A stretch of DNA of 64,000 nucleotides from Streptacidiphilus albus JL83. Lineage in GTDB: Bacteria; Actinomycetota; Actinomycetes; Streptomycetales; Streptomycetaceae. The notes beneath the pieces are model-generated. The model made no database searches, had not been told where the DNA came from, and saw only the letters and a program-made list of their open reading frames with translations. A program made the translations under genes and the position numbers. Shown piece by piece: positions 1 to 64,000 of the stretch; positions within the stretch are counted from its first letter, which is position 1; each line of letters opens with the position of its first letter. Location of the stretch: assembly GCF_000744705.1 (NCBI RefSeq), contig NZ_JQML01000001.1, forward strand, positions 8,504,017 through 8,568,016, written 5' to 3'.

Positions 1-1
1 G

Positions 2-625
2 TCGCTCGCCGAGCGGCATCCGGCGCTGCGGCCGGAGTTGAGCGAGACGTCCGCCCCGGACGGGCTGCGGGCGCTGCGCCGGGGCGCGCTGGACGTGCTG
101 CTGATCACCGGCGACCAGGAGCACCGGCCGGTCCCGCCCGCGGGCTGCGGGTTGAAGGTCCTTGCCCAGGAGCGGTACCGGGTCGGGGTTCCCAGCGCCT
201 GGGGCGAGCCCCCGGCCGCGGCGGCCGGTCTGGCGGCCGTGCCCTGGATCGGGGCGCCGGACGGGAGCGCGCGGGCCCGGGCCCACGCCCGGCTGGCGGC
301 CGAACTCGGCCTGCCGGAGCAGCCGACCGCCCATCGGGCGACCAACTGGTCGGCGGTGGCGGCGATGGTCCGCGCCGGGCTGGGCGCGGTCGTGCTGCCC
401 GAGTCGGTCGCCTCGCGCACCCCGGGGCTGAGCCTGCTCCCGGTACCGGTACCGGGCACGTTCGAGACCCTGGTCCTGCACCGGCTCAGCGGCCCCGGTC
501 AGGTCTCCGCGCCGGTGGCGGCGGTACTGACCCGGCTGGCCGAGGTGACCCTCGACGTGGCCGAGGAACTCTCCCGGGCCGGGCTGCTGGAGCGCGAACC
601 CGTGGTCCGCACGACCCTGGTCTGA
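2..625 (+). CDS. LysR-family transcriptional regulator, C-terminal fragment
   Basis: The frame is open from the first bases of the window, so the gene begins upstream and its N-terminal HTH is not visible. The readable 207 residues look like the LysR substrate-binding domain: the early stretch LRALRRGALDVLLI is typical of the effector fold (the 'G-x-LDVAL' strand), and a later segment with a G-L-G-AVVLPES pattern fits the second lobe. LysR proteins bind DNA as tetramers and respond to small molecules; the ligand and target cannot be inferred because the divergent partner lies outside the window. The family call rests on the effector-domain pattern alone. Confidence 0.75.
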   Translation, partial: SLAERHPALRPELSETSAPDGLRALRRGALDVLLITGDQEHRPVPPAGCGLKVLAQERYRVGVPSAWGEPPAAAAGLAAVPWIGAPDGSARARAHARLAAELGLPEQPTAHRATNWSAVAAMVRAGLGAVVLPESVASRTPGLSLLPVPVPGTFETLVLHRLSGPGQVSAPVAAVLTRLAEVTLDVAEELSRAGLLEREPVVRTTLV

Positions 626-699
626 CCACCGCGCCCGCCGGGCCCGCTGCCGTGGCCGACTTCGCCCCGGGGCCTGGTGTCGCACCCGCCCGATGCACG

Positions 700-705
700 T
701 ACGAT
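700..705 (+). promoter_or_regulatory. -10 box of a likely leaderless transcript
   Basis: TACGAT lies exactly 6 nt before the ATG at 712. In actinobacteria this spacing places the transcription start on the A of the start codon, so the mRNA would have no leader. No Shine-Dalgarno sequence precedes the ATG. Confidence 0.6.
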
Positions 706-711
706 CAACCA

Positions 712-1248
712 ATGTCAGACATGACGGAAACCACGCCCGGCTGGCTCGCCTCCGACGATCTGGAACTGGCGCGTGCCCGGATGCCCATCCTGTACGTCGA
801 GGCGGTACCGGTGCGGGTCGACGACAGCGGTGAAGTGACGCACATCGGGCTCCTGTTGCGGATCGGGGCGGACGGGACCGTCAGTCGCGCCCTGGTCTCC
901 GGCCGGGTGCTGCACCACGAACGGGTCCGCGACGCCCTGCTGCGGCATCTGGAGAAGGACCTCGGTCCGGTGGCGCTGCCCAGGGTCCCGGCCTCGCTGC
1001 AGCCCTTCACCGTCGCCGAGTACTTCCCGACGCAGGGGGTCACCCCGTTCCACGACCCCCGGCAGCACGCGGTGTCGCTGGCCTACATCGTCCCGGTGAG
1101 CGGCGACTGCCGGCCCCGCCAGGACGCTCTCGACCTGGTCTGGTTCAGCCCGCAGGAGGCGTCCTCCGCGCTGGTCCAGCAGGAGATGCCGGGCGGCCAG
1201 GGACTCCTGCTGAAGCAGGCCCTGGCCCACGCCGGCTGCCTGAGCTGA
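712..1248 (+). CDS. Nudix-fold protein with a degenerate Nudix box
   Basis: A 178-residue protein recognised as the actinobacterial Nudix-like family (DUF4916 type). Residues 64-86 run G-x5-E-x7-R-H-L-E-K-D-L-G-P, which aligns with the Nudix box GX5EX7REUXEEXGU, but the metal-binding REXXEE glutamates are mostly replaced (R-H-L-E-K-D). It may therefore bind rather than hydrolyse a nucleotide diphosphate, or act with altered metal ligation; this is inference. The start at 712 is chosen because the -10 box sits 6 nt upstream; a start at 652 would add 20 residues unlike the family. Monocistronic, followed by a convergent gene. Confidence 0.7.
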   Translation: MSDMTETTPGWLASDDLELARARMPILYVEAVPVRVDDSGEVTHIGLLLRIGADGTVSRALVSGRVLHHERVRDALLRHLEKDLGPVALPRVPASLQPFTVAEYFPTQGVTPFHDPRQHAVSLAYIVPVSGDCRPRQDALDLVWFSPQEASSALVQQEMPGGQGLLLKQALAHAGCLS

Positions 1249-1291
1249 GCGCACCCGACCGCATCCCCCGCCCGCAACGACCGCCGGACCG

Positions 1292-1933
1292 CTAGCGGGC
1301 TGCTGGGACCAGCCGTCCCAGCAGCTCGCCGAAGGCCACCAGCCGGTCGATCTGCCCCGGCCCGCCGTCGTCCAGCGACTTGCTGAAACGGAACGCCTCC
1401 GGGCGGAACCGGGCGGTGCCCGCGCCGCCCTCGTCCAGCGCGACCGCGCTCAACTCCTGGACCGCGCCGGTGGTCACCACCACGAACACCCCGCGCCGGG
1501 CCCTGGCGCCCGCGCCGTCGCGGCCGACCAGGGTGCGCATCCCGACATGGCGCACCTCGGCCAGCGGCAGCACCTGGATCGACGAGTCCAGCACCGTGCC
1601 GCCGGGCGCGGTCCGGTCGGCGACCTCCTCGCTGTGCCAGAGGATCAGCCGCCGCCCGTCGCAGACCGCGGCCTCCTGCCAGACCGAGGCGCCGGCCTCG
1701 GTCAGGTCCACCACCCGCTCCAGCGTGAAGCCGCGCACCCGGTGCCGGCCCAGCACGCCGCCGATCGCCTCCAGCGCCACGTCCGGGTGGAGGAAGTAGG
1801 CCTCCGCCGCCTGCTCCAGCCGTCGGTACGGCGACCAGTCCGATCCCGGCAGCCCCACCGGGTACCCGCCGTCCTCCGGTCCCTGCGGGCCCCCGTCACC
1901 CGATCCGCGCCGCCTCGACACCCTGCTGAACAT
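1292..1933 (-). CDS. Conserved actinobacterial protein of unknown function
   Basis: A 213-residue protein starting MFSRVSRRRG, with no signal peptide or membrane segment. The middle alternates short hydrophobic strands with charged turns, suggesting a mixed alpha/beta soluble fold. It lies divergently next to the phosphatase/DUF3090/SCO1664-type/mshC block, a position that from memory also holds a hypothetical protein in other Streptomyces. Upstream frame continues open but those residues are the antisense shadow of the phosphatase gene, so the ATG at 1933 is taken as the start. I do not recognise a functional domain. Confidence 0.65.
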   Translation of the reverse strand: MFSRVSRRRGSGDGGPQGPEDGGYPVGLPGSDWSPYRRLEQAAEAYFLHPDVALEAIGGVLGRHRVRGFTLERVVDLTEAGASVWQEAAVCDGRRLILWHSEEVADRTAPGGTVLDSSIQVLPLAEVRHVGMRTLVGRDGAGARARRGVFVVVTTGAVQELSAVALDEGGAGTARFRPEAFRFSKSLDDGGPGQIDRLVAFGELLGRLVPAAR

Positions 1934-2035
1934 GGCTCGCCCCCCTTGCTCCCGGGGCGCGCGCCGACCGACCCCGGCCCTGGCCCTGCCCCTGCTGGAA
2001 ACCCTACCCAAGACGACCCCCGTACGCTGGTGACC

Positions 2036-2722
2036 ATGCCGACCCTGCTGCTCGTCCGCCATGGCCGTTCCACCGCCAACACCGCCGGGGTGCTCGCCGG
2101 CTGGACCCCGGGGGTGTCGCTCGACGCCCACGGCGAGAAGCAGGCCAAGGACCTCGCCGACCGCCTCGGTCCGCTGCCGGTGTCGCTGGTCGTCAGCAGC
2201 CCGCTGGACCGCTGCCGGCAGACCCTGGCGCCGCTGCTGGAGGTCAGGGACCAGCTGGCGCTGCGGCTGGACGAGCGGCTCGGCGAGTGCCGCTACGGCG
2301 ACTGGACCGGCCGCCCGCTCGGCGAGCTGGCCTCCGAGCCGCTGTGGCGGACCGTCCAGGCCCAGCCCTCCGCGGCGGTCTTCCCCGGGCCCGAGGGCGA
2401 GTCGCTGCGCGAGATGAGCCACCGCGCGGTGGAGAGCGTCCGCGAGTGGGACGCCGAGGTCGAGCGCGAGCACGGCCCGGACGCGCTCTGGGTGGCCTGC
2501 AGCCACGGCGACGTGATCAAGGCGATCGTGGCCGACGCGCTCGGGCTGCACCTCGACCAGTTCCAGCGGATCTCGGTCGAACCCTGTTCGATCACCGCCA
2601 TCCGCTACACCTCCCACCGGCCCTTCCTCCTGCGCCTCGGCGACACCGGTGAGCTGGGCGGTCTCGCCCCGCGCCCCAGCAGTGGCGACGCCGTGGTCGG
2701 GGGAGACACCGGCACCCGCTGA
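2036..2722 (+). CDS. Histidine phosphatase family protein (phosphoglycerate-mutase-like, MSMEG_4193 type)
   Basis: A 228-residue cytosolic phosphohydrolase. The phosphoacceptor motif RHG is at residues 8-10 and the second catalytic histidine is in SHG near 156-158; conserved arginine-containing stretches (SSPLDRCRQT) lie between. The family is annotated as phosphomutase, but most members are broad phosphatases; the substrate is unknown. It heads a four-gene run with DUF3090, the SCO1664-type protein and mshC, an order widely conserved in actinobacteria. A GTG two codons upstream (2030) is an equally possible start. Confidence in the fold is high; in the substrate, none. Confidence 0.88.
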   Translation: MPTLLLVRHGRSTANTAGVLAGWTPGVSLDAHGEKQAKDLADRLGPLPVSLVVSSPLDRCRQTLAPLLEVRDQLALRLDERLGECRYGDWTGRPLGELASEPLWRTVQAQPSAAVFPGPEGESLREMSHRAVESVREWDAEVEREHGPDALWVACSHGDVIKAIVADALGLHLDQFQRISVEPCSITAIRYTSHRPFLLRLGDTGELGGLAPRPSSGDAVVGGDTGTR

Positions 2723-2774
2723 CAGATCGGTAGGGTGGGATCGAACAGCGACGACAAGATCTGGAGCAGCCCAC

Positions 2775-3344
2775 GTGCCCCGCCAGGTGTTCTTCTACGA
2801 TCCTCCCGAGCGTTTCGTGGCCGGCACGGTCGGTGAGCCGGGCCGGCGCGCCTTCTACCTGCAGGCCAGCACCAGAGGCCGGGTGACCAGCGTGCTGCTG
2901 GAGAAAGCCCAGGTCGCCGCCCTTGCCGAGCGCATCGAGGAGCTGTTGGACGAGGTGGTCCGGCGCAGCGCCGGCAGCACCGAGGTCCCGGCCGTCGCGC
3001 CCGCCGACCTGATCGACAGCGCCCCGCTGGACCAGCCGGTGCTGGAGGAGTTCCGGGTCGGCACCATGGCCCTGGCCTGGGACGAGTCCATCCAGCGGCT
3101 GATCGTCGAGGCGCAGGCCCTGGTCGAGACCGACCCCGACGACCCGGACGACCAGGAGCCGTTCGAGGACGACGAGAACGGTCCGCCGATGCTGCGGGTC
3201 AGGCTCAGCGGGGCGATGGCCCGGGTCTTCGCCAAGCGCGCCCTGGAACTGGTCTCGGCCGGCCGGCCGCCGTGCCCGTTCTGCAGCCTCCCGCTCGACC
3301 CGCAGGGCCATGTGTGCCCGCGTCAGAACGGGTACCGGCGCTGA
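2775..3344 (+). CDS. DUF3090 family protein with C-terminal zinc-finger-like motif
   Basis: A 189-residue protein starting at GTG 2775 with the family's characteristic N-terminus (PRQVFFYDPPERFVAGT). A very acidic stretch (DPDDPDDQEPFEDDEN) sits near residues 118-133, and the tail carries C-P-F-C followed by H-V-C-P, a probable Zn-binding knuckle. Function is unknown for the family; the constant association with the SCO1664-type kinase-fold protein suggests they act together. The downstream gene begins inside this one by about 31 nt, so the two are probably translated in a coupled way. A TAGGGT element at 2731-2736 could supply a promoter about 38 nt upstream. Confidence 0.85.
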   Translation: MPRQVFFYDPPERFVAGTVGEPGRRAFYLQASTRGRVTSVLLEKAQVAALAERIEELLDEVVRRSAGSTEVPAVAPADLIDSAPLDQPVLEEFRVGTMALAWDESIQRLIVEAQALVETDPDDPDDQEPFEDDENGPPMLRVRLSGAMARVFAKRALELVSAGRPPCPFCSLPLDPQGHVCPRQNGYRR

Positions 3345-4228
3345 GCGCGCCGGTGGACCAGCCGCTGCCCGAGGTGGACCCCGCCGCCTCGGCGGCGCTC
3401 GCCGCCGACCCCGGGCGCGCCCTCGCCCTGCTGCGCACGGGCGAGCTGCGGATACACGGTCGGCTCACTGCGGCCTCCAACGCGGCCTTCTACTGCACCG
3501 TCACCGGCGCCGACGGCACGGCCGCGGTCTGCGTCTACAAGCCGGTGCGCGGCGAGCGCCCGCTGTGGGACTTCCCGGACGGCACGCTGGCCGGCCGGGA
3601 GGTCGCCGCCTACGAGGTCTCCGCCGCGACCGGCTGGGGCCTGGTGCCGCCCACCGTGCTCCGGGACGGCCCCTACGGCGAGGGCATGTGCCAGATCTGG
3701 ATCGAGACCGGGGACGACGGGGCGGACGGCGACCCGGGGGAGGGCGGGGGCGACGCCCTGCTGGCCCTCCAGGACGTCGAGGAGCCCGAGCCGGGCTGGT
3801 GCGCCATCGGGCGCGCGGAGGTGGGCGAGGGGCGCACGGCGCTGCTGGTCCACGCCGACGACCCGCGACTGCGCCGACTGGCGGTGCTGGACGCGGTGCT
3901 GAACAACGCCGACCGCAAGGGCGGGCACCTGCTGCCCGCCGTCGACGGGCGGCTCTACGGCATCGACCACGGGGTGACCTTCGCGGTCCCCGGGAAGTTG
4001 CGCACCCTGCTCTGGGGCTGGGCCGGGGAGCCGCTGCCGGACGAGGCCGTCGCCGTCCTCACCGGGCTGCGGAAGGAGCTCGACGGCGAGCTGGGGGAGC
4101 GGCTGGCGCCGCTGCTGACCCCGGCCGAGCTGGAGGCGCTGCGGGCGCGGGTGGAGGGGCTGCTGCGCAGCGGCGCGCACCCGCTGCCGCCCACCGACCG
4201 GCACGCCGTGCCCTGGCCGCCGATCTGA
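3314..4228 (+). CDS. SCO1664-type protein with PI3/PI4-kinase / HipA-like catalytic motifs
   Basis: About 304 residues. The family is named after SCO1664 of S. coelicolor and belongs to the PI3/4-kinase superfamily fold. The catalytic-loop pattern N-N-A-D-R-K-G-G-H and the downstream metal-binding G-I-D-H-G-V-T-F are intact, so ATP-dependent phosphotransfer is plausible, but no substrate is known. The GTG at 3314 is chosen because the following residues (PASERVPAL) resemble the family N-terminus; 3353 is an alternative. It overlaps the DUF3090 gene end, indicating an operon, and is followed by mshC 88 nt later. Confidence 0.8.
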
Positions 4229-4316
4229 GGGGCGCGGGAGCCGACGGCGGAGTGGGCGCAGGAAGGGGCCGAGGCACTGGTGCGAAGATCAGTTGAACCC
4301 GGTTAGAGTCATCCGT

Positions 4317-5543
4317 ATGTATGCCTGGCCCGCCACTGAGGTTCCCGCGCTCCCCGGTCAGGGGAGTCCCCTGCACATCTTCGACACCGCCGCGAGCGGT
4401 CTGCGGAGGACCAGTCCCGGCCCCACCGCCCGGCTCTACGTCTGTGGCATCACCCCCTACGACGCCACCCACCTCGGCCACGCCGCGACCTACAACGCCT
4501 TCGACCTGATCCAGCGGGTCTGGCGGGACGCCGGGCACGAGGTGCTGTACGTCCAGAACGTCACCGACGTGGACGACCCGCTGCTGGAGCGCGCCGTCGC
4601 CACCGGCCAGGACTGGACCGAGCTGGCCGAGCGCGAGACCGCGCTGTTCCGCGAGGACATGACCGCGCTGCGGATGCTGCCGCCGGCCCACTACATCGGC
4701 GCGGTGGAGGCGATCCCCTCCATCGTCCCGATCGTCCAGGACCTGCTCCGGCAGGGGGCGGCCTACGAGCTCGACGGCGACATCTACTTCTCGGTCGAGT
4801 CGGACCCGCACTTCGGCGAGGTGTCCCGGCTGGACGCCGAGCAGATGCTGCGGTTCTTCGGCGAGCGCGGCGGCGACCCGGACCGTCCGGGCAAGAAGCA
4901 CCGGCTCGACCCGCTGCTCTGGCTCGCGGCCCGTCCCGGCGAGCCCTCCTGGGAGACCGAGCTCGGCAACGGCCGCCCCGGCTGGCACATCGAGTGCGTG
5001 GCCATCGCGCTCGGCCACCTCGGCATGGCCTTCGACATCCAGGGCGGCGGCAGCGACCTGGCCTTCCCGCACCACGAGATGGGCGCCTCGCACGCCCAGG
5101 TCGCCACCGGCAGCCACCCCTTCGCCCGCGCCTACGTCCACGCCGGGATGGTCGCGCTGGACGGCGAGAAGATGTCCAAGTCGCGCGGCAACCTGGTCTT
5201 CGTGTCCCGGCTGCGCAAGGACGGCGTCGACCCGGCCGCGATCCGGCTCGCCCTCCACGCCCACCACTACCGCAGCGACTGGGAGTGGACCGGCGCCGAC
5301 CTGGAGCGGGCCGAGCAGCGGCTGGCGGTCTGGCGTGCGGCGGTGTCCCGCCCGGACGGCCCGGACGCCGTCGAGCTGCTGGCCGAGGTCCGCGCGGCCC
5401 TCGCCGACGACCTGGACACCCCCCGCGCCCTGGCCGCCGTCGACGCCTGGGCGGCCCGGCAGCAGGCCGGGGGCGGCAGCGACACCGGCGCCCCCGGCGT
5501 GGTCTCCCGCACCGTCGACGCGCTGCTCGGCGTGGCGCTCTGA
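4317..5543 (+). CDS. mshC: L-cysteine:1D-myo-inosityl 2-amino-2-deoxy-alpha-D-glucopyranoside ligase
   Basis: MshC joins cysteine to GlcN-inositol with ATP, the penultimate step of mycothiol biosynthesis, the low-molecular-weight thiol of actinobacteria. The 408-residue protein is a cysteinyl-tRNA-synthetase-like class I ligase: the HIGH-equivalent is T-H-L-G-H at 51-55, the Zn-binding Cys begins the YVCGITPYD segment (Cys43), and KMSKS is at 285-289. The N-terminus [14 protein letters not shown] is typical of the family and fixes the start at ATG 4317. It ends in a strong bidirectional terminator shared with the next, convergent gene. Confidence 0.96.
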
Positions 5544-5548
5544 CACCC

Positions 5549-5594
5549 GGCTGAGCGCCCCCGCCCCGCTCCCGGCGGACGGGGGCGCTCAGCC
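5549..5594. terminator. Bidirectional terminator hairpin
   Basis: Perfect 15-bp inverted repeat (GGCTGAGCGCCCCCG and its complement) separated by 16 nt, located between the convergent mshC and glycosyltransferase genes and overlapping the latter's stop codon. No T-run follows, as is usual in this GC-rich group. Confidence 0.8.
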
Positions 5595-6746
5595 CTCCAT
5601 CGCACCGTAGGTGCGACCCTTCCAGGCCGCGCCCCGGCCGCGCCAGTGCTGCACCGCCGAGTCCACGGTCATCAGCAGGTACATCCCGGCGGTGAACGGC
5701 AGCAGCAGTGCCTCCCAGACCGGACGCCGGTAGTAGCCGAGCATCGGCCGGAAGGTCAGCGCCATCAGCAGCCAGGCCGCCAGGCCGAGGACGGTCAGCG
5801 GGGTGTCCCCGCCGACCAGCCCGGCCACCACCGCCAGCGGCGGCACCAGGTACACCAGCGCCAGCCCCAGCACCGTCCCGGCCAGCAGCGCCGGCGAGTG
5901 CCGCAGCTGGGCGTAGGCGCTGCGGGAGACCATCCGCCACAGCTGCCCCAGCTCCGGGTAGGGGCGGACGCTGTCGACCCGGTCGGCCAGGCCCAGCCAG
6001 GTCCGCCCGCCGTTCCGCTTCACCAGCCGGGCCAGGTTGACGTCGTCGATCACCGCGCCCCGGATCGCGGCCACCCCGCCCGCGCGCTCCAGTGCCTCCC
6101 GGCGCACCAGGCTGCAGCCCCCGGCGGCCGCCGCCGTCCGCGCGCCGGGGCGGTTGCTCCGGCGGAACGGGTAGAGCTGGGCGAAGAAGTAGACGAAGGC
6201 CGGGACGATCAGCTGCTCCCAGCGGGTCTCCGTGCGCAGCCGTGCCATCTGCGAGACCAGGTCCAGGTCGTTGGTCTCGGCCGCGGCGACCAGGCTCTCC
6301 AGCGAGTGCGGGCCGTGGGCGATGTCCGCGTCGGTGAGCAGCAGGTAGTCCACGTCCTCCCCGGCCAGCTCGACGCCGTGCCGCAGCGCCCAGAGCTTGC
6401 CGGTCCAGCCGGCCGGCGGCTCGCCCGGCGCGGTCACCGTGAGCGGCAGCGAGCCGGGGGCCTCGCCGAGCCGCCGGGCCAGCTCGCCGGTGCCGTCGGC
6501 GCTGCCGTCGTCCACCAGGATCAGCCGGGCCTCGCCCGGGTACTCCTGCGCCAGCAGCGAGGGCAGGCTGAGCGGCAGCACCTCCGCCTCGTCCCGGGCC
6601 GGGACCACGACCGCCACCCGGGGGTAGGCGGTGAGCTGCGCCCGGCGCGGCAGCCGGACGTCGGTGCGCCAGAACCAGCCCTGACAGAAGGTCAGCCACA
6701 GCCAGGACAGCAGCGACAGCAGCGCGATGATCACGAGTAGCGACAC
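5589..6746 (-). CDS. Membrane glycosyltransferase, GT2, HpnB (hopene-associated) type
   Basis: A 385-residue GT2 enzyme starting at GTG 6746. The first ~18 residues form a membrane helix, followed by the GT-A core: VVVPARDEAE, LVDDGSADGT and LLTDADIAHG (the DxD-like metal site), then several hydrophobic segments at the C-terminus (near residues 270-310 and 345-365). The T-G-K-L-W-A-L-R pattern is characteristic of the HpnB subgroup named from hopanoid clusters. No hopene synthesis gene is present in the window, so the acceptor is uncertain. It is divergent from a racemase and convergent with mshC. Confidence 0.85.
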   Translation of the reverse strand: MSLLVIIALLSLLSWLWLTFCQGWFWRTDVRLPRRAQLTAYPRVAVVVPARDEAEVLPLSLPSLLAQEYPGEARLILVDDGSADGTGELARRLGEAPGSLPLTVTAPGEPPAGWTGKLWALRHGVELAGEDVDYLLLTDADIAHGPHSLESLVAAAETNDLDLVSQMARLRTETRWEQLIVPAFVYFFAQLYPFRRSNRPGARTAAAAGGCSLVRREALERAGGVAAIRGAVIDDVNLARLVKRNGGRTWLGLADRVDSVRPYPELGQLWRMVSRSAYAQLRHSPALLAGTVLGLALVYLVPPLAVVAGLVGGDTPLTVLGLAAWLLMALTFRPMLGYYRRPVWEALLLPFTAGMYLLMTVDSAVQHWRGRGAAWKGRTYGAMEG

Positions 6747-6833
6747 CGCGCCAGTCTGCCGCACCGCGGCAGGGCCCGCACGCGTCTGCCGGTGCACGTT
6801 CCCGGCACGACCCCCCGGCCGCCGGGGATCGAC

Positions 6834-6839
6834 TATCGT
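6834..6839 (+). promoter_or_regulatory. -10 box of a probable leaderless transcript
   Basis: TATCGT lies 8 nt before the GTG at 6848, which I take as the start of the racemase gene. The alternative ATG at 6842 would be only 2 nt from the box, too close for transcription to include it. Confidence 0.5.
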
Positions 6840-6847
6840 CGATGCTT

Positions 6848-7633
6848 GTGAAGATCGCACTGATGGACTCGGGAATCGGCCTGCTGGCCGCCGCCGCCGC
6901 CCTGCGCGAACTGCGCCCCGACGCCGACCTGGTGCTCTCCTCGGACCCGGACGGGATGCCCTGGGGGCCGCGCACCCCCGCCGACGTCGCCCGGCACGCC
7001 CTGGACGTCGCCCGTGCCGCCGCCGCGCACCGCCCCGACGCGCTGATCATCGCCTGCAACACCGCCTCCGTGCACGCCCTGGACGCGATCCGGGCGGAGC
7101 TGGAGCCGGAGATCCCGGTCATCGGCACCGTCCCCGCCATCAAGCCGGCCGCCGCGGCCGCGTCCGGGGGACCGGTCGCCATCTGGGCCACCCCGGCCAC
7201 CACCGGCAGCGCCTACCAGCGGCGGCTGATCCGCGACTTCGCGGACGGCGCCGAGGTGGCCGAGATCCCCTGCCCGGGGATGGCCGACGCGGTCGAGTAC
7301 GCCGACGAGCGGGCCATCGCCGCCACCGTCGCCGCAGCGGCCGCCCTCACCCCGCCGGACGTGCGGCAGCTGGTGCTCGGCTGCACCCACTACGAACTGA
7401 TCGCCGACCGGATCCGGGCCGCCCTGGGCGACCCGGAGGGCCTGGCCTTCCACTGCTCGGCCCGCCCCACCGTGGCCCAGGCGGTACGCCGGGCCGGGGC
7501 GGCGGCCGGGGCCCGCCGGGGCGGCGGCACCCTGCTGGTGCTGCGCAGCGGCCGGGTCGAGGAGCTGCCCCCGGCGGCGCTGGCCTACGACGAGGGCAGG
7601 CTGCTCACCGGGGCGCTCTCGGCCGCCGGCTAG
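6848..7633 (+). CDS. Glutamate/aspartate racemase family protein
   Basis: A 261-residue protein of the MurI fold. The catalytic set is complete: D7-S8 in MDSGIG, the P-W-G (usually P-Y-G) turn at 38-40, Cys70 in ACNTAS, and Cys179 with the following His in LGCTHY. Cofactor-independent racemases use the two cysteines as acid and base. Members supply D-glutamate for peptidoglycan; since Streptomyces normally carry murI elsewhere, this may be a second paralogue with another amino-acid substrate, which is inference. It stands alone and is closed by a hairpin at 7660-7692. Confidence 0.85.
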   Translation: MKIALMDSGIGLLAAAAALRELRPDADLVLSSDPDGMPWGPRTPADVARHALDVARAAAAHRPDALIIACNTASVHALDAIRAELEPEIPVIGTVPAIKPAAAAASGGPVAIWATPATTGSAYQRRLIRDFADGAEVAEIPCPGMADAVEYADERAIAATVAAAAALTPPDVRQLVLGCTHYELIADRIRAALGDPEGLAFHCSARPTVAQAVRRAGAAAGARRGGGTLLVLRSGRVEELPPAALAYDEGRLLTGALSAAG

Positions 7634-7659
7634 CCGCCCGTACCCGTTCCGGTGCGACG

Positions 7660-7692
7660 GTCGGCCTGTCCCGCTGGACAGGACAGGCCGAC
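7660..7692. terminator. Terminator hairpin after the racemase gene
   Basis: Perfect 11-bp inverted repeat (GTCGGCCTGTC / GACAGGCCGAC) with an 11-nt loop, between two convergent genes. Confidence 0.7.
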
Positions 7693-7739
7693 CTGTCCGG
7701 GCCCCCGGGTCCCCGGGACGGTGGGCGGTTGCGGTGCGG

Positions 7740-8672
7740 TCAGACCGCGACCGCGCCCCGCAGTCGGCGCGCCGTGGGCGTCCAGCCCGACAACACCCCG
7801 TCGAACATCCCGCGCGAGGTGCCCGGGGTCACCTTCAGCCGGCTGATCCGCAGCGGGTCCGGCTGTCCCCCGCCCGCGCCGCGCAGGTCGAACAGGGTGC
7901 CGTCGCTGACGAAGGCGCTGCGGTAGGCCAGTCCCCGCAGCAGCGGGGCCACCCGCTCGTCGAAGACCGCATCGGGGTAGGCGAAGGTGCGCGGCTGCTC
8001 ACCGGTCAGCCGGGTGAGCCGCTCGTGGCCGCCGGCCACCTCCTCGCGGACCACATAGCCGTCGCAGGTGTCGAGCCGGGCGTGGCTGAGCGTGTGGTTG
8101 CCGAGCTCGACCCCGCCGTCCCGCAGTGCCAGCAGGTCCGCCGCCGTCAGCTGGGGCGTGCCCGGGGCCGGCCGACGGGCCGTCACCCGCAGCTCCTCCA
8201 GGCTGCGCCGGCGGTCCGGGTCGGGCAGCGCGGACAGCGCCGCGACCACGTCGCCGGGCGTCCGGCCGGACAGCCCCCGGGCCCGGCCGCCCTGCTCGAC
8301 CAGGAAGCGGGCCTCCTGCCACCAGTAGGGCCGGTCGGTGTCGACCAGGCCCGGTACCACGAAGGCCACTCCGGGCACCCGGCGGGCGGCCAGCACCGGC
8401 AGCGCCTCGGTGGCCGCGCTGCGGTGGCCGCGCTCGAAGGTCAGCAGTACGGCGTGCGGCGGCAGCGGAGCGCCGCCGGAGAGCGCCCGCTCCACGTCGT
8501 CCAGCGAGACCGGGGCCGCGGTCCGCTGCAGCCGCTCCACCTGGGCCGCGAACGCCTGCCGGTCGGTGACGTCCTGGAAGGTCAGCACCGCGAGCCGCCG
8601 GGCCGCGCGTCCGAGCGGCAGGGCCGGGGGGAGCGCCGGACGGGCCAGAGTGGTGGTGTTCGACTGTCGCAC
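7740..8672 (-). CDS. NodB-fold polysaccharide deacetylase-like protein with altered first motif
   Basis: A 310-residue protein. GTG 8672 is chosen because a strong GGAAGGAAG ribosome-binding site lies just upstream; the longer open frame to 8819 lacks one. The NodB fold is recognisable: the metal motif H-T-L-S-H (in ELGNHTLSHARLD) is intact and the later R-T-F-A-Y-P motif is present. Motif 1, normally T-F-D-D-G, reads T-F-E-R-G, removing the catalytic base and the metal-binding aspartate. The protein may be a non-catalytic carbohydrate binder. No signal peptide is obvious. Divergent from the spermidine-synthase-like gene. Confidence 0.75.
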   Translation of the reverse strand: MRQSNTTTLARPALPPALPLGRAARRLAVLTFQDVTDRQAFAAQVERLQRTAAPVSLDDVERALSGGAPLPPHAVLLTFERGHRSAATEALPVLAARRVPGVAFVVPGLVDTDRPYWWQEARFLVEQGGRARGLSGRTPGDVVAALSALPDPDRRRSLEELRVTARRPAPGTPQLTAADLLALRDGGVELGNHTLSHARLDTCDGYVVREEVAGGHERLTRLTGEQPRTFAYPDAVFDERVAPLLRGLAYRSAFVSDGTLFDLRGAGGGQPDPLRISRLKVTPGTSRGMFDGVLSGWTPTARRLRGAVAV

Positions 8673-8814
8673 GGATCTTCCTTCCGTCGTGCCGAGCGAC
8701 GCCGACGAGGATACGAGGGGTGCCGAAGTGTCGCTCAACACATGGAAGACCCGCACCTCGGGGGGAAGGTTGTACGGCGAGGGGGACAAACTTTCCAGGG
8801 GTGCCCGGGCCCGC

Positions 8815-8820
8815 CACAAT
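8815..8820 (+). promoter_or_regulatory. -10-like box for a possible leaderless transcript
   Basis: CACAAT is 7 nt before ATG 8828. The same hexamer occurs 6 nt before the kinase start at 16824, which supports reading it as a genuine -10 variant. Confidence 0.45.
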
Positions 8821-8827
8821 GGGACGC

Positions 8828-9685
8828 ATGGCCGATCCGCTCGCTGACCCGCTGCCCGTCGAACGCCGGGTCGACCTCGGCCTCGCCCGGCTCCTGCCCG
8901 ACCTGGACCGGCCCAGCGCCTGGCTGCTCACCCTGGACGACGCGCCGCAGTCCTACGTCGACCTGGACGACCCGCTGCACCTGGAGTTCGAGTACGTCCA
9001 GCGGTTGGCCCACGTCGCCGACCTCGCCGCCGAGCCGGGGGTCCCGGTCGCCGCGCTGCACCTCGGCGGTGCCGGGATGACGCTCCCGCGCTACCTCGCC
9101 GCGACCCGTCCCGGCTCGGTCCAGGACGTGGTGGAGCTCGACGGGGCACTGACCGAGCTGGTCCGGGACCGGCTGCCCTGGCGCGAGCGGTCGTTCACGG
9201 TCCACCGGGCGGACGCCAGGGAGTACCTGGCCGGACTCCCGGACGGCAGCGCGGACCTGGTGGTCGCCGACGTCTTCGGCGGCTCGCGGATCCCGGCGCA
9301 CCTGACCTCGGTCGAGTTCGTCCGCGAGGCGGCCCGGGTGCTGCGTCCCGGCGGCAGCTACGCGGCGAACTTCGCCGACGCCGCCCCGCTCGACTTCGCC
9401 CGCGCCCAGGTCGCCACCGTCCGCTCGGTGCTGCCGGAGGTGTGCCTGGTGGCCGAGCCCTCGGTGCTGCGCGGGCGGCGCTACGGCAACCTGGTGCTGC
9501 TGGCCGGGACCGGCGAGCGGCCGCTGCCGGTGGCGGAGCTGGGCCGACGGGTCGCCGCCGACCCCTTCCCGGCCCGGGTGGTCCACGGCGACCGGCTCGA
9601 CCTGCTGGTGGGCCGGGCGCGGCCGGTCACCGACCGCACCGCCGCGCCCTCGCCGGCGCCCCCGGAGGGCGCGTTCAGCCTGTGA
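8828..9685 (+). CDS. Spermidine-synthase-like class I methyltransferase-fold protein
   Basis: A 285-residue cytosolic protein with the spermidine synthase/SAM-binding Rossmann fold: LHLGGAGMTLPRYL near residues 78-91, acidic VVELD, then HRADAREYL and VVADVFGG. Actinobacterial members of this group are often annotated as spermidine synthase but usually lack evidence for aminopropyl transfer; many are stand-alone forms of MFS-fused proteins. No membrane helices are seen here. The 3' end overlaps the convergent O-methyltransferase gene by 11 nt. Confidence 0.8.
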   Translation: MADPLADPLPVERRVDLGLARLLPDLDRPSAWLLTLDDAPQSYVDLDDPLHLEFEYVQRLAHVADLAAEPGVPVAALHLGGAGMTLPRYLAATRPGSVQDVVELDGALTELVRDRLPWRERSFTVHRADAREYLAGLPDGSADLVVADVFGGSRIPAHLTSVEFVREAARVLRPGGSYAANFADAAPLDFARAQVATVRSVLPEVCLVAEPSVLRGRRYGNLVLLAGTGERPLPVAELGRRVAADPFPARVVHGDRLDLLVGRARPVTDRTAAPSPAPPEGAFSL

Positions 9686-10346
9686 CCAGCGCCAGCGCGA
9701 AGCCGTCGTAGCCCTTGGTGCCCACGGTCTGGACGGCGGTGCCGTCCAGCCGGGGCTCGGCGGCGATCAGCTCCAGCGCCGCGCGGGTGCCCAGGACGTC
9801 CGGGTCCTGGTTGTCCGGGTCGCCGACCCGGCCGCCGCGCACCACGTTGTCCACGACGATCAGCGTCCCCGGGCGGGAGAGGTCCAGCGCCCAGCGCACG
9901 TAGTGCGGGTTGTTGGCCTTGTCGGCGTCGATGAAGACCAGGTCGAACGGGCCTGCGCCCTCGTCCTTGAGCTTGGGCAGGCTGTCCAGCGCCGCGCCCA
10001 CCCGGACCTCCACCCGGTCGGCGAGCCCGGCGGCGGCGATGTTGCCCCGGGCGACCTCGGCGTGCCGGGGGTCGTACTCCAGCGAGATCAGCCGACCGCC
10101 CTCGGGCAGTGCCCGGGCCAGGCAGATGGTGGAGTAGCCGCCCAGGGTGCCGATCTCCAGGATGTTCGCGGCCCCCCGGATCCGGGCCAGCAGCTGCAGC
10201 AGCTTGCCCAGCGGCGCGGAGACCGCGATCTGCGGCAGTCCGGCGGCGTCGCTGGCCGCCAGGGCGGCGTCGAGGGCGGGGTCGGACGGCGCGACGGTCT
10301 GGCCGAAGTAGTCGTCGACGGCGTTCCAGAGATCGGACGAACTCAT
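9675..10346 (-). CDS. O-methyltransferase, catechol-OMT/CCoAOMT type
   Basis: A 223-residue SAM-dependent class I O-methyltransferase. The SAM site is the ILEIGTLGGYST segment near residues 62-73, with the acidic L-E-Y-D that binds the ribose; metal-binding aspartates are in FIDADKANN and VVDNVVRGG. These match the Mg2+-dependent catechol/caffeoyl-CoA type. The substrate is not evident from the neighbours. A GGATCC-TCC segment before the ATG gives a complementary GGAGGATCC ribosome-binding site on the coding strand. Confidence 0.92.
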   Translation of the reverse strand: MSSSDLWNAVDDYFGQTVAPSDPALDAALAASDAAGLPQIAVSAPLGKLLQLLARIRGAANILEIGTLGGYSTICLARALPEGGRLISLEYDPRHAEVARGNIAAAGLADRVEVRVGAALDSLPKLKDEGAGPFDLVFIDADKANNPHYVRWALDLSRPGTLIVVDNVVRGGRVGDPDNQDPDVLGTRAALELIAAEPRLDGTAVQTVGTKGYDGFALALVTG

Positions 10347-10470
10347 GGCGGATCCTCCTGTGGCCCGGGGGAAGGGTCCTGACGGTGCGTTCCCTTCGTC
10401 GGCAATCTACCCCGCCGTCCGCCGCCTCCGTGCGGCGCCGACCGGCGTGGGCGGGGCCGGAGCGGCTGTC

Positions 10471-10476
10471 TACCAT
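10471..10476 (+). promoter_or_regulatory. -10 box of a leaderless transcript
   Basis: TACCAT lies exactly 6 nt before ATG 10483; no ribosome-binding site is present. Confidence 0.6.
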
Positions 10477-10482
10477 GGCGGG

Positions 10483-11061
10483 ATGCGCCTCATCGGAGAG
10501 ATCGACCCCGCCCGCCCGCTGCTCGTCGTCGCCGTCGAGGGCGAGGCCGCCCATCTGGACGGCAGCCTTCCGGTGCTGCTCACCGGGATGGGCAAGGTCA
10601 ACGCCGCGGCGTCGGTCGCCTCGGTGCTGGCCGGCCCGGTGCGTCCGGCGTCCGTGGTCAACCTGGGCACGGCCGGTGCGCTCAAGCCGGGTTGGAACGG
10701 CACCCACGAGGTGCGCGGGGTGATCCAGCACGACCTGGACACCGGGGCGCTGCACAGCCTGACCGGGCTGGTCTGGGGCGCGCCGCTGGAGCTGCGGCCG
10801 GGGACGGACGGGCCGGTGCTGGCCACCGGCGACCTCTTCGTCTCCGAGGAGCGGGCCCGGGCGCGGCTCGCCGAGCAGGCCGACCTGGTCGACATGGAGG
10901 GCTACGCGGTCGCCAGCGTCGCGCTCGCGGCCGGGCTGCCGGTGCGGCTGGTCAAGCACGTGAGCGACGAGGCGGGCGAGGGCGCGGCCAGGACCTGGCT
11001 GGACTCGCTGGACGACTGCGCCCGGGTGCTCGCCGCGTGGGTGGCGGAGGAACTGGGCTGA
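10483..11061 (+). CDS. Phosphorylase-superfamily nucleosidase (MTA/SAH nucleosidase-like)
   Basis: A 192-residue protein shorter than the ~230-residue MTA/SAH nucleosidases. Family features are visible: LLTGMGKVNAA, the V-V-N-L-G-T-A-G-A strand, the D-M-E-G-Y-A segment whose glutamate binds the ribose, and the final catalytic S-D-E-A-G. It would cleave the N-glycosidic bond of a 5'-thioadenosyl or related nucleoside in the cytosol. The neighbouring spermidine-synthase-like and O-methyltransferase genes produce MTA and SAH respectively in classical pathways, a suggestive but unproven link. Leaderless start. Confidence 0.82.
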   Translation: MRLIGEIDPARPLLVVAVEGEAAHLDGSLPVLLTGMGKVNAAASVASVLAGPVRPASVVNLGTAGALKPGWNGTHEVRGVIQHDLDTGALHSLTGLVWGAPLELRPGTDGPVLATGDLFVSEERARARLAEQADLVDMEGYAVASVALAAGLPVRLVKHVSDEAGEGAARTWLDSLDDCARVLAAWVAEELG

Positions 11062-11080
11062 GGCCCGGCCCCGGAGGGGG

Positions 11081-11572
11081 CTACTTCGCGGCGACGCGGA
11101 AGACCGGGAAGCCGGGCGCGATCTCGGTGAGCCGGCTGTCGGGGGACTTGGCGGTCACGTCCTCGAAGAACATCCCGACCTCCCAGCCCCACTTGCGCAG
11201 GTACTCGCGCAGGATCGGGGTCTTCTCGGCGTCGGCGACCTCGACGGCGGTGAAGGGCTCGGCCTTCCGGCCGAGCCGCAGCTCGCCGCCGCCGACGACG
11301 CGCATGTTGCGCACCCACTGGGTGTGGCCGCGCGGGGCGACCAGGTAGCGCTCGCCGTCCAGGACCAGCAGGTTGACCGGGGTGGTCCGCCACTCGCCGC
11401 TCTTGCGTCCGCGGACGGCGAGGGTGCGCGAGCCCATCACGCTGATGCCGAACCGGTCGAGCCCCTTGATCAGCCGGCGGCTGAGCCGGTCGCCGAGGGC
11501 GACGAGGGTGCCGGTCGGGGTGACCAGCCGGAGCGGCGCGGGGGCGGGCTGCGGGGCGATGGGCTCGGACAT
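11081..11572 (-). CDS. Deazaflavin (F420)-dependent nitroreductase family protein (DDN/DUF385 type)
   Basis: A 163-residue split-beta-barrel protein of the family that includes M. tuberculosis Ddn. Diagnostic stretches are LAVRGRKSGEWRTTPVNLL and YLVAPRGHTQWVRNMR, which form the F420-binding face. These enzymes reduce enones, quinones and nitroaromatics with reduced F420 near the membrane. The gene is divergent from a TetR gene, and a perfect palindrome lies 39 nt upstream of its ATG, so it is the probable repressed target. Confidence 0.88.
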   Translation of the reverse strand: MSEPIAPQPAPAPLRLVTPTGTLVALGDRLSRRLIKGLDRFGISVMGSRTLAVRGRKSGEWRTTPVNLLVLDGERYLVAPRGHTQWVRNMRVVGGGELRLGRKAEPFTAVEVADAEKTPILREYLRKWGWEVGMFFEDVTAKSPDSRLTEIAPGFPVFRVAAK

Positions 11573-11611
11573 GTCGACTCCTGGCTGAGCTGAGTGAGCG
11601 GAGATCCGGTT

Positions 11612-11628
11612 CGAGAGCAGTGCTCTCG
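11612..11628. promoter_or_regulatory. TetR-type operator O1
   Basis: Perfect palindrome CGAGAGCA-G-TGCTCTCG in the divergent region between the deazaflavin oxidoreductase and tetR. The same core recurs at 11670-11682, arguing for a specific regulator site. Confidence 0.75.
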
Positions 11629-11669
11629 TTCTCCTGCTACGACTATGACCCTCCCCCGGGGTCAAGTCA

Positions 11670-11682
11670 AGAGCAGTGCTCT
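11670..11682. promoter_or_regulatory. TetR-type operator O2
   Basis: AGAGCA-G-TGCTCT repeats the O1 core; a further half-site (AGTGCTCTTG) follows at 11694-11703, directly before the tetR start at 11723, consistent with autoregulation. Confidence 0.7.
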
Positions 11683-11722
11683 CGAATGTTGCCAGTGCTC
11701 TTGAATGTGGCAGACTGGTGCC

Positions 11723-12424
11723 ATGGCAGCGATCAGAACCGCACGGGAGCGGGCCCGGGACGAACTCACCCGCGAGATCAAGGCGGAGGCCCGGCGGCAG
11801 CTGGCCGCCGACGGCGCCCAGCGGCTCTCCCTGCGCGCCGTCGCCCGGGAGCTGGGCATGGTCTCCTCGGCCCTCTACCGCTACTACCCCAGCCGCGACG
11901 AGCTGCTCACCGCACTGATCATCGACGCCTACGACGCGCTCGGCGAGCAGGTGGAGCAGGCCGTGGCGGCGGTGCCCGACCCCGGCGGCGCCCGGGCCCG
12001 CTGGCTCGCCCTCTGCGCCTCGGCCCGCGCCTGGGCCCGGAGCTCGCCGCACGAGTTCGCGCTGATCTACGGCACTCCGGTGCCCGGCTACGTGGCACCG
12101 CAGGAGACCGTGGGACCGGCCGCCCGGGTGGCCATGGTGCTGGTCGCGCTGCTGGTGGACGCGGGTCCGGGGGCCGTCGGGCCGGGCCGCCGGCCGCCGG
12201 GCGGCGCGCTCGCGGAGCAGCTGGCGGCCGTGGCCGAGCAGATCGCCCCGGGGCTCGACCCCGGGCTGCTCGCCCGTGGGATCGCCGCGCTGGCCCAGCT
12301 GATCGGGCTGGTCAGCTTCGAACTGTTCGGCCAGCTGGTCGGCTCCGCCGAGCCTGCCGACCACCTCTTCGACTACTCCGCCGAGGTCCTGGCCGACACC
12401 CTCGGCCTGCCGGATCCGCGCTGA
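11723..12424 (+). CDS. TetR/AcrR family transcriptional regulator
   Basis: A 233-residue repressor. The N-terminal HTH runs from about residue 13 to 60, with the recognition region LSLRAVARELGMVSSALYRYYPSRDELL. The C-terminal ligand domain resembles the WHG type common next to oxidoreductases (segment FALIYGTPVPGY). Operators O1 and O2 and a half-site lie between it and the divergent deazaflavin oxidoreductase, so it probably represses both and responds to a substrate of that enzyme. ATG 11723 is preferred over an upstream in-frame ATG at 11705 that would fall next to the operator half-site. Confidence 0.92.
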   Translation: MAAIRTARERARDELTREIKAEARRQLAADGAQRLSLRAVARELGMVSSALYRYYPSRDELLTALIIDAYDALGEQVEQAVAAVPDPGGARARWLALCASARAWARSSPHEFALIYGTPVPGYVAPQETVGPAARVAMVLVALLVDAGPGAVGPGRRPPGGALAEQLAAVAEQIAPGLDPGLLARGIAALAQLIGLVSFELFGQLVGSAEPADHLFDYSAEVLADTLGLPDPR

Positions 12425-12443
12425 CCGCCCCGGCCCGCGCCGG

Positions 12444-12947
12444 TCAGAGCTTGTGGACCCGGTAGCCGTCCTCGGCGGCCTCGACCACCGCGGCCAGGTC
12501 GCCGCCGGTGGCGGCGGTCGCCACGGCCACCACCGCGCCCTCCACGAAGGGCGCGTCGGCCAGCCGGACCGGGAACGGCAGCCCGTGCGCCTCGGCGTCG
12601 GCCAGCAGCCGCTGCACCGCCTCCACCGCGCCGTTGAGGTCGGCCAGCACGGCCACCCCCATGCCCTGGTCCACCGCGCGGGCGGCGGTGACGATCCGGG
12701 CCGCACTGGTGCCGACCTCGCCGTCCAGGGTGCCGCCGGCCGTCGCCACCGGGCCCGGGTCGCCGGTCCCCAGCAGCGTCACCGCCAGCCTGGCCACGGC
12801 CTCCGCCAGCTCCTGGGTGTGCGCCACCAGCACCACCCCGACCCGGTCGAGCGCCGGCAGCGGCACCGCCCGCAGCGCGGGGGAGTCGGCGGCGTCCGGC
12901 TCGTCCGCCGCCGGACGCAGCGTCACGACCCGTGCCACGCCGCCCAT
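12444..12947 (-). CDS. dhaM: Dihydroxyacetone kinase phosphoryl-donor subunit DhaM, PTS EIIA-like
   Basis: A 167-residue protein with the EIIA-mannose fold used by PTS-dependent dihydroxyacetone kinase. The phosphorylatable histidine is in VGVVLVAHTQELAEAV, and the conserved A-G-G-T and G-T-S-A segments follow. DhaM passes phosphate from HPr to DhaL-ADP. Neither dhaK nor dhaL is adjacent, which is unusual because the three are normally clustered. The first ~35 residues before the domain are low-complexity; an internal start is possible. It may serve a dhaKL pair elsewhere or have another acceptor. Confidence 0.82.
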   Translation of the reverse strand: MGGVARVVTLRPAADEPDAADSPALRAVPLPALDRVGVVLVAHTQELAEAVARLAVTLLGTGDPGPVATAGGTLDGEVGTSAARIVTAARAVDQGMGVAVLADLNGAVEAVQRLLADAEAHGLPFPVRLADAPFVEGAVVAVATAATGGDLAAVVEAAEDGYRVHKL

Positions 12948-12989
12948 GTCTGCTGCTCCCCACGTCGAATGCGGTTGGACCAGGTCGAA

Positions 12990-13628
12990 CTATCCCATAG
13001 CGGTGCCCGCTGCCGTGCCTGCGACTCGGCCGCCCGCGGCCCCTTCCAGCGCCCCGGCCAGGTAGGCCGCGCGGTCGAGGATCCAGACCAGGTTGCGGCC
13101 GGACTCGGCGGGGGTCTCGATCTCGTTCTGCTCGACCCGGTCCAGGGCGAAGCCGAGCCGTCGGGCCACGGCCGCGCTGCGGAGGTTGTTCTCGTCGCAG
13201 TGGATCTCCACCTGCTCGATCCCGGGCAGGTCGAAGGCGGCGCGGGTCAGCGCCGCCGCGGCCTGTGCGGCCACGCCGCGGCCGACCAGGGCGGAGGCGA
13301 TCCAGTAGCCGATCTCGATGATGCCGGGGCCTGTCCGGCCGTGCAGCCCGCAGCCGCCCAGTACCTGCTCCGGGTCGTCGGCGGCGGTCAGGGCGAAGCC
13401 GAACTGCTCGCCGGACTCCCAGGCGGTTCCGGCCTCGACCCGCTTGCGGGCCGTCTCCTCCAGGCTCGGCGCCTGCTGGGCCCAGGGCAGCCAGGTGCGC
13501 AGGTGGTCCAGGTCGGTGAGGACGGCGGCGTTGAACGCGGCGTCGTCGATCAGCGAACGGCGGCGCAGCACCAGGCCGCAGGGGAGGGGGATGAGCTCGG
13601 GCGGGGTCGACTGCGCTGACTGGTCCAT
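12990..13628 (-). CDS. GNAT N-acetyltransferase, RimJ/RimL type
   Basis: A 212-residue acetyltransferase. The N-terminal beta strand (LVLRRRSLIDDAAFNAAV), the IIEIGYWIASALVGRGVAAQA acetyl-CoA loop (V-G-R-G-V-A) and the C-terminal N-x-x-S-x-x-V-A-R-R-L-G-F pattern match the RimJ/RimL group, which acetylate protein N-termini or small amines. The substrate is unknown. A low-complexity Gly/Ala tail follows the domain. The start has a GGAGGATCC site upstream. Confidence 0.85.
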   Translation of the reverse strand: MDQSAQSTPPELIPLPCGLVLRRRSLIDDAAFNAAVLTDLDHLRTWLPWAQQAPSLEETARKRVEAGTAWESGEQFGFALTAADDPEQVLGGCGLHGRTGPGIIEIGYWIASALVGRGVAAQAAAALTRAAFDLPGIEQVEIHCDENNLRSAAVARRLGFALDRVEQNEIETPAESGRNLVWILDRAAYLAGALEGAAGGRVAGTAAGTAMG

Positions 13629-13728
13629 GCCGGGATCCTCCTACGGCCCGGGCGGCCCGGCCAAACCCATTTCCGGCCCCGGCCCCGGCCCCGGCGGCCC
13701 CCGGGCGCCCCGGTGCCTTCCCCCTGGG

Positions 13729-13742
13729 TAGAACGTGTTCTA
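13729..13742. promoter_or_regulatory. KstR-type operator
   Basis: TAGAACGTGTTCTA is a perfect palindrome matching the published KstR pattern TnnAACnnGTTnnA. It lies 78 nt before the acyl-CoA dehydrogenase start, overlapping the likely core promoter (TACCGT at 13741). Confidence 0.75.
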
Positions 13743-13820
13743 CCGTAGCTGCCTGACGGACCGTCAGCACTCTGCCGCCGGTCCGCCCGTACCTGTCCGT
13801 ACGCGACCTGGAGGTCCGCC

Positions 13821-14999
13821 GTGCACCTGGACTACACGCCGGAGCAGCAGCGGCTGCGCACCGAACTGCGGGCCTACTTCGCCGAGCTGATGCCGCCCGA
13901 GGCGCACGGCCGGCTGAACGACCCCAAGCAGCAGAAGACCTTCTACCGCGCCGTCAACCGCCGCCTCGGCGCGGACCGCTGGCTCGGGGTCGGCTGGCCG
14001 GCCGAGTACGGCGGGCGCGGGATGAGCCCGGTCGACCAGTTCATCTTCTTCGACGAGGCCGCCCAGGCCGGGGTGCCGCTGCCGATCATGGCGCTGAACA
14101 CCGTCGGCCCCTCGATCATGGCCTTCGGCACCGACGAGCAGAAGGGGTACTTCCTGCCCCGGATCCTGGCCGGCGAGCTGGACATCGCCATCGGCTACTC
14201 CGAGCCGGACGCCGGCACCGACCTCGCGGCGCTGAAGACCCGCGCCGTGCTCGACGGCGACTCCTACGTCGTCAACGGCCAGAAGATCTGGACCACCAAC
14301 GGCGACACCGCCGACTGGGTCTGGCTCGCGGTCCGGACCGACCCCGAGGCGCCACCGCACAAGGGCATCAGCATCCTGCTGGTGGACACCACCGACCCGG
14401 GCTACTCGACCACCCTGATCCGGACCCTGGCCGGACACGACACCACGGCCAGCTACTACCAGGACGTCCGGGTCCCGGTCGGCCGCCGGGTGGGCGCGGA
14501 GAACCAGGGCTGGCGGCTGATCACCAACCAGCTCAACCACGAGCGGGTCACCCTCGCCGCCCACGCCACCATGGCCAACCGGGCGCTGGACGAGGTCCGC
14601 GCCTGGGCCGCCGCGACCGAGCTCTCCGACGGCCGCCGGGTGGTCGACCTGCCCTGGGTCCGCCAGCGGCTGGCCCGCACCCACACCCGGCTGGACGCCG
14701 TGAAGCTGCTCAACTGGCAGATGGTCGACGCGGTCCGGCGCGGCGCGCTGACCCCGCAGGACGCCTCGGCGGTCAAGGTCTACGGCAGCGAGGCGCGCCG
14801 GGACGCCTACGCCTGGCTGATGGAGGTGGTCGGCGCGGCCGGCCCGCTGAAGGAGGGCTCCGCCGGAGCGGTCCTCCAGGGCAACCTGGAACGCGGCTAC
14901 CGCAGCGCCGTGATCTTCACCTTCGGCGGCGGCAACAACGAGATCCAGCGCGAGATCATCTCCTGGATCGGCCTCGGCATGCCGCGCGTCCGGCGGTAG
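13821..14999 (+). CDS. Acyl-CoA dehydrogenase family protein (FadE type)
   Basis: A 392-residue FAD enzyme that introduces an alpha,beta double bond into an acyl-CoA. Domain order is standard: helical N-terminal domain (1-120), beta domain with IGYSEPDAGTDLA and the W-T-T-N-G flavin contact, and C-terminal helical bundle with R-x-x-x-F-T-F-G-G-G-N-N-E-I-Q. GTG 13821 is preceded by GGAGG at 13810. The perfect KstR-type operator upstream suggests a role in steroid or related lipid catabolism, where FadE proteins often act as heteromers; only one subunit gene is present here. Confidence 0.9.
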   Translation: MHLDYTPEQQRLRTELRAYFAELMPPEAHGRLNDPKQQKTFYRAVNRRLGADRWLGVGWPAEYGGRGMSPVDQFIFFDEAAQAGVPLPIMALNTVGPSIMAFGTDEQKGYFLPRILAGELDIAIGYSEPDAGTDLAALKTRAVLDGDSYVVNGQKIWTTNGDTADWVWLAVRTDPEAPPHKGISILLVDTTDPGYSTTLIRTLAGHDTTASYYQDVRVPVGRRVGAENQGWRLITNQLNHERVTLAAHATMANRALDEVRAWAAATELSDGRRVVDLPWVRQRLARTHTRLDAVKLLNWQMVDAVRRGALTPQDASAVKVYGSEARRDAYAWLMEVVGAAGPLKEGSAGAVLQGNLERGYRSAVIFTFGGGNNEIQREIISWIGLGMPRVRR

Positions 15000-15046
15000 C
15001 GCGGGGGATCCGACGGGGTGCGTGGGCCGTCCGGCGCGGGGACCGC

Positions 15047-15052
15047 TATCCT
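15047..15052 (+). promoter_or_regulatory. -10 box for the fluoride-riboswitch transcript
   Basis: TATCCT lies 7-8 nt before the predicted first aptamer nucleotides (about 15059). Confidence 0.5.
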
Positions 15053-15058
15053 CGTGAC

Positions 15059-15118
15059 TACGGCGGAGGGGCTCGCCGTCAACCGCGACCGGGCGACCGG
15101 TCGCCAACGGTCCCTACC
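15059..15118 (+). ncRNA. Fluoride riboswitch aptamer (crcB motif)
   Basis: The element matches the crcB-motif consensus in order: GGCG-loop-CGCC hairpin (15062-15077), the invariant AACCGC block (15081-15086), a second hairpin GCGACC/GGTCGC (15085-15104), and the closing CCCTAC (15112-15117). The whole aptamer is about 58 nt, the usual size, and sits directly before a crcB-DUF190-crcB operon, the expected target. Position and consensus agree, so the assignment is firm although no covariance search was run. Confidence 0.85.
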
Positions 15119-15158
15119 TGGCGGTCGCCTGTCCGGCGACCCGGACGACACAGGTAGG
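15113..15158 (+). promoter_or_regulatory. Riboswitch expression platform: alternative pairing that masks a ribosome-binding site
   Basis: CCTACCTG (15113-15120), the 3' strand of the aptamer, is perfectly complementary to CAGGTAGG (15151-15158), which overlaps the AGGAGAG ribosome-binding site of the ATG at 15165. Fluoride binding would hold the CCTAC strand in the aptamer and free the site. This is a pairing seen in the sequence; the switching direction is inferred. Confidence 0.65.
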
Positions 15159-15164
15159 AGAGAC

Positions 15165-15242
15165 ATGCCCCGATCACAGCACCTGCGGCCCGGCCGCCCC
15201 GGGCGGGCCCCTGCCTTCCGGAGGGCCGATGCCCGGACGTGA
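15165..15242 (+). CDS. 25-residue leader ORF under the fluoride riboswitch
   Basis: ATG 15165 has the best ribosome-binding site of the region (AGGAGAG, 4 nt upstream) and encodes MPRSQHLRPGRPGRAPAFRR plus five residues before TGA at 15240-15242. Its end overlaps the ATG at 15229 that opens the N-terminal extension frame of crcB, so translation could be coupled. The peptide is Arg/Pro-rich with no recognisable domain. It may be only a device for coupling riboswitch control to crcB. A GC-rich hairpin (GGCCCG/CGGGCC, about 15187-15211) lies inside it. Confidence 0.4.
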   Translation: MPRSQHLRPGRPGRAPAFRRADART

Positions 15243-15380
15243 CCCAGCAGGGGGGCAGGTCCGCGCCGACCTTTCCCCCGGCCAGCCCCTGCCCGTCGAC
15301 CCGGCCCCGGACCGGGGCCCCGACGACCCGGCCCCGGCCCCGGCTCCGGCCCGGCCCCGGCCCCGACTCCGGCCCCGGAC
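15229..15380 (+). other. Probable N-terminal extension of CrcB, out of frame with the channel domain
   Basis: ATG 15229 (GGAGGG at 15220) opens a frame whose product begins MPGRDPAGGQ and continues with a PVDP segment and an Ala-Pro repeat, like the N-terminal extensions of streptomycete CrcB proteins. The frame departs from the CrcB frame in a CCGGCC repeat tract. The run at 15350-15352 has three Cs where neighbouring copies have four; one extra C would join this segment seamlessly to the channel-domain frame through further Ala-Pro repeats. It is either a sequencing or assembly error or a true slippage mutation. Confidence 0.6.
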
Positions 15381-15905
15381 GTGTCGCAGGCGCAGCGAGC
15401 CCGGCGGCAGTGGGACGTGCCGGCGGTCGTCGCCCTCGGCGGCGGACTGGGCAGCGTGGCGCGCTACGGGCTCGCCCGCGCCTGGCCCACCCCGGCCGGC
15501 GGCTTCCCCTGGGCGACCTTCACCACCAACGTCCTGGGCAGCCTGGCCCTCGGGCTGCTGATGGTCTACGTGATCGAGGTCTGGCCGCCCTCGCGCTACC
15601 GGCGCCCCTTCATCGGGGTCGGCATCATCGGCGGCTTCACCACCTTCTCCACCTGGATGAGCGAGAGCCGGGGGCTGATCGCCACCGGGCACCTCGCCCT
15701 CGCCGACGCCTACGCGCTGACCAGCCTGGTCGCCGGCCTGGCCGCGGTCTGGAGCGGCATCGCCCTGGCCCGGCGGCTGTCCGGGCTGCCGGTGCGGCGC
15801 GGCCCCAGCCGCCGCAGCCAGGCCGGGCGCACCGCGACCGCCGCCGCGGCTGCGGCCGCCGCCGCCGCCGCCGAGGACCGATCCGCCGAAGGAGCACCGC
15901 GATGA
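15381..15905 (+). CDS. crcB: CrcB/FEX fluoride channel, first copy
   Basis: 174 residues from GTG 15381, which lacks a ribosome-binding site; the true gene probably starts at 15229 (see adjoining entry). The channel signature is complete: GGGLGSVARYGL, TFTTNVLGSLALG with the pore Asn, and GGFTTFSTWMSE with the phenylalanine-box and Na+-site residues, over four membrane helices. Fluc channels are dual-topology dimers that export fluoride; actinobacteria often carry two crcB genes whose products form a heterodimer. An Ala-rich tail follows helix 4. It overlaps the DUF190 gene by ATGA. Confidence 0.9.
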   Translation: MSQAQRARRQWDVPAVVALGGGLGSVARYGLARAWPTPAGGFPWATFTTNVLGSLALGLLMVYVIEVWPPSRYRRPFIGVGIIGGFTTFSTWMSESRGLIATGHLALADAYALTSLVAGLAAVWSGIALARRLSGLPVRRGPSRRSQAGRTATAAAAAAAAAAAEDRSAEGAPR

Positions 15906-16354
15906 CCCCGCACCTGCACCGGCACCGGGCCGACGCCCCTGAACCCGGCCCCGGTTCCGAAGCCGTTCCCGGGCCCGGCGTGCGTGCGGAACTGCACGGC
16001 CGGGCGCTGCGCCTGACCGTCCATCTGGCCGACGGCGAGCAGTACCACCACCGTCCCGTCTACAGCGAGATCGTGCACCGGGCGCACCGGGCCGGGCTGG
16101 CCGGGGCGAGCGTCTTCCGGGGGATGGAGGGCTTCGGCCGCACCGCCCGGGCGATCCACACCACCCGGCTGCTCGACCTGGCCGACAACCTGCCGCTGCT
16201 GGTGGTGATCATCGACACGCCGGAGCGGATCCAGGCCTTCCTGCCCGAGCTGCGCGAGGTCAGCCCGCACAGCCTGGTCACCGTGGAGGAGGTCGGGCTG
16301 GTCCCGCCCGCCGACCCCGCCGCTCCGTCGCCGTCCCCCCGGAGGAACCGCTGA
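15902..16354 (+). CDS. DUF190 family protein
   Basis: A 150-residue cytosolic protein. The DUF190 domain (about residues 33-135) is a PII-like ferredoxin fold, recognisable from the PVYSEIVHRAHRAGLAGASV helix and the GMEGFG glycine turn, ending with PLLVVIIDTPERI. The family commonly lies between crcB genes and is thought to modulate or respond to fluoride stress; its ligand is not settled. It is translationally coupled on both sides (ATGA with crcB-1, TGATG with crcB-2), so the three products are made together. Confidence 0.88.
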   Translation: MTPHLHRHRADAPEPGPGSEAVPGPGVRAELHGRALRLTVHLADGEQYHHRPVYSEIVHRAHRAGLAGASVFRGMEGFGRTARAIHTTRLLDLADNLPLLVVIIDTPERIQAFLPELREVSPHSLVTVEEVGLVPPADPAAPSPSPRRNR

Positions 16355-16722
16355 TGCCCGTCCTGATGGTCTTTCTCGGCGGCATGATCGGGGCCCCGGT
16401 GCGCTTCCTGACCGACAGGTTCGTCCAGTCCCGCCACGACGGCGTCTTTCCCTGGGGCACCTTCGCCATCAACGTCTCCGGCGCCTTCATCCTCGGCGCC
16501 GTCGGCGCCGGCGTCGCCCACCACCACCTGGGGGCGAACGTCAGCCTGCTGCTGGGCACCGGCTTCTGCGGCGGCCTGACCACCTTCTCGACCTTCTCCT
16601 TCGAGACCGTACGGCTGATGGAGGACGGCTCGCTGGCCGAGGCCGGGCTGAACGTCGTCGGCAGCCTGGCCTTCGGGCTGGGGGCGGCGGCCCTCGGCTT
16701 CGCCCTCGTCGGCTGGCTGTGA
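16354..16722 (+). CDS. crcB: CrcB/FEX fluoride channel, second copy
   Basis: A 122-residue, four-helix membrane protein of normal Fluc size. It has GGMIGAPVRFLTDR, WGTFAINVSGAFILG with the pore Asn, and GGLTTFSTFSFET. With the first copy it probably makes a heterodimeric fluoride exporter, as in other Gram-positive paired-crcB loci. It lacks the N-terminal extension of copy one. Start codon overlaps the DUF190 stop. Confidence 0.93.
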   Translation: MPVLMVFLGGMIGAPVRFLTDRFVQSRHDGVFPWGTFAINVSGAFILGAVGAGVAHHHLGANVSLLLGTGFCGGLTTFSTFSFETVRLMEDGSLAEAGLNVVGSLAFGLGAAALGFALVGWL

Positions 16723-16811
16723 CCGGACCGCTCCGCACCCCCTTCGGAGCCGTGGCCGTACCCTGATCGGGAAAGGGGGGCGGCGGCGCAGGGGATCGGA
16801 CATGTGCCCGC

Positions 16812-16817
16812 CACAAT
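16812..16817 (+). promoter_or_regulatory. -10-like box of a leaderless transcript
   Basis: CACAAT is exactly 6 nt before GTG 16824; no ribosome-binding site is present. Confidence 0.5.
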
Positions 16818-16823
16818 CGGACG

Positions 16824-17801
16824 GTGGAGCAAGGAACACTGATCCAGAACCGGTACCGGCTGATCGGCCTGCTGGGCCGGGGCGGTATGGGGGAGGTCTG
16901 GCGGGCCGAGGACGAGGCGCTGGGGCGCAATGTCGCGGTCAAGTGCCTGCGGGCCGGTGTGGCCGTGCACGACCCCAAGCAGGCCGAGCTGCAGCGCGAG
17001 CGGTTCCGGCGCGAGGCCCGGGTCGCGGCCGGACTGCAGCACCCCGGCATCACCGTGGTCCACGACTTCGGCGAGTCGGACGGGGTGCTGTTCCTGGTGA
17101 TGGAGCTGGTGGACGGCCGCGACCTGGGCCAGATCCTGGACGACAGCCCGGGGCGGCGGCTGTCCGTGGACGCGGCCGTCAACACCGCCCGGCAGATCGC
17201 CTCGGCCCTGGCCTACACCCACGCCCGCAATGTGATCCACCGCGACCTCAAGCCGCCGAACCTGATCCGCACCAGGGACGGGGGGTTGAAGATCTGCGAC
17301 TTCGGGATCGCCCGGCTCGGCGGCGGCGTCGGCATCACCGCCCGCTTCGGGGACGGCAGTCCGGTCGGCACGCCGTGCTACATGTCCCCGGAGCAGATCG
17401 ACGGCAGCGACCTCGACGCCCGCAGCGACCTCTACTCCTTCGGCTGCGTGCTCTACGAACTGCTGATCGGGCACCCGCCGTTCTCGGTCGGTGACCCGCT
17501 GTTCATCATGCTGGACCACCGCGACACCCCGCCCCGGCCGCCGCGCGAGCTGCGCCCGGAGATCCCGGAGCCGCTGGCGCGGATCGTGCTGGACCTGCTG
17601 GCCAAGCGGCCGGAGGACCGGCCGGCGGACGCCATGGCGGTGCTGCGCAGCCTCAACCCGGTGGCCGCGACGCTGCGTGCCCGCCCGGCCGAACTGCCGG
17701 ACTGGGCCCGGGGGATGGGTCCGGTCCCGGTCTCGCTGCTGCGGCTCGCGCCGGAGCTGCGGAGCGTCTCCGAGCTGACCCGCAGCTGGCCCCGCGGCTG
17801 A
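16824..17801 (+). CDS. Hanks-type serine/threonine protein kinase, soluble
   Basis: A 325-residue kinase. The glycine loop is G-R-G-G-M-G-E-V (18-25), ATP-binding lysine K40, catalytic H-R-D at 139-141, and D-F-G from D159, followed by an activation segment with GTPCYMSPEQ. The kinase domain fills about residues 11-275; the short tail has no transmembrane helix, PASTA or other sensor domain, unlike the PknB group. It should act in the cytosol on unknown partners. It stands alone after the fluoride operon and is probably translated from a leaderless mRNA. Confidence 0.93.
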   Translation: MEQGTLIQNRYRLIGLLGRGGMGEVWRAEDEALGRNVAVKCLRAGVAVHDPKQAELQRERFRREARVAAGLQHPGITVVHDFGESDGVLFLVMELVDGRDLGQILDDSPGRRLSVDAAVNTARQIASALAYTHARNVIHRDLKPPNLIRTRDGGLKICDFGIARLGGGVGITARFGDGSPVGTPCYMSPEQIDGSDLDARSDLYSFGCVLYELLIGHPPFSVGDPLFIMLDHRDTPPRPPRELRPEIPEPLARIVLDLLAKRPEDRPADAMAVLRSLNPVAATLRARPAELPDWARGMGPVPVSLLRLAPELRSVSELTRSWPRG

Positions 17802-17810
17802 CGGACTGAA

Positions 17811-17827
17811 TCTGACTATCAGTCAGA
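17811..17827. promoter_or_regulatory. Palindromic operator upstream of the nitronate monooxygenase/acyl-CoA ligase operon
   Basis: TCTGACT-ATC-AGTCAGA, a 7-bp perfect inverted repeat with a 3-nt spacer, 43 nt before the operon start. The shape fits a TetR-family site; no regulator gene is adjacent. Confidence 0.6.
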
Positions 17828-17869
17828 TAATCTCTTCCGGTCTGGCGACCGCTGCGTCATGCTGCCGCC

Positions 17870-18979
17870 ATGAGGACGGAACTCAGCGAACGGCTCGGTA
17901 TCGAGCACGCCATCTTCGGCTTCACGCCCTTCCCGGCCGTGGCCGCCGCGATCACCAGGGCCGGCGGACTCGGCGTCCTCGGGGCCGTCCGCTACGGCGC
18001 GGCCGAGGAGCTGGCCAAGGACCTCGACTGGATGGACGCCCATGTCGGCGGCCTGCCCTACGGGGTCGACGTGGTGATGCCGGCCCGCAAGGTCGAGAAC
18101 GTCACCGTCGCCGACGTCGAGGCGATGATCCCCGAGGGGCACCGCGCCTTCGTCCGGGAGACCCTGGCCCGCTACGGCGTCCCGGAACTGCCCGAGGGGC
18201 AGCGGGCCGGCTGGCGGATCACCGGCTGGATGGAGGAGGTCGCCCGCTCCCACGCCGACGTCGCCCTCGAACACCCGATCAGCCTGCTGGCCAGCGCGCT
18301 GGGCCCGCCGCCCGCCGACATCATCGACCGCGCCCACGCCGCCGGGGTGCCGGTCGCGGCGCTGGCCGGCAGCGCCCGGCACGCCCGGCGCCACGCCGAG
18401 GCGGGCGTCGACATCGTGGTCGCCCAGGGCCACGAGGCCGGCGGCCACACCGGCGAGATCGGCACCATGGTGCTGGTCCCCGAGATCGTCTCCGCCGTCT
18501 CCCCGCTGCCGGTGCTCGCGGCCGGCGGCATCGGCAGCGGCGCCCAGGCCGCCGCCGGGCTCGCCCTCGGCGCCCAGGGGGTCTGGCTCGGATCGGTCTG
18601 GCTCACCGTCACCGAGTCCGAGCTCGCCTCGCCGGTGCTGCGGGCCAAGCTGCTCGCGGCCGGCTCCGGCGACACCGTCCGCTCCCGCTCGCTCACCGGC
18701 AAGCCCGCCCGGCAGCTGCGCACCGAGTGGACCGACGCCTGGGACGCCGCGGACGGCCCGGGCACCCTGCCGATGCCGCTCCAGGGCCTGCTGGTGGCCG
18801 ACGCCCTCAGCCGGATCCAGACCTATGAGGCGCCGGAGCTGATCGGCACCCCGGTCGGGCAGATCGTCGGCCAGATGTCCGCGGAGCGGCCGGTCGCGGC
18901 CGTGGTGGACGAACTCACCCGGGGCTTCGAAGACGCCGTCGCCCGACTCGAACGGATCGCAGGGAGGGCTCACCGATGA
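17870..18979 (+). CDS. Nitronate monooxygenase / FMN-dependent (IMPDH-like TIM barrel) oxidoreductase
   Basis: A 369-residue FMN enzyme. The phosphate-binding motif is in VLAAGGIGSGAQAAAGLALGA, and the catalytic G-H-E-A-G-G-H-T segment is intact. Annotated generally as nitronate monooxygenase or 2-nitropropane dioxygenase, but relatives next to acyl-CoA ligases in actinobacteria (such as IpdC of steroid degradation) act on CoA thioesters. The stop overlaps the acyl-CoA ligase start by ATGA, so the two functions belong to one pathway, likely fatty-acid or steroid-side-product catabolism. A palindromic operator precedes it. Confidence 0.88.
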   Translation: MRTELSERLGIEHAIFGFTPFPAVAAAITRAGGLGVLGAVRYGAAEELAKDLDWMDAHVGGLPYGVDVVMPARKVENVTVADVEAMIPEGHRAFVRETLARYGVPELPEGQRAGWRITGWMEEVARSHADVALEHPISLLASALGPPPADIIDRAHAAGVPVAALAGSARHARRHAEAGVDIVVAQGHEAGGHTGEIGTMVLVPEIVSAVSPLPVLAAGGIGSGAQAAAGLALGAQGVWLGSVWLTVTESELASPVLRAKLLAAGSGDTVRSRSLTGKPARQLRTEWTDAWDAADGPGTLPMPLQGLLVADALSRIQTYEAPELIGTPVGQIVGQMSAERPVAAVVDELTRGFEDAVARLERIAGRAHR

Positions 18980-20547
18980 ACGACACCGGATCCACCGCCC
19001 CCGCCGTCGGCTTCTGGGCCCAGGCCGCCGCCGACCCCGGCCGGCCCGCGCTGGTCGCCCCCGACGGCACCCCCTGGACCGCGGGCGAGCTGCTGGCCGA
19101 CGCCAACCGGCTGGTGCACGGGCTGCGCGAGGCCGGGCTCGGGCGGGGCGACGCCTTCGCGGTGGTCCTGCCCAACGGCCCGGAGCTGGTCACCGCCTTC
19201 CTCGCGGCGACCCAGGCCGGCTTCTACCTGGTCCCGGTCAACCACCACCTGGTGGGCCCGGAGATCGCCTGGATCGTCGCCGACAGCGGCGCCAAGGTGC
19301 TGATCGCCCACGCCCGCTACGCCGAGGCGGTCACCGCCGCCGCCGACGGGGCCGGACTGCCCAAGGAGCACCGCTACGCGGTGGGCGAGCTGCCCGGCTT
19401 CCGGCCCTGGGCGGAGCTGCTGGCGGACCGCTCCGCCGACACCCCGGAGGCCCGGACCGCCGGCTGGGTGATGAACTACACCTCCGGCACCACCGGCCGT
19501 CCGCGCGGCATCCGCCGTCCACTGCCCGGGATCCCGCCCGAACACCCGGGCCTCGGCGGCTTCCTGGGCATCTTCGGGATCCGCGCGGGCGGGGACGACG
19601 TCCACCTGGTCTGCTCGCCGCTCTACCACACGGCGGTGCTCCAGTTCGCCGGCGCCTCGCTGCACCTGGGCCACCCGGTGGTGCTGATGGACCGGTGGAC
19701 GCCGGAGGAGATGCTGCGGCTGATGGACCGTCACCGGATCACCGATACCCATATGGTGCCCACCCAGTTCCACCGGCTGCTGGCGCTGCCGGCCGAGGTC
19801 CGCGCCCGCTACGACGTCTCCGCCATGCGGCACGCCATCCACGGCGCCGCCCCCTGCCCGGAGCACGTGAAGCGGGCGATGATCGACTGGTGGGGCGAGT
19901 GCGTCGAGGAGTACTACGCGGCCAGTGAGGGCGGCGGCACCTACGCCACCGCCCGGGAGTGGCTGGAGCGCCCCGGCACGGTCGGCCGGCCCTGGCCGAT
20001 CAGCGAGATCGCGGTGCTGGACGAGGCCGGCGAGCCGCTGCCCAGCGGTGAACTCGGCACCGTCTACCTGAAGATGAACACCGGTGGCTTCAGCTACCAC
20101 AAGGACGAGGAGAAGACCCGGCAGAGCCGGGTCGGCGGCTTCTTCACCGTCGGCGACCTGGGCTACCTGGACGCGGACGGCTACCTCTACCTCCGGGACC
20201 GCAAGATCGACATGATCATCTCGGGCGGGGTGAACATCTACCCGGCCGAGGTGGAGTCCGCGCTGCTGGCCCACCCGGCGGTGGCCGACGCCGCCGCCTT
20301 CGGCATCCCCAACGACGACTGGGGCGAGGAGGTCAAGGCCGTGGTGGAGCCGGTGCCGGACCACGTTCCGGGCCCCGGGCCGGAGTTGGCGGCGGAGATC
20401 CTGGCCCACTGCGAGCGGCTGCTGGCGAAGTACAAGTGCCCGCGCTCGGTGGACTTCGTGGTGGAGCTGCCCCGCGACCCCAACGGCAAGCTCTACAAGC
20501 GCCGGCTGCGCGACCCCTACTGGGAGGGCCGGACCCGGCAGGTGTGA
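18976..20547 (+). CDS. Acyl-CoA synthetase (FadD4-like, ANL superfamily)
   Basis: A 523-residue adenylate-forming ligase. Motif A3 is MNYTSGTTGRPRGI, A5 lies in EEYYAASEGGG, A7-A8 are GDLGYLDADGYLYLRDR and K-I-D-M-I-I-S-G-G-V-N-I-Y, and the A10 lysine is in DPNGKLYKRRL. It activates a carboxylic acid to its CoA ester with ATP. Coupling to the nitronate-monooxygenase-like gene, and the nearby KstR-site acyl-CoA dehydrogenase, suggest a lipid or steroid intermediate as substrate. The stop codon lies inside a strong hairpin at 20534-20557. Confidence 0.92.
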   Translation: MNDTGSTAPAVGFWAQAAADPGRPALVAPDGTPWTAGELLADANRLVHGLREAGLGRGDAFAVVLPNGPELVTAFLAATQAGFYLVPVNHHLVGPEIAWIVADSGAKVLIAHARYAEAVTAAADGAGLPKEHRYAVGELPGFRPWAELLADRSADTPEARTAGWVMNYTSGTTGRPRGIRRPLPGIPPEHPGLGGFLGIFGIRAGGDDVHLVCSPLYHTAVLQFAGASLHLGHPVVLMDRWTPEEMLRLMDRHRITDTHMVPTQFHRLLALPAEVRARYDVSAMRHAIHGAAPCPEHVKRAMIDWWGECVEEYYAASEGGGTYATAREWLERPGTVGRPWPISEIAVLDEAGEPLPSGELGTVYLKMNTGGFSYHKDEEKTRQSRVGGFFTVGDLGYLDADGYLYLRDRKIDMIISGGVNIYPAEVESALLAHPAVADAAAFGIPNDDWGEEVKAVVEPVPDHVPGPGPELAAEILAHCERLLAKYKCPRSVDFVVELPRDPNGKLYKRRLRDPYWEGRTRQV

Positions 20548-20557
20548 ACCTGCCGGG
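20534..20557. terminator. Hairpin across the acyl-CoA synthetase stop codon
   Basis: CCCGGCAGGT-GTGA-ACCTGCCGGG, perfect 10-bp stem with a 4-nt loop. The stop codon is in the loop/stem boundary. Confidence 0.6.
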
Positions 20558-20580
20558 CCGGGCCCGAGGCCGGCGGAGCC

Positions 20581-20601
20581 GACGTCAGCTCGGCTGACGT
20601 C
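20581..20601. terminator. Bidirectional terminator between convergent genes
   Basis: GACGTCAGC-TCG-GCTGACGTC, perfect 9-bp stem with a 3-nt loop, directly before the chitosanase stop. Confidence 0.65.
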
Positions 20602-20604
20602 CAC

Positions 20605-21486
20605 TCACACCGGGCTGCCGGAGCTGCGCTTGGGGATGGTGAAGTCGAAGTCGGCGCCGACCTTCAGCGGCAGCGGCAGGGTCCACTCACCGGCCGAGGC
20701 CATCGCCTGGAGCGCCTGCACCCGGTCGACCGACGAGGGCCAGTCGGACTTGCGGCCGGGGGTCTTCGGGTTCTTCAGGTGGGCCGTGCGGACCACGTTG
20801 AACTGGGCCAGCCAGGTGTGCTCGTTGACGCCGGTGGCCGGGGTGCCGCCCTCGTCCTTGGTGGTCTCGGCGGCCAGCACCAGCAGCCCGTCCGGGCTGT
20901 CCGGGGCGCCGTCCGGGCCCATCTCCACGGCGGTGTCGAAGAAGTCGGCCACCCCGAGCGCGGTGGTCAGGCCGACCTTCTTGGCCTCGGCCAGCGCCGG
21001 GTCCAGGTAGTAGGTGTGTGCCTGCTCGAACTGGGCCTGGATGAACACCGGGTCCTTGGCGGCCTTCTGCCAGGCGGCGACGAATCCGCTGAGGCCGGTG
21101 TGGGCGTCGCTGCCGGCGTCGGCGAGCTTCTTCAGCGCCGGCAGGTAGCTCGCCAGCGGGTTGTTGGGCTCCTGGGAGTCGTAGTAGCTGACCAGGTTGA
21201 CGTCGTCGCTGGTCTGGGTGCAGAAGCCGATGTAGCCGGCGGTGTAGCCGCAGCCGTCGTTGTAGTCCTCGATGTCGGCGAACCCGCTGGTGATGTCGCC
21301 GTTCTCGAAGACGTTGGTGATCTCGTCGACGGCGTACTGCTGGTCGGTGCTGAGGCTGAGGGTGGCGGCGGCGGCCTTGGCCGCGGCCGGGCGGGCGGCG
21401 GCGTTGGCGGGGACCAGGGAGGCGGTCCCGATCCCGGCTGCCATGACCATGACAGCAGTACAGGCGGCGCGTGTGCGGAGGCTCAT
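20605..21486 (-). CDS. Secreted chitosanase, glycoside hydrolase family 46
   Basis: A 293-residue secreted enzyme that cleaves chitosan. Residues 1-30 are a Sec signal peptide (Arg-containing n-region, hydrophobic core, A-N-A-A cleavage region). The catalytic acid is E61 in NVFENGD, and the catalytic aspartate is D77 in YNDGCGYTAG, matching E22 and D40 of the Streptomyces N174 enzyme; IGFCT follows as in the family. The spacing between the two is 16 rather than 18 residues, a small loop deletion. Expression is probably controlled through the palindrome at 21525-21549. Confidence 0.93.
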   Translation of the reverse strand: MSLRTRAACTAVMVMAAGIGTASLVPANAAARPAAAKAAAATLSLSTDQQYAVDEITNVFENGDITSGFADIEDYNDGCGYTAGYIGFCTQTSDDVNLVSYYDSQEPNNPLASYLPALKKLADAGSDAHTGLSGFVAAWQKAAKDPVFIQAQFEQAHTYYLDPALAEAKKVGLTTALGVADFFDTAVEMGPDGAPDSPDGLLVLAAETTKDEGGTPATGVNEHTWLAQFNVVRTAHLKNPKTPGRKSDWPSSVDRVQALQAMASAGEWTLPLPLKVGADFDFTIPKRSSGSPV

Positions 21487-21524
21487 CAGCGGGGGTTGCC
21501 CTTCGCGTGGGGAAGTCGGCGACT

Positions 21525-21549
21525 CTCGTTAGGAAAGCTTCCTAACGAG
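21525..21549. promoter_or_regulatory. Palindromic operator of the chitosanase gene (CsnR-like site)
   Basis: A perfect 11-bp inverted repeat CTCGTTAGGAA / TTCCTAACGAG around AGC, 39 nt upstream of the chitosanase ATG. It resembles the palindromic element reported in front of Streptomyces chitosanase genes, bound by the ROK-family repressor CsnR. No csnR gene lies in this window. A TTGATG at 21554-21559 on the minus strand may be the -35. Confidence 0.7.
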
Positions 21550-21712
21550 GTTTCATCAAGCTTCGTCCGCTGTCGGATTCCTGTCAAGAGTCTGGACGGG
21601 GCGCGGATCCGACCGGGTGCCGTGCCGCTGCTGCCCGTTCCGCCGCTGCCCGGAAGCAGTCGGCGCGGGAGCGTGTAAGCCTGGTCCGAGCGTGGCAGGA
21701 AGCAGGCAGTCA

Positions 21713-21738
21713 GCAGTAGGTGCACGCAGTAGGTGCAC
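21713..21738 (+). repeat. Tandem 13-bp direct repeat upstream of the DJ-1 gene
   Basis: GCAGTAGGTGCAC occurs twice head to tail, 45 nt before the ATG at 21783. Could be an activator site or simple slippage product; the rest of the 21550-21782 interval shows no gene. Confidence 0.5.
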
Positions 21739-21782
21739 CCGGCAAGGACCGAGAGCGACGGACGAAGGGTTGGCCCCGGACC

Positions 21783-22349
21783 ATGGCAGCAAGGATCCTG
21801 ATCATCACCGGCGACGCGGCGGAGTCACTGGAGGTCCTCTACCCCTACCAGCGGCTCCGGGAGGAGGGCTACGAGGTCCACCTCGCCGCGCCGCAGCGCC
21901 GCACGCTGCAGTTCGTCGTCCACGACTTCGTCGACGGCTTCGACACCTACACCGAGAAGCCCGGCTACACCTGGCCCGCCGACATCGCCTTCGCCGACGT
22001 CGACCCGGCGGAGTACGCCGCCGTGGTGATCCCCGGCGGCCGGGCCCCCGAGTACCTGCGCAACAACGCCGAGGTGCAGCGGATCGTCCGGCACTTCTTC
22101 GAGTCGGACAAGCCGGTCGCGCAGATCTGCCACGGTCCGCTGATCACCGCCGCGACCGGCAGCCTGAGCGGCCGCCGCAGTGCCGCCTACCCCGCCCTGG
22201 CCCCGGACGTCCTCGCGGCCGGCGGCGACTTCGTGGACAGCGAGGCGGTGGTGGACGGCGTGCTGGTCTCCGCCCGCGCCTGGCCGGACCACCCGGCCTG
22301 GATGCGCGCCTTCCTGGAGGTGCTGCGGAGCAAGGCGCCGGTGCAGTAG
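21783..22349 (+). CDS. DJ-1/PfpI family protein
   Basis: A 188-residue protein of the class I glutamine-amidotransferase-like fold. The nucleophile elbow is A-Q-I-C-H-G-P with Cys116 and His117, and the assisting glutamate is in AESLEVLYP near residue 17. Members act as glyoxalase III/deglycase-like enzymes, chaperones or peptidases; the activity here cannot be told apart by sequence. Start fixed at ATG 21783 by the family N-terminus MAARILIITGD. It is convergent with the GH47 gene. Confidence 0.9.
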   Translation: MAARILIITGDAAESLEVLYPYQRLREEGYEVHLAAPQRRTLQFVVHDFVDGFDTYTEKPGYTWPADIAFADVDPAEYAAVVIPGGRAPEYLRNNAEVQRIVRHFFESDKPVAQICHGPLITAATGSLSGRRSAAYPALAPDVLAAGGDFVDSEAVVDGVLVSARAWPDHPAWMRAFLEVLRSKAPVQ

Positions 22350-22365
22350 TCGCCCGGACGGGGGA

Positions 22366-23808
22366 TCAGCCGGGCAGCAGGCCCCGGAGCACCTTGCCCT
22401 CGGTGGACAGCAGGCCGCGGCGGTAGTCGAAGCGCGGCGTGCCGGAGAACATCAGCCACAGGTACTTGAGGTTCTCCGCGAACCAGTAGGCCGGGGTCAG
22501 GTCGCCCGGCTGCATCCCCCGCACCGTCACATCGCCGCAGACGGTGTAGCCGCCGGCCACCCGCTGGCTCTCCGCCATCGAGCGGAACCAGCGGTAGGCC
22601 GTCTGCCGGTAGTACCCGTCCCCGGTGATCCGCCACAGGTCGAAGGCCGAGTTGGGGTACTCGGGCCGCAGTTGGTTGCCCCGGTCGACGGCGGCCAGGT
22701 CGGTGTAGTCCAGGGTCTCCGGCAGTACCGGGTGCCGGTCCAGCGCGGCCGTCCAGGAGCGGTAGTAGTCGGCGCCGGTCTGCAGGAAGCCGCCCTTGCC
22801 GAGCAGTCCGGCGTAGAAGGCCGCGAGTTCGGACTGTCGGGGCGGGCCGACCGGGCGGCCGGTCCGGTGGTCCACCGAGCGGAACCAGAGCAGGCCGTCG
22901 GCCCGCACCGACTGCCGGGCCAGCACCGGCCTGGTCAGCAACTGGAACCAGTCCGTCAGTTGACGGTTCTTCAGCAGTGCTCCGCCGCCCCAGAGGTACT
23001 CGTAGAAGGAGTCCACCGGGGGATTGGGCGCGACCGAGGCCGGGTCGACCCAGCGCCCGGTCTCCGCGTTCAGCGAGGTGCCCAGCAGGTCGAGCGAGCT
23101 GCGCCGGTCCAGCACCGCCGTGTAGGCCCGCATCGAGGCGTCGAGGTAGCGGTCGTCCCCGGTCAGCCGGGACAGCTCGCCGAACTCCATCACGCTCGTC
23201 CCCGCCTGGGCCAGCGCCACCGTGGTGCCCTGTACCGCCCCGGTGCGCAGGTTGACCGTGGTGTACGGGATGCCGGTGGGGGAGCGGGTGAACGCGGGCA
23301 GCAGTCGGTCGGCGAACTCCCGGGCGCGCGCCAGCAGGCTGCCCCGGCCGGTCGCGTGGTAGCCCGCGACCAGCCCGCCGACCAGCCGGATCACCGCCTC
23401 GAAGACCTCGACCTCGGCGTCCTGGGCCGGGTCGAGGTGGGCCTCGATCCAGTCGCAGGACTCGGCCAGGTCGGTGTCCAGCCCCATCAGGTAGAGGGTG
23501 TCCAGGGCCTCGACGATGGACAGGCCGAAGGTCCGGCCCGGCGCGAAGAAGTCGTGGTGCCTGCCGCTGACCGGGCACACCTCGTCGTAGCCCCAGGCCG
23601 CGGCGGTGTAGCCGCGCCAGCCGTGCAGGAACTCCGTCCGTACTTCGGCGGCGATCCGGGCGCCGTCGGGGAGCGGCGCGGCGGCGGCGCGCGGCACGGC
23701 GACGGGGCGCGGCACGGCGGTGGCTCGGCCGGCGACGGCGGGGACCAGTGCGGCTCCGGCGGTGGCGGTGAGCAGCGAGCGGCGGGTGAAGGTGGAGTTC
23801 GGGCCCAT
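22366..23808 (-). CDS. Tat-exported glycoside hydrolase family 47 alpha-mannosidase
   Basis: A 480-residue secreted protein. The N-terminus has a twin-arginine signal (T-R-R-S-L-L then a hydrophobic stretch to about residue 32). GH47 landmarks are all present in order: EALDTLYLMGL, FEAVIRLVGGLVAGY, IPYTTVNLRTG, SVMEFGELSRLTGD, DSFYEYLWGGG, LRPEYPNSAFDLWRITGD and ENLKYLWLMF. GH47 enzymes are Ca2+-dependent inverting alpha-1,2-mannosidases, best known in eukaryotic glycoprotein trimming; bacterial members are uncommon. It may attack fungal or plant mannans or glycoproteins outside the cell. Confidence 0.88.
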   Translation of the reverse strand: MGPNSTFTRRSLLTATAGAALVPAVAGRATAVPRPVAVPRAAAAPLPDGARIAAEVRTEFLHGWRGYTAAAWGYDEVCPVSGRHHDFFAPGRTFGLSIVEALDTLYLMGLDTDLAESCDWIEAHLDPAQDAEVEVFEAVIRLVGGLVAGYHATGRGSLLARAREFADRLLPAFTRSPTGIPYTTVNLRTGAVQGTTVALAQAGTSVMEFGELSRLTGDDRYLDASMRAYTAVLDRRSSLDLLGTSLNAETGRWVDPASVAPNPPVDSFYEYLWGGGALLKNRQLTDWFQLLTRPVLARQSVRADGLLWFRSVDHRTGRPVGPPRQSELAAFYAGLLGKGGFLQTGADYYRSWTAALDRHPVLPETLDYTDLAAVDRGNQLRPEYPNSAFDLWRITGDGYYRQTAYRWFRSMAESQRVAGGYTVCGDVTVRGMQPGDLTPAYWFAENLKYLWLMFSGTPRFDYRRGLLSTEGKVLRGLLPG

Positions 23809-23942
23809 GGTGTGTGGACGATAGTGTCGCGCTCACCGCGCAGCGCGGAGCCCGCCGTCCGGCGTGGCGCGGGTGAACCGGGGCTGAGCTGGGACGATGC
23901 TGTCCGTGGGGGACCACGGGTCACCCGTTGGGAGGACGGACC

Positions 23943-24725
23943 ATGGCCGGAGCGGGGCTGCGCCACGCCGAGCAGGTGATGGGCACGGTGGTGTCCTTCG
24001 ACATCCGGGACGCCGGCGCCGCGGGCGTCGACGCGGAGGCCGGGCTGCGCCGCGCCGTCGACTGGCTGCACCGGGTCGACCGGGTCTTCTCCACCTACCG
24101 CCCGGACAGCCAGATCAGCCGGCTGGGGCGGGGCGAGCTGGAGCTCGCCGACTGCGACCCGGAGGTCGCCGAGGTGCTGGAGCTGGGCGCGGCGGCCGAG
24201 CGGGACGGCGACGGCCGGTTCAGCGTCCGGGCCGGCGGGCTGCTCGACCCGTCCGGCGTGGTCAAGGGCTGGGCGGTGGAGCGGGCCTCGCGGATCCTGC
24301 GGGAGGCCGGCTCGCGGCGGCACTGCGTCAACGGCGGCGGGGACATCCAGACGGCGGGCGAGCCGGAACCGGGCCGTCCCTGGGGCCTCGCGGTCGCCCA
24401 TCCGCTGCACCCGGGGGCCTTCGCGACCCTGGTCCGGGGACAGGACATCGCGCTGGCGACCTCCGGCACGGCCGAGCGCGGCGGGCACATCCTGGACCCG
24501 CGCACCGGCCGGCCGGTCGGCGGCAACCTGGCCTCGGTGACCGTGGTCGGCCGCTCGCTGACGGCGGTCGACATCGCGGCCACCACCGCCTTCGCCCTGG
24601 GCGCCCGGGCCAGGGACTGGCTGGAGGGGCGCCCAGGACTGGAGGGCTTCGCGGTGCTGGACGACGGCCGGGCCTGGTGGACACCGGGCTTCGGCGCCTA
24701 CGCGCAGCTGCCGGAGCAGTCCTGA
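23943..24725 (+). CDS. FAD:protein FMN transferase (ApbE family)
   Basis: A 260-residue ApbE protein, which attaches FMN covalently to a threonine or serine of target flavoproteins. Family signs are M-G-T-V-V-S-F near the start, the C-V-N-G-G-G-D-I-Q block and the C-terminal metal site A-V-D-I-A-A-T-T-A. ATG 23943 has GGAGG 8-9 nt upstream. No signal peptide or lipobox is seen, so it is the cytosolic form. It is convergent with a type II NADH dehydrogenase, whose FAD is non-covalent, so a direct partnership is not implied; its target is unknown. Confidence 0.9.
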   Translation: MAGAGLRHAEQVMGTVVSFDIRDAGAAGVDAEAGLRRAVDWLHRVDRVFSTYRPDSQISRLGRGELELADCDPEVAEVLELGAAAERDGDGRFSVRAGGLLDPSGVVKGWAVERASRILREAGSRRHCVNGGGDIQTAGEPEPGRPWGLAVAHPLHPGAFATLVRGQDIALATSGTAERGGHILDPRTGRPVGGNLASVTVVGRSLTAVDIAATTAFALGARARDWLEGRPGLEGFAVLDDGRAWWTPGFGAYAQLPEQS

Positions 24726-24744
24726 GGTCGCGTCGGCGCGGCTG

Positions 24745-26103
24745 CTACTGGCGGACGTTGAGCGAGGCCACGTGCTCCTTGATCTGTTCCTTCGTCAGAT
24801 AGGTGTCGGTGTACTCGAAGTCCTTGAGCGTCGCGGGCCGCCGCAGCTGGAAGCCGGTGCGGACGAAGTCGTCGCCCGCGGTCGCGTTCAGCAGCCAGTT
24901 GGTCATCACCCGGACCTTGGCCACATTGGTCCGCAGCGCCATCAGGTGGTAGCCGCGGGCCACGCCCTGCGCGGCCACACCGGTGAGCTCGATGCCCATC
25001 GGCTTGGACACCGCCTGGGCGCCGCCGAGGTCCACCACCAGGCCCAGGTCCTTGTGGAAGTACGGCTGCATCGGCCCGCCCCGCAGCGCGGCGGCGACGT
25101 TGTCGGCGGCCACCTTGCCCTGCCGCTGGGCGTGCTGGGCGGTGGGCGGGCAGACCGCGCCGTCGCCCTTGGCCAGGTCGGGCACGGCGGCGGCGTCGCC
25201 CAGGGCGAACATCCCGTCGCACTGCGGGACGCTCATGTCGGCGGTGGTGGCCAGCCGCCCGCGCACGGTGTCGGCGTCCAGGGTGGCGATCAGCGGGCTG
25301 GCGGCGACGCCCGCCGTCCAGATCAGGGTCCGGCAGGGGATGTTCCGGCCGTCGGTGAGCTTCACCGAGGTGTCGGTGACCTCGGCCACGGACACGCCCA
25401 GCGACACCTCGATCCCGCGCCTGCGCAGCAGGTCCAGCGCGGTGCTGCCGAGCTTGTCGCCGAGCTCGGGCATCAGCTTGGGCGCGATGTCGACCAGGTG
25501 CCACTTGATCAGGTTGGGGTTGAGCCGCGGATAGCGCTTGATCGCGTAGCTGGTGACCCGCTGGAGGCAGGCGGCCGTCTCGGTGCCGGCGTAGCCGCCG
25601 CCGACGACCATGAACTGCAGCCGGGAGATCCGCTCGTCGCGGTCGGTCGCGGCGTCCGCGAGGTCGAGCTGGGAGATCACGTGGTCGCGCACGTACGCGG
25701 CCTCGGCCAGGGTCTTCATCCCGCGCGCGTGCTGCACCAGCCCGGGGATGTCGAAGGTGCGGGTGACACTGCCCGGGGCGAGCACGATGTAGTCGTAGTG
25801 CTCGTAGACGGTCTCGTCGGTGATCTTCTTGATCACGCAGACCTTCGCCCGGGGGTCGATGCCGATCGCCCCGCCCGGGATGATCCGGGTACGGTGCAGC
25901 ATCCGGCGCAGCGAGACCGCCACCGACTGCGGGGTCAGCACCCCGGCCGCGACCTGCGGCAGCAACGGCAGGTAGAGCTCGTAGCTGAACGGGGCGACGA
26001 TGGCGATGTCCGCCTCGCTCGGAGCGAGCCGGCGTTCGAGCCTCCGGGCGCACTCGACTCCGGCGAAACCGCCGCCGACCACCAGGATCCGAGGTCGTTC
26101 CAT
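24745..26103 (-). CDS. Type II NADH dehydrogenase-like FAD oxidoreductase (NDH-2)
   Basis: A 452-residue flavoprotein. The FAD dinucleotide fold is V-V-G-G-G-F-A-G at 8-15 and the NADH fold is V-V-G-G-G-Y-A-G near residues 167-174; the F-A-L-G-D-A-A-A motif contacts FAD. It transfers electrons from NADH to menaquinone without proton pumping. ATG 26103 has a GAGGA site and matches the family start MERPRILVVGGG. The C-terminal region lacks an obvious transmembrane helix, so it would be a peripheral membrane protein. Confidence 0.88.
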   Translation of the reverse strand: MERPRILVVGGGFAGVECARRLERRLAPSEADIAIVAPFSYELYLPLLPQVAAGVLTPQSVAVSLRRMLHRTRIIPGGAIGIDPRAKVCVIKKITDETVYEHYDYIVLAPGSVTRTFDIPGLVQHARGMKTLAEAAYVRDHVISQLDLADAATDRDERISRLQFMVVGGGYAGTETAACLQRVTSYAIKRYPRLNPNLIKWHLVDIAPKLMPELGDKLGSTALDLLRRRGIEVSLGVSVAEVTDTSVKLTDGRNIPCRTLIWTAGVAASPLIATLDADTVRGRLATTADMSVPQCDGMFALGDAAAVPDLAKGDGAVCPPTAQHAQRQGKVAADNVAAALRGGPMQPYFHKDLGLVVDLGGAQAVSKPMGIELTGVAAQGVARGYHLMALRTNVAKVRVMTNWLLNATAGDDFVRTGFQLRRPATLKDFEYTDTYLTKEQIKEHVASLNVRQ

Positions 26104-26247
26104 CGTTACCGTCCTCACAGGTTCTGATCGAAGGCTCTTCCCCCACACGCTCCTGCCCGCCACCCTTGCACGCACACCCCACCGCTGCCACTGCTGGAGC
26201 CACGGCTGTGCCGTACGGGTGCGGGCGGGCTCCGACGGGCCAATGGG

Positions 26248-26253
26248 TAGGGT
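26248..26253 (+). promoter_or_regulatory. -10 box of a leaderless transcript
   Basis: TAGGGT lies 7 nt before ATG 26261. Confidence 0.55.
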
Positions 26254-26260
26254 GGGGGCC

Positions 26261-27019
26261 ATGCTGCGTGAGGTACGGGCCGTCCGCTATGTGACAGCCC
26301 TTCGGGAGGGCGGGTCGCTGCCGGGACTGGTGGCGGCCGACGACGGAGCGCTCTATGTCGCCAAGTTCCGCGGCGCCGCCCAGGGCCGCAAGGCGCTGGT
26401 CGCGGAGGTGGTCGCGGGCGAGCTGGCGCGCCGGCTCGGCCTGCGCGTCCCCGAGCTGGTCCGGGCCGAGGTGGATCCGGTGATCGCGCTGGGCGAGCCC
26501 GAGCAGCAGGTCCAGGAGCTGGTGCAGGCCTCCGGCGGGACCAACCTCGGGATGGCCTTCCTCTCCCGGGCCTTCGGCTTCGACCCGCTGGCCTTCCCGG
26601 TCGACCCGCTGCTGGCCGGGCGGGTGGTCTGGTTCGACGCGCTGATCGGCAATGTCGACCGCTCCTGGCGCAACCCCAACCTGCTGGTCCGTCAGGGCGA
26701 GCTGTGGCTGATCGACCACGGCGCCAGTCTGATCTTCCACCACAACTGGCCCCGCGCCGCGGCCTCCGCGCGCCGCCCCTTCGACGCCGGCGACCATGCG
26801 CTGCTGCGCTTCGGCCCCCGGGTCGCGGCGGCCGACGCGGAGTTGGCCGGGCTGGTGACCGAGGCCCTGCTGGACGAGGTGCTGGCGCTGGTGCCGGAGC
26901 AGTGGCTGGCGGACGAGCCGGGCTTCGGCTCGGCGGACGAGGTACGGGCGGCGTACACCGCGCAGCTCGCCGAGCGGGTCGCCGGACCGCGCGACTGGTT
27001 GCCGGAGGTGGGCGCGTGA
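26261..27019 (+). CDS. HipA-like kinase-fold protein
   Basis: A 252-residue protein of the HipA-like/PI3-4 kinase fold. The catalytic loop I-G-N-V-D-R-S-W-R-N-P-N and the metal motif L-I-D-H-G-A-S-L are intact, and an N-terminal ATP-binding lysine is in LYVAKFRGA. It lacks the N-terminal HipA domain and there is no hipB antitoxin gene next to it. Instead it overlaps a DUF3037 gene by GTGA, an association seen in many bacteria. It may phosphorylate a protein or RNA-related target, but the substrate is not known. Confidence 0.82.
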   Translation: MLREVRAVRYVTALREGGSLPGLVAADDGALYVAKFRGAAQGRKALVAEVVAGELARRLGLRVPELVRAEVDPVIALGEPEQQVQELVQASGGTNLGMAFLSRAFGFDPLAFPVDPLLAGRVVWFDALIGNVDRSWRNPNLLVRQGELWLIDHGASLIFHHNWPRAAASARRPFDAGDHALLRFGPRVAAADAELAGLVTEALLDEVLALVPEQWLADEPGFGSADEVRAAYTAQLAERVAGPRDWLPEVGA

Positions 27020-27399
27020 GCGGCCCGGTGGTGTTCGAGTACGCCCTGGTGCGGGTGGTGCCCCGGGTGGAGCGCGGCGAACAGTTGAACGCCGGAGTGC
27101 TGGTCTACTGCCGTCCGGCCGGACTGGTGCGGGCGCTGATCCTGCTGGACGAGGAGCGGCTGCTGGCGCTGGACCCGGAGGCCGACGTCGCCGCGGTGCG
27201 CAGCGCGCTGGGCGCGGTCGCCGCGGTCTGCGCCGGCGGCGGTGCGGCCGGCCAGGCGGGCGAGGACGACCCGGGTCGCCGCTTCCGCTGGCTGACCGCC
27301 CCGCGCAGCACCGTGGTCCAGCCGGGGCCCGTGCACTGCGGACTGACGACGGATCCGGAGGGCGAGGCGGCGCGGCTGCTGGAGCAGTTCGTGCGCTGA
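27016..27399 (+). CDS. DUF3037 family protein
   Basis: A 127-residue protein starting at GTG 27016, overlapping the HipA-like stop. The family hallmark is F-E-Y-A-L-V-R-V-V-P followed by E-R-G-E-Q-L-N-A-G-V-L-V-Y-C. It has no known activity; its near-obligate coupling to HipA-like kinases suggests a regulator or substrate of that kinase. No membrane or signal segment. The C-terminal 20 residues end in a helix (EGEAARLLEQFVR). Confidence 0.85.
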   Translation: MSGPVVFEYALVRVVPRVERGEQLNAGVLVYCRPAGLVRALILLDEERLLALDPEADVAAVRSALGAVAAVCAGGGAAGQAGEDDPGRRFRWLTAPRSTVVQPGPVHCGLTTDPEGEAARLLEQFVR

Positions 27400-27425
27400 C
27401 GGCGTCCGGGCGACGGCCCGGCGGT

Positions 27426-27431
27426 TAGCAT
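27426..27431 (+). promoter_or_regulatory. -10 box of a leaderless transcript
   Basis: TAGCAT lies exactly 6 nt before ATG 27438. Confidence 0.6.
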
Positions 27432-27437
27432 GGGCGG

Positions 27438-27902
27438 ATGACAGTACTGTCCGAGGGCGCCGCGGAAGCCAGGGCCCAGGGGTGGCGGGCGCTGGCCGCG
27501 CTGCACGCCCGGATCGAGGGCGAGATCGAGCGCGCGCTGCAGTCCGCGCACGCGCTGAGCGTCAGCGAGTACTCGGTCCTGGACGTGCTCTCCCGGCAGG
27601 ACACCTGGCACATGCGGATGCAGCAGCTGTCGGCGGCCGTGGTGCTCAGCCAGAGCGCGACCACCCGGCTGGTGGCCCGGCTGGAGGAGGACGGGCTGCT
27701 CACCCGGTACCTCTGCGCGACCGATCGGCGCGGCATCTTCACCGAGGTCACCGCCGCCGGCCAGGAGCGGCTGGCGCAGGCCCGGCCGACCCACGACGCG
27801 GCGCTGCGCCGGGCGCTCTCCGCCGCCGAGGAGGTCCCCGAGCTGGCCCCGCTGGTGCGCGCCCTGGACGCCGCCTGCGGCGCGGTGCCCGCGGCCGGCT
27901 GA
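27438..27902 (+). CDS. MarR family transcriptional regulator
   Basis: A 154-residue winged-helix regulator. The DNA-reading part is MQQLSAAVVLSQSATTRLVARLEEDGLLTR (recognition helix S-A-T-T-R-L-V-A-R-L-E) followed by the wing A-T-D-R-R-G-I-F-T-E-V. Flanking helices form the dimer interface. MarR proteins usually sense phenolics or oxidants. No divergent target gene is present, so the regulon is unclear; it lies between DUF3037 and purB on the same strand with its own promoter. Confidence 0.92.
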   Translation: MTVLSEGAAEARAQGWRALAALHARIEGEIERALQSAHALSVSEYSVLDVLSRQDTWHMRMQQLSAAVVLSQSATTRLVARLEEDGLLTRYLCATDRRGIFTEVTAAGQERLAQARPTHDAALRRALSAAEEVPELAPLVRALDAACGAVPAAG

Positions 27903-27915
27903 GCCCGCGACCGGC

Positions 27916-27953
27916 CGAGCCTTCGTCCGGTCGAGCCTTCGTCCGGTCGAGCC
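27916..27953 (+). repeat. 16-bp tandem repeat between marR and purB
   Basis: CGAGCCTTCGTCCGGT is present twice in tandem with a partial third copy. It fills the intergenic space just after the marR stop. Confidence 0.6.
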
Positions 27954-27989
27954 GCCGACCGGGCGGTGAGCGGCTCCGACCTGGACTGT

Positions 27990-27995
27990 TAGGCT
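27990..27995 (+). promoter_or_regulatory. -10 box upstream of purB
   Basis: TAGGCT lies 8 nt before GTG 28004, so the transcript would be leaderless or nearly so. Confidence 0.5.
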
Positions 27996-28003
27996 TGCGA
28001 AGC

Positions 28004-29434
28004 GTGAGCGCGAAGCCGAATATCCCCGATGTCCTGGCCGCCCGATACGCCTCCGGCGAGCTGACCCGACTGTGGTCCCCCGAACACAAGGTCGTACTGG
28101 AGCGGCAGCTCTGGCTGGCCGTCCTCAAGGCGCAGGCCGACCTGGGGATCGACGTGCCCGAAGGAGCCGTCGCCGACTACGAGCGCGTCGTCGACCAGGT
28201 CGACCTGGCGTCCATCGCCGCCCGTGAGCGGATCACCCGGCACGATGTGAAGGCCCGCATCGAGGAGTTCAGCGACCTCGCCGGGCACGAGCAGATCCAC
28301 AAGGGCATGACCTCGCGGGACCTCACCGAGAACGTCGAGCAGCTGCAGGTGCTCCAGTCGCTGGAGCACGTCCGCGACCGCACGGTGGCGCTGCTGGTCC
28401 GGCTGGCGACCCTCGCCGCCGAGCACAGCGAGCTGGTCATGACCGGCCGCTCGCACAATGTCGCCGCCCAGGCCACCACCCTCGGCAAGCGCTTCGCCTC
28501 GGCCGCCGACGAGATCCTGGTCGCCTTCCAGCGGCTGGAGGAGCTGATCGCCCGTTACCCGCTGCGCGGGATCAAGGGCCCGGTCGGCACCTCCCAGGAC
28601 ATGCTCGACCTGCTCGGCGGCGACCAGGACAAGCTGGCCGAGCTGGAGAGCCGGGTCGCCGGGCACCTCGGCTTCCGGCAGGGCTTCACCAGCGTCGGCC
28701 AGGTCTACCCGCGCTCGCTCGACTACGACGTGCTCTCCGCGCTGGTCCAGCTCGCCGCCGGACCGAGCAGCCTGGCCAAGACCATCCGGCTGATGGCCGG
28801 CATCGAGCTGGTCACCGAGGGCTTCAAGGAGGGCCAGGTCGGCTCCTCCGCCATGCCGCACAAGATGAACACCCGCTCCTGCGAGCGGGTCAACGGCCTC
28901 GCGGTGATCCTGCGCGGCTACGCCTCGATGGTCTCCGAGCTCGGCGGCGACCAGTGGAACGAGGGCGACGTCTCCTGCTCGGTGGTCCGCCGGGTCGCGC
29001 TCCCCGACGCCTTCTTCGCCTTCGACGGCCTGCTGGAGACCTTCCTCACCGTCCTCGACGAGTTCGGCGCCTTCCCCGCCGTGATCGCCGCCGAACTCGA
29101 CCGCTACCTGCCGTTCCTCGGCACCACCAAGGTGCTGATGGCGGCGGTCCGGTCCGGTGTCGGCCGGGAGACCGCGCACGAGGCGATCAAGGAGCACGCG
29201 GTCGCCTCGGCGCTGGCGATGCGGGCCGGGGTCCGCGAGAACCAGCTGCTGGACCGGCTGGCGGCCGACGAGCGGATCCCGCTCGACCGGGCCGGCCTGG
29301 ACGCGCTGCTGGCCGACAAGCTGTCCTTCACCGGTGCGGCGGCCGCCCAGGTCGCCGAGGTCGTCCGCCGGGTCGGCGAGGTCGCCGCGGCCCACCCCGA
29401 GGCCGCGAAGTACACCCCGGGCGCCATCCTCTGA
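28004..29434 (+). CDS. purB: Adenylosuccinate lyase
   Basis: A 476-residue homotetrameric enzyme of purine synthesis that cleaves SAICAR and adenylosuccinate, releasing fumarate. The fumarase/aspartase signature is G-S-S-A-M-P-H-K-M-N, with the catalytic serine in this flexible loop; H-K-G-M-T-S-R-D and T-G-R-S-H-N-V contain the other catalytic segments. The start GTG 28004 is chosen from family length and the -10 box 8 nt upstream. Terminated by the hairpin at 29546-29581. Confidence 0.96.
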   Translation: MSAKPNIPDVLAARYASGELTRLWSPEHKVVLERQLWLAVLKAQADLGIDVPEGAVADYERVVDQVDLASIAARERITRHDVKARIEEFSDLAGHEQIHKGMTSRDLTENVEQLQVLQSLEHVRDRTVALLVRLATLAAEHSELVMTGRSHNVAAQATTLGKRFASAADEILVAFQRLEELIARYPLRGIKGPVGTSQDMLDLLGGDQDKLAELESRVAGHLGFRQGFTSVGQVYPRSLDYDVLSALVQLAAGPSSLAKTIRLMAGIELVTEGFKEGQVGSSAMPHKMNTRSCERVNGLAVILRGYASMVSELGGDQWNEGDVSCSVVRRVALPDAFFAFDGLLETFLTVLDEFGAFPAVIAAELDRYLPFLGTTKVLMAAVRSGVGRETAHEAIKEHAVASALAMRAGVRENQLLDRLAADERIPLDRAGLDALLADKLSFTGAAAAQVAEVVRRVGEVAAAHPEAAKYTPGAIL

Positions 29435-29545
29435 CCTCCGGCGCAGCCGCTCGCGGTGGAGCGACCGGTGGCTCGAACGTGTGAATAGGGTGCTCCGCTC
29501 CGCCGGGGCTGCCGGGATCCGGCGGCCCCGGGCCCGATGATCGAC

Positions 29546-29581
29546 GGACCCGTCCCCGCGCTCCGCGCGGTGGGCGGGTCC
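29546..29581 (+). terminator. Terminator after purB
   Basis: GGACCCG pairs with CGGGTCC, extended inside by CCGCGC/GCGCGG around a TCC loop, giving a long hairpin in the purB-terpene cyclase interval. Confidence 0.7.
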
Positions 29582-29610
29582 TTCGCCTGCCCGGCCCCGA
29601 GGAGCCCGCC

Positions 29611-30636
29611 GTGATCCCCACCGCCACCCCGGTCACCCCACTGCCCGGGACGGGACTGCCGCTGTCGCTCGCGCTGCCGACCGGGCGGCTGCCCGCGCCG
29701 CACGACCACCCCCGGCGGCAGCAGGTCAGGGCGGAGCACGACAGCTGGTTCCGGGCGCGGATGGCCGGGGTCGGGCTCCCCGCCGAGCAGCGGCTGTTCG
29801 GCCAGTGCGAGGGCGTCAGCCTGATGTGCCGGGTGCTGCCCGACGCCGACGCCGACCGACTGCTCGGCATCTGCCTCGCCGCCTCCGTGCTGTTCCTGCT
29901 GGACGACGTCACCGACGGCGACTCCGCCGAGACCTCCCGCGCCGACCAGTACCTCGCCGCACTGGCTGGCGGCTCGGTCGCGGCCACCGGCTCGGCGCAC
30001 CTCCGGCTGTTCTCGCAGACCCTGGCCCGGGTCCGGCAGGGCGTGTCGCCGCGGCTGTGGGCCCGCTTCACGGCCGGCTTCGCCGAGGTGGTGCGGACCG
30101 CCGCCGCCAAGTCGGCCGTGCCGGTCCCCGACTACGCCGGCTATCTCGCGGTCCGCCGCGCCGACGCCGCCTTCGACCTGGTCGGCGTCGCCATCGAGCA
30201 CGGCCTCGGCCTGGAGCTCGACCTCGACCCCGCGCTCCTCGACGGCCTCCACGACGCCTGCTTCGAACACACCATCCTGGTCAACGACCTGCTCTCCTAC
30301 CGCAAGGAGTACGCCGCCGACGAGCCGATGAACGCGATCGGCGTCCTCCGGCGCACCCGGGGGCTCGGCCTCCAGGCCGCCGTCGACGAGCTCTGCGCCC
30401 GGCTCGCGGCGGCCGAGGCGGCGTACTTCGCCGAGGCCGAGGCGCTGCGCGCGGCCCACGCGGACCGGCAGCCGGCGCTGGGCCGGTACCTGGACGCCTG
30501 GGCGCAGATGCTCAGCGGCAACCTGGCCTGGTCCCTGGCCTGCCCGCGCTACCACGGCCCCGGCGGCGGCTGGACCGAGGGCGTGCCCGACCGGATGGTG
30601 CTCTACCCGGACCGGACGGAGTTCGCGCGCGGCTGA
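29611..30636 (+). CDS. Class I terpene cyclase, product unknown
   Basis: A 341-residue single-domain terpene synthase. The Mg2+ motifs are D-D-V-T-D at 98-102 and N-D-L-L-S-Y-R-K-E at 225-233, and the C-terminal R-Y diphosphate sensor is at 313-314, so it should be active on farnesyl or geranylgeranyl diphosphate. The sequence does not match the cyclases I can recall by motif (epi-isozizaene, pentalenene, 2-methylisoborneol), so no product is named. GTG 29611 has a GAGGAG site. It ends tail to tail with a methyltransferase gene and lies 0.9 kb from geosmin synthase. Confidence 0.9.
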   Translation: MIPTATPVTPLPGTGLPLSLALPTGRLPAPHDHPRRQQVRAEHDSWFRARMAGVGLPAEQRLFGQCEGVSLMCRVLPDADADRLLGICLAASVLFLLDDVTDGDSAETSRADQYLAALAGGSVAATGSAHLRLFSQTLARVRQGVSPRLWARFTAGFAEVVRTAAAKSAVPVPDYAGYLAVRRADAAFDLVGVAIEHGLGLELDLDPALLDGLHDACFEHTILVNDLLSYRKEYAADEPMNAIGVLRRTRGLGLQAAVDELCARLAAAEAAYFAEAEALRAAHADRQPALGRYLDAWAQMLSGNLAWSLACPRYHGPGGGWTEGVPDRMVLYPDRTEFARG

Positions 30637-30655
30637 CGGCGGCGCGGACCGGGCG

Positions 30656-31417
30656 TCAGACCGGCTTGCGGGCCTCGATCAGGAACCGGGTGGTGTGCGC
30701 GACGAAGGACCCGTCGGCCTGGATCTGCTGGTGCAGCGCCCGCAGCTGCGGCCGGTACTGCTCGACGGTGAAGCCGGGGACCATCCAGATCACCTTGCGG
30801 AGGAAGTAGACCACCGCGCCGATGTCCAGGAACTCGGTGCGCAGCTGCTCGAAGCGCAGGTCGGTGACGGTGAGTCCGGCGGCCTCGGCCGCCGCCCGCG
30901 CGTCGTCCGGGTGCCGGCCGCGCCGGACGGCGGCCGGCAGCGGGCCGAGGAAGTACTCGACCAGCTCGAAGACGCTGGCCGGACCGACCTGCTGGGAGAA
31001 GTAGCTGCCGCCGGGCTGCAGCACCCGGGCGATCTCGGTCCACCGGGTGGCCACCGGATGGCGGCTGACGACCAGGTCGAAGGCGTCCTCGGCGAAGGGC
31101 AGCGGCAGCTCCTCCGACTCGGCCACGACCGCCACGCCCAGCGGGTGCAGCAGCCGGGTGGCCTTGGCGATGTTCGGCGGCCAGGACTCGGTGGCGACCG
31201 TCAGCGCGGGCAGCCGGGGGACGCCGGCCAGCACCTCGCCGCCGCCGGTCTGCAGGTCGAGCGCGGCCCGGGCCAGACCCATCCGCTCGCCCATCGCGGC
31301 GGCGTAGCCCCAGCTGGGGCGCTGCTCGGTGGCGCGGCCGTCGAGCCAGGAGAAGTCCCAGCCGTCGACGGACACCGTGTCGGCCTCGGTGACCAGGTCG
31401 TCGAAGGTGCGTGACAT
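30656..31417 (-). CDS. SAM-dependent class I methyltransferase
   Basis: A 253-residue methyltransferase of the Methyltransf_11/25 kind. The SAM loop A-L-D-L-Q-T-G-G-G-E-V-L is near residues 52-63, and F-D-L-V-V-S-R-H-P-V follows around 112-121, then A-R-V-L-Q-P-G-G-S-Y. The substrate is unknown. It lies between a terpene cyclase (convergent) and geosmin synthase (same strand, 71 nt apart), so terpene tailoring is a possible role, but such methyltransferases also occur here as housekeeping genes. Confidence 0.88.
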   Translation of the reverse strand: MSRTFDDLVTEADTVSVDGWDFSWLDGRATEQRPSWGYAAAMGERMGLARAALDLQTGGGEVLAGVPRLPALTVATESWPPNIAKATRLLHPLGVAVVAESEELPLPFAEDAFDLVVSRHPVATRWTEIARVLQPGGSYFSQQVGPASVFELVEYFLGPLPAAVRRGRHPDDARAAAEAAGLTVTDLRFEQLRTEFLDIGAVVYFLRKVIWMVPGFTVEQYRPQLRALHQQIQADGSFVAHTTRFLIEARKPV

Positions 31418-31488
31418 GCCGCCATCCTGGCACCGCGTTCGGGGCGGGGCCACCGGATTTCCGGTCGGCCCCGCCCCGAACGGCCAGG

Positions 31489-33936
<2,448 letters not shown>

Positions 33937-34041
33937 TCAAGGCAGGGGGACCGGTGCGGTCCGGTGATCTCTGTTCAGCAACACGTTAGGTCCGGTCCAC
34001 CCGGTTGGAGCCCAACCCCGGTCGCTCTCCCTCGAATTGGT

Positions 34042-34064
34042 GAATCCGTCGGCAGGGCGGATTC
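34042..34064. repeat. Inverted repeat in the geosmin synthase/ATPase divergent region
   Basis: GAATCCG and CGGATTC separated by 9 nt. The rest of the 270-nt interval (33883-34152) holds promoters but no gene; this repeat is a candidate operator. Confidence 0.45.
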
Positions 34065-34140
34065 GAACCCGGAAATGCGGGCATGGGCAGCGGTCACTCC
34101 GTCAACTGCGGGAACACCACTGCGATGCAGGTCAAAGCGG

Positions 34141-34146
34141 TAGGGT
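34141..34146 (+). promoter_or_regulatory. -10 box of a leaderless transcript
   Basis: TAGGGT lies exactly 6 nt before ATG 34153. Confidence 0.6.
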
Positions 34147-34152
34147 GCGTGG

Positions 34153-36924
34153 ATGGCAGCACACCGGACCGCCAGTAGTGGACTGCTGGAGCGCGGGCGC
34201 GAACTCAGGATCCTCGGCGAGGCGTTGGACAGCCTCGCGGCCGACGGCCCGGCCGCGGGCATCGCCGAGCGGCTGCTGGTCTTCACCGGCGCGGCCGGCC
34301 TCGGCAAGACCAGCATGGTCGCCGAGGTGCAGACCCAGGCCGAGCAGCGCGGACTGCTGGTGCTGTCCTCGCGCGGCGGCGAGCAGGAGCAGCGGTCGGC
34401 CTTCCACGTCGTCCGGAGCCTGCTGCGACCGCTGCTGGCCCAGGTCGACGCGGAGGGGCAGCGCGCCCTCCTCGGCAGCTGGTACGAGATCGTCGCGGGC
34501 GCCGTCGGCCTCGGCACGGAGGGGGACTCCGGCTCCGCCCCGCCGGACCCCCAGGGTGTCCGCGACGGGCTGGACTGGGTGGTCACCAACCTGGCGGTCT
34601 CCCGCGGGCCGCTGGTGCTGACACTGGACGACGCCCACTGGGCCGACGCCGAGTCGCTGGCCTGGCTGGCCTCCTTCGCCGCCCGGGTCGAGGGGCTGCC
34701 GCTGCTGCTGGTGTTCGCCTACCGGCCGAACGAGATGCCGGCCGGCGCCGAGGCGTTCGTCGCGCTCCCGGGCCGCAGCGGCGTCAGCCCGCTGGGGCTG
34801 TCCGCGCTCACCCCGGAGGCCGTCGGCGAGCTGGTCCGCACCATGTACCGGACCGAGCCGGGGGAGGAGCCCGCCGCCGAGGTCGCGGCCGCTGACCCGG
34901 CGGGCGGCCCCGTGGTCGAGGACGCCTTCTGCCGCGAGGCCTGGGCGGTCACCGGCGGCAACCCGTTCGAGACGGTGGAACTCGTCGCCAAGGCCCGTGA
35001 ACTCGGGCTGCCGCCGGACGGGACGGCCTGTCCGCAACTGCGCGAGCTCGCCTCGGCGACCAAGGGCAGCGGCCTGGTCGCCAGGCTGGAGCGGCTCGGC
35101 ACCCGTGCGGTCCGGCTCGCCTGGTCGGTCGCGATCCTCGGCATCCAGACGCCGCTGGAGCTGGCCGCCGCCCTGGCCGGACTGACCCGGTCCGAGGCCG
35201 TCGAGGCGGCCGGGCAGCTGCGCGCGGCCCGAATACTGACGGGGTCCCAGATCCTGGAGTTCGTCCACCCGTTGATCGCGACGACGGTCTACCGGGGGAT
35301 TGCCGAGGAGCTCCGTACCGAGCTGCACGAGCAGGCCGGCTGGGCGGTGCTGAACGCCGGCCTCGGCCCGATCGCGGCGGCCCGGCACTGGCTGGAGGTG
35401 CCGCCGCGCGGCAATGCCGCCGTGGTCGAGCAGCTGCGCTTCGCCGCACGCCAGTTCATGAACGCCGGGGCGCCCGAGTCGGCCCAGCGCTGCCTCAGTC
35501 GGGCGGTGGAGGAGCCGCCGCCGCTCGACCAGCGGGCCTGGGTGCTGTTCGAACTCGGCCACTCGACCCTGCTCTACGACCCCGCCGCGACCGTCGGCCA
35601 CCTGCGCGCCGCCCTGGACCAGCCCGGCCTCCCGCTGGAGCTGCGGGAGAACATCGCGGTCTGGCTCGCCCAGTCGCTGTCCCACAGCAACCATCTGAAG
35701 GAGGGCGCCGAGGTGGTCGCGGCGGCCGCCGAGACGGCCGGCTCGGCGGCGGCCTGGCTGCGGTTCCAGGTGTGGAACCTGATGTGGTGCGCCTTCGACG
35801 CCGACGAGGAGGGCTCACCGGCCCGCTCCGCCCGGCTCGCGGAGCTGGCCCGGCGGGTCGAGGACGACATCGCCGGGACGGCCGTCGGCAGCGTCGCCGG
35901 GACCGGGGACTCGGTCGCCGGCCGGTACGTCCTGGGGCTGCGGGCCTGGGACGCGGTGGTGCGCGGCGAGCCCAAGGAGACCGTGCTCCACTACGCCGAC
36001 CTGGCCCTCGACGGCGGGCTCAGCTGGACCGACCCGGAGTGGGCCTTCGAGGTGCCGGTGCTCGCCGCCCTCACCTACATGTACTGCGACCGGGTCGACC
36101 GTTACGAGGCGCTCTTCGCCAAGGGGATCGCCGAGTTCGAGGACGCCGGCTGGCGCGGCGCCCACCTCGCCTTCGGCCACACCATCCTCGGCTACGCCCG
36201 CTACCGCACCGGCAACCTCGCCGAGGCGGAGGAGAGTGCCCGGCTCGGCCTCGACATAGCCAACCGCGTCGGCCCCGGCCTCCCGGTCCACTGGTTCGCG
36301 GTCGGGACGCTGATCACGATCCTGGTCGCGCGCGGCGGCGCGGACGAGGCGGCGGCGCTCGCCCGGCGCTACGACTTCCACGCCCCCTACTCGGCGGCCG
36401 TGGTCTTCCCGGACTCCCCGACCGTGCTCGGCGGACTGCTGTACGCCCTCGGCGACCAGGCCGGCGCGGTCCGGGAGTTCACCGCCGCCGGCGCCCGGCT
36501 GGACGCCCGGGAGATGCGCAACCCCGGCTGGTGCGGCTGGCAGCAGGGACTGGCGTCCGCGCACGCGGCCGAGGGCCGGCTCGACACCGCCCGCGCCGTC
36601 GCGGCGGAGGCGCTGCTCCGGGCGGAAGGTTTCGGCACCGACTCGGCGGTCGGCACGGCCCTGCGCTGCAGCGCCGAGCTGGCCGAGGGGGAGGCCCGAG
36701 TCGACCTGCTGACCCGTGCGGTGGAACGGCTGGAGCGCTGCTCCGCCCCGTACGAGCTGAGCCGGGCCGCCCTCGACCTCGGACGGGCCCTGGGCGCCGC
36801 CGGTCGGGCCGAGGAGGCCGAGGCGCAGCTCGGCCGCGCGGCGGAGCTGGCGGCGGCCTGCGCCGCCGACGTCGTGGCCGACGAGGCACGGCGGGAGCTG
36901 GCGGAACTCCTCGCGTCCGGCTGA
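34153..36924 (+). CDS. AAA-type ATPase of the LuxR-LAL kind lacking the C-terminal HTH
   Basis: A 923-residue protein. The N-terminal NTPase has Walker A G-A-A-G-L-G-K-T at 46-53 and Walker B L-T-L-D-D-A-H-W near 156-163; the rest, from about residue 380, is a long TPR-like helical array. This is the architecture of large ATP-binding LuxR (LAL) regulators, but the protein stops just where the LuxR HTH would begin, and no HTH sequence follows in any frame. It may act through a partner or as a signal-sensing ATPase. It is divergent from geosmin synthase and leaderless. The stop codon falls in a 7-bp tandem repeat. Confidence 0.85.
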   Translation: MAAHRTASSGLLERGRELRILGEALDSLAADGPAAGIAERLLVFTGAAGLGKTSMVAEVQTQAEQRGLLVLSSRGGEQEQRSAFHVVRSLLRPLLAQVDAEGQRALLGSWYEIVAGAVGLGTEGDSGSAPPDPQGVRDGLDWVVTNLAVSRGPLVLTLDDAHWADAESLAWLASFAARVEGLPLLLVFAYRPNEMPAGAEAFVALPGRSGVSPLGLSALTPEAVGELVRTMYRTEPGEEPAAEVAAADPAGGPVVEDAFCREAWAVTGGNPFETVELVAKARELGLPPDGTACPQLRELASATKGSGLVARLERLGTRAVRLAWSVAILGIQTPLELAAALAGLTRSEAVEAAGQLRAARILTGSQILEFVHPLIATTVYRGIAEELRTELHEQAGWAVLNAGLGPIAAARHWLEVPPRGNAAVVEQLRFAARQFMNAGAPESAQRCLSRAVEEPPPLDQRAWVLFELGHSTLLYDPAATVGHLRAALDQPGLPLELRENIAVWLAQSLSHSNHLKEGAEVVAAAAETAGSAAAWLRFQVWNLMWCAFDADEEGSPARSARLAELARRVEDDIAGTAVGSVAGTGDSVAGRYVLGLRAWDAVVRGEPKETVLHYADLALDGGLSWTDPEWAFEVPVLAALTYMYCDRVDRYEALFAKGIAEFEDAGWRGAHLAFGHTILGYARYRTGNLAEAEESARLGLDIANRVGPGLPVHWFAVGTLITILVARGGADEAAALARRYDFHAPYSAAVVFPDSPTVLGGLLYALGDQAGAVREFTAAGARLDAREMRNPGWCGWQQGLASAHAAEGRLDTARAVAAEALLRAEGFGTDSAVGTALRCSAELAEGEARVDLLTRAVERLERCSAPYELSRAALDLGRALGAAGRAEEAEAQLGRAAELAAACAADVVADEARRELAELLASG

Positions 36925-36939
36925 CGGCTGACGGCTGAC
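36919..36939 (+). repeat. Three tandem GGCTGAC repeats over the ATPase stop codon
   Basis: GGCTGAC occurs three times in a row and the first copy contains the TGA stop. Loss or gain of a 7-bp unit would shift the frame. Confidence 0.6.
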
Positions 36940-37035
36940 GGTCTCGGGAGCGCGGGGCCGGGATCCGGGGTGCGCGCTCGGTGTCACCGTATGATCGGCG
37001 GCACCGAACCGACCGTCAGGACCTGGAGCCGACCA

Positions 37036-37782
37036 GTGAAGAAGCACCTCATCGACGCCTGGCGCACGCTCTTCCCGGCCCCGGGCGACCGGCACGGCCC
37101 GCTGCCCTCCGTGCTGATCTGGCTGACCGTGGTGTCCGGCCTCGTCGACGCGGTCAGCTACCTGCTGCTCGGCCACGTCTTCGTCGCCAATATGACCGGC
37201 AACGTGGTGTTCATGGCCTTCGCCCTGGTCGGGGTGGACGGCTTCTCGCTGTCCGGGACCTTCGCCGCCTCGGTGGTCGCGCTCGGCGCCTTCGGGGTCG
37301 GCGCCGTCTACGGCGGACGGATGGTCAACCGCCACAGCGATCACCGGGGTCGGCTGATGCTCTCGGTGACGGCCGCCGAGGCCGTGCTCTTCCTGGCCGC
37401 CTACCTCGTCTGGCTGCTTGCCGCCACCCCGGGCAGCGGCTGGTGCCGCTACCTGCTGATCGTGCTGCTCGGTCTGGGCATGGGGGCCCAGAACGCGGCG
37501 GTCCGCCGGCTCGGTGTCCCGGACCTGACCACCACGGTGCTGACCATGACCATCGCCGGGATCGCGGCGGACGGGCGGCTCGCCGGTGGCGCCGACAGCA
37601 AGCTGGGACGGCGGGCGCTGTCCGCCGCCGCGATCTTCGTCGGCGCGCTGGGCGGCGGGCTGCTGGCGGTCCATGCGTCGAAGTCGCTGCCGATGCTGGT
37701 GGCCGCCCTGATCGCGGCTGCCGCCGCCGCTCGGCTGTCGGGGCACGCCCGGTCCACCGAGCCGTGGACCAAGCTGCCCTGA
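37036..37782 (+). CDS. DUF1275 (YoaK-type) multi-pass membrane protein
   Basis: A 248-residue protein with about six hydrophobic segments. The family marker G-H-V-F-V-A-N-M-T-G-N-V-V lies near residues 48-60, and Q-N-A-A-V-R-R-L-G begins the second half of the internal duplication. Function is unproven; it is related to sulfate/oxalate-type small permeases by topology only. GTG 37036 has a CCTGGAG site 9 nt upstream. A TATGAT at 36989-36994 may be its -10. Confidence 0.88.
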   Translation: MKKHLIDAWRTLFPAPGDRHGPLPSVLIWLTVVSGLVDAVSYLLLGHVFVANMTGNVVFMAFALVGVDGFSLSGTFAASVVALGAFGVGAVYGGRMVNRHSDHRGRLMLSVTAAEAVLFLAAYLVWLLAATPGSGWCRYLLIVLLGLGMGAQNAAVRRLGVPDLTTTVLTMTIAGIAADGRLAGGADSKLGRRALSAAAIFVGALGGGLLAVHASKSLPMLVAALIAAAAAARLSGHARSTEPWTKLP

Positions 37783-37876
37783 GCGGTTCCGACTGCGGCC
37801 GACCGCCGTACCATCGGCTCCGAAGGTCTACCGAGCCGTCCCCGCCCGCCCCGTTCCGACCACAGGAGAGCCCGCC

Positions 37877-38356
37877 ATGGCCAAGTCGCCCGAGATCGGC
37901 CGGACCGCCCCCGACTTCACCCTGCCGTCCGTCCACCTCGTCGACGGCGAGGTCGTCCGCGGCGAGCGCACCCTCTCCGAGGAGCAGGGGCACCCGGTCG
38001 TCCTCGCCTTCTACCCCGGCGACGACACCGCCGTCTGCACCAAGCAGCTCTGCTCCTACTCCTCCGGCCTGGAGGCGTTCACCGACCTCGGCGCGACCGT
38101 CTGGGGGATCAGCACCCAGGACCTGGACAGCCACGAGAGCTTCGCCCGCAAGCACGGCCTGCGGATGCCGCTGCTCGCCGACACCGGGCGGGAGGCGGTC
38201 GCCGCCTACGGCATCGGCCTCGGCGGCCTGGTCCGGCGCTCGGTGTTCGTGATCGACGCCGAGGGCGTGCTGCGCTGGAAGCACGTGGCCGCCCTCGGGC
38301 TGACGTTCCGTGACGTCTCGACGCTGACGGAGCAGCTGGCGGCCCTGTCGAAGTGA
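37877..38356 (+). CDS. Peroxiredoxin, AhpC/TSA superfamily (BCP/PrxQ type)
   Basis: A 159-residue thiol peroxidase. The peroxidatic cysteine is C54 in YPGDDTAVCTKQLC and the resolving cysteine is C59, the five-residue spacing diagnostic of the atypical two-Cys BCP/PrxQ subgroup. It reduces organic and hydrogen peroxides with a thioredoxin- or mycoredoxin-type donor in the cytosol. A strong AGGAGAG site precedes ATG 37877. Monocistronic. Confidence 0.93.
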   Translation: MAKSPEIGRTAPDFTLPSVHLVDGEVVRGERTLSEEQGHPVVLAFYPGDDTAVCTKQLCSYSSGLEAFTDLGATVWGISTQDLDSHESFARKHGLRMPLLADTGREAVAAYGIGLGGLVRRSVFVIDAEGVLRWKHVAALGLTFRDVSTLTEQLAALSK

Positions 38357-38377
38357 CCCGCCGGAGCTGACGCCGGC

Positions 38378-39187
38378 TCAGGACCGGCCGGGGAAGAGCA
38401 GCTCGACGATCCCGGCCACGCCGTCCTCGTCGTTGGCCGGGATCACCCGGTCGACGGCGGCGAGGACGGCGGGATGCGCGTTGGCCACGGCGTAGGAGGT
38501 CCCGGCCCAGTCGAGCATGGGCAGGTCGTTGGGCATGTCGCCGAAGGCCGCCACCTCGGCCGGGGTGATGCCCTGCCGCCAGGACAGCTCGGCCAGCGCG
38601 GCGGCCTTGTTCACCCCCAGGCAGCTGGCCTCGACCAGTCGCTCGCCGTTGGAGTGGTAGGCGGTCACCAGCCCGTCCAGTGCGGGCGCGGCGAGGGCGA
38701 GCAACTCGTCCGCCGAGAGCGTCGGATGGCGGCCGATGAGCTTGGGCGCGGGCCGGCCCAGCAGCTCGGCGTCGTCCAGCCGCTGCACGGTCACGTCGGC
38801 GTCCCAGGCCCCGGCCTGGTAGCGGTCGTCGCCGGCCAGCTCGTCGGCGTACTCGACGGCCAGGCCGATGCCCGGCGCGACCTCCCGCAGCCTGCGGGCC
38901 GCCTCGGCCAGCTCGCTCGGCCGGATCGGACGCTCGTCGACCACGCTGCCGCTGTGCAGGTCGTAGATCAGCGCGCCGTTGGAGCAGATGGCCAGGCCCC
39001 GGTGGCCGAAGGCGCTGACGATGTCGCCCATCAGCCGCGGCGGACGCCCGGTGACGAAGACCAGTCGGGCGCCGGCGCGTTCGACCCGGGCGAGCGCGGC
39101 GACGGTGCGCGCGGAGATCGAACCGTCGGAGCGCACGATGGTGCCGTCGAGGTCGGTGGCGACAAGGCGGGGGGCGGAAGGGCTCAT
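38378..39187 (-). CDS. HAD superfamily hydrolase, Cof subfamily (IIB)
   Basis: A 269-residue sugar-phosphatase-like enzyme. Motif I is A-T-D-L-D-G-T-I with nucleophile D12, motif II is F-V-T-G-R, the conserved lysine is in G-V-N-K-A, and motif IV is G-D-M-P-N-D. A type IIB cap lies between. These enzymes dephosphorylate sugar phosphates or flavin precursors such as the riboflavin-pathway intermediate; the exact substrate is unknown. Convergent with the peroxiredoxin gene. Confidence 0.9.
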   Translation of the reverse strand: MSPSAPRLVATDLDGTIVRSDGSISARTVAALARVERAGARLVFVTGRPPRLMGDIVSAFGHRGLAICSNGALIYDLHSGSVVDERPIRPSELAEAARRLREVAPGIGLAVEYADELAGDDRYQAGAWDADVTVQRLDDAELLGRPAPKLIGRHPTLSADELLALAAPALDGLVTAYHSNGERLVEASCLGVNKAAALAELSWRQGITPAEVAAFGDMPNDLPMLDWAGTSYAVANAHPAVLAAVDRVIPANDEDGVAGIVELLFPGRS

Positions 39188-39275
39188 GGAGATCCAGTAA
39201 AGATCATTAACTTGCTCGGGGCAAGGGTTCCGCCGGGCATCTCGCCCTTCGACACGGAAGTTCACGGGAAGGGGA

Positions 39276-39653
39276 TCACTCGGCCTGGGGGCCGTAGGCG
39301 GCCCGGCTCTCCTGGATCTGGGCGTGGTGCTCGACGGCCCAGCCGGCGAGGGCCAGTGCGGGAGGGATGAGGCTCCTGCCCATGGGGGTGAGCGCGTACT
39401 CGACGCGGGGCGGGACCTCCGGGTAGGCGGTGCGGGAGACGAGGCCGTCGCGTTCGAGGTGGCGCAGCGTCAGCGTCAGCATGCGCTGGGAGATGCCGGG
39501 GACGAGCCGCTGCAGCTCGGTGAAGCGCAGCCGCCCCTGGTCGAGGGTGGCCACGACGAGGAGCGTCCACTTGTCGCAGATCCGGTCCAGGACCGCGCGG
39601 ACGGTCCGGCCGCCGTCTCCCCGGATCAGGCAGGTGTGCTCGTACTGCGACAT
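39276..39653 (-). CDS. HxlR family transcriptional regulator
   Basis: A 125-residue winged-helix protein. The family marker C-D-K-W-T-L-L-V-V-A-T-L follows an N-terminal cysteine (Cys8 in EHTCLIRG) that in many HxlR proteins senses electrophiles or oxidants. The recognition region is GISQRMLTLTLRHLERDGLV. It is divergent from a DoxX membrane protein, the typical HxlR-target layout, with an inverted repeat between them. Confidence 0.93.
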   Translation of the reverse strand: MSQYEHTCLIRGDGGRTVRAVLDRICDKWTLLVVATLDQGRLRFTELQRLVPGISQRMLTLTLRHLERDGLVSRTAYPEVPPRVEYALTPMGRSLIPPALALAGWAVEHHAQIQESRAAYGPQAE

Positions 39654-39673
39654 GACAGCTCCCGGTGGGTTGC

Positions 39674-39687
39674 GCACATCCGTGTGC
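39674..39687. promoter_or_regulatory. Candidate HxlR operator
   Basis: GCACA-TCCG-TGTGC inverted repeat between the hxlR-type gene and doxX, just before the doxX -35. Confidence 0.55.
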
Positions 39688-39690
39688 CTT

Positions 39691-39719
39691 TTGCAGGCCG
39701 TCCGACAGTGACCCATGAT
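39691..39719 (+). promoter_or_regulatory. Promoter of the DoxX gene
   Basis: TTGCAG (39691-39696), 17-nt spacer and CATGAT (39714-39719), giving a 5' leader of about 34 nt. Confidence 0.5.
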
Positions 39720-39759
39720 GAGGCCACTCACGGTCGGCCATCGACAACAAGGGGTCCCG

Positions 39760-40125
39760 ATGCACGTCGCCTACTGGATCGTCGCCGGGCTCCTCGGGCT
39801 GTTCTACCTGTATGCCGGCGGCAAGAAACTGCTCCAGAACCAGGAACAGCTGCGGCCGATGATGGCCTGGGTGGACCGGGCGCCGATGCCGCTGGTGAAG
39901 GCGATCGGCGGGCTTGAGGTACTCGGCGCGCTCGGGCTGGTCCTCCCTCCGCTCACCGGCATCGCGGCCGGGCTCGCCTTCGCCGCGGCCGTCGGCCTGG
40001 CCCTGGTGCAGGTCGGCGCGCTGGCCCTGCACCTGTCCCGGGGCGAGGCGCGGCTGGTCGGACTGAACATCGGGGTGCTGGCGGCGGCCGCGGTCACGGC
40101 CTGGCTCGGAACCGTCTGGCTCTGA
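39760..40125 (+). CDS. DoxX family membrane protein
   Basis: A 121-residue protein with four hydrophobic segments, about residues 3-18, 45-65, 70-90 and 98-118. The Y-L-Y-A-G-G-K-K-L pattern at the end of helix 1 is characteristic of DoxX. Such proteins work with thiol and quinone redox systems under stress in actinobacteria. ATG 39760 has an AAGGGG site 8 nt upstream. Likely controlled by the divergent HxlR regulator. Confidence 0.88.
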   Translation: MHVAYWIVAGLLGLFYLYAGGKKLLQNQEQLRPMMAWVDRAPMPLVKAIGGLEVLGALGLVLPPLTGIAAGLAFAAAVGLALVQVGALALHLSRGEARLVGLNIGVLAAAAVTAWLGTVWL

Positions 40126-40202
40126 CCGCAGGGGCGGCCCGGCCGCTCACCGCGCGACTGGCGGATCACCTGGGGCGTCGGCCGGTGACGGCGGCGGCCC
40201 CG

Positions 40203-41027
40203 TCACCAGTGGCCGGGGCGGTCCAGCGCGGCCGGGAGCCGGGTGTCGCGGTCGCCCTTCGCGGCGTTGAGCTGGGCCTGGGTGAGGAAGATGCTGCCGG
40301 TGAGGTCCGCGCCGCCGAGACGGGCGTCGCGCAGGTCGGCCCCGATCAGGTCGGCCAGCCGGAGGTCCGCGCCGCGCAGGTCGGCGCCGATCAGATAGGC
40401 CCCGCGCAGGTTGGCGCCGCGCAGGTCCGCGCCCTTGAGCCGGGCTCCGATCAAGTCGGCGCCCCGGCGTTCCCGTCGGCGTCCCGGAGCCTGGGCCCGG
40501 ACCAGTTCGCTGGTGCGCAGCAGCAGCGCGTTGACCCGCTCGCGGTGGGCCGGGAGGTCCAGGGCGGCCAGCGCCTCCGGACCGCCCTGGGTGAGGTCCT
40601 CGGTCTCGGCGCGGAGCTGGGCGAGGTCGCTGTGCAGCGGCCGGGCCGGCTCCAGGGTGAGCGCCTCGGTCAGGTACCAGAGCAGTTCGTGGAGTTGGCG
40701 CATCAGCGGGAAGGCGTCGAACATCCGGCGGGCGGTGTCGGCGTCCTGCCGCCAGTCCCGGCCGCCGAAGGTGAGTTGGGAGACCTTCTGGCCGGCGCCG
40801 AAGCAGTCGTAGACGGTGCAGCCGGTGAAGCCGCTCTGCCGCAGTCGGGCGTGGATGCCGCAGCCGAAGTCCGGCTGGAGGTTGGCACAGGGCGTTCCGG
40901 CGGGCTTGCTGACCGCGAAGTCGGAGGAGGCGGTGAACACGAGGGCGACACAGCACAGCCCGAAGCAGTTGCCGCAGTCCGCCCTCAGGTCGGACGGGCC
41001 GGTTCCCGCACTGTCGTTGTCGTCCAC
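40203..41027 (-). CDS. Pentapeptide-repeat protein with N-terminal cysteine cluster
   Basis: A 274-residue protein. The N-terminal part (about residues 15-85) has C-G-N-C-F-G-L-C-C and then further cysteines in [14 protein letters not shown] and GCTVYDCFG, eight in all, which suggests a metal (Zn or Fe-S) site like the YkgJ group. The C-terminal part is a run of about 12 pentapeptide repeats (A-D/N-L-x-x) forming a right-handed quadrilateral helix that can mimic DNA. GTG 41027 is preferred because GAGGAG lies 8 nt upstream; the ATG at 41066 lacks one. Widespread in Streptomyces, with no assigned function. Confidence 0.83.
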
Positions 41028-41239
41028 CTGTGCCGCTCTCCTCGTCGGACGGTTCTCCGCCACCATCCGGTGGTGCACTGAGTACACCAAACACCGGCGG
41101 TCCGCGTCCACGCGGCAGGGCACCGGAGGACGCGGATCGCCGCAGGTCGGGCCTGCGAGGGGTTACTCGGCGGCGTCCTGATGGGGGTACATGGACAAGG
41201 GGCGGGTGGCTGCGGAGTTGCCGGGGGGTGGAGGACCGG

Positions 41240-41881
41240 TCAGATCACGATCGGGCCGTTGGCCGTGGCGAACTCGACGCTGACCAGCCCGGTCTCCTCG
41301 CCGTCGGACCAGGTGACCTGGGTCTCGTCGAGCGGATGGTCGTGGTCGGCCAGGGTGCCCAGGAAGTCCTCGACGATCTTCGGGTCACCGGAGATCAGCA
41401 GCCCGTCGATCCTGGTCGCGGTGCGCGGGGAGGCCGAGGGGATCTCCTCGGGGTCCACCAGCCACTGCAGGAAGTAGGGCAGCTGCGGGTCCTCGATCAG
41501 GTCGCGGACGCCGATCTGGCGCCAGCGCAGGTCGAAGCCGTCGGGGCGGACCCGGTGGCCGTCGTCGGCGGTCCGGCCGAGCCGGGCCTCGATCGGGGCG
41601 ATGTCGTCGACGCCCACCACCCAGCCGAGCCAGCCACCGCCGGCCTCGGCCCGCTGGGCGACGGCGCGGCCGAAGAGCGCACGGTCCGCCGCCGGGTGGT
41701 CGAGGGTGGTCACCACCTCGACATAGGTGCCGCCGGCCAGCGGGAGCACGAAGTTGCGGGTTCCGAAGCGCGGGTGGACACCCCCGTCCGTGAACGATGC
41801 GCCGAGCGCCGAGCCGAGCCATTGGACCGTGGAGACGAAGCTGTCCCGGGCCACTGCGTAGGAGACGTGGTCGAGTCGCAT
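41240..41881 (-). CDS. VOC-superfamily glyoxalase-like protein
   Basis: A 213-residue protein with the N-terminal strand MRLDHVSYAVARD of the glyoxalase-like domain (PF13468 type), the NFVLPLAGGTYVEVV strand and a second half containing LPYFLQWLVDPEEIP. The metal ligands of classic glyoxalase I are not all evident, so enzymatic activity is uncertain. It stands alone; the 212-nt gap before the pentapeptide-repeat gene contains nothing recognisable. Confidence 0.82.
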   Translation of the reverse strand: MRLDHVSYAVARDSFVSTVQWLGSALGASFTDGGVHPRFGTRNFVLPLAGGTYVEVVTTLDHPAADRALFGRAVAQRAEAGGGWLGWVVGVDDIAPIEARLGRTADDGHRVRPDGFDLRWRQIGVRDLIEDPQLPYFLQWLVDPEEIPSASPRTATRIDGLLISGDPKIVEDFLGTLADHDHPLDETQVTWSDGEETGLVSVEFATANGPIVI

Positions 41882-42366
41882 AGCGCCATCATGACCCCGC
41901 TGACCTGCGGCGCACCTCCTTGTGCGGTCGCCACGCCGGGGCGGCCCGTCCCGTTCCCGCGTCTGGCGCAGCGCCGGGAGGGTTCCGGCGCGGGTCCGGG
42001 CCGGCGCACGAGCGGGCCGCGGGTGGCGCGGGAGGAGGGCGGGGCGGCTGGGACGGCCGGGACGGAGCACCCGCGCATCGTGACCCGATCGTGTCCATGG
42101 CAGCCTCCCGGGCGTCGCCGGCGGCCGGCGTCCGACCGCCGCGCACCGCTGATGGATCGTCAGGCGGCCCGTCCCGATGCGCTCCTGCGGGCGGTCGGGA
42201 GACCGTCCGCATACGGGCTTTCCGGGGTCCCGGTCGGCCCCGCCGGGGGTCGTTCCCGGGGTCGGTCGCGGGCTTCGAAGGGGCATTTGACCTGCGGTGA
42301 CCGATAGGTGACGGGAAGGCGGCCGGTGGCTGACGGCCAAGCAGACGGTCGGGTTCCCGTTGGGTC
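41882..42366. other. Long non-coding interval
   Basis: A GC-rich stretch of nearly 500 nt before the sedolisin promoter. Open frames here are low-complexity Gly/Ala/Arg/Pro translations without family resemblance or ribosome-binding sites, so I see no gene, RNA motif or repeat that I can support. Confidence 0.5.
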
Positions 42367-42395
42367 TTGTCGAGTCATTGTCAACTCACTATGGT
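42367..42395 (+). promoter_or_regulatory. Promoter of the sedolisin gene
   Basis: TTGTCG (42367-42372), 17-nt spacer and TATGGT (42390-42395). This would give a 5' leader of about 125 nt. Confidence 0.5.
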
Positions 42396-42527
42396 TCTCG
42401 CCAAGCTGCCACCCCGGAACGGGGAGGCAGCGGGTTCCCCCTGCGGACCACCCCTCGTAGGAGTTGCCCAGCCTTGCGCGGCCGCACCACGCATGTCCCC
42501 GGTCCAACCATTCCTGGAGGCAGTACG

Positions 42528-43775
42528 TTGCGTACCAACCCGCTGACCATGTCCCCCCGCCGGATCATCCTCCCGCTGCTCGGCACGGCCGCGCTGGCCT
42601 TCAGCGGCCTCGCCGCGGCCGCTCCCGCCGGGGCGGCGACCACCGCCGCGCACGGCACGGCCTCCTGGGTCCGATCCTGTGCCATGGTCCGCACCGCTGG
42701 TGAGATGGCCTGCAATGCGCTGCGCGTCACCAACACGACCGAGCACGTCCACGCGATGGGGATCACCCCCAACGCCACCCCCTCCGGCTACGGCCCCAGC
42801 AGCCTGCTGAGCGCCTACAACCTCCCGGCCGGCGGCGGCAGCGGCCAGACCGTCGCCATCGTCGACGCCTACAACGACCCCAACGCCGCCACCGACCTGG
42901 CCACCTACCGCTCCCAGTACGGGCTTCCCGCCTGCACCGTCGCCAGCGGCTGCTTCAAGCAGGTCAGCCAGACCGGCAGCACCACCTCGCTGCCCACCGC
43001 CAACGCCGGCTGGGCCGAGGAGGAGTCCCTCGACATCGACATGGTCTCGGCGATAGCCCCCGACGCCCACATCATCCTGGTCGAGGCCAAGTCGGCGACC
43101 ACCGCCAACCTCGGCACCGCCGTCAACGAGGCGGTCGCCCTCGGCGCCAAGTTCGTCTCCAACAGCTACGGCGGCTCGGAGTCCAGCTCCGACCCGAGCT
43201 ACGACACCAAGTACTACAACCACCCCGGCGTCGACATCACCGCCAGCTCGGGTGACGACGGCTACGGCGTCGAGTACCCGGCCGCCTCGCAGTACGTCAC
43301 CGCGGTCGGCGGCACCTCGCTCAGCACCGCCTCCAACGCCCGCGGCTGGACCGAGTCGGTCTGGTCCACCTCGTCCACCGAGGGCGCGGGCTCCGGCTGC
43401 TCCGCCTACGACGCCAAGCCCAGCTGGCAGAAGGACACCGGCTGCTCCAAGCGGACCGTGGCCGACGTCTCGGCGGTCGCCGACCCGGCCACCGGTGTCG
43501 CGGTGTACGACAACTACGGCGGCGACCCGGGCTGGGAGGTCTTCGGCGGCACCAGCGTCGCCTCCCCGCTGATCGCCTCGGTCTACGCGGACGCCGGCGC
43601 CTCCAGCGCCAACTACGCGGCGGCCGGCCTCTACGCCGACCCGTCCGGCCTGTGGGACGTCACCACCGGCTCCACCGCCAGCTGCTCCCCGGCCTACCTC
43701 TGCACCGCCGAGGTCGGCTACGACGGCCCGACCGGGCTGGGCACCCCGGACGGCCTGGGCGCCTTCAAGGGCTGA
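42528..43775 (+). CDS. Secreted serine-carboxyl peptidase, S53 (sedolisin) family
   Basis: A 415-residue secreted protease. A Sec signal peptide covers about residues 1-36 (R-R then IILPLLGTAALAFSGLAAAA). The catalytic set is E165 and D169 in A-E-E-E-S-L-D-I-D, the oxyanion Asp D243 in S-S-G-D-D-G and nucleophile S343 in G-G-T-S-V-A-S-P, the sedolisin E-D-S arrangement rather than the subtilisin triad. No large pro-domain is present, unlike kumamolisin. TTG 42528 is preferred because GGAGG lies 7 nt upstream; ATG 42549 is the alternative. Several Cys pairs suggest disulfides. Confidence 0.88.
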   Translation: MRTNPLTMSPRRIILPLLGTAALAFSGLAAAAPAGAATTAAHGTASWVRSCAMVRTAGEMACNALRVTNTTEHVHAMGITPNATPSGYGPSSLLSAYNLPAGGGSGQTVAIVDAYNDPNAATDLATYRSQYGLPACTVASGCFKQVSQTGSTTSLPTANAGWAEEESLDIDMVSAIAPDAHIILVEAKSATTANLGTAVNEAVALGAKFVSNSYGGSESSSDPSYDTKYYNHPGVDITASSGDDGYGVEYPAASQYVTAVGGTSLSTASNARGWTESVWSTSSTEGAGSGCSAYDAKPSWQKDTGCSKRTVADVSAVADPATGVAVYDNYGGDPGWEVFGGTSVASPLIASVYADAGASSANYAAAGLYADPSGLWDVTTGSTASCSPAYLCTAEVGYDGPTGLGTPDGLGAFKG

Positions 43776-43797
43776 TCCAGGGCTCCTGACCCGCAGT

Positions 43798-43846
43798 CGA
43801 CAGCCGGGTCCCGACCGCGTCCAGCGCGGTCGGGACCCGGCTGTCG
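43798..43846. terminator. Very strong terminator hairpin after the sedolisin gene
   Basis: A perfect 22-bp inverted repeat (beginning CGACAGCCGGGTCCC) with a 5-nt loop TCCAG. It is the longest perfect hairpin in the window and lies 23 nt after the stop. Confidence 0.85.
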
Positions 43847-43946
43847 TGCGCCGGGCGGCGCCCCGGCCCCGCCGCACCCTGCGGTGAGACCCGGGCGTCA
43901 GTTCGAGGCCGTAGCATGAGCACAAATCAGGCCCTCCCGAGGAGCG

Positions 43947-45596
<1,650 letters not shown>

Positions 45597-45608
45597 GCCG
45601 TCGGCCGA

Positions 45609-45653
45609 CCCGGCCCCGGCGGCGCGCTACCGGCGCGCGTCGCCGGGGCCGGG
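45609..45653. terminator. Bidirectional terminator between pgm and the DedA gene
   Basis: CCCGGCCCCGGC pairs perfectly with GCCGGGGCCGGG, with further GC pairs inside; it overlaps the DedA 3' end. Confidence 0.7.
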
Positions 45654-46421
45654 CTGCTCCGTCGGCGGTGTGTCGGCCCCGGGCGTGTCGGCCCCGGAGG
45701 TGTCGGCCCCGGTCCTGTCCGGGGCCGGGTCCGACGGCCCCTGCGGGCCGGACTGCGGTCGGGGGCGGCGGCGCTGCAGCAGGGCCGGAAGCATGGACAC
45801 CAGCACCACCGTGCCCACCAGCGGCAGCAGGTAGTTCTCCACGCCGGGGACCGCCGCGCCCAGCCAGAACCCGGCCAGCACCAGGCTCTGCGTCCAGGCC
45901 AGCCCGCCGACCACCTGCCACAGGGTGAAGGTCCGCACCGGGACCTGGAGCATCCCGGCCGCCGGGCCGAGGACGCTGCGCACCATCGGCACGAAGCGGC
46001 TGATGACGATCGCCTTGCGGTAGCCGTAGCGGGAGAGCATCTCCTCGCTGCGGGCCAGGACCGCCTTCAGCTTGCGGCTGTTCATCTGCGTCAGCGCGGC
46101 CTGGCCGCCCCGTCGGCCCAGGTAGTAGCTGAACTGGGTGCCGGCCAGCGAGCCCACCGCCGCACAGAGCAGCACCTGCCACAGCGTCAACTGCGGCCCC
46201 TTGGTCACCTCGGTGGCGCAGAAGACTCCGGCCGGGAAGAGCAGGGTGTCGCCCGGCACGAAGAATCCGACGACCAGTAGACCCGACTCCATGAAGGTGA
46301 CGACGAGGACGGCGAGTGCTCCGAAGGAGGAGAGCAGCGAGGAGCCGCTCGTCGGGTTCACGGCCAGCAGGGCCGCGTTCACGGAAGGATCCAGTTCACC
46401 CGAGAACCATAACCAGACCAT
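45627..46421 (-). CDS. DedA family membrane protein
   Basis: A 264-residue protein of the DedA/SNARE-associated (VTT) family, some of which are undecaprenyl-phosphate flippases. Signature segments are F-F-V-P-G-D-T-L-L-F-P-A-G and S-R-F-V-P-M-V-R-S-V-L-G-P-A-A-G-M, which form the re-entrant helices and conserved Arg/Pro sites, with about four more membrane helices. The last 45 residues are a hydrophilic Pro/Asp/Gly tail with an S/T-G-A-D-T repeat. Start uncertain: ATG 46421 is used, GTG 46442 is possible. Confidence 0.87.
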   Translation of the reverse strand: MVWLWFSGELDPSVNAALLAVNPTSGSSLLSSFGALAVLVVTFMESGLLVVGFFVPGDTLLFPAGVFCATEVTKGPQLTLWQVLLCAAVGSLAGTQFSYYLGRRGGQAALTQMNSRKLKAVLARSEEMLSRYGYRKAIVISRFVPMVRSVLGPAAGMLQVPVRTFTLWQVVGGLAWTQSLVLAGFWLGAAVPGVENYLLPLVGTVVLVSMLPALLQRRRPRPQSGPQGPSDPAPDRTGADTSGADTPGADTPPTEQPGPGDARR

Positions 46422-46647
46422 TCGTGTGCCACGTCGCCCCACGGGTTGAGCTTGTCCCCGAGCCGGAGCCAGGGCTGGTTCCGGGGGCTCGTCCCAGGGG
46501 ATGAGGGCGGGGCGGGGAAAAGCCGGTACCGGTGGGGGAAGACAGCGGCCTGCCGGGTCTGTCCCCGGACTAGGCCGGTCGGACGACTGCGCACGGCGCC
46601 GCGGGGCGCTCCCGGTCGGGGCGCCCGGGCGATCCGCATACAGTTGC

Positions 46648-46653
46648 TACATT
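46648..46653 (+). promoter_or_regulatory. -10 box upstream of the LCP gene
   Basis: TACATT, placing transcription start near 46660 and giving a leader of about 43 nt to ATG 46703. Confidence 0.4.
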
Positions 46654-46702
46654 GCGCAACCATGCAAATAGCGGCGGGTGCGCAGAGGGAGCGACGGGGA
46701 GC

Positions 46703-48391
46703 ATGGTGGCTGATGGCGGCCCGGGGGCCGGCGAGGCTCGCGAGGACGGCGCCGACGAGGGCGCTGCGGGCGCTGCGGCGGGTTCGGCAGGCGGCGGCAG
46801 CGGGCGCAGCGAGGCCCGGGCGGCCCGGCGGCGGCGCCGGTTGAAGATCGTCGGCGTGGGTGCGGCCGGGGTGCTGGTGGTGGCCGTCGGTCTGGGGGCC
46901 TACGGCTACGAGCGGATCTTCGGCCGGATCCAGTCGATCAGCCTCTCCGGGCTCACCCACCGTCCGGCCGCGTCGAAGCCCAACGCCGAGGGCCAGACCC
47001 CGCTGAACATCCTGGTCCTGGGCTCGCAGACCCGGGACGGCCAGCACGGCGTCAATCTCGGCAACTCCTCCAAGAACGGCACCAACCTCTCGGACACCGC
47101 GATGCTGGTGCACCTGAGCGCCGACCGGCGGTGGTCGGTGGTGGCCTCGATCCCGCGCGACCTGATCGTGCCCAGGCCCCAGTGCAACGCCCGGATCGGC
47201 ATCGGGAACCGGACCAGCGCCACCCTGGTCCCCGGCTCGGACGGCGACATGTTCGACGCGGCGATGAGCCTCGGCGGGCCGAGCTGCGCGGTGGCGACGG
47301 TGGAGGAGACGACCGGGATCCGGGTCGACCACTTCGTCGAGATCGACTTCAACGCCTTCCAGCAGCTGACCGACGACGTCGGCGGAGTGCAGGTGTGCGT
47401 GCCCCCGCCCGGGATCAACGACCCGGACTACAGCGGTCTGGTGCTGGGCCCCGGCGTGCACACGGTCAGCGGCCCCCAGGCGCTGGAGTTCGTCCGGGAC
47501 CGGCACGGCATCGGTGACGGCACCGACCTGGGCCGGATCCGGATGCAGCAGATGTTCACCTCCTCGCTGTTCCGGAAGCTCAGCAGCAACGGGACGCTGA
47601 CCGACCCGGTCACCCTGTTCCGGATCGCGAGCGACGTCGCCGCCAATCTGACGGTGGACAGCGGACTGGACTCGCCGACGGCCATGGTGTCGCTGGTCGG
47701 GAGCGTCAAGGACCTCAACTCCCGGTACATGCAGTACATCACCGCGCCCTACGAGTTCGACCCGCTGGACCGGAACCGGGTGGTCCCGGGGCAGGACTTC
47801 GCCCAGGTCTGGAACGACCTGCGGGCGGACGAGCCGCTGCCGGGCTCGGCCGCCGCCACCGCCTTCGGGACGACGGCCGGGTCCGACCCCGGGGCCGGGG
47901 CGGCGCCCGCGGCTTCGCCCTCGCCCTCGACCTCCCCGACCGGGGTGCCGCTGTCGGCGGTCGAGGTCACGGTCGACGACGGCACCGGGACGCCCGGGCT
48001 GGCCGCCAACGCGGTGGCCGCGCTCGACGCCCAGGGTGTGCGGGCGACCGTCGGCGGCGACGTCCCCGGCTCCAATCCGACCACCGAGATCACGTACCCG
48101 GCGGGACAGGCGGCGGAGGCCGGGGCGCTGGCGGCGGACATCCCCGGGGCGGTGCTCCGGGCGGACCCCGGCGTCCAGCGGCTGACCCTGGTGCTCGGTG
48201 GCAACGCGCCGGCCAATCTCACCAACACGCCCACGCCCGGGCCGAGTTCCAGTGCCGTCGGTTCCGCCTCGCCGAGCGTGGGCGCGGAGAGCCGGAGCGG
48301 CGACGAGAGCATCTGTTCCAGCCTGCCCACTCCGGTCGACTACGGGGGCGCTCCCGGCGACCAGCAGCCCCTGCCGGGGGTGGCAGGATGA
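46703..48391 (+). CDS. LytR-CpsA-Psr (LCP) family cell-wall glycopolymer ligase
   Basis: A 562-residue membrane-anchored enzyme transferring lipid-linked glycopolymers to peptidoglycan. A cytosolic Gly/Ala-rich tail ending in R-A-A-R-R-R-R-R precedes one membrane helix (about residues 50-70). The LCP domain has N-I-L-V-L-G-S-Q-T-R, S-D-T-A-M-L-V-H and S-I-P-R-D-L, with D-F-N-A-F and E-F-V-R-D-R further on; the usual first-motif aspartate (L-G-x-D-x-R) is replaced by Ser-Gln. A LytR_C domain follows a Ser/Pro linker near residue 420. Start chosen at ATG 46703 after GGGGAG, although the spacing is short. Confidence 0.88.
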   Translation: MVADGGPGAGEAREDGADEGAAGAAAGSAGGGSGRSEARAARRRRRLKIVGVGAAGVLVVAVGLGAYGYERIFGRIQSISLSGLTHRPAASKPNAEGQTPLNILVLGSQTRDGQHGVNLGNSSKNGTNLSDTAMLVHLSADRRWSVVASIPRDLIVPRPQCNARIGIGNRTSATLVPGSDGDMFDAAMSLGGPSCAVATVEETTGIRVDHFVEIDFNAFQQLTDDVGGVQVCVPPPGINDPDYSGLVLGPGVHTVSGPQALEFVRDRHGIGDGTDLGRIRMQQMFTSSLFRKLSSNGTLTDPVTLFRIASDVAANLTVDSGLDSPTAMVSLVGSVKDLNSRYMQYITAPYEFDPLDRNRVVPGQDFAQVWNDLRADEPLPGSAAATAFGTTAGSDPGAGAAPAASPSPSTSPTGVPLSAVEVTVDDGTGTPGLAANAVAALDAQGVRATVGGDVPGSNPTTEITYPAGQAAEAGALAADIPGAVLRADPGVQRLTLVLGGNAPANLTNTPTPGPSSSAVGSASPSVGAESRSGDESICSSLPTPVDYGGAPGDQQPLPGVAG

Positions 48392-48450
48392 CGCCGGGGT
48401 CTCCCCACCGCATGGTAAGCGCCGCAATTCTCATGACGGAGAGTCAGCTC

Positions 48451-48939
48451 ATGTCGACGTCCCACCGTGTCCCGCATCCGCGCATCGCCGACCGCAAGGC
48501 CCGGGGTCCGGTCAAGGTCGTCGACCAGATGCCGCGCGACAGCGCGATCACCCGCTTCAACACCAGGGTGGCGCTCATCGTCACCCAGGCCGTCGGCAGC
48601 ATGTGGTGCGCCTACGCCTTCGCGCTCTTCGACCTGATCAGCCTGCCTGACGCGATCAAGGCCGGGTTGGCGGCGGTGGTCTCCTGGGTGGCCCAGACCT
48701 TCCTCCAGCTGGTGCTGCTGTCGGTGATCATGGTCGGCCAGAACGTCCAGGCGGCGGCCGCCGACAAGCGTTCGGAGGCGACCTTCGAGGACGCCAGTGC
48801 GACCCTGCACGAGGTGGCCTCGGTGCAGCTCCAGTTGGCGGCGCAGGAGGCCCTGCTGGCCCGGATCGCGGAGAAGCTCGGCCTGGACCCGGCGGCCGTC
48901 GCCGACGCGGCTGCGGGCGGGGCGGGCGAGTCCTCCTGA
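48451..48939 (+). CDS. Two-helix membrane protein, DUF1003-like
   Basis: A 162-residue protein. Two hydrophobic segments (about residues 40-62 and 68-92) are followed by S-V-I-M-V-G-Q-N-V-Q-A-A-A-A-D-K-R and a C-terminal coiled-coil-like helix, a layout like DUF1003 proteins; the resemblance is partial. ATG 48451 has GGAGAG 7 nt upstream and is preferred over ATG 48433. Function unknown. It follows the LCP gene closely and may share its transcript. Confidence 0.7.
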   Translation: MSTSHRVPHPRIADRKARGPVKVVDQMPRDSAITRFNTRVALIVTQAVGSMWCAYAFALFDLISLPDAIKAGLAAVVSWVAQTFLQLVLLSVIMVGQNVQAAAADKRSEATFEDASATLHEVASVQLQLAAQEALLARIAEKLGLDPAAVADAAAGGAGESS

Positions 48940-48983
48940 CGCAACGTCACACCCCGTCGCCGGATGGGACCGTTATATCCGGA

Positions 48984-49012
48984 TTGACGGGTGTGCGGCG
49001 GTTGGGCATCAT
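48984..49012 (+). promoter_or_regulatory. Promoter of the M-box/mgtC transcript
   Basis: TTGACG (48984-48989), 17-nt spacer and CATCAT (49007-49012). Transcription would begin about 17 nt before the riboswitch. Confidence 0.6.
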
Positions 49013-49036
49013 GGGCGTGTTGCTGAGACAAGACAC

Positions 49037-49203
49037 CTCGTTCGGTGAGGCGTCTTCACGGACACAGGCCACTGATCCCACCCGTCGAGAGACGCTCCGG
49101 ATCAGGACACCTCTTCCCGACCTAAGGGTTGAGGCCAAGTGGCTGCGCATGCGGACCCTTCGGGGGCTCGCGCTACGCCGTGGAGTGCCAAAGCTCTGAC
49201 GAG
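49037..49203 (+). ncRNA. M-box (ykoK) magnesium riboswitch
   Basis: The region carries the M-box landmarks in order: GGTGAGGC near 49044, GTCGAGAGACGC near 49084, an AAGGGTTGAGGCC-AAGTGGC segment around 49124-49143 and TGCCAAAGCTCTGACGAG at 49186-49203; CTCGT (49037-49041) pairs with ACGAG (49199-49203) to close P1. It precedes mgtC by about 290 nt, a magnesium-stress gene. Assignment is by consensus recognition without a covariance search. High Mg2+ would be expected to turn the transcript off. Confidence 0.75.
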
Positions 49204-49295
49204 TTGGGGTGTGCCGGGAGTGCTCTGCCCTCCTGGCGTTCCCCCTGCGGTTCGGACGCCACCGGTGCGTTCCCGACCAGAGGGAGGCGAGAGAC

Positions 49296-49376
49296 ATGGA
49301 TTGCCGTCGGAGCGGTCCGGGCCGTGAGCGGCCGCAGCACCCATGCCCGTCCGCGTCCCCGGTCGGCAGACGCTAG
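49296..49376 (+). CDS. 26-residue Pro/Arg-rich leader ORF in the mgtC leader
   Basis: ATG 49296 follows a good GGGAGG site (8-nt spacing) and encodes MDCRRSGPGRERPQHPCPSA plus six residues. Five prolines and seven arginines in 26 residues recall the proline-rich leader peptides that control mgtA and mgtC in enterobacteria, but there is no homology to claim. It overlaps the next small ORF in another frame. Confidence 0.35.
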   Translation: MDCRRSGPGRERPQHPCPSASPVGRR

Positions 49377-49504
49377 CCCTGCGCGCCTCCCTCGCGGCGG
49401 CGGCGATCCTGGCCATCATCAGGATCGCCCGGCGTCCCCACCGCCGTTCCACCCCTGACCACCGTCCGACCCCCGACGAGGAGGTGCCGCCGTGCACGCC
49501 CTGA
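49343..49504 (+). CDS. 53-residue small ORF with one hydrophobic helix, overlapping mgtC start
   Basis: ATG 49343 encodes a peptide with a basic N-terminus, a hydrophobic stretch L-A-A-A-A-I-L-A-I-I (about residues 17-26), a cluster of arginines and a Pro-rich tail. Its TGA (49502-49504) lies 8 nt inside mgtC, the arrangement expected for translational coupling. Small membrane peptides such as MgtR regulate MgtC in Salmonella; any analogy is functional guesswork. The upstream ribosome-binding site is weak. Confidence 0.35.
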   Translation: MPVRVPGRQTLALRASLAAAAILAIIRIARRPHRRSTPDHRPTPDEEVPPCTP

Positions 49505-50223
49505 CCACCACCGAATTCCTGCTCCGCCTGGCCACCGGCGTCGGCTGCGGCGCCCTGATCGGCGTCGAACGCCAGTGGCGGGCCCGGATGGCCGGCCTGC
49601 GCACCAACGCGCTGGTGGCGGCCGGCGCCACGCTGTTCGTGCTCTACAGCGTCGCCGTCCACGACATCGGCAGCCCCACCCGGGTCGCCTCCTACGTGGT
49701 CTCCGGCATCGGCTTCCTCGGCGGCGGGGTGATCCTCCGCGACGGGGCCGGCGTCCGTGGCCTCAACACCGCCGCGACGCTCTGGTGCTCCGCCGCCGTC
49801 GGTGTCCTGGCCGCCTCCGGCCAGCTCGCCTTCGCCGTCCTCGGGACGCTCGCGGTGCTCGCCATCCACGTGGTGCTGCGACCCGCCGGACGGCTGCTCG
49901 ACCACGCGCCCGCCGCCGGCACCGACCCCGACTCCCAGGTCCACGCCACCGTCCACCTGGAGTGTGACCGCCGCTCGGAGACCCACATCAGGGCGCTGCT
50001 GCTGCAGGCGCTGACCTCCTCCGGACTGACCCCGACCGGTCTGCGGGCCCGCCGGGAGCAGGCGGACTGCACCAGCCTCCAGGCCACGGTCGCGGTCAGC
50101 GGCGACGTCACCCAGGCGCTGGAGCAGGTGATCACCCGGCTCTCGCTGGAGGCCGGCCTCCGCGACCTGCACTGGCACCTGGACGAGAACGGCCCGCACC
50201 CGGAGCACCAGGGACTGGCCTGA
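49492..50223 (+). CDS. mgtC: MgtC/SapB family membrane protein
   Basis: A 243-residue protein. The MgtC domain has about four membrane helices (first 140 residues) with the markers L-R-L-A-T-G-V-G-C-G-A-L-I-G-V-E-R-Q, L-R-T-N-A-L-V-A and S-G-I-G-F-L-G-G-G-V-I, followed by an ACT-like soluble C-terminal domain. MgtC supports survival at low magnesium and interacts with ATP synthase in pathogens. GTG 49492 has a strong GAGGAGG site. Control by the upstream M-box fits the function. Confidence 0.92.
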   Translation: MHALTTTEFLLRLATGVGCGALIGVERQWRARMAGLRTNALVAAGATLFVLYSVAVHDIGSPTRVASYVVSGIGFLGGGVILRDGAGVRGLNTAATLWCSAAVGVLAASGQLAFAVLGTLAVLAIHVVLRPAGRLLDHAPAAGTDPDSQVHATVHLECDRRSETHIRALLLQALTSSGLTPTGLRARREQADCTSLQATVAVSGDVTQALEQVITRLSLEAGLRDLHWHLDENGPHPEHQGLA

Positions 50224-50253
50224 GCCCCGCCGTGCCGGCTCCGACCGGGCCGG

Positions 50254-51258
50254 CTAGACCTGGGGGGTGGGGGTCTCGCCGCGCGGCCGCATCCCGGCGG
50301 CCCGGTAGATGTCGTCGATCAGGCCCATGGTGACCACGGCGTCCTCGGCCGGGGTCAGCACCGGGCCGCCGTGCAGCACCGCCTCGGTGAAGGCGCGCAG
50401 CTGGTAGCCGTAGGTCGGGCCGCCGTGCACCCGTTCCCGGCGGGTGCCGGCCGGGGTTCTGACGGTGAGCCGGTTCCAGATGTGCGGCGCCAGGTAGTTG
50501 GTGATCCTCAGCTCGCCGCTCTCGCCGACGACCCGGGCGGTGAAGTCCAGCAGCCGGTGCGACCACATCGAGGCGGTGATCCGGCCGCTCGCCCCGCCGG
50601 GGAAGCGCAGCTCGGCGGTCATCGCCCGGTCGATGTCCGGGCTGCGCAGCGTGGCCCGCGCGCTCAGCACCTCCGGGGTGCCCTGGCCCAGCAGCCGCAG
50701 GCAGTGCAGGGCGTAGCAGCCGCCGTCCATCAGCGCGCCGCCGCCCAGGTCGTAGCGGTAGCGGATGTCGCCGAAGAGCGGCAGCGGGAAGCACATGGAG
50801 ACCTCCACCGAGCGCAGCCCGCCCAGCTCGCCACCGGCCACGATCTCGCGCATCCGCTCGGCCAACGGGTGGTAGCGGTAGTGGAACGCCTCCATCACCA
50901 CCAGCCCGGACGCCTTCGCCGCCGCGGCCACGGTGGCGGCCTCGGCCGCGTTGGCGGTGAACGGCTTCTCGCAGAGCACGTGCTTGCCGGCCTCCAGCGC
51001 CCGCAGCGTCCACTCCGCGTGCAGGGCGTTGGGGAGCGGGTTGTAGACCGCGTCGATCTCCTTGTCGTCGAGCAGGTCCTGGTAGGAGGCATGGACGACC
51101 GGGATCCGGTGCTTCACCGCGAAGGCCCGGGCGCGCTCGGGGTCGCGCGCCGCGACGGCGGTGACCACGGCCTCCGGGACCCGCTCGGCCGGCCGGATCA
51201 GGGCCGAGGGCGCGATGCGGGCGGCGCCGAGGACGCCGATGCGGAGCTGGGAGGTCAT
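50254..51258 (-). CDS. Gfo/Idh/MocA family NAD(P)-dependent oxidoreductase
   Basis: A 334-residue sugar-type dehydrogenase. The Rossmann loop is G-V-L-G-A-A-R-I-A near residues 8-16, the family E-K-P lysine is in VLCEKPFTANAAEA, and the C-terminal domain carries H-Y-R-Y-H-P and D-L-G-G-G-A-L-M-D-G-G-C-Y. The substrate is likely a cyclic polyol or sugar derivative; the gene has no sugar-transport neighbours. Convergent with mgtC. Upstream is a long interval with a terminator for the AraC gene. Confidence 0.9.
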   Translation of the reverse strand: MTSQLRIGVLGAARIAPSALIRPAERVPEAVVTAVAARDPERARAFAVKHRIPVVHASYQDLLDDKEIDAVYNPLPNALHAEWTLRALEAGKHVLCEKPFTANAAEAATVAAAAKASGLVVMEAFHYRYHPLAERMREIVAGGELGGLRSVEVSMCFPLPLFGDIRYRYDLGGGALMDGGCYALHCLRLLGQGTPEVLSARATLRSPDIDRAMTAELRFPGGASGRITASMWSHRLLDFTARVVGESGELRITNYLAPHIWNRLTVRTPAGTRRERVHGGPTYGYQLRAFTEAVLHGGPVLTPAEDAVVTMGLIDDIYRAAGMRPRGETPTPQV

Positions 51259-51370
51259 GCGCGGTTCCCCGATCATGGGTGCGGGCCGGTCCGGTGCCGC
51301 CCCCGTGGTGCCGAGGCCGACGGCGGAACGCCACGGCCGTGGGGACCGCGTTCGGACTGGCGGTACGACA

Positions 51371-51409
51371 GGAAGGCCCTGCCATCGGGGGGATGTGGCA
51401 GGGCCTTCC
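51371..51409 (-). terminator. Terminator hairpin downstream of the AraC gene
   Basis: GGAAGGCCCTGCCA and its perfect complement (14 bp) around an 11-nt loop. Related in sequence to the hairpin at 52681-52715. The rest of 51259-51541 shows no gene. Confidence 0.75.
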
Positions 51410-51541
51410 AGAAGATACTAGCGCGCGCGGGTCCGCTGCGACAGGTGCTGCGTCGGGTACTTCTACGGGTCTGCGCCGGTCCGTGGTGCGGCGGGGGAGC
51501 GAGGCGCCGGAGTTGCGGGTGATGCGGTGGCACGGTCGGAG

Positions 51542-52474
51542 TCAGGCCGGGACCGGCTCCCGGCGACGGCCCTGCCGCCCCTCGGGAACGGCCTCCAGCA
51601 GGGTGTGCGGGGACCAGTCGACCATGCCCTCCGGCAGCTGCCGCGGGGTGAAGCCCATGGCGGCCTTGAAGACCCGGGTGAAGTGCGACTGGTCGTGGAA
51701 CCCGGACCGGGCCGCGATCTGCGCGAGCGGCAGACCCGCGTCCTTCCAGTCCAGCGCCTGCTGGATCCGGCGGATCTGGGCGATCTCCTTGGGGGAGCGG
51801 CCGACCTGCTCGCGGAAGCGCCGCTCCAGGTGCCGACGGCTCCAGTTGGCCGAGGCGGCCAGCTCGTGGATCGGGATCCGTCCGCCGCTGCGCTGCAGCT
51901 CCCGCCAGACCCACTCCACCTCGCGGTCGACCACCGGGCCGTCCAGGATCCGGGCGGTGAACAGCCGGTCCAGCAGTCGGAACCGGTCCTCCCAGGTCGG
52001 GCACTGGGCCAGGCGGTCGTCCAGCGAGCGCAGCCCGGGACCGAGCAGTTCGGAGGGCGCGAGCCGCAGCTCCGACCACTCGTGCATGGGCACACCGAAC
52101 AACCGGTAGGCCCCCATCGGGGTGAGCGTGGTGACCAGCCCGTGGACCCGGCCCGTGTGCCGTCCGACCACGGCGGTCAGGCTCACCGGTCCGACCACGG
52201 ACACCGCCGTGAGACTTCGGCCGGGGTCGACCAGGTCCACCATCCGCACCGGGGCGCCGAAGCCGAACATCAGCTTCACCGTGCCGTCCGGTGCCACCAG
52301 TCGGGTCCGGGGCCACTGCCCGACCATCGGGCCCAGCCGGAAGCCGCGGTAGCCCAGGACGTAGCCGTTGAGGCGGGCGTCGACGGGGCGCCGCTGGGCC
52401 ACGCTGCTCTCCGTGTCACCGGGGACGAGCAGCGAGGTGCGGGCACCGGGGACTGCCGATCCCGACGAAGACAC
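51542..52474 (-). CDS. AraC family transcriptional regulator
   Basis: A 310-residue regulator. The C-terminal double HTH (about residues 195-285) is clear: I-H-E-L-A-A-S-A-N-W-S-R-R-H-L-E-R-R-F followed by L-A-Q-I-A-A-R-S-G-F-H-D-Q-S-H-F-T-R-V-F-K. The N-terminal domain is not a typical cupin; it begins with a Ser-rich stretch and a V-L-G-Y-R-G-F segment of the DUF6597 kind. GTG 52474 has GAGGAAG 6 nt upstream. Its target is unknown, since neither neighbour is divergent from it with an obvious operator. Confidence 0.9.
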   Translation of the reverse strand: MSSSGSAVPGARTSLLVPGDTESSVAQRRPVDARLNGYVLGYRGFRLGPMVGQWPRTRLVAPDGTVKLMFGFGAPVRMVDLVDPGRSLTAVSVVGPVSLTAVVGRHTGRVHGLVTTLTPMGAYRLFGVPMHEWSELRLAPSELLGPGLRSLDDRLAQCPTWEDRFRLLDRLFTARILDGPVVDREVEWVWRELQRSGGRIPIHELAASANWSRRHLERRFREQVGRSPKEIAQIRRIQQALDWKDAGLPLAQIAARSGFHDQSHFTRVFKAAMGFTPRQLPEGMVDWSPHTLLEAVPEGRQGRRREPVPA

Positions 52475-52680
52475 AGTCGCTTCCTCCACTGGTGGGTGAC
52501 CCTCTGTCGTCAACCCTAGTCCGGCCGGACCCGTGGGTGTCCGTCAGTACACATTCTCCGCCGTTTCCCGAACCGGGTCTGTCGCATTTATGCAAGACGA
52601 TGACCATGGAGTTGCCGCAGTCTGTTCGGAGAGCCGGTGATCAACGACGGTGCGCCGGCGCCGGTCGGCCGACCCGGCGG

Positions 52681-52715
52681 AAGGGCCCTGCCATCGAGGG
52701 GATGGCAGGGCCCTT
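52681..52715. terminator. Terminator hairpin upstream of the AraC gene, downstream of the secreted-protein genes
   Basis: AAGGGCCCTGCCATC and its perfect complement (15 bp) around a GAGGG loop. It follows the 3' end of the minus-strand small secreted gene at 52841, so it likely ends that transcript. The rest of 52475-52840 holds no gene. Confidence 0.75.
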
Positions 52716-52840
52716 CGAGCTCTCCGGCCGGCCGCCCGGCGCCGGTTCCGGCCCCGCCGTCCGGCCGCGGTGGCGCTCCGCGGCCGGGGAAGGGGTCCGG
52801 AACCGGTCCGCGGGTCGGCCGACCGGTGTCCGACGTCGCG

Positions 52841-53119
52841 TCAGTTGACGTAGAGGTAAGCCGTTCCCAGGATGCCGGAGCCGGTGTCGGGGTTGCTCAT
52901 CGGGATCCACACGCAGTAGTAGTCGGTCCACTCGTGGGCCGACTCGCCGGCCAGGCCGTGGGCCTGGCAGATCTCCTGGTAGAAGGACTCCGAGTTCAGG
53001 GTGTAGCCGGGGGCCGGCGCGGGGGGCGCGGCGTCGGCCAGGGCGGGCGAGGCGGTCGCGACGACCGCGCCGAGTGCCAGGGCGGAGAGGGCGGTGGCGA
53101 TCCTGGTGCGTCGGGTCAT
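52841..53119 (-). CDS. Small secreted protein, paralogue of the neighbour at 53526-53777
   Basis: 92 residues with a Sec signal peptide (TRRTRIATALSALALG then A-L-A-D cleavage region, about residue 29). The mature part of about 63 residues has two cysteines (E-I-C-Q and Y-Y-C-V-W), probably one disulfide, and shares with the neighbour the pattern Y-T-L-x(4)-F-Y-Q-x(2)-C...W-T-D/A-Y-Y-C-x-W-x-P...G-S-G-I-x-G-x-A-x-L-Y-V-N. An extra A-P-P-A-P-A-P insert follows the signal. A GAGGAACC site precedes ATG 53119. I do not recognise the family. Confidence 0.75.
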   Translation of the reverse strand: MTRRTRIATALSALALGAVVATASPALADAAPPAPAPGYTLNSESFYQEICQAHGLAGESAHEWTDYYCVWIPMSNPDTGSGILGTAYLYVN

Positions 53120-53525
53120 GGTCCTGGTTCCTCCTTCTCGGGGGCGGGGACGGGCACCGGCGAGTGCTGACGCCGGTCGTCGAGGCGGTCGACGTCGCAG
53201 CTGTCACTCGACGGTGACGGTGGGTCAGAGCTGGGGCGAGCGAACCGTGGGGCGGCCGGCGGTGCCCGGGGACTTCCGGGCGGCCGGGGCCGGTCGCGGG
53301 CAGCGCGAGTTGATCGGGCTCGCGGTGACCGGGACCGGCTGCCCCCTGGCGGGGCGGCATGCTGAATCTCGCCGTCCGCGGGGGCGGTGGCGCTCCGCGT
53401 CCGGGGACGCGCCGAGATCTGCTGCCGTCGTGGGGTGAACGGTCGGCCGGCCGAGAGGTCTGCCGGCGAGCGGCCGTCCGGGCAGCCTGAAGCAGCCCGG
53501 ATCGGGCCGTTCGGGGCGGGACGGG
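53120..53525. other. Intergenic interval between the two small secreted-protein genes
   Basis: About 400 nt without a supported gene, RNA or strong hairpin. It presumably contains the promoter of the 52841-53119 gene, which I could not place. Confidence 0.4.
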
Positions 53526-53777
53526 TCAGTTCACGTAGAGGTCGGCCACGCCGTTGATGCCGGAGCCAGGGGAGCCGGTGATCGGCGTCCAGGTGCAGTA
53601 GTAGGCCGTCCACTGGTGGTTGGTGACACCGTTGGCGCCGAAGTAGTTGCACTCGTCCTGGTAGAAGTACTGGCCGTACAGGGTGTAGCCGGCGGCCTGG
53701 GCGGGGCCGGCGGTGGCGACCACCGCGCCGAGGGCCATGGTGGCGAGTGCTGTTGCGATCTTGGAGCGTCGGTTCAT
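53526..53777 (-). CDS. Small secreted protein, paralogue of the neighbour at 52841-53119
   Basis: 83 residues with a Sec signal peptide (NRRSKIATALATMALG, cleavage near A-Q-A-A at about residue 28). The mature ~55 residues contain two cysteines (D-E-C-N and Y-Y-C-T-W) and end in L-Y-V-N exactly like its paralogue. The signal peptides of the two proteins are also nearly the same, indicating a recent tandem duplication. No enzymatic motif is seen; it could be a secreted microprotein, inhibitor or surface-active factor. Confidence 0.75.
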   Translation of the reverse strand: MNRRSKIATALATMALGAVVATAGPAQAAGYTLYGQYFYQDECNYFGANGVTNHQWTAYYCTWTPITGSPGSGINGVADLYVN

Positions 53778-53843
53778 GCTCGCGCATGCCTTTCAACGGG
53801 GGGAAAGGGACTGAACGCAGCCGCGCCATGGCTGATGAGGCGG

Positions 53844-53873
53844 AGACTAGTGATCGGGTTGATGACGCGTCAA
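53844..53873 (-). promoter_or_regulatory. Promoter of the 53526-53777 secreted-protein gene
   Basis: On the minus strand: TTGACG (53868-53873), 18-nt spacer and TAGTCT (53844-53849), giving a leader of about 60 nt. The rest of 53778-54102 contains no gene. Confidence 0.5.
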
Positions 53874-54102
53874 GTGGTCTGGACCAACTCGGACCGGCTT
53901 CCTCGGTACACGTTCCGCCGGGCCGTTCGGCCGGTTCCGTCGGCCGGCGTCGGGGGTGCCGGGGGCGGAGCGCGGCTGGCCGAAAGTCCCCGTTGCCGGG
54001 GCCCGCGCTGTTTGCGCCGGGCCGATCCGGAAAGCCGTTAAGCGACGGGGGCGGGAGGACGCGAGTCCGGAGCGGGCCGGTGACGGTCCCGAGGGGGACG
54101 AC

Positions 54103-54660
54103 ATGTCGACAGCGGCGATCGGTTGGACCGCGGCGGCGGGGCTGGGCGCGGTCGCGCTGGTCCTGCTCGCAGGGCTGCTGCTGTCACGTCGGCGTCGGCG
54201 TCGGCTCCAGGCCAGGTTCGGTCCCGAGTACGACCGGGTGCTGCTCGCCCACGGCGGCGACGCCCGACGGGCCCGGCGCGATCTGATCCGCCGCGAGCGG
54301 CGGATCGGCGCACTCCGCCTCCGGGCGATCGACGACGTGTCCTGGGAGCGCTACTCGGCCCGCTGGAGCGCGCTGCAGGAGCGTTTCGTCGACGCTCCGG
54401 CCCAGGCCGTGATCGATGCCGACGAACTCCTCGACGCGATGCTGCGTGAGCAGGGCTACCCCGACGAGGACCGGGAGCTGGCCCTGACGCTTTACCAGAA
54501 CCGGGCTCTGGCAGGCTATCGGCGGGCGCGGAACGCAGCGGGACGCGCCCGGCGCGGCGAGGCGACCACCGAGGAGCTGCGGGAGTGCTTCGTCCACGCC
54601 CGGGGCTCCTTCGAACTCCTCGCGCACCAGTCCAGGTTCACCACCGGCAGGAGGGCATGA
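54103..54660 (+). CDS. Single-pass membrane protein of unknown function, first gene of an FVD-motif pair
   Basis: A 185-residue protein: one N-terminal membrane helix (about residues 8-30) followed by a cluster of arginines (positive-inside, so the bulk is cytosolic) and an all-helical soluble part. The segment R-W-S-A-L-Q-E-R-F-V-D-A-P-A-Q-A-V-I-D-A-D (about residues 86-106) reappears in related form in the next gene's product. ATG 54103 has a GAGGGGG site. Its stop overlaps the next start by ATGA. Similar proteins occur in other streptomycetes but without a function. Confidence 0.7.
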   Translation: MSTAAIGWTAAAGLGAVALVLLAGLLLSRRRRRRLQARFGPEYDRVLLAHGGDARRARRDLIRRERRIGALRLRAIDDVSWERYSARWSALQERFVDAPAQAVIDADELLDAMLREQGYPDEDRELALTLYQNRALAGYRRARNAAGRARRGEATTEELRECFVHARGSFELLAHQSRFTTGRRA

Positions 54661-55364
54661 TGGCCGACCCCCGATTCCCCGAACGGGGAGACGACATATC
54701 CGAACTGGTCCGCAACCGGCAGCAGCGCCGGCCGGGGCCGGCCGACGACGATTCCGACGATTCCGGCGCGGCCGCGGCCGCGGTGGAGACGGGAGCGGAC
54801 ACGGCGCGACCCGAAGCCGTGCAGCCCGAAGCCGTGCAGTCGGAAGCCGTGCGGTCGGAGGCGCGAAGGGCGGACCTGGTGAAGGCGGACGATGTGAAGG
54901 CGGACCTGGTGCAGACGGATCCGAAGGACGGCGCGGACGCGGCGGTGGAGCGGGCGGGTTCGGCCGGCTCGGAGCCGGACCCGGGCGCGCGTTCGGACGC
55001 CTACGCGGCGTTCGGGCAGCCGCCGGTCCCGGCGAAGCCGCCGGTTCCGGCCGCGGCGCGGACCGCCGGGGCGGACCCGCTGCTCCAGGAGGGGACTGCG
55101 GAGGCGCTGCGGCGTACCTGGCGGCGGATCCAGCACGACTTCGTCGACAACCCGAACAAGGCGGTGGCCGAGGCGGACAGCCTGGTCCAGCACACGGCGG
55201 CGCAGGTGGCGGCGGAGCTGGAGAAGCTGCGCACCGAGCTGCGGGACAGCTGGAACACCGAGGGCCGGTCCGGCGCCGCCGACGACCGCCGCCGGACCAC
55301 CGAGGAACTGCGCCTGCTGCTCCAGGAGTACCGGAAGCTGCTGAACAAGCTGCTCGATCTCTGA
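54657..55364 (+). CDS. Hydrophilic repeat-containing protein, second gene of the FVD-motif pair
   Basis: A 235-residue cytosolic protein. Residues 1-140 are disordered-looking and acidic, with four copies of a five-residue x-x-E-A-V repeat (about 54-71) then A-D-L-V-K / A-D-D-V-K / A-D-L-V-Q. The C-terminal helical domain contains W-R-R-I-Q-H-D-F-V-D-N-P-N-K-A-V-A-E-A-D, homologous to a stretch of the upstream protein, and ends in a Leu-rich coiled coil (ELRLLLQEYRKLLNKLLDL). The pair is co-translated, so the two may bind each other through these domains. Function unknown. Confidence 0.7.
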   Translation: MMADPRFPERGDDISELVRNRQQRRPGPADDDSDDSGAAAAAVETGADTARPEAVQPEAVQSEAVRSEARRADLVKADDVKADLVQTDPKDGADAAVERAGSAGSEPDPGARSDAYAAFGQPPVPAKPPVPAAARTAGADPLLQEGTAEALRRTWRRIQHDFVDNPNKAVAEADSLVQHTAAQVAAELEKLRTELRDSWNTEGRSGAADDRRRTTEELRLLLQEYRKLLNKLLDL

Positions 55365-55469
55365 GGCCGCCACCCGGTCGAGCCCCCGACGCCTGTCGAT
55401 CCAGTACCCGGCATGTCCATTGATCAGAGGTCAGACATGACTCCGGAGCGACAGGGGTAGGGGCTCGCC

Positions 55470-55775
55470 ATGGCTGAGATTCTGGTGGAGGAGAACTTCA
55501 CCCGCATAGACGGTGCGGACATGAACGTCATCCTCGACATCCTGGGCGACCTCGACCTGGAGGCCGAGCCCACGGCGCCGCGCCGCAACGACCGGGGGAA
55601 GAACTGGAATCTGACGATCCACTGGCTGCGGCGGGGGCCGATTCCCGAGGACACCCTCACCGGCCTGCCGGCCGCCCTCGCCAAGATCAAGGATCATTTT
55701 CTCGCCGTGGGAAAGATCCCGCCCGCCCAACTGATCCTCCGCGGCCCGGACGAGGGGCTGCTGCGGACGCTCTAG
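55470..55775 (+). CDS. Hypothetical protein, about 100 residues
   Basis: A 101-residue soluble protein beginning MAEILVEENFTRIDGADMNV, with alternating strands and helices and no cysteine, signal or membrane segment. W-N-L-T-I-H-W-L-R-R-G-P-I-P-E-D looks like a strand-turn unit. I do not recognise a family. It is only 16 nt upstream of the HIT gene and shares its strand, so it is probably in the same transcript. The ribosome-binding site is GGGG-like at -10. Confidence 0.6.
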   Translation: MAEILVEENFTRIDGADMNVILDILGDLDLEAEPTAPRRNDRGKNWNLTIHWLRRGPIPEDTLTGLPAALAKIKDHFLAVGKIPPAQLILRGPDEGLLRTL

Positions 55776-55791
55776 CGGAGGAAGCCAGGAG

Positions 55792-56238
55792 ATGACCGCG
55801 CCGTCCTGCCGGACCTGCGCCCATGAGGCCGCCCCGGGCGGGCTGCCGCCGCGGGAGCGTATCGCCGGTGACGACCACTGGCGGGTCGCCCACGCCCTGG
55901 GCACGTCCCTTCCGGGCTGGCTGGTGCTGATCCCGCGCAGGCATGTCACCGCCGTCGCCGGGCTGACGGATGCCGAGGCGGCCGGGCTCGGGCTGTGGCA
56001 GGTGCGGCTCTCCCGGGCCCTGGAGCGGCTGACGGGCTGTCCGAAGACCTATGTCGCCCAGTTCGCCGAGGCCGAGGGCTTTCCCCATGTCCACTTCCAC
56101 CTCGTTCCGCGCCAGGTGGACCTGCCGCCGCGGCTGCGCGGACCCGGTGTCTTCGGCCTGCTCGGCGTGGGCCCGGACGAGGCCGTCACCGCCGAGCGGA
56201 TGGACGAGATCGCGCTGGCCCTGCGGGCGTTGCTGTAG
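55792..56238 (+). CDS. HIT family nucleotide hydrolase/transferase
   Basis: A 148-residue protein with the histidine triad H-V-H-F-H-L-V-P near residues 99-106, in which the middle histidine is the nucleophile. HIT enzymes cleave AMP-lysine, AMP-NH2 or dinucleoside polyphosphates. An N-terminal C-R-T-C pair could bind zinc. GGAGGAAGCCAGGAG precedes ATG 55792. Linked to the small hypothetical gene upstream. Confidence 0.9.
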   Translation: MTAPSCRTCAHEAAPGGLPPRERIAGDDHWRVAHALGTSLPGWLVLIPRRHVTAVAGLTDAEAAGLGLWQVRLSRALERLTGCPKTYVAQFAEAEGFPHVHFHLVPRQVDLPPRLRGPGVFGLLGVGPDEAVTAERMDEIALALRALL

Positions 56239-56287
56239 CCGCCGGGTGCGGCCGCCGCCGCTCGGCGCCGCCGCCCAGTGCCGCCGC

Positions 56288-56965
56288 TCACTGCCCGCGC
56301 GCCGCGGCGAAGCCGCTGATCAGCGCGGTCAGGCCGAAGGTGAAGCGCTCCTCGTCGTCGGTTCCGGCGCCGGTGTTCGCGGCCTCGACCAGGAGTGGCA
56401 GCTCCTCGGGGTCGAGTCCGGCCAGGAAGTCCGTCGACCCGGTCCCGCCCCCCTCGTTCACCGGAGCGGTGTCCACCTCGGACGCGGCGTGGGCGACCAC
56501 GAACAGGGTGAGCGAGTTGAACGCGTGCAGTGCCTGCCCCAGCGGGAAGTCGGCGCCGCGCAGTATCTCCAGTCCGCGCTCGACCGCCGTCAGCGTGCCC
56601 GGGGTCGCGGCGGGGCGGGAGGAGACCAGCGGCAGCGTTCCGGGATGCAGCAGCAGGGCGGCCCGCAGCGACCGGGCGTAGCCGCTCAGTGCGTCCTGCC
56701 AGGGAGTCGTTCCGTCCTCGCCGCCCCGGGCCTCGGCGACGGACCGGCCGGCCTCCGCGATCACGCGCTCGACCAGGCCGTCGAGCAGGGCGTCCTTGTT
56801 GGGCACGTAGTGGTAGAGGGTCATCGCCTCGACGCCGAGCTCCGCGCCCAGCCGGCGCATGGACAGCGCGCCGGGGCCCTCCTGGTCGACCAGGGCCAGC
56901 GCGGCGTCCAGGACCTTCTCCCGGGTCAGTCCGGCCCGCTCGCCCCTGCTCCGCTTCACGGTCAT
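56288..56965 (-). CDS. TetR family transcriptional regulator (TetR_C type)
   Basis: A 225-residue repressor. The HTH spans about residues 10-56, with L-S-M-R-R-L-G-A-E-L-G-V-E-A-M-T-L-Y-H-Y as recognition region, typical of the group with a TetR_C ligand domain (FNSLTLFVVAHA). ATG 56965 has GGAGG at the right distance. Two operator palindromes with the core TTACG-S-CGTAA lie between it and a divergent SnoaL-like gene, so it probably represses both. Confidence 0.92.
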   Translation of the reverse strand: MTVKRSRGERAGLTREKVLDAALALVDQEGPGALSMRRLGAELGVEAMTLYHYVPNKDALLDGLVERVIAEAGRSVAEARGGEDGTTPWQDALSGYARSLRAALLLHPGTLPLVSSRPAATPGTLTAVERGLEILRGADFPLGQALHAFNSLTLFVVAHAASEVDTAPVNEGGGTGSTDFLAGLDPEELPLLVEAANTGAGTDDEERFTFGLTALISGFAAARGQ

Positions 56966-56996
56966 CTCTCCGGGCCTCCACTGTCGGCTTGACATT

Positions 56997-57009
56997 CTTA
57001 CGGCGTAAG
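56997..57009. promoter_or_regulatory. TetR operator, site 1
   Basis: CTTACG-G-CGTAAG, 31 nt upstream of the TetR start and overlapping the spacer of a TTGACA (56989-56994) promoter reading towards the SnoaL-like gene. Confidence 0.75.
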
Positions 57010-57030
57010 GGCACTCTACTCGACAAGGAG

Positions 57031-57047
57031 TTCTTACGCCGTAAGAA
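57031..57047. promoter_or_regulatory. TetR operator, site 2
   Basis: TTCTTACG-C-CGTAAGAA, perfect palindrome sharing the core of site 1 and placed between the SnoaL-gene promoter and its ATG at 57070. Confidence 0.8.
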
Positions 57048-57069
57048 TGCATCAGGGGAGGGCGGGACC

Positions 57070-57534
57070 ATGGGTACCGAGGACAACAAGCAGGTCGTGC
57101 TGGACTTCTTCCAGGCCGTCAACGAGGTGCGGGTGGAGGATCTGCCGAAGTACATGTCGGCGGACGTGATCGACCACAACAAGATCATTTTCGGCGAGGA
57201 GGACGAACCCGGCGCGGCCTTCGAGGGCTTCCGCCAGCAGCTGATCGCCTTCGGGCAGCACATCGGGGAGACCGCGGAGGGCACCGGCGAGCGCTACGGC
57301 ATGATCCCGGAGGAGCTCATAGCCGCCGGCGACCAGGTCGTGGTCCGGATGACCATCCGAGCCCTCCACTCCGGCTACCACCCGCGGATGCCCGAGCCGA
57401 CCGGGCGCAGCTGCGCTGTCGAGTCCATCTGGATCCTGACCATCGCCGACGGGAAGATCTCCGAGATGCGCGCGGTCACCGACCGGCTCGGCATGTTCCT
57501 CCAGCTCGGCTGGGACTGGCCCACCGCCGGCTGA
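57070..57534 (+). CDS. SnoaL-like ester cyclase-family protein
   Basis: A 154-residue protein of the NTF2/SnoaL fold: N-terminal helix NKQVVLDFFQAVNEVR, D-V-I-D-H-N-K-I strand with the family Asp-His, and C-terminal sheet ending E-S-I-W-I-L-T-I-A-D-G-K-I. SnoaL proteins cyclise polyketide intermediates, but most stand-alone relatives are polyketide-independent and of unknown activity. GGGAGGG lies 8 nt before ATG 57070. Controlled by the divergent TetR through two operators. Confidence 0.85.
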   Translation: MGTEDNKQVVLDFFQAVNEVRVEDLPKYMSADVIDHNKIIFGEEDEPGAAFEGFRQQLIAFGQHIGETAEGTGERYGMIPEELIAAGDQVVVRMTIRALHSGYHPRMPEPTGRSCAVESIWILTIADGKISEMRAVTDRLGMFLQLGWDWPTAG

Positions 57535-57625
57535 GGCCGCCCCGGGCTCCGGGGCGGCCGCCGAGGGGTGAGCGGAGTGCGGGCCGGTGTCCGATTCGTT
57601 CAAGACCTGGGGCAGGGTGGCGGCC

Positions 57626-57631
57626 TAGCCT
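57626..57631 (+). promoter_or_regulatory. -10 box of a leaderless transcript
   Basis: TAGCCT lies exactly 6 nt before ATG 57638. Confidence 0.6.
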
Positions 57632-57637
57632 GGGTCC

Positions 57638-58039
57638 ATGACTCCTCAGCTCCGACTTGATCTGATCGGCCTGGTCGTCGACGACATGGCCGCCTCGCTC
57701 GCCTTCTACCGCCGGCTCGGGCTCGACCTGGTGGAGGGGGCGGAGCACGAACCGCATGTCGAGATGATCCTGCCCGGCGGCCTGCGGCTGGCCTGGGACA
57801 CGGTCGAGGTGGTCCGCTCCTTCGACCCCGGGTGGACGCCCCCGCAGGGCGGCCACCGCACCGCGCTCGCCTTCGCCTGCGAGGAGCCGGCCGATGTGGA
57901 CAAGGTCTACGCCGAGCTGGTGGGCGCCGGCTACCACGGGCACAAGGAGCCCTGGGACGCGGTCTGGGGGATGCGCTACGCGATCGTCCACGACCCCGAC
58001 GGCAACGCCGTGGACTTCTTCGCCCCGCTGCCGCAGTAA
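57638..58039 (+). CDS. VOC family (glyoxalase/bleomycin resistance-like) protein
   Basis: A 133-residue vicinal-oxygen-chelate protein with two beta-alpha-beta-beta-beta units: LDLIGLVVDDMAASLAFYRR in the first, and a second ending V-H-D-P-D-G-N-A-V-D-F-F-A-P-L, the standard closing motif. Metal ligands are not fully conserved, so it may sequester a ligand rather than catalyse. Leaderless start. Confidence 0.9.
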   Translation: MTPQLRLDLIGLVVDDMAASLAFYRRLGLDLVEGAEHEPHVEMILPGGLRLAWDTVEVVRSFDPGWTPPQGGHRTALAFACEEPADVDKVYAELVGAGYHGHKEPWDAVWGMRYAIVHDPDGNAVDFFAPLPQ

Positions 58040-58079
58040 CTCGCAGGTAACTCACAAGCAGCTCGCAGTACGGCTCGGC

Positions 58080-58766
58080 TCAGCCCTCGCCGGCCAGCAG
58101 CCGACCCAGCGGCACGCCGGTCAGCGCCCGTACCTCGCGGGCGAGATGGGCCTGGTCGGCGTAGCCCGCGTCGGCGGCGACCTGTACGAACGGGATGCCG
58201 GTGCGGGCCGGGCCGAGGGCGCGCTGCAGCCGCAGCACCCGGGCCAGGGTCTTCGGTCCGTAGCCGAACAGGTCCAGGCAGCGTCGGCGCAGCTGTCGTT
58301 CGCTCAGGGCCGCCTCCTGGGCCAGCTGTTCCACCCGCAGCCCGCGCCGCAGTCCGGAGAGCACGGCAGCGCCCACCGGGTCCGGTGCGGCCGGCAGGGG
58401 CAGGACCAGGGACTCCAGCGCCGTGCCCCGGTGCTCCGCCTCGGAGACCCGTTCGGCCAGTTCGCGGACCTGTCGGCCCGGCCAGAGCTGGTCCAGCGGC
58501 ACCCGACGGTCCCGCAGCTCCCAGGCCGGCAGGCCGAGGACGGCGGCGGCCGTGCCGGGGGCGAAGCGCAGCCCGGCGTAGGACTCGCCGATCCGTCCGG
58601 CGACCAGGAGGGCAGTGGTGTCCGGGCCGGAGACGCTCAGCTCGCCGTCCTTCCAGATCACGTCCATGCAGCCGTCCGGCAGCACCCGGGCCGGGGCCGA
58701 CGACGTGACCTGCTGCGTCCACACCACCGCGCCCGGGACCGACAGCGCCGCGTGTTCCTGGTACAT
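58080..58766 (-). CDS. AraC family regulator with DUF6597-type N-terminal domain
   Basis: A 228-residue regulator. The N-terminal half is the V-L-P-D-G-C-M-D-V-I-W-K-D-G domain common in actinobacterial AraC proteins; the C-terminal HTH is V-E-Q-L-A-Q-E-A-A-L-S-E-R-Q-L-R-R-R-C then F-V-Q-V-A-A-D-A-G-Y-A-D-Q-A-H-L. The second helix pair is complete. Start ATG 58766 is preferred; upstream residues are translations of a hexanucleotide repeat. Divergent from a DinB gene, which may be its target. Confidence 0.9.
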   Translation of the reverse strand: MYQEHAALSVPGAVVWTQQVTSSAPARVLPDGCMDVIWKDGELSVSGPDTTALLVAGRIGESYAGLRFAPGTAAAVLGLPAWELRDRRVPLDQLWPGRQVRELAERVSEAEHRGTALESLVLPLPAAPDPVGAAVLSGLRRGLRVEQLAQEAALSERQLRRRCLDLFGYGPKTLARVLRLQRALGPARTGIPFVQVAADAGYADQAHLAREVRALTGVPLGRLLAGEG

Positions 58767-58785
58767 GCGGCCATTATCGCGCTGA

Positions 58786-58820
<35 letters not shown>

Positions 58821-58915
58821 TCCGTCCGACCACCCGGAATATGGCTGGTGGTGCCGGCGCGGGTGTCCGTATCCTGGCCGACGGCCCAAGATCGGCAGTG
58901 TCGAGAGGAACCGCA

Positions 58916-59422
58916 GTGACCACCGAACGCATCGGTCCGCCGTCCATCGCGGGGGAGCGGGAGATGCTGCGCAGCTTCCTCGACTACCACCGGGCGACGC
59001 TGGCGATGAAGTGCGACGACCTCTCCGACGAGGAACTGCGCCGACAGGCGTCCCCGCCCTCCACGCTGTCGCTGCTCGGGCTGGTCCGGCACATGGCCGA
59101 GGTCGAGCGGACCTGGTTCCGGATGGTCATCAACGGCGAGACCCTGCCGCTGGTCTGGTCGGACGAGCGCGACTACCAGGCGGCGTACGACGCCACCGGC
59201 GCCACCCGCGCGGAGGCCTTCGACGCCTGGGAGGCGGAGGTCGAACACTCGCGCCGGATCGAGCTGGCCGCCGAGTCGCTGGACGTCACCGGCTACAGCG
59301 CCCGCTGGGAGGAGGAGGTCTCGCTCCGCCTGGTGATGCTGCACCTGATCCACGAGTACGCCCGCCACAACGGCCACGCCGACCTGCTGCGCGAGGCCGT
59401 CGACGGCACGGTCGGGGCCTGA
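58916..59422 (+). CDS. DinB-superfamily (DUF664) protein
   Basis: A 168-residue four-helix bundle protein. The metal triad is L-V-R-H-M-A-E-V-E plus the two histidines in H-L-I-H-E-Y-A-R-H-N-G-H-A-D, in the DUF664 arrangement. Many actinobacterial DinB proteins are mycothiol-dependent S-transferases, and mshC in this window shows that mycothiol is made. GTG 58916 has GAGAGGAA 7 nt upstream. It precedes a DoxX-like gene by 7 nt, so the two form an operon. Confidence 0.88.
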   Translation: MTTERIGPPSIAGEREMLRSFLDYHRATLAMKCDDLSDEELRRQASPPSTLSLLGLVRHMAEVERTWFRMVINGETLPLVWSDERDYQAAYDATGATRAEAFDAWEAEVEHSRRIELAAESLDVTGYSARWEEEVSLRLVMLHLIHEYARHNGHADLLREAVDGTVGA

Positions 59423-59429
59423 CCCCGGC

Positions 59430-59783
59430 GTGACCACAGCCGTCTGGATCCTGTCGCTGCTGCTCGTCGCCGAGTTCGTGCCGGCTCCGGTCAACCTGTG
59501 GACCGGCCGCAACCTGCCGCTGTTCCAGCGCTTCACCGGCTTCGCGCCCGGGATCGCGACCAGGGTGTTCGCCCCGGTCGAGCTGCTCGGGGCGGTGCTG
59601 GTCGCGGTCGGTCCGACGGTTCCGGCGGCGGGCCTGGCCGGTGCGGCGGTGCTGAGCGCCGGCTGCGCCGTCTACCTGGTGCGGCTGGCGGTGCCCGGCC
59701 GCCGCGACGCCTCCGGGATCTTCGCGTTCCTGCTGTTCGGCGCCTGGGCCGTGGCCCTGCTGGTGCTGCAGCTGCTTCGCTGA
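59430..59783 (+). CDS. DoxX-like small membrane protein
   Basis: A 117-residue protein with four hydrophobic segments and short hydrophilic loops (R-W-T-G-R and R-R-D-A-S). L-F-Q-R-F-T-G-F follows helix 1, like DoxX-like family members. It starts at GTG 59430, 7 nt after the DinB stop, so it is translationally linked. Redox or solvent-stress roles are known for some relatives. Confidence 0.75.
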   Translation: MTTAVWILSLLLVAEFVPAPVNLWTGRNLPLFQRFTGFAPGIATRVFAPVELLGAVLVAVGPTVPAAGLAGAAVLSAGCAVYLVRLAVPGRRDASGIFAFLLFGAWAVALLVLQLLR

Positions 59784-59816
59784 CGGAGCGTCCGAGGCTC
59801 CGCCCGGCAGCGGGGC

Positions 59817-61031
59817 TCAGCGGAAGGACAGCTCGGCCAGCTGGTGGGCGGCCTTCCGACGGACCGCCGGAATCCGGGTGGCCAGGCGGATGCCCGTGTC
59901 GCGCAGCGCCCGTGCCGGGCGGCTGCGGAGGGTGGCCGCCCGGGTCATCCGGTCGGTGAGCGCGACCACCTCCTCCGCGACCGGGCGGCGGGTGGTCTCG
60001 TAGGCGTCCAGCACCGGCTCCGGCTCTCCGGCCAGTACCCGCGCCAGCAGCCGGCCCAGCAGCACCGCGTCCTGGATGCCGGTGTTCATGCCCTGGCCGC
60101 CGGCCGGGCTGTGGACGTGCGCGGCGTCCCCGGCCAGCAGCACCCTGCCGGAGCGGTAGTGCTCGGCCAGCCGGTGGTGCACCCGGAAGCGGGAGCTCCA
60201 CAGCAGCTCGCCGACCTCGAACCGGCCCCGTACCCCGCAGCTCTCCAGCACGGCCCGGACGTCCTCGACGCCGGGGTGCTGCGGGGCCTCGGCGACGGTG
60301 CCGACCACCCGGTAGCGGTTGTCCGCACCGCCGTCGGGGAGCGGCACCACCACGGTCACGCCCTCCGGGGCGAGGAACCCGCTCGCCCGGTCCCGGCTCA
60401 GCGGCCAGTCCATCCGGACATCGGCGAGTACGAAGGAACTGGCGTAGGCGTCCCCGAGGAAGCCGATCCCGGCCTGTTCGCGAACGGTGCTGTGCATCCC
60501 GTCCGCGCCGATCAGGTACTGGGTGCGCAGGGTGCCGGACACGCCCTCGGCGTCGACGTAGCCGACGGTGACCCCGGTGCCGTCGTCGGTGTGCCCGGTG
60601 ACCCGGCAGTGGCGGACGACCTTGCCGCCGACGGCCAGGAACCGGGCCAGCAGCACGGCCTCGGTCACGTCCTGAGGAACCGTCAGGGCGAACGGGTAGG
60701 CCGTGGGCAGCTCGCCGAAGTCGAGCGAGGCCAGTGTCCGGCCGCCGCTGCTGAGGGTGAAGGTGGGAACCACCAGGCCGTGCTCGCAGAGCTCGTCGGC
60801 GAGGCCGATCTCGGCGAGCACCTCCAGCGTCCGGGCGTGGACCAGGCAGGCCCGGGAGGTGTTGGCGCCCTCGGCCTGCTGGTCGAGCAGCAGGACGTCG
60901 ACCCCGGCGTCGGCCAGGACGACGGCGGCGGACAGCCCGGCCGGGCCGGCGCCGACGACGACCACCGAGGCGGAGTCCGGCACAACGGAGACGGTGGTGC
61001 TGGAAGGTGCGGTGGTGGGTCGGCTGTTCAT
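59817..61031 (-). CDS. FAD-dependent aromatic monooxygenase (PHBH/TetX type)
   Basis: A 404-residue class A flavoprotein hydroxylase. The FAD fold is V-V-V-G-A-G-P-A-G-L-S-A near residues 24-35, the second site D-G-M-H-S-T-V-R is in the middle (about 178-185), and G-D-A-A-H-V-H-S-P-A-G-G-Q-G-M-N is the conserved C-terminal flavin contact. Substrates are usually phenols or polyketides. GAGGGAG precedes ATG 61031. The divergent TetR gene and two GCCAAC-N4-GTTGGC operators suggest induction by the substrate. Confidence 0.92.
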   Translation of the reverse strand: MNSRPTTAPSSTTVSVVPDSASVVVVGAGPAGLSAAVVLADAGVDVLLLDQQAEGANTSRACLVHARTLEVLAEIGLADELCEHGLVVPTFTLSSGGRTLASLDFGELPTAYPFALTVPQDVTEAVLLARFLAVGGKVVRHCRVTGHTDDGTGVTVGYVDAEGVSGTLRTQYLIGADGMHSTVREQAGIGFLGDAYASSFVLADVRMDWPLSRDRASGFLAPEGVTVVVPLPDGGADNRYRVVGTVAEAPQHPGVEDVRAVLESCGVRGRFEVGELLWSSRFRVHHRLAEHYRSGRVLLAGDAAHVHSPAGGQGMNTGIQDAVLLGRLLARVLAGEPEPVLDAYETTRRPVAEEVVALTDRMTRAATLRSRPARALRDTGIRLATRIPAVRRKAAHQLAELSFR

Positions 61032-61058
61032 GGGAACTCCCTCTGCCAACGTCCGTGG

Positions 61059-61074
61059 GCCAACGCCTGTTGGC
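61059..61074. promoter_or_regulatory. TetR operator, site 1
   Basis: GCCAAC-GCCT-GTTGGC, perfect 6-4-6 inverted repeat close to the monooxygenase start. Confidence 0.75.
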
Positions 61075-61102
61075 ACAACCGTAGACCCGCCCCGGCTGGA
61101 TA

Positions 61103-61118
61103 GTCAACGGGCGTTGGC
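61103..61118. promoter_or_regulatory. TetR operator, site 2
   Basis: GTCAAC-GGGC-GTTGGC, same geometry with one mismatch, overlapping the tetR promoter just before its -10 box. Confidence 0.7.
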
Positions 61119-61119
61119 C

Positions 61120-61125
61120 TACGAT
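61120..61125 (+). promoter_or_regulatory. -10 box of leaderless tetR transcript
   Basis: TACGAT lies 7 nt before ATG 61133. Confidence 0.55.
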
Positions 61126-61132
61126 TGTTGGC

Positions 61133-61714
61133 ATGAGTACCGACACGACCGGTCGCCGTTCCGACGCGACCCGGGCCGCGATTCTGGAGGCCGCCCGACG
61201 GCGGTTCGCGGCCGAGGGGTTCGCCAAGGCGACCATCCGGGCGATCGCCGCCGACGCGGAGATCGACCCCTCGATGGTGATGCGCTACTACGGCAGCAAG
61301 GACGGGCTGTTCGCCGCCGCCGTCGACATCGACCTGCGCCTGCCCGACCTCGGCGCGGCCGACCCCGAGACCTTGGGGGAGGTGCTGCTCCAGCACTTCC
61401 TGGACCTCTGGGAGCACCCCGCCAACGGCGGCACCCTGCTCACCCTGCTGCGCTCGGCCGTCACCGACGAGGCGACCGCCGTGCGGTTCCGTCGGGTCTT
61501 CGGCGAGCAGGTCGCGCCGGCGGTGCTCCGCTTCGCGGAGCCCGCCGATGCGGAGCGCCGGGCCGGCCTGGTCGCCAGCCAGTTGCTCGGTCTGGCCCTC
61601 TGCCGCCACGTGCTGCGACTGCCGCCGGTGGTGGCCATGAGCCAGGCCCAACTGGTCGCCGATGTCGGCCCGGTGATCCAGCGCTACCTGAGCTCGCCGC
61701 CGGCCTCCTGCTGA
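61133..61714 (+). CDS. TetR family transcriptional regulator
   Basis: A 193-residue repressor. The HTH (about residues 12-58) includes A-T-I-R-A-I-A-A-D-A-E-I-D-P-S-M-V-M-R-Y-Y, with an unusual M-V-M-R in the recognition helix, typical of a TetR subgroup. The C-terminal domain (TetR_C-like, ADPETLGEVLLQHFLDLW) binds an unknown ligand. It is divergent from the flavin monooxygenase and leaderless; operator site 2 overlaps its promoter, so it should repress itself as well. Confidence 0.92.
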   Translation: MSTDTTGRRSDATRAAILEAARRRFAAEGFAKATIRAIAADAEIDPSMVMRYYGSKDGLFAAAVDIDLRLPDLGAADPETLGEVLLQHFLDLWEHPANGGTLLTLLRSAVTDEATAVRFRRVFGEQVAPAVLRFAEPADAERRAGLVASQLLGLALCRHVLRLPPVVAMSQAQLVADVGPVIQRYLSSPPASC

Positions 61715-61725
61715 GCGCCCGCGTC

Positions 61726-62031
61726 CTACTCGGCGCCGGGGCGCTCGGGATGCTCGGAGCGCTCGGTCAGGGCGGGGCGCAGCAGCCGGGCGAGGTTGAC
61801 CCCGTAGCCGATGCCGAAGCTGTGGGGCGTGAACAGGGTCTCGTTGTCCGGGTCCCAGAACTCGGCGCGGACCCTGGCCGGGGTGGGCGGCCGGAAGTCG
61901 TAGGGCAGCCCGAGGATCCGCCCGTGCCAGGTGCGGTCCTCGCCGGCCTTGCCCAGTTCCTTCGCGACGGCGGCCCCGGCCAGGGCTCCGACGGCCACCA
62001 GCACCAGGTTCATGGTTCGTTCGTTGGTCAT
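61726..62031 (-). CDS. DUF5808 domain membrane protein
   Basis: A 101-residue protein. One N-terminal helix (L-V-L-V-A-V-G-A-L-A-G-A-A-V-A) precedes the DUF5808 domain, recognised by R-T-W-H-G-R-I-L-G-L-P-Y-D-F-R-P-P-T and N-E-T-L-F-T-P-H-S-F-G-I-G-Y-G-V-N-L-A-R. Function unknown. ATG 62031 is used; a second ATG at 62013 is close to the helix and could also serve. Convergent with tetR, 11 nt apart. Confidence 0.85.
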   Translation of the reverse strand: MTNERTMNLVLVAVGALAGAAVAKELGKAGEDRTWHGRILGLPYDFRPPTPARVRAEFWDPDNETLFTPHSFGIGYGVNLARLLRPALTERSEHPERPGAE

Positions 62032-62166
62032 GGTCCGACTGTAGGCCGGGCGCCGGGCCGGGGACATCGTGCTGCCACCCCTCCGGGTGCCGCGCCCGTG
62101 CCTGGCCCGCGCGCTACTCCGCGACGCACACTCACCCGCGCGGCTCGGCATGGCTAGGAGCGTGAG

Positions 62167-62252
62167 TCAGTAATGGACAACTGGCCGGGTGATCGTGATC
62201 GGCGGGAGGTCTGCCCAGCCCTCGGCCGTGGTGGAGATCGACGTCGGGTCGA
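62167..62252 (-). other. Possible gene remnant after the acetyltransferase pseudogene
   Basis: In the minus strand, after the pseudogene stop, a frame ending L-P-P-I-T-I-T-R-P-V-V-H-Y with a natural-looking preceding T-D-L-I-D-P-T-S-I-S-T-T reads through to TGA at 62167. No start is visible and the upstream part is a shadow. It may be the tail of a decayed gene; I give it little weight. Confidence 0.25.
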
Positions 62253-63016
62253 TCAGGTCGGTCCAGCTGAGCTGAGGGAGTGCCGGATCCAGACGTTCGG
62301 CTCGACGTAGCTCACCACGTCCCGATCCGGAAGACAGTGCGCCGGAACAAGGCCGCTTGGCACCAGGACGGGGCCCTCGATGTCGAAGGGCATACCGGTC
62401 CAGCCGCGCCACTGCACCATGGACCCGGTGACCGTCATGGAACACGGTGCGATTGAATCGATCACACCGCCCGCCCGGACATGGGTCCGCAGCCAGGGGT
62501 CGGCAGGCAGGCCGTCCGCCCGGGTGCGCAGCGCGTATTCGCGCATCGGGGTACCGGGTTCGAGGTGTTTGCCGGTCGGCCGGACCGGAGCGACGAGCTC
62601 GACGAAACCGCGCGAGCGCGCGTTCTCACGCATCGCGGCAAGCATCGTCGCGGAGAGACCATGACCCAGCTGGTCGGCCCGCACAGTGACGTCGATCGCG
62701 CTGACAGTGTCTACGCTCGTTCCAGTCCGCTGGTCCCGGAACGCCCAGACCAGCACCTGGTCCCGCCCGCCGGCAGCTCGCCGCGCCCTTCCTGGTGCAG
62801 TGCGAACGGGACGCTGTGGCCGCGGGCCACAACCACGCCGTCCGGGTCGGTCGCCACCAGAGTGAACTCCGGAAAGACCTCACTGATCTGCCCGAAATGC
62901 GATCGTCCGACCAGGTCGTTCAGGATGAACTCCGGCCAGGTGTCAGCGAACCAGAGCGACGTGGCCAACTGCGGCCGCTCGGCGAGGGTGGTGATGACGA
63001 CGTCCATGTGGCGCAT
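62253..63016 (-). pseudogene. GNAT-type N-acetyltransferase, frameshifted
   Basis: Two minus-strand frames together match one streptomycete acetyltransferase. The first (63016 or 63007 down to the TAG at 62711) gives MDVVITTLAERPQL through HSVPFALHQEGRGELPAGG and then loses sense; the second picks up D-Q-V-L-V-W-A-F-R-D-Q-R-T-G and continues through V-S-A-I-D-V-T-V-R-A and E-P-N-V-W-I-R-H to 62253. The break is in the run TCCCGCCCGC (62761-62770), where one base is missing or added. Either a real pseudogene or a sequencing error. Confidence 0.8.
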
Positions 63017-63317
63017 GCTAGCGCGCCTACGGGTTCCCCTGCCCGACAGATATGTAGGCGCCACCGCTGCCCATCCTCGTGATCTTTCGTGCGGGATGAT
63101 GGCGGCGTTGTGGGGATGGGCTGTTCGAGGACGATGGGCTTGCCGAAGATGCTGTCCCCCGGGCAATGGGCACGCTCCGAGTGGAGAAGCGTGTCGGGTC
63201 GCACCCGCGCGTCCGCGTCCAGGGCGACGGTGGAGGGGCACGGGAAGCTCTTCGAGCGCTGGAGCGCGGTTGAAGGTGGCATGGCCAGTCATTCGCCGGG
63301 GTTCCCGGCAGTGGCGT
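63017..63317. other. Intergenic interval, no supported gene
   Basis: Both strands have open frames without family resemblance or ribosome-binding sites. The composition is slightly less GC-rich than the rest of the window. It may hold decayed sequence linked to the neighbouring pseudogene. Confidence 0.35.
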
Positions 63318-63941
63318 TCAGGCGGCGGTCGTGCGCCCGAGGTAGGTCAGCGGGCCCGGGGCCGGGACGGCGAGTTCGTGGAAGCCCAGCCGGTCGTAGA
63401 ACGCCCGGGCCGGGGCGTTGGCGGTGGCCATCCCCAGGTGGACGCGCGGCACGCCCCGGGCGTGCAGCGCCGCCAGGAACGCCGTCATCAGCTCCCGTCC
63501 GTGGCCCCGACGCTGGTGGTCGGGCAGCAGGTCGATGTGGAGGTGGGCCGGGTGGTCGGCCAACTCCCTTACCAGCATCCGTTCCGGACGGTGCATCAGG
63601 TCGACCATCACCTCGGCGGGGGTTTCCGCCGTTCGGTCGGAGCGCGGGTACCGAAGCGCCAACCCGGGCAGCCACTGCGCTCGGTAGCGCTCGACGAAGA
63701 GCGGCGTGTCGGCGGTGCCGACGATGTAGCCCACGGCACGTTCACCGTCGTCCAGCACGAAGGCCAACTCCGGTTCCAGGTAGGCGTAGGGCGCGGCGAA
63801 GATGCTCGGCAGCAGCTCCAGGTCGGGGTAGAGGTGCCGCGAGTCGCCGCCCTGGTGCGCGGTCCGGACGCAGATGTCGAACAGGGCGTCCCGGTCATCG
63901 GGCTGGTACGGCCGGACGAAGGCCCGCGAGGTAGTGGTCAT
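63318..63941 (-). CDS. GNAT family N-acetyltransferase
   Basis: A 207-residue acetyltransferase. The acetyl-CoA loop is Q-R-R-G-H-G-R-E-L-M-T-A-F near residues 144-156, and the C-terminal N-A-P-A-R-A-F-Y-D-R-L-G-F-H-E is standard. V-G-Y-I-V-G-T-A-D-T-P with the following Tyr/Trp-rich segment is a feature of the subgroup related to the acetyltransferase domain found in O-GlcNAcase-like proteins. Substrate unknown. Complete within the window, 59 nt before its end. Confidence 0.88.
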   Translation of the reverse strand: MTTTSRAFVRPYQPDDRDALFDICVRTAHQGGDSRHLYPDLELLPSIFAAPYAYLEPELAFVLDDGERAVGYIVGTADTPLFVERYRAQWLPGLALRYPRSDRTAETPAEVMVDLMHRPERMLVRELADHPAHLHIDLLPDHQRRGHGRELMTAFLAALHARGVPRVHLGMATANAPARAFYDRLGFHELAVPAPGPLTYLGRTTAA

Positions 63942-64000
63942 GGGCCGATGATGATCTATCTGGGAGCGCTCACACAAGGCCCGCGCGACCCCCGTCCTGA

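Follow-up and report, generated by a model that had tools for sequence, protein, structure and literature searches.

Upstream of crcB in the genome of Streptacidiphilus albus JL83, a candidate fluoride riboswitch is followed by two start codons, which raises the question of which of them it controls and how that control would reach crcB. The window analysed here is a stretch of 64,000 nucleotides (assembly GCF_000744705.1, contig NZ_JQML01000001.1, positions 8,504,017 to 8,568,016), and the features of the crcB locus named below lie on the forward strand. The original prediction had placed in it a fluoride riboswitch whose alternative pairing masks the ribosome-binding site of a short leader ORF overlapping crcB, with fluoride control passed on by translational coupling. 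Its observation was partly confirmed and its interpretation partly supported. The reading that we favour, with moderate confidence, is that a divergent fluoride riboswitch works as a translational ON switch gating ATG 15165, and that its effect is relayed to a crcB start further downstream.

A divergent crcB-type aptamer and its distribution

In an Rfam scan of the window, the only match at cut-off was an M-box magnesium riboswitch (49030-49215, 132 bits). The Rfam fluoride model RF01734 matched positions 15053-15123 with 17.0 bits, below its gathering score of 34, and the best-scoring variant homologue reached 21.5 bits. Despite the sub-threshold score, all of the helices of RF01734 are present. 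The P1 hairpin (15062-15077), recognised from the alignment of homologues, pair counts and the sub-threshold RF01734 alignment, pairs GGCG (15062-15065) with CGCC (15074-15077), and N6 (G15066) lies in its loop together with GGGGC (15068-15072), the strand that forms the 5' side of the pseudoknot. The P2 hairpin (15085-15104) is formed by GCGACCGG and CCGGTCGC, and the following segment (15105-15115) contains N38 (C15105), A40 (A15107), the 3' pseudoknot strand GTCCC (15110-15114) and U48 (T15115). The 18 homologues located 5' of crcB were aligned without difficulty, and P1, P2 and the pseudoknot were found in every one of them: P1 and the 5-bp pseudoknot were invariant, as were the linchpin bases A40 and U48, while P2 showed compensatory changes at four pairs.

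In the solved aptamer, A6 pairs with U38 in reversed Watson-Crick geometry and A40 with U48 in reversed Hoogsteen geometry (PMC11586693); the A40-U48 pair serves as the linchpin for fluoride (PMC8752731). At the window element the partner of G15066 is C15105, so that G6-C38 stands in place of A6-U38. Among 139 distinct elements from the fetched loci, positions 6 and 38 were G/C in 118, A/U in 21 and mixed in none; the counts back the pair but are not a tally of independent events, as few exchanges, or even a single one, may lie behind them. The swap of a tertiary pair at the fluoride site appears to be compensatory, and the role of the pair would be testable with natural sequences. Because the Rfam score fell below the cut-off and the A6-U38 identity was absent, we filed the element as a variant and not as a plain member of RF01734. 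The claim of a fluoride riboswitch stands as one of homology, although the gathering score was missed (17 vs 34 bits): judged by sequence comparison, the element is a homologue of fluoride riboswitches, and its aptamer is real and of the crcB type but divergent.

We searched 298 Streptomycetaceae genomes with a covariance model built from the window element and its homologues, and 121 of them carried the element (E <= 0.01). The RF01734 cut-off was reached in 6 of 121 genomes of the family. The aptamer variant would be a widespread one that escapes the current Rfam model. The downstream gene was crcB for most elements and a pyrophosphatase or enolase gene, both recognised by sequence, for others. 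Pyrophosphatase and enolase are known partners of fluoride riboswitches (PMC11139923), and it is mainly from the three partners crcB, pyrophosphatase and enolase that we infer fluoride as the ligand of the window element.

Several genomes carried islands of fluoride resistance in which canonical and variant fluoride riboswitches were mixed, their number in one genome being well above ten. They were located in G013 (C4:6707595-6747824; L098-L100), G039 (L101, L143, L172) and G042 (L102, L103), with further islands in G161 (L104), G051 and G073, and the riboswitch targets in them included genes for pyrophosphatase, enolase, CrcB, a phosphoglycerate-mutase-like protein, a GTPase-like protein and small membrane proteins. 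Organofluorine biosynthesis was considered as a cause of the many riboswitches and rejected, the fluorinase domain (PF01887) being absent from ten genomes. At the locus L004, a canonical fluoride riboswitch (1061-1126, minus strand, 44.3 bits) and a variant (1208-1322, plus strand) are arranged back to back and divergently, and the canonical one leads into genes that, judged by eye, resemble those for formate hydrogenlyase or NADH dehydrogenase subunits. A second weak RF01734 match in the genome (L002) was discarded as it lay inside an apparently unrelated coding sequence.

The OFF-state helix and the riboswitch start codon

The original prediction rested on an 8-bp complementarity, and CCTACCTG at 15113-15120 is indeed the exact complement of CAGGTAGG at 15151-15158. 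The resulting helix P4 (15113-15158), which encloses an inner hairpin, was supported by covariation and by the minimum free energy (MFE) fold. In the 18 homologues, 100% of its cells were paired with standard pairs and compensatory changes occurred at two pairs, one going from CG to UA in 8 sequences and the other from UA to AU or CG in 2, so that P4 is not a product of chance. Positions 15113-15115 of P4 also belong to the pseudoknot and include the linchpin base, and the two folds are therefore mutually exclusive. The Shine-Dalgarno (SD) sequence of the first start, AGGAG (15156-15160), is nearly invariant in the alignment and lies partly within P4, where CAGGTAGG has AGG in common with it. 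The predicted masking of this SD by alternative pairing is thus supported by a helix that covaries and excludes the ligand-bound fold, and both the 8-bp pairing and ATG 15165, whose loss in relatives would have spoken against the idea, are kept.

No terminator-like site or intrinsic terminator was found in a scan at the locus, and a translational ON switch is the simplest reading. SD gating would be the shared mechanism, because ordinary loci of Streptomyces have the SD of crcB itself masked. Just 5' of the aptamer, GCTATCCT (15046-15053) is a putative -10 element recognised from conservation only: it was found at the same place in 8 of 8 loci of the genus, and a consensus sigma-70 scan gave no promoter there. 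Its conservation directly upstream suggests a transcript that begins with the aptamer, and we regard GCTATCCT as a probable -10 element.

The sequence AUGCCCC (15165-15171) is kept after the riboswitch SD regardless of the downstream gene. Across 12 elements whose downstream genes are mostly unrelated, positions +3 and +4 were always CC, C occurred at +5 in 11 and at +6 in 8, and the following positions were at background. A blind pattern ending at the SD, before the start codon, was run against 395 genomes of the family and 394 genomes drawn from the class. It recovered 23 elements in 17 of the 395 family genomes and, among the 394 class genomes, none except in the window's own genome; in 20 of the 23 the sequence continued with AUGCC. 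As AUGCC(C) is kept before unrelated genes and conservation then ends, the start codon seems to be part of the RNA element, which suggests that the RNA, or the opening two codons, is under constraint rather than the gene.

The stretch GCCCC (15167-15171) is also complementary to the 5' pseudoknot strand GGGGC and is paired with it in the MFE fold of the window. This pairing exceeded controls in only 10 of 22 relatives, being strong in the window and some relatives, and a double capture in the OFF state, with GCCCC holding GGGGC, may hypothetically take place. We tentatively extend this to the G6-C38 subtype of Streptomycetaceae as a whole, as a conjecture that has perhaps one chance in a few of being right: the start codon would lie inside the switching structure, and the OFF state would recapture both pseudoknot strands, the SD taking one and the codons that follow AUG the other. 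The element would then be a portable cassette that can precede any gene, the adaptor being either a leader ORF or an in-frame fusion.

Two starts, the leader ORF and the crcB frame

A 25-codon ORF (MPRSQHLRPGRPGRAPAFRRADART) opens at ATG 15165 and ends at TGA 15240-15242 (15165-15242), exactly as predicted. A second SD, GGAGG (15219-15223), precedes a second start at ATG 15229 (15219-15231), which is likely that of crcB, and the leader stop falls 14 nt inside the ORF opened there. The prediction that the leader ends 14 nt into the frame of a crcB extension therefore holds for the overlap with the 15229 ORF, but that frame is not contiguous with the body of CrcB. It carries the conserved N-terminal motif (LPVDP...) and ends at 15561, while the CRCB domain is encoded from 15381 onwards in a GTG frame that is the ATG 15165 frame beyond the leader stop. 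The gene (crcB, or fluc; 15229-15905; PF02537, 1.8e-26) is thus read in the ATG 15229 frame to about 15355 and then in the GTG 15381 frame. Given that the 15229 frame holds the N-terminal motif and that a CCGGCC/CCCGGC repeat (15300-15378) lies at the break, a one-base indel in the repeat, either real or from the assembly, is likely; in the close relative L004, crcB is continuous from the second start. The operon continues with a DUF190 gene (15902-16354; PF02641, 2.2e-31) and a second crcB (16354-16722; PF02537, 1.5e-28). The DUF190 frame is open upstream over the entire first crcB (15239-16354, 371 codons), which is common in very GC-rich DNA, and in two relatives a SAM-IV riboswitch was found shortly 3' of the crcB operon (L005, 2928-3056; L007, 516-629).

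Across the 12 crcB loci of the clade, the leader ORF proved to be only one of two arrangements. It was separate in four (25 codons in the window, 25 in L004, 41 in L009 and 38 in L017), but in the other eight the riboswitch start was in frame with crcB and the frame was open throughout. All four of the out-of-frame crcB leaders in the genus stop within 14 nt of the second start, with a 14-nt overlap in the window and L004 and a TGATG in L009 and L017. These four loci come from three genomes, and on the tree a locus must have switched between the in-frame and separate states at least twice. A second SD and start in frame with the N-terminal motif (LPVDPD or equivalent) was present in 12 of the 12 clade loci and in 0 of 70 other riboswitch-crcB loci; in most such loci of the family, the masked SD serves crcB directly. 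The first starts assigned by script in the Streptomyces loci L037, L067, L078, L082, L120 and L152 were artefacts of a simple start rule or doubtful, and were excluded from the leader count. Neither the leader peptide past MPR nor the leader frame was conserved, while both starts were. The claim that the riboswitch-controlled start is distinct from the crcB start was thus supported, and the conserved two-start layout is firm as far as sequence comparison goes.

How the signal would pass from one start to the other is a matter of inference. The codon-position G+C of the leader gave no clear coding bias and was not informative. A sequestered second start as the basis of tight coupling was not supported, since this start was no more structured than shuffled sequence, with fold z-scores around zero in most loci. 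Having its own SD and no special structure, the second start may be used independently, and the translational coupling proposed from leader to crcB is plausible but unproven.

Elements before other genes offered a further view of the relay. In G013, one pyrophosphatase copy is preceded by a leader of 31 codons whose stop lies 12 nt before the ATG of the gene, and another copy, in G161, forms an in-frame fusion with the riboswitch start. Where the element precedes enolase (G039, G051) or a small crcB (G102), the first ORF runs more than 100 nt past the gene start and out of frame, indicating that termination and reinitiation is not the only relay. These overruns, together with the free frame and length of the leader and a second start with its own SD and no special structure, are all accounted for if only the leader start is gated and the relay is transcription polarity through Rho or mRNA stability, with leader translation protecting the RNA and its frame and stop being immaterial. 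We consider this possible, and the strongest of the alternatives, but it leaves unexplained why the leader stop and the gene start are no more than some 15 nt apart in the four out-of-frame crcB loci and in one pyrophosphatase locus, as expected under coupling.

It is rather unlikely, though deserving of weight, that the leader is incidental, ATG 15165 being a plain N-terminal start of crcB followed by a fast-drifting, low-complexity extension with an indel, real or from assembly, in four loci. The eight open in-frame loci, the direct start at the riboswitch SD in most of the family's riboswitch-crcB loci and the position of the window's frame break within a GC repeat would all fit such a history. 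It does not readily accommodate a second SD and start placed just 5' of the N-terminal motif in 12/12 loci vs 0/70 elsewhere, the occurrence of separate leaders in four crcB loci through at least two state changes and before other genes as well, or the fact that four of the four out-of-frame crcB leaders in the genus end at the second start. Still less probable is a division of labour in which ATG 15229 gives a constant low level of CrcB and ATG 15165 adds a fluoride-induced product in the in-frame species. While a good second SD without special sequestration in all 12 loci and the in-frame arrangement in 8 of them agree with this idea, the first start yields no CrcB in the four out-of-frame loci, where riboswitch control would be useless unless the two starts were coupled. 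A relative of the crcB motif with a different ligand is very improbable: the low RF01734 score and the G-C in place of A6-U38 would allow it, but the linkage to crcB, pyrophosphatase and enolase, the canonical fluoride riboswitches neighbouring the element in the same islands, and the retention of A40, U48 and the pseudoknot all speak against it.

A proposed relay and comparison with known systems

Under the favoured reading of a fluoride-responsive ON switch with a relayed effect, CAGGTAGG would capture the 3' pseudoknot strand when fluoride is absent, hiding the SD of ATG 15165. This start codon would be built into the riboswitch as AUGCCCC, with the crcB start likely to lie downstream and to have its own SD. 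Ribosomes entering at 15165 would then reach crcB by straight read-through into its frame, as in 8 of the 12 relatives, whereas in the window they would end at TGA 15242 beside the second start and either re-initiate there or keep its mRNA open. The homology, the two exclusive pairings and the two-start layout come from sequence comparison; what we infer is that fluoride binds, that the SD is gated in vivo and that the effect is relayed to crcB. Several points count against the reading: the leader with no clear coding bias and no conserved frame or peptide beyond MPR, the overruns before enolase and one small crcB, the crcB frame broken as assembled, the missed Rfam cut-off and the second start's own SD, which weakens the case for a strict dependence on the leader.

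Compared with the RF01734 aptamers of T. petrophila and B. cereus, the window element has the same P1, P2, 5-bp pseudoknot and A40 and U48 positions, reuses the 3' pseudoknot strand in the OFF state and belongs with the same gene partners. It differs in its score below the gathering threshold, in G6-C38 replacing the reversed Watson-Crick A6-U38, in a translational expression platform with SD masking and in a start codon separate from the gene start. The direct-start crcB loci of Streptomyces (such as L036, L066 and L111) share the aptamer and an SD-masking helix with compensatory changes, but there crcB begins at the riboswitch SD and a second internal SD and start is lacking (0/70).

In the literature searched, no paper described a fluoride riboswitch combined with a leader ORF, although this does not prove that none exists. 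The closest known system is ppe2 of M. tuberculosis, in which an out-of-frame uORF is under the control of a B12 riboswitch and ppe2 itself is translated mainly via termination-reinitiation (PMC11260477). In both systems the riboswitch masks the SD of an ORF other than the main gene, at the window as judged by sequence, and the stop of that ORF overlaps or abuts the gene start, which within this element family does not apply before enolase. The B12 switch turns expression OFF, whereas the fluoride switch at the window would turn it ON; the overlap is AUGA in uPPE2/ppe2 but 14 nt at the window; and ppe2 has no SD, while the second start in the window has GGAGG, with equivalents in 12 of the 12 loci. 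If our reading is right, this fluoride riboswitch would act by way of its own leader start codon, a second case beside the M. tuberculosis B12 switch and one that works in the opposite direction.
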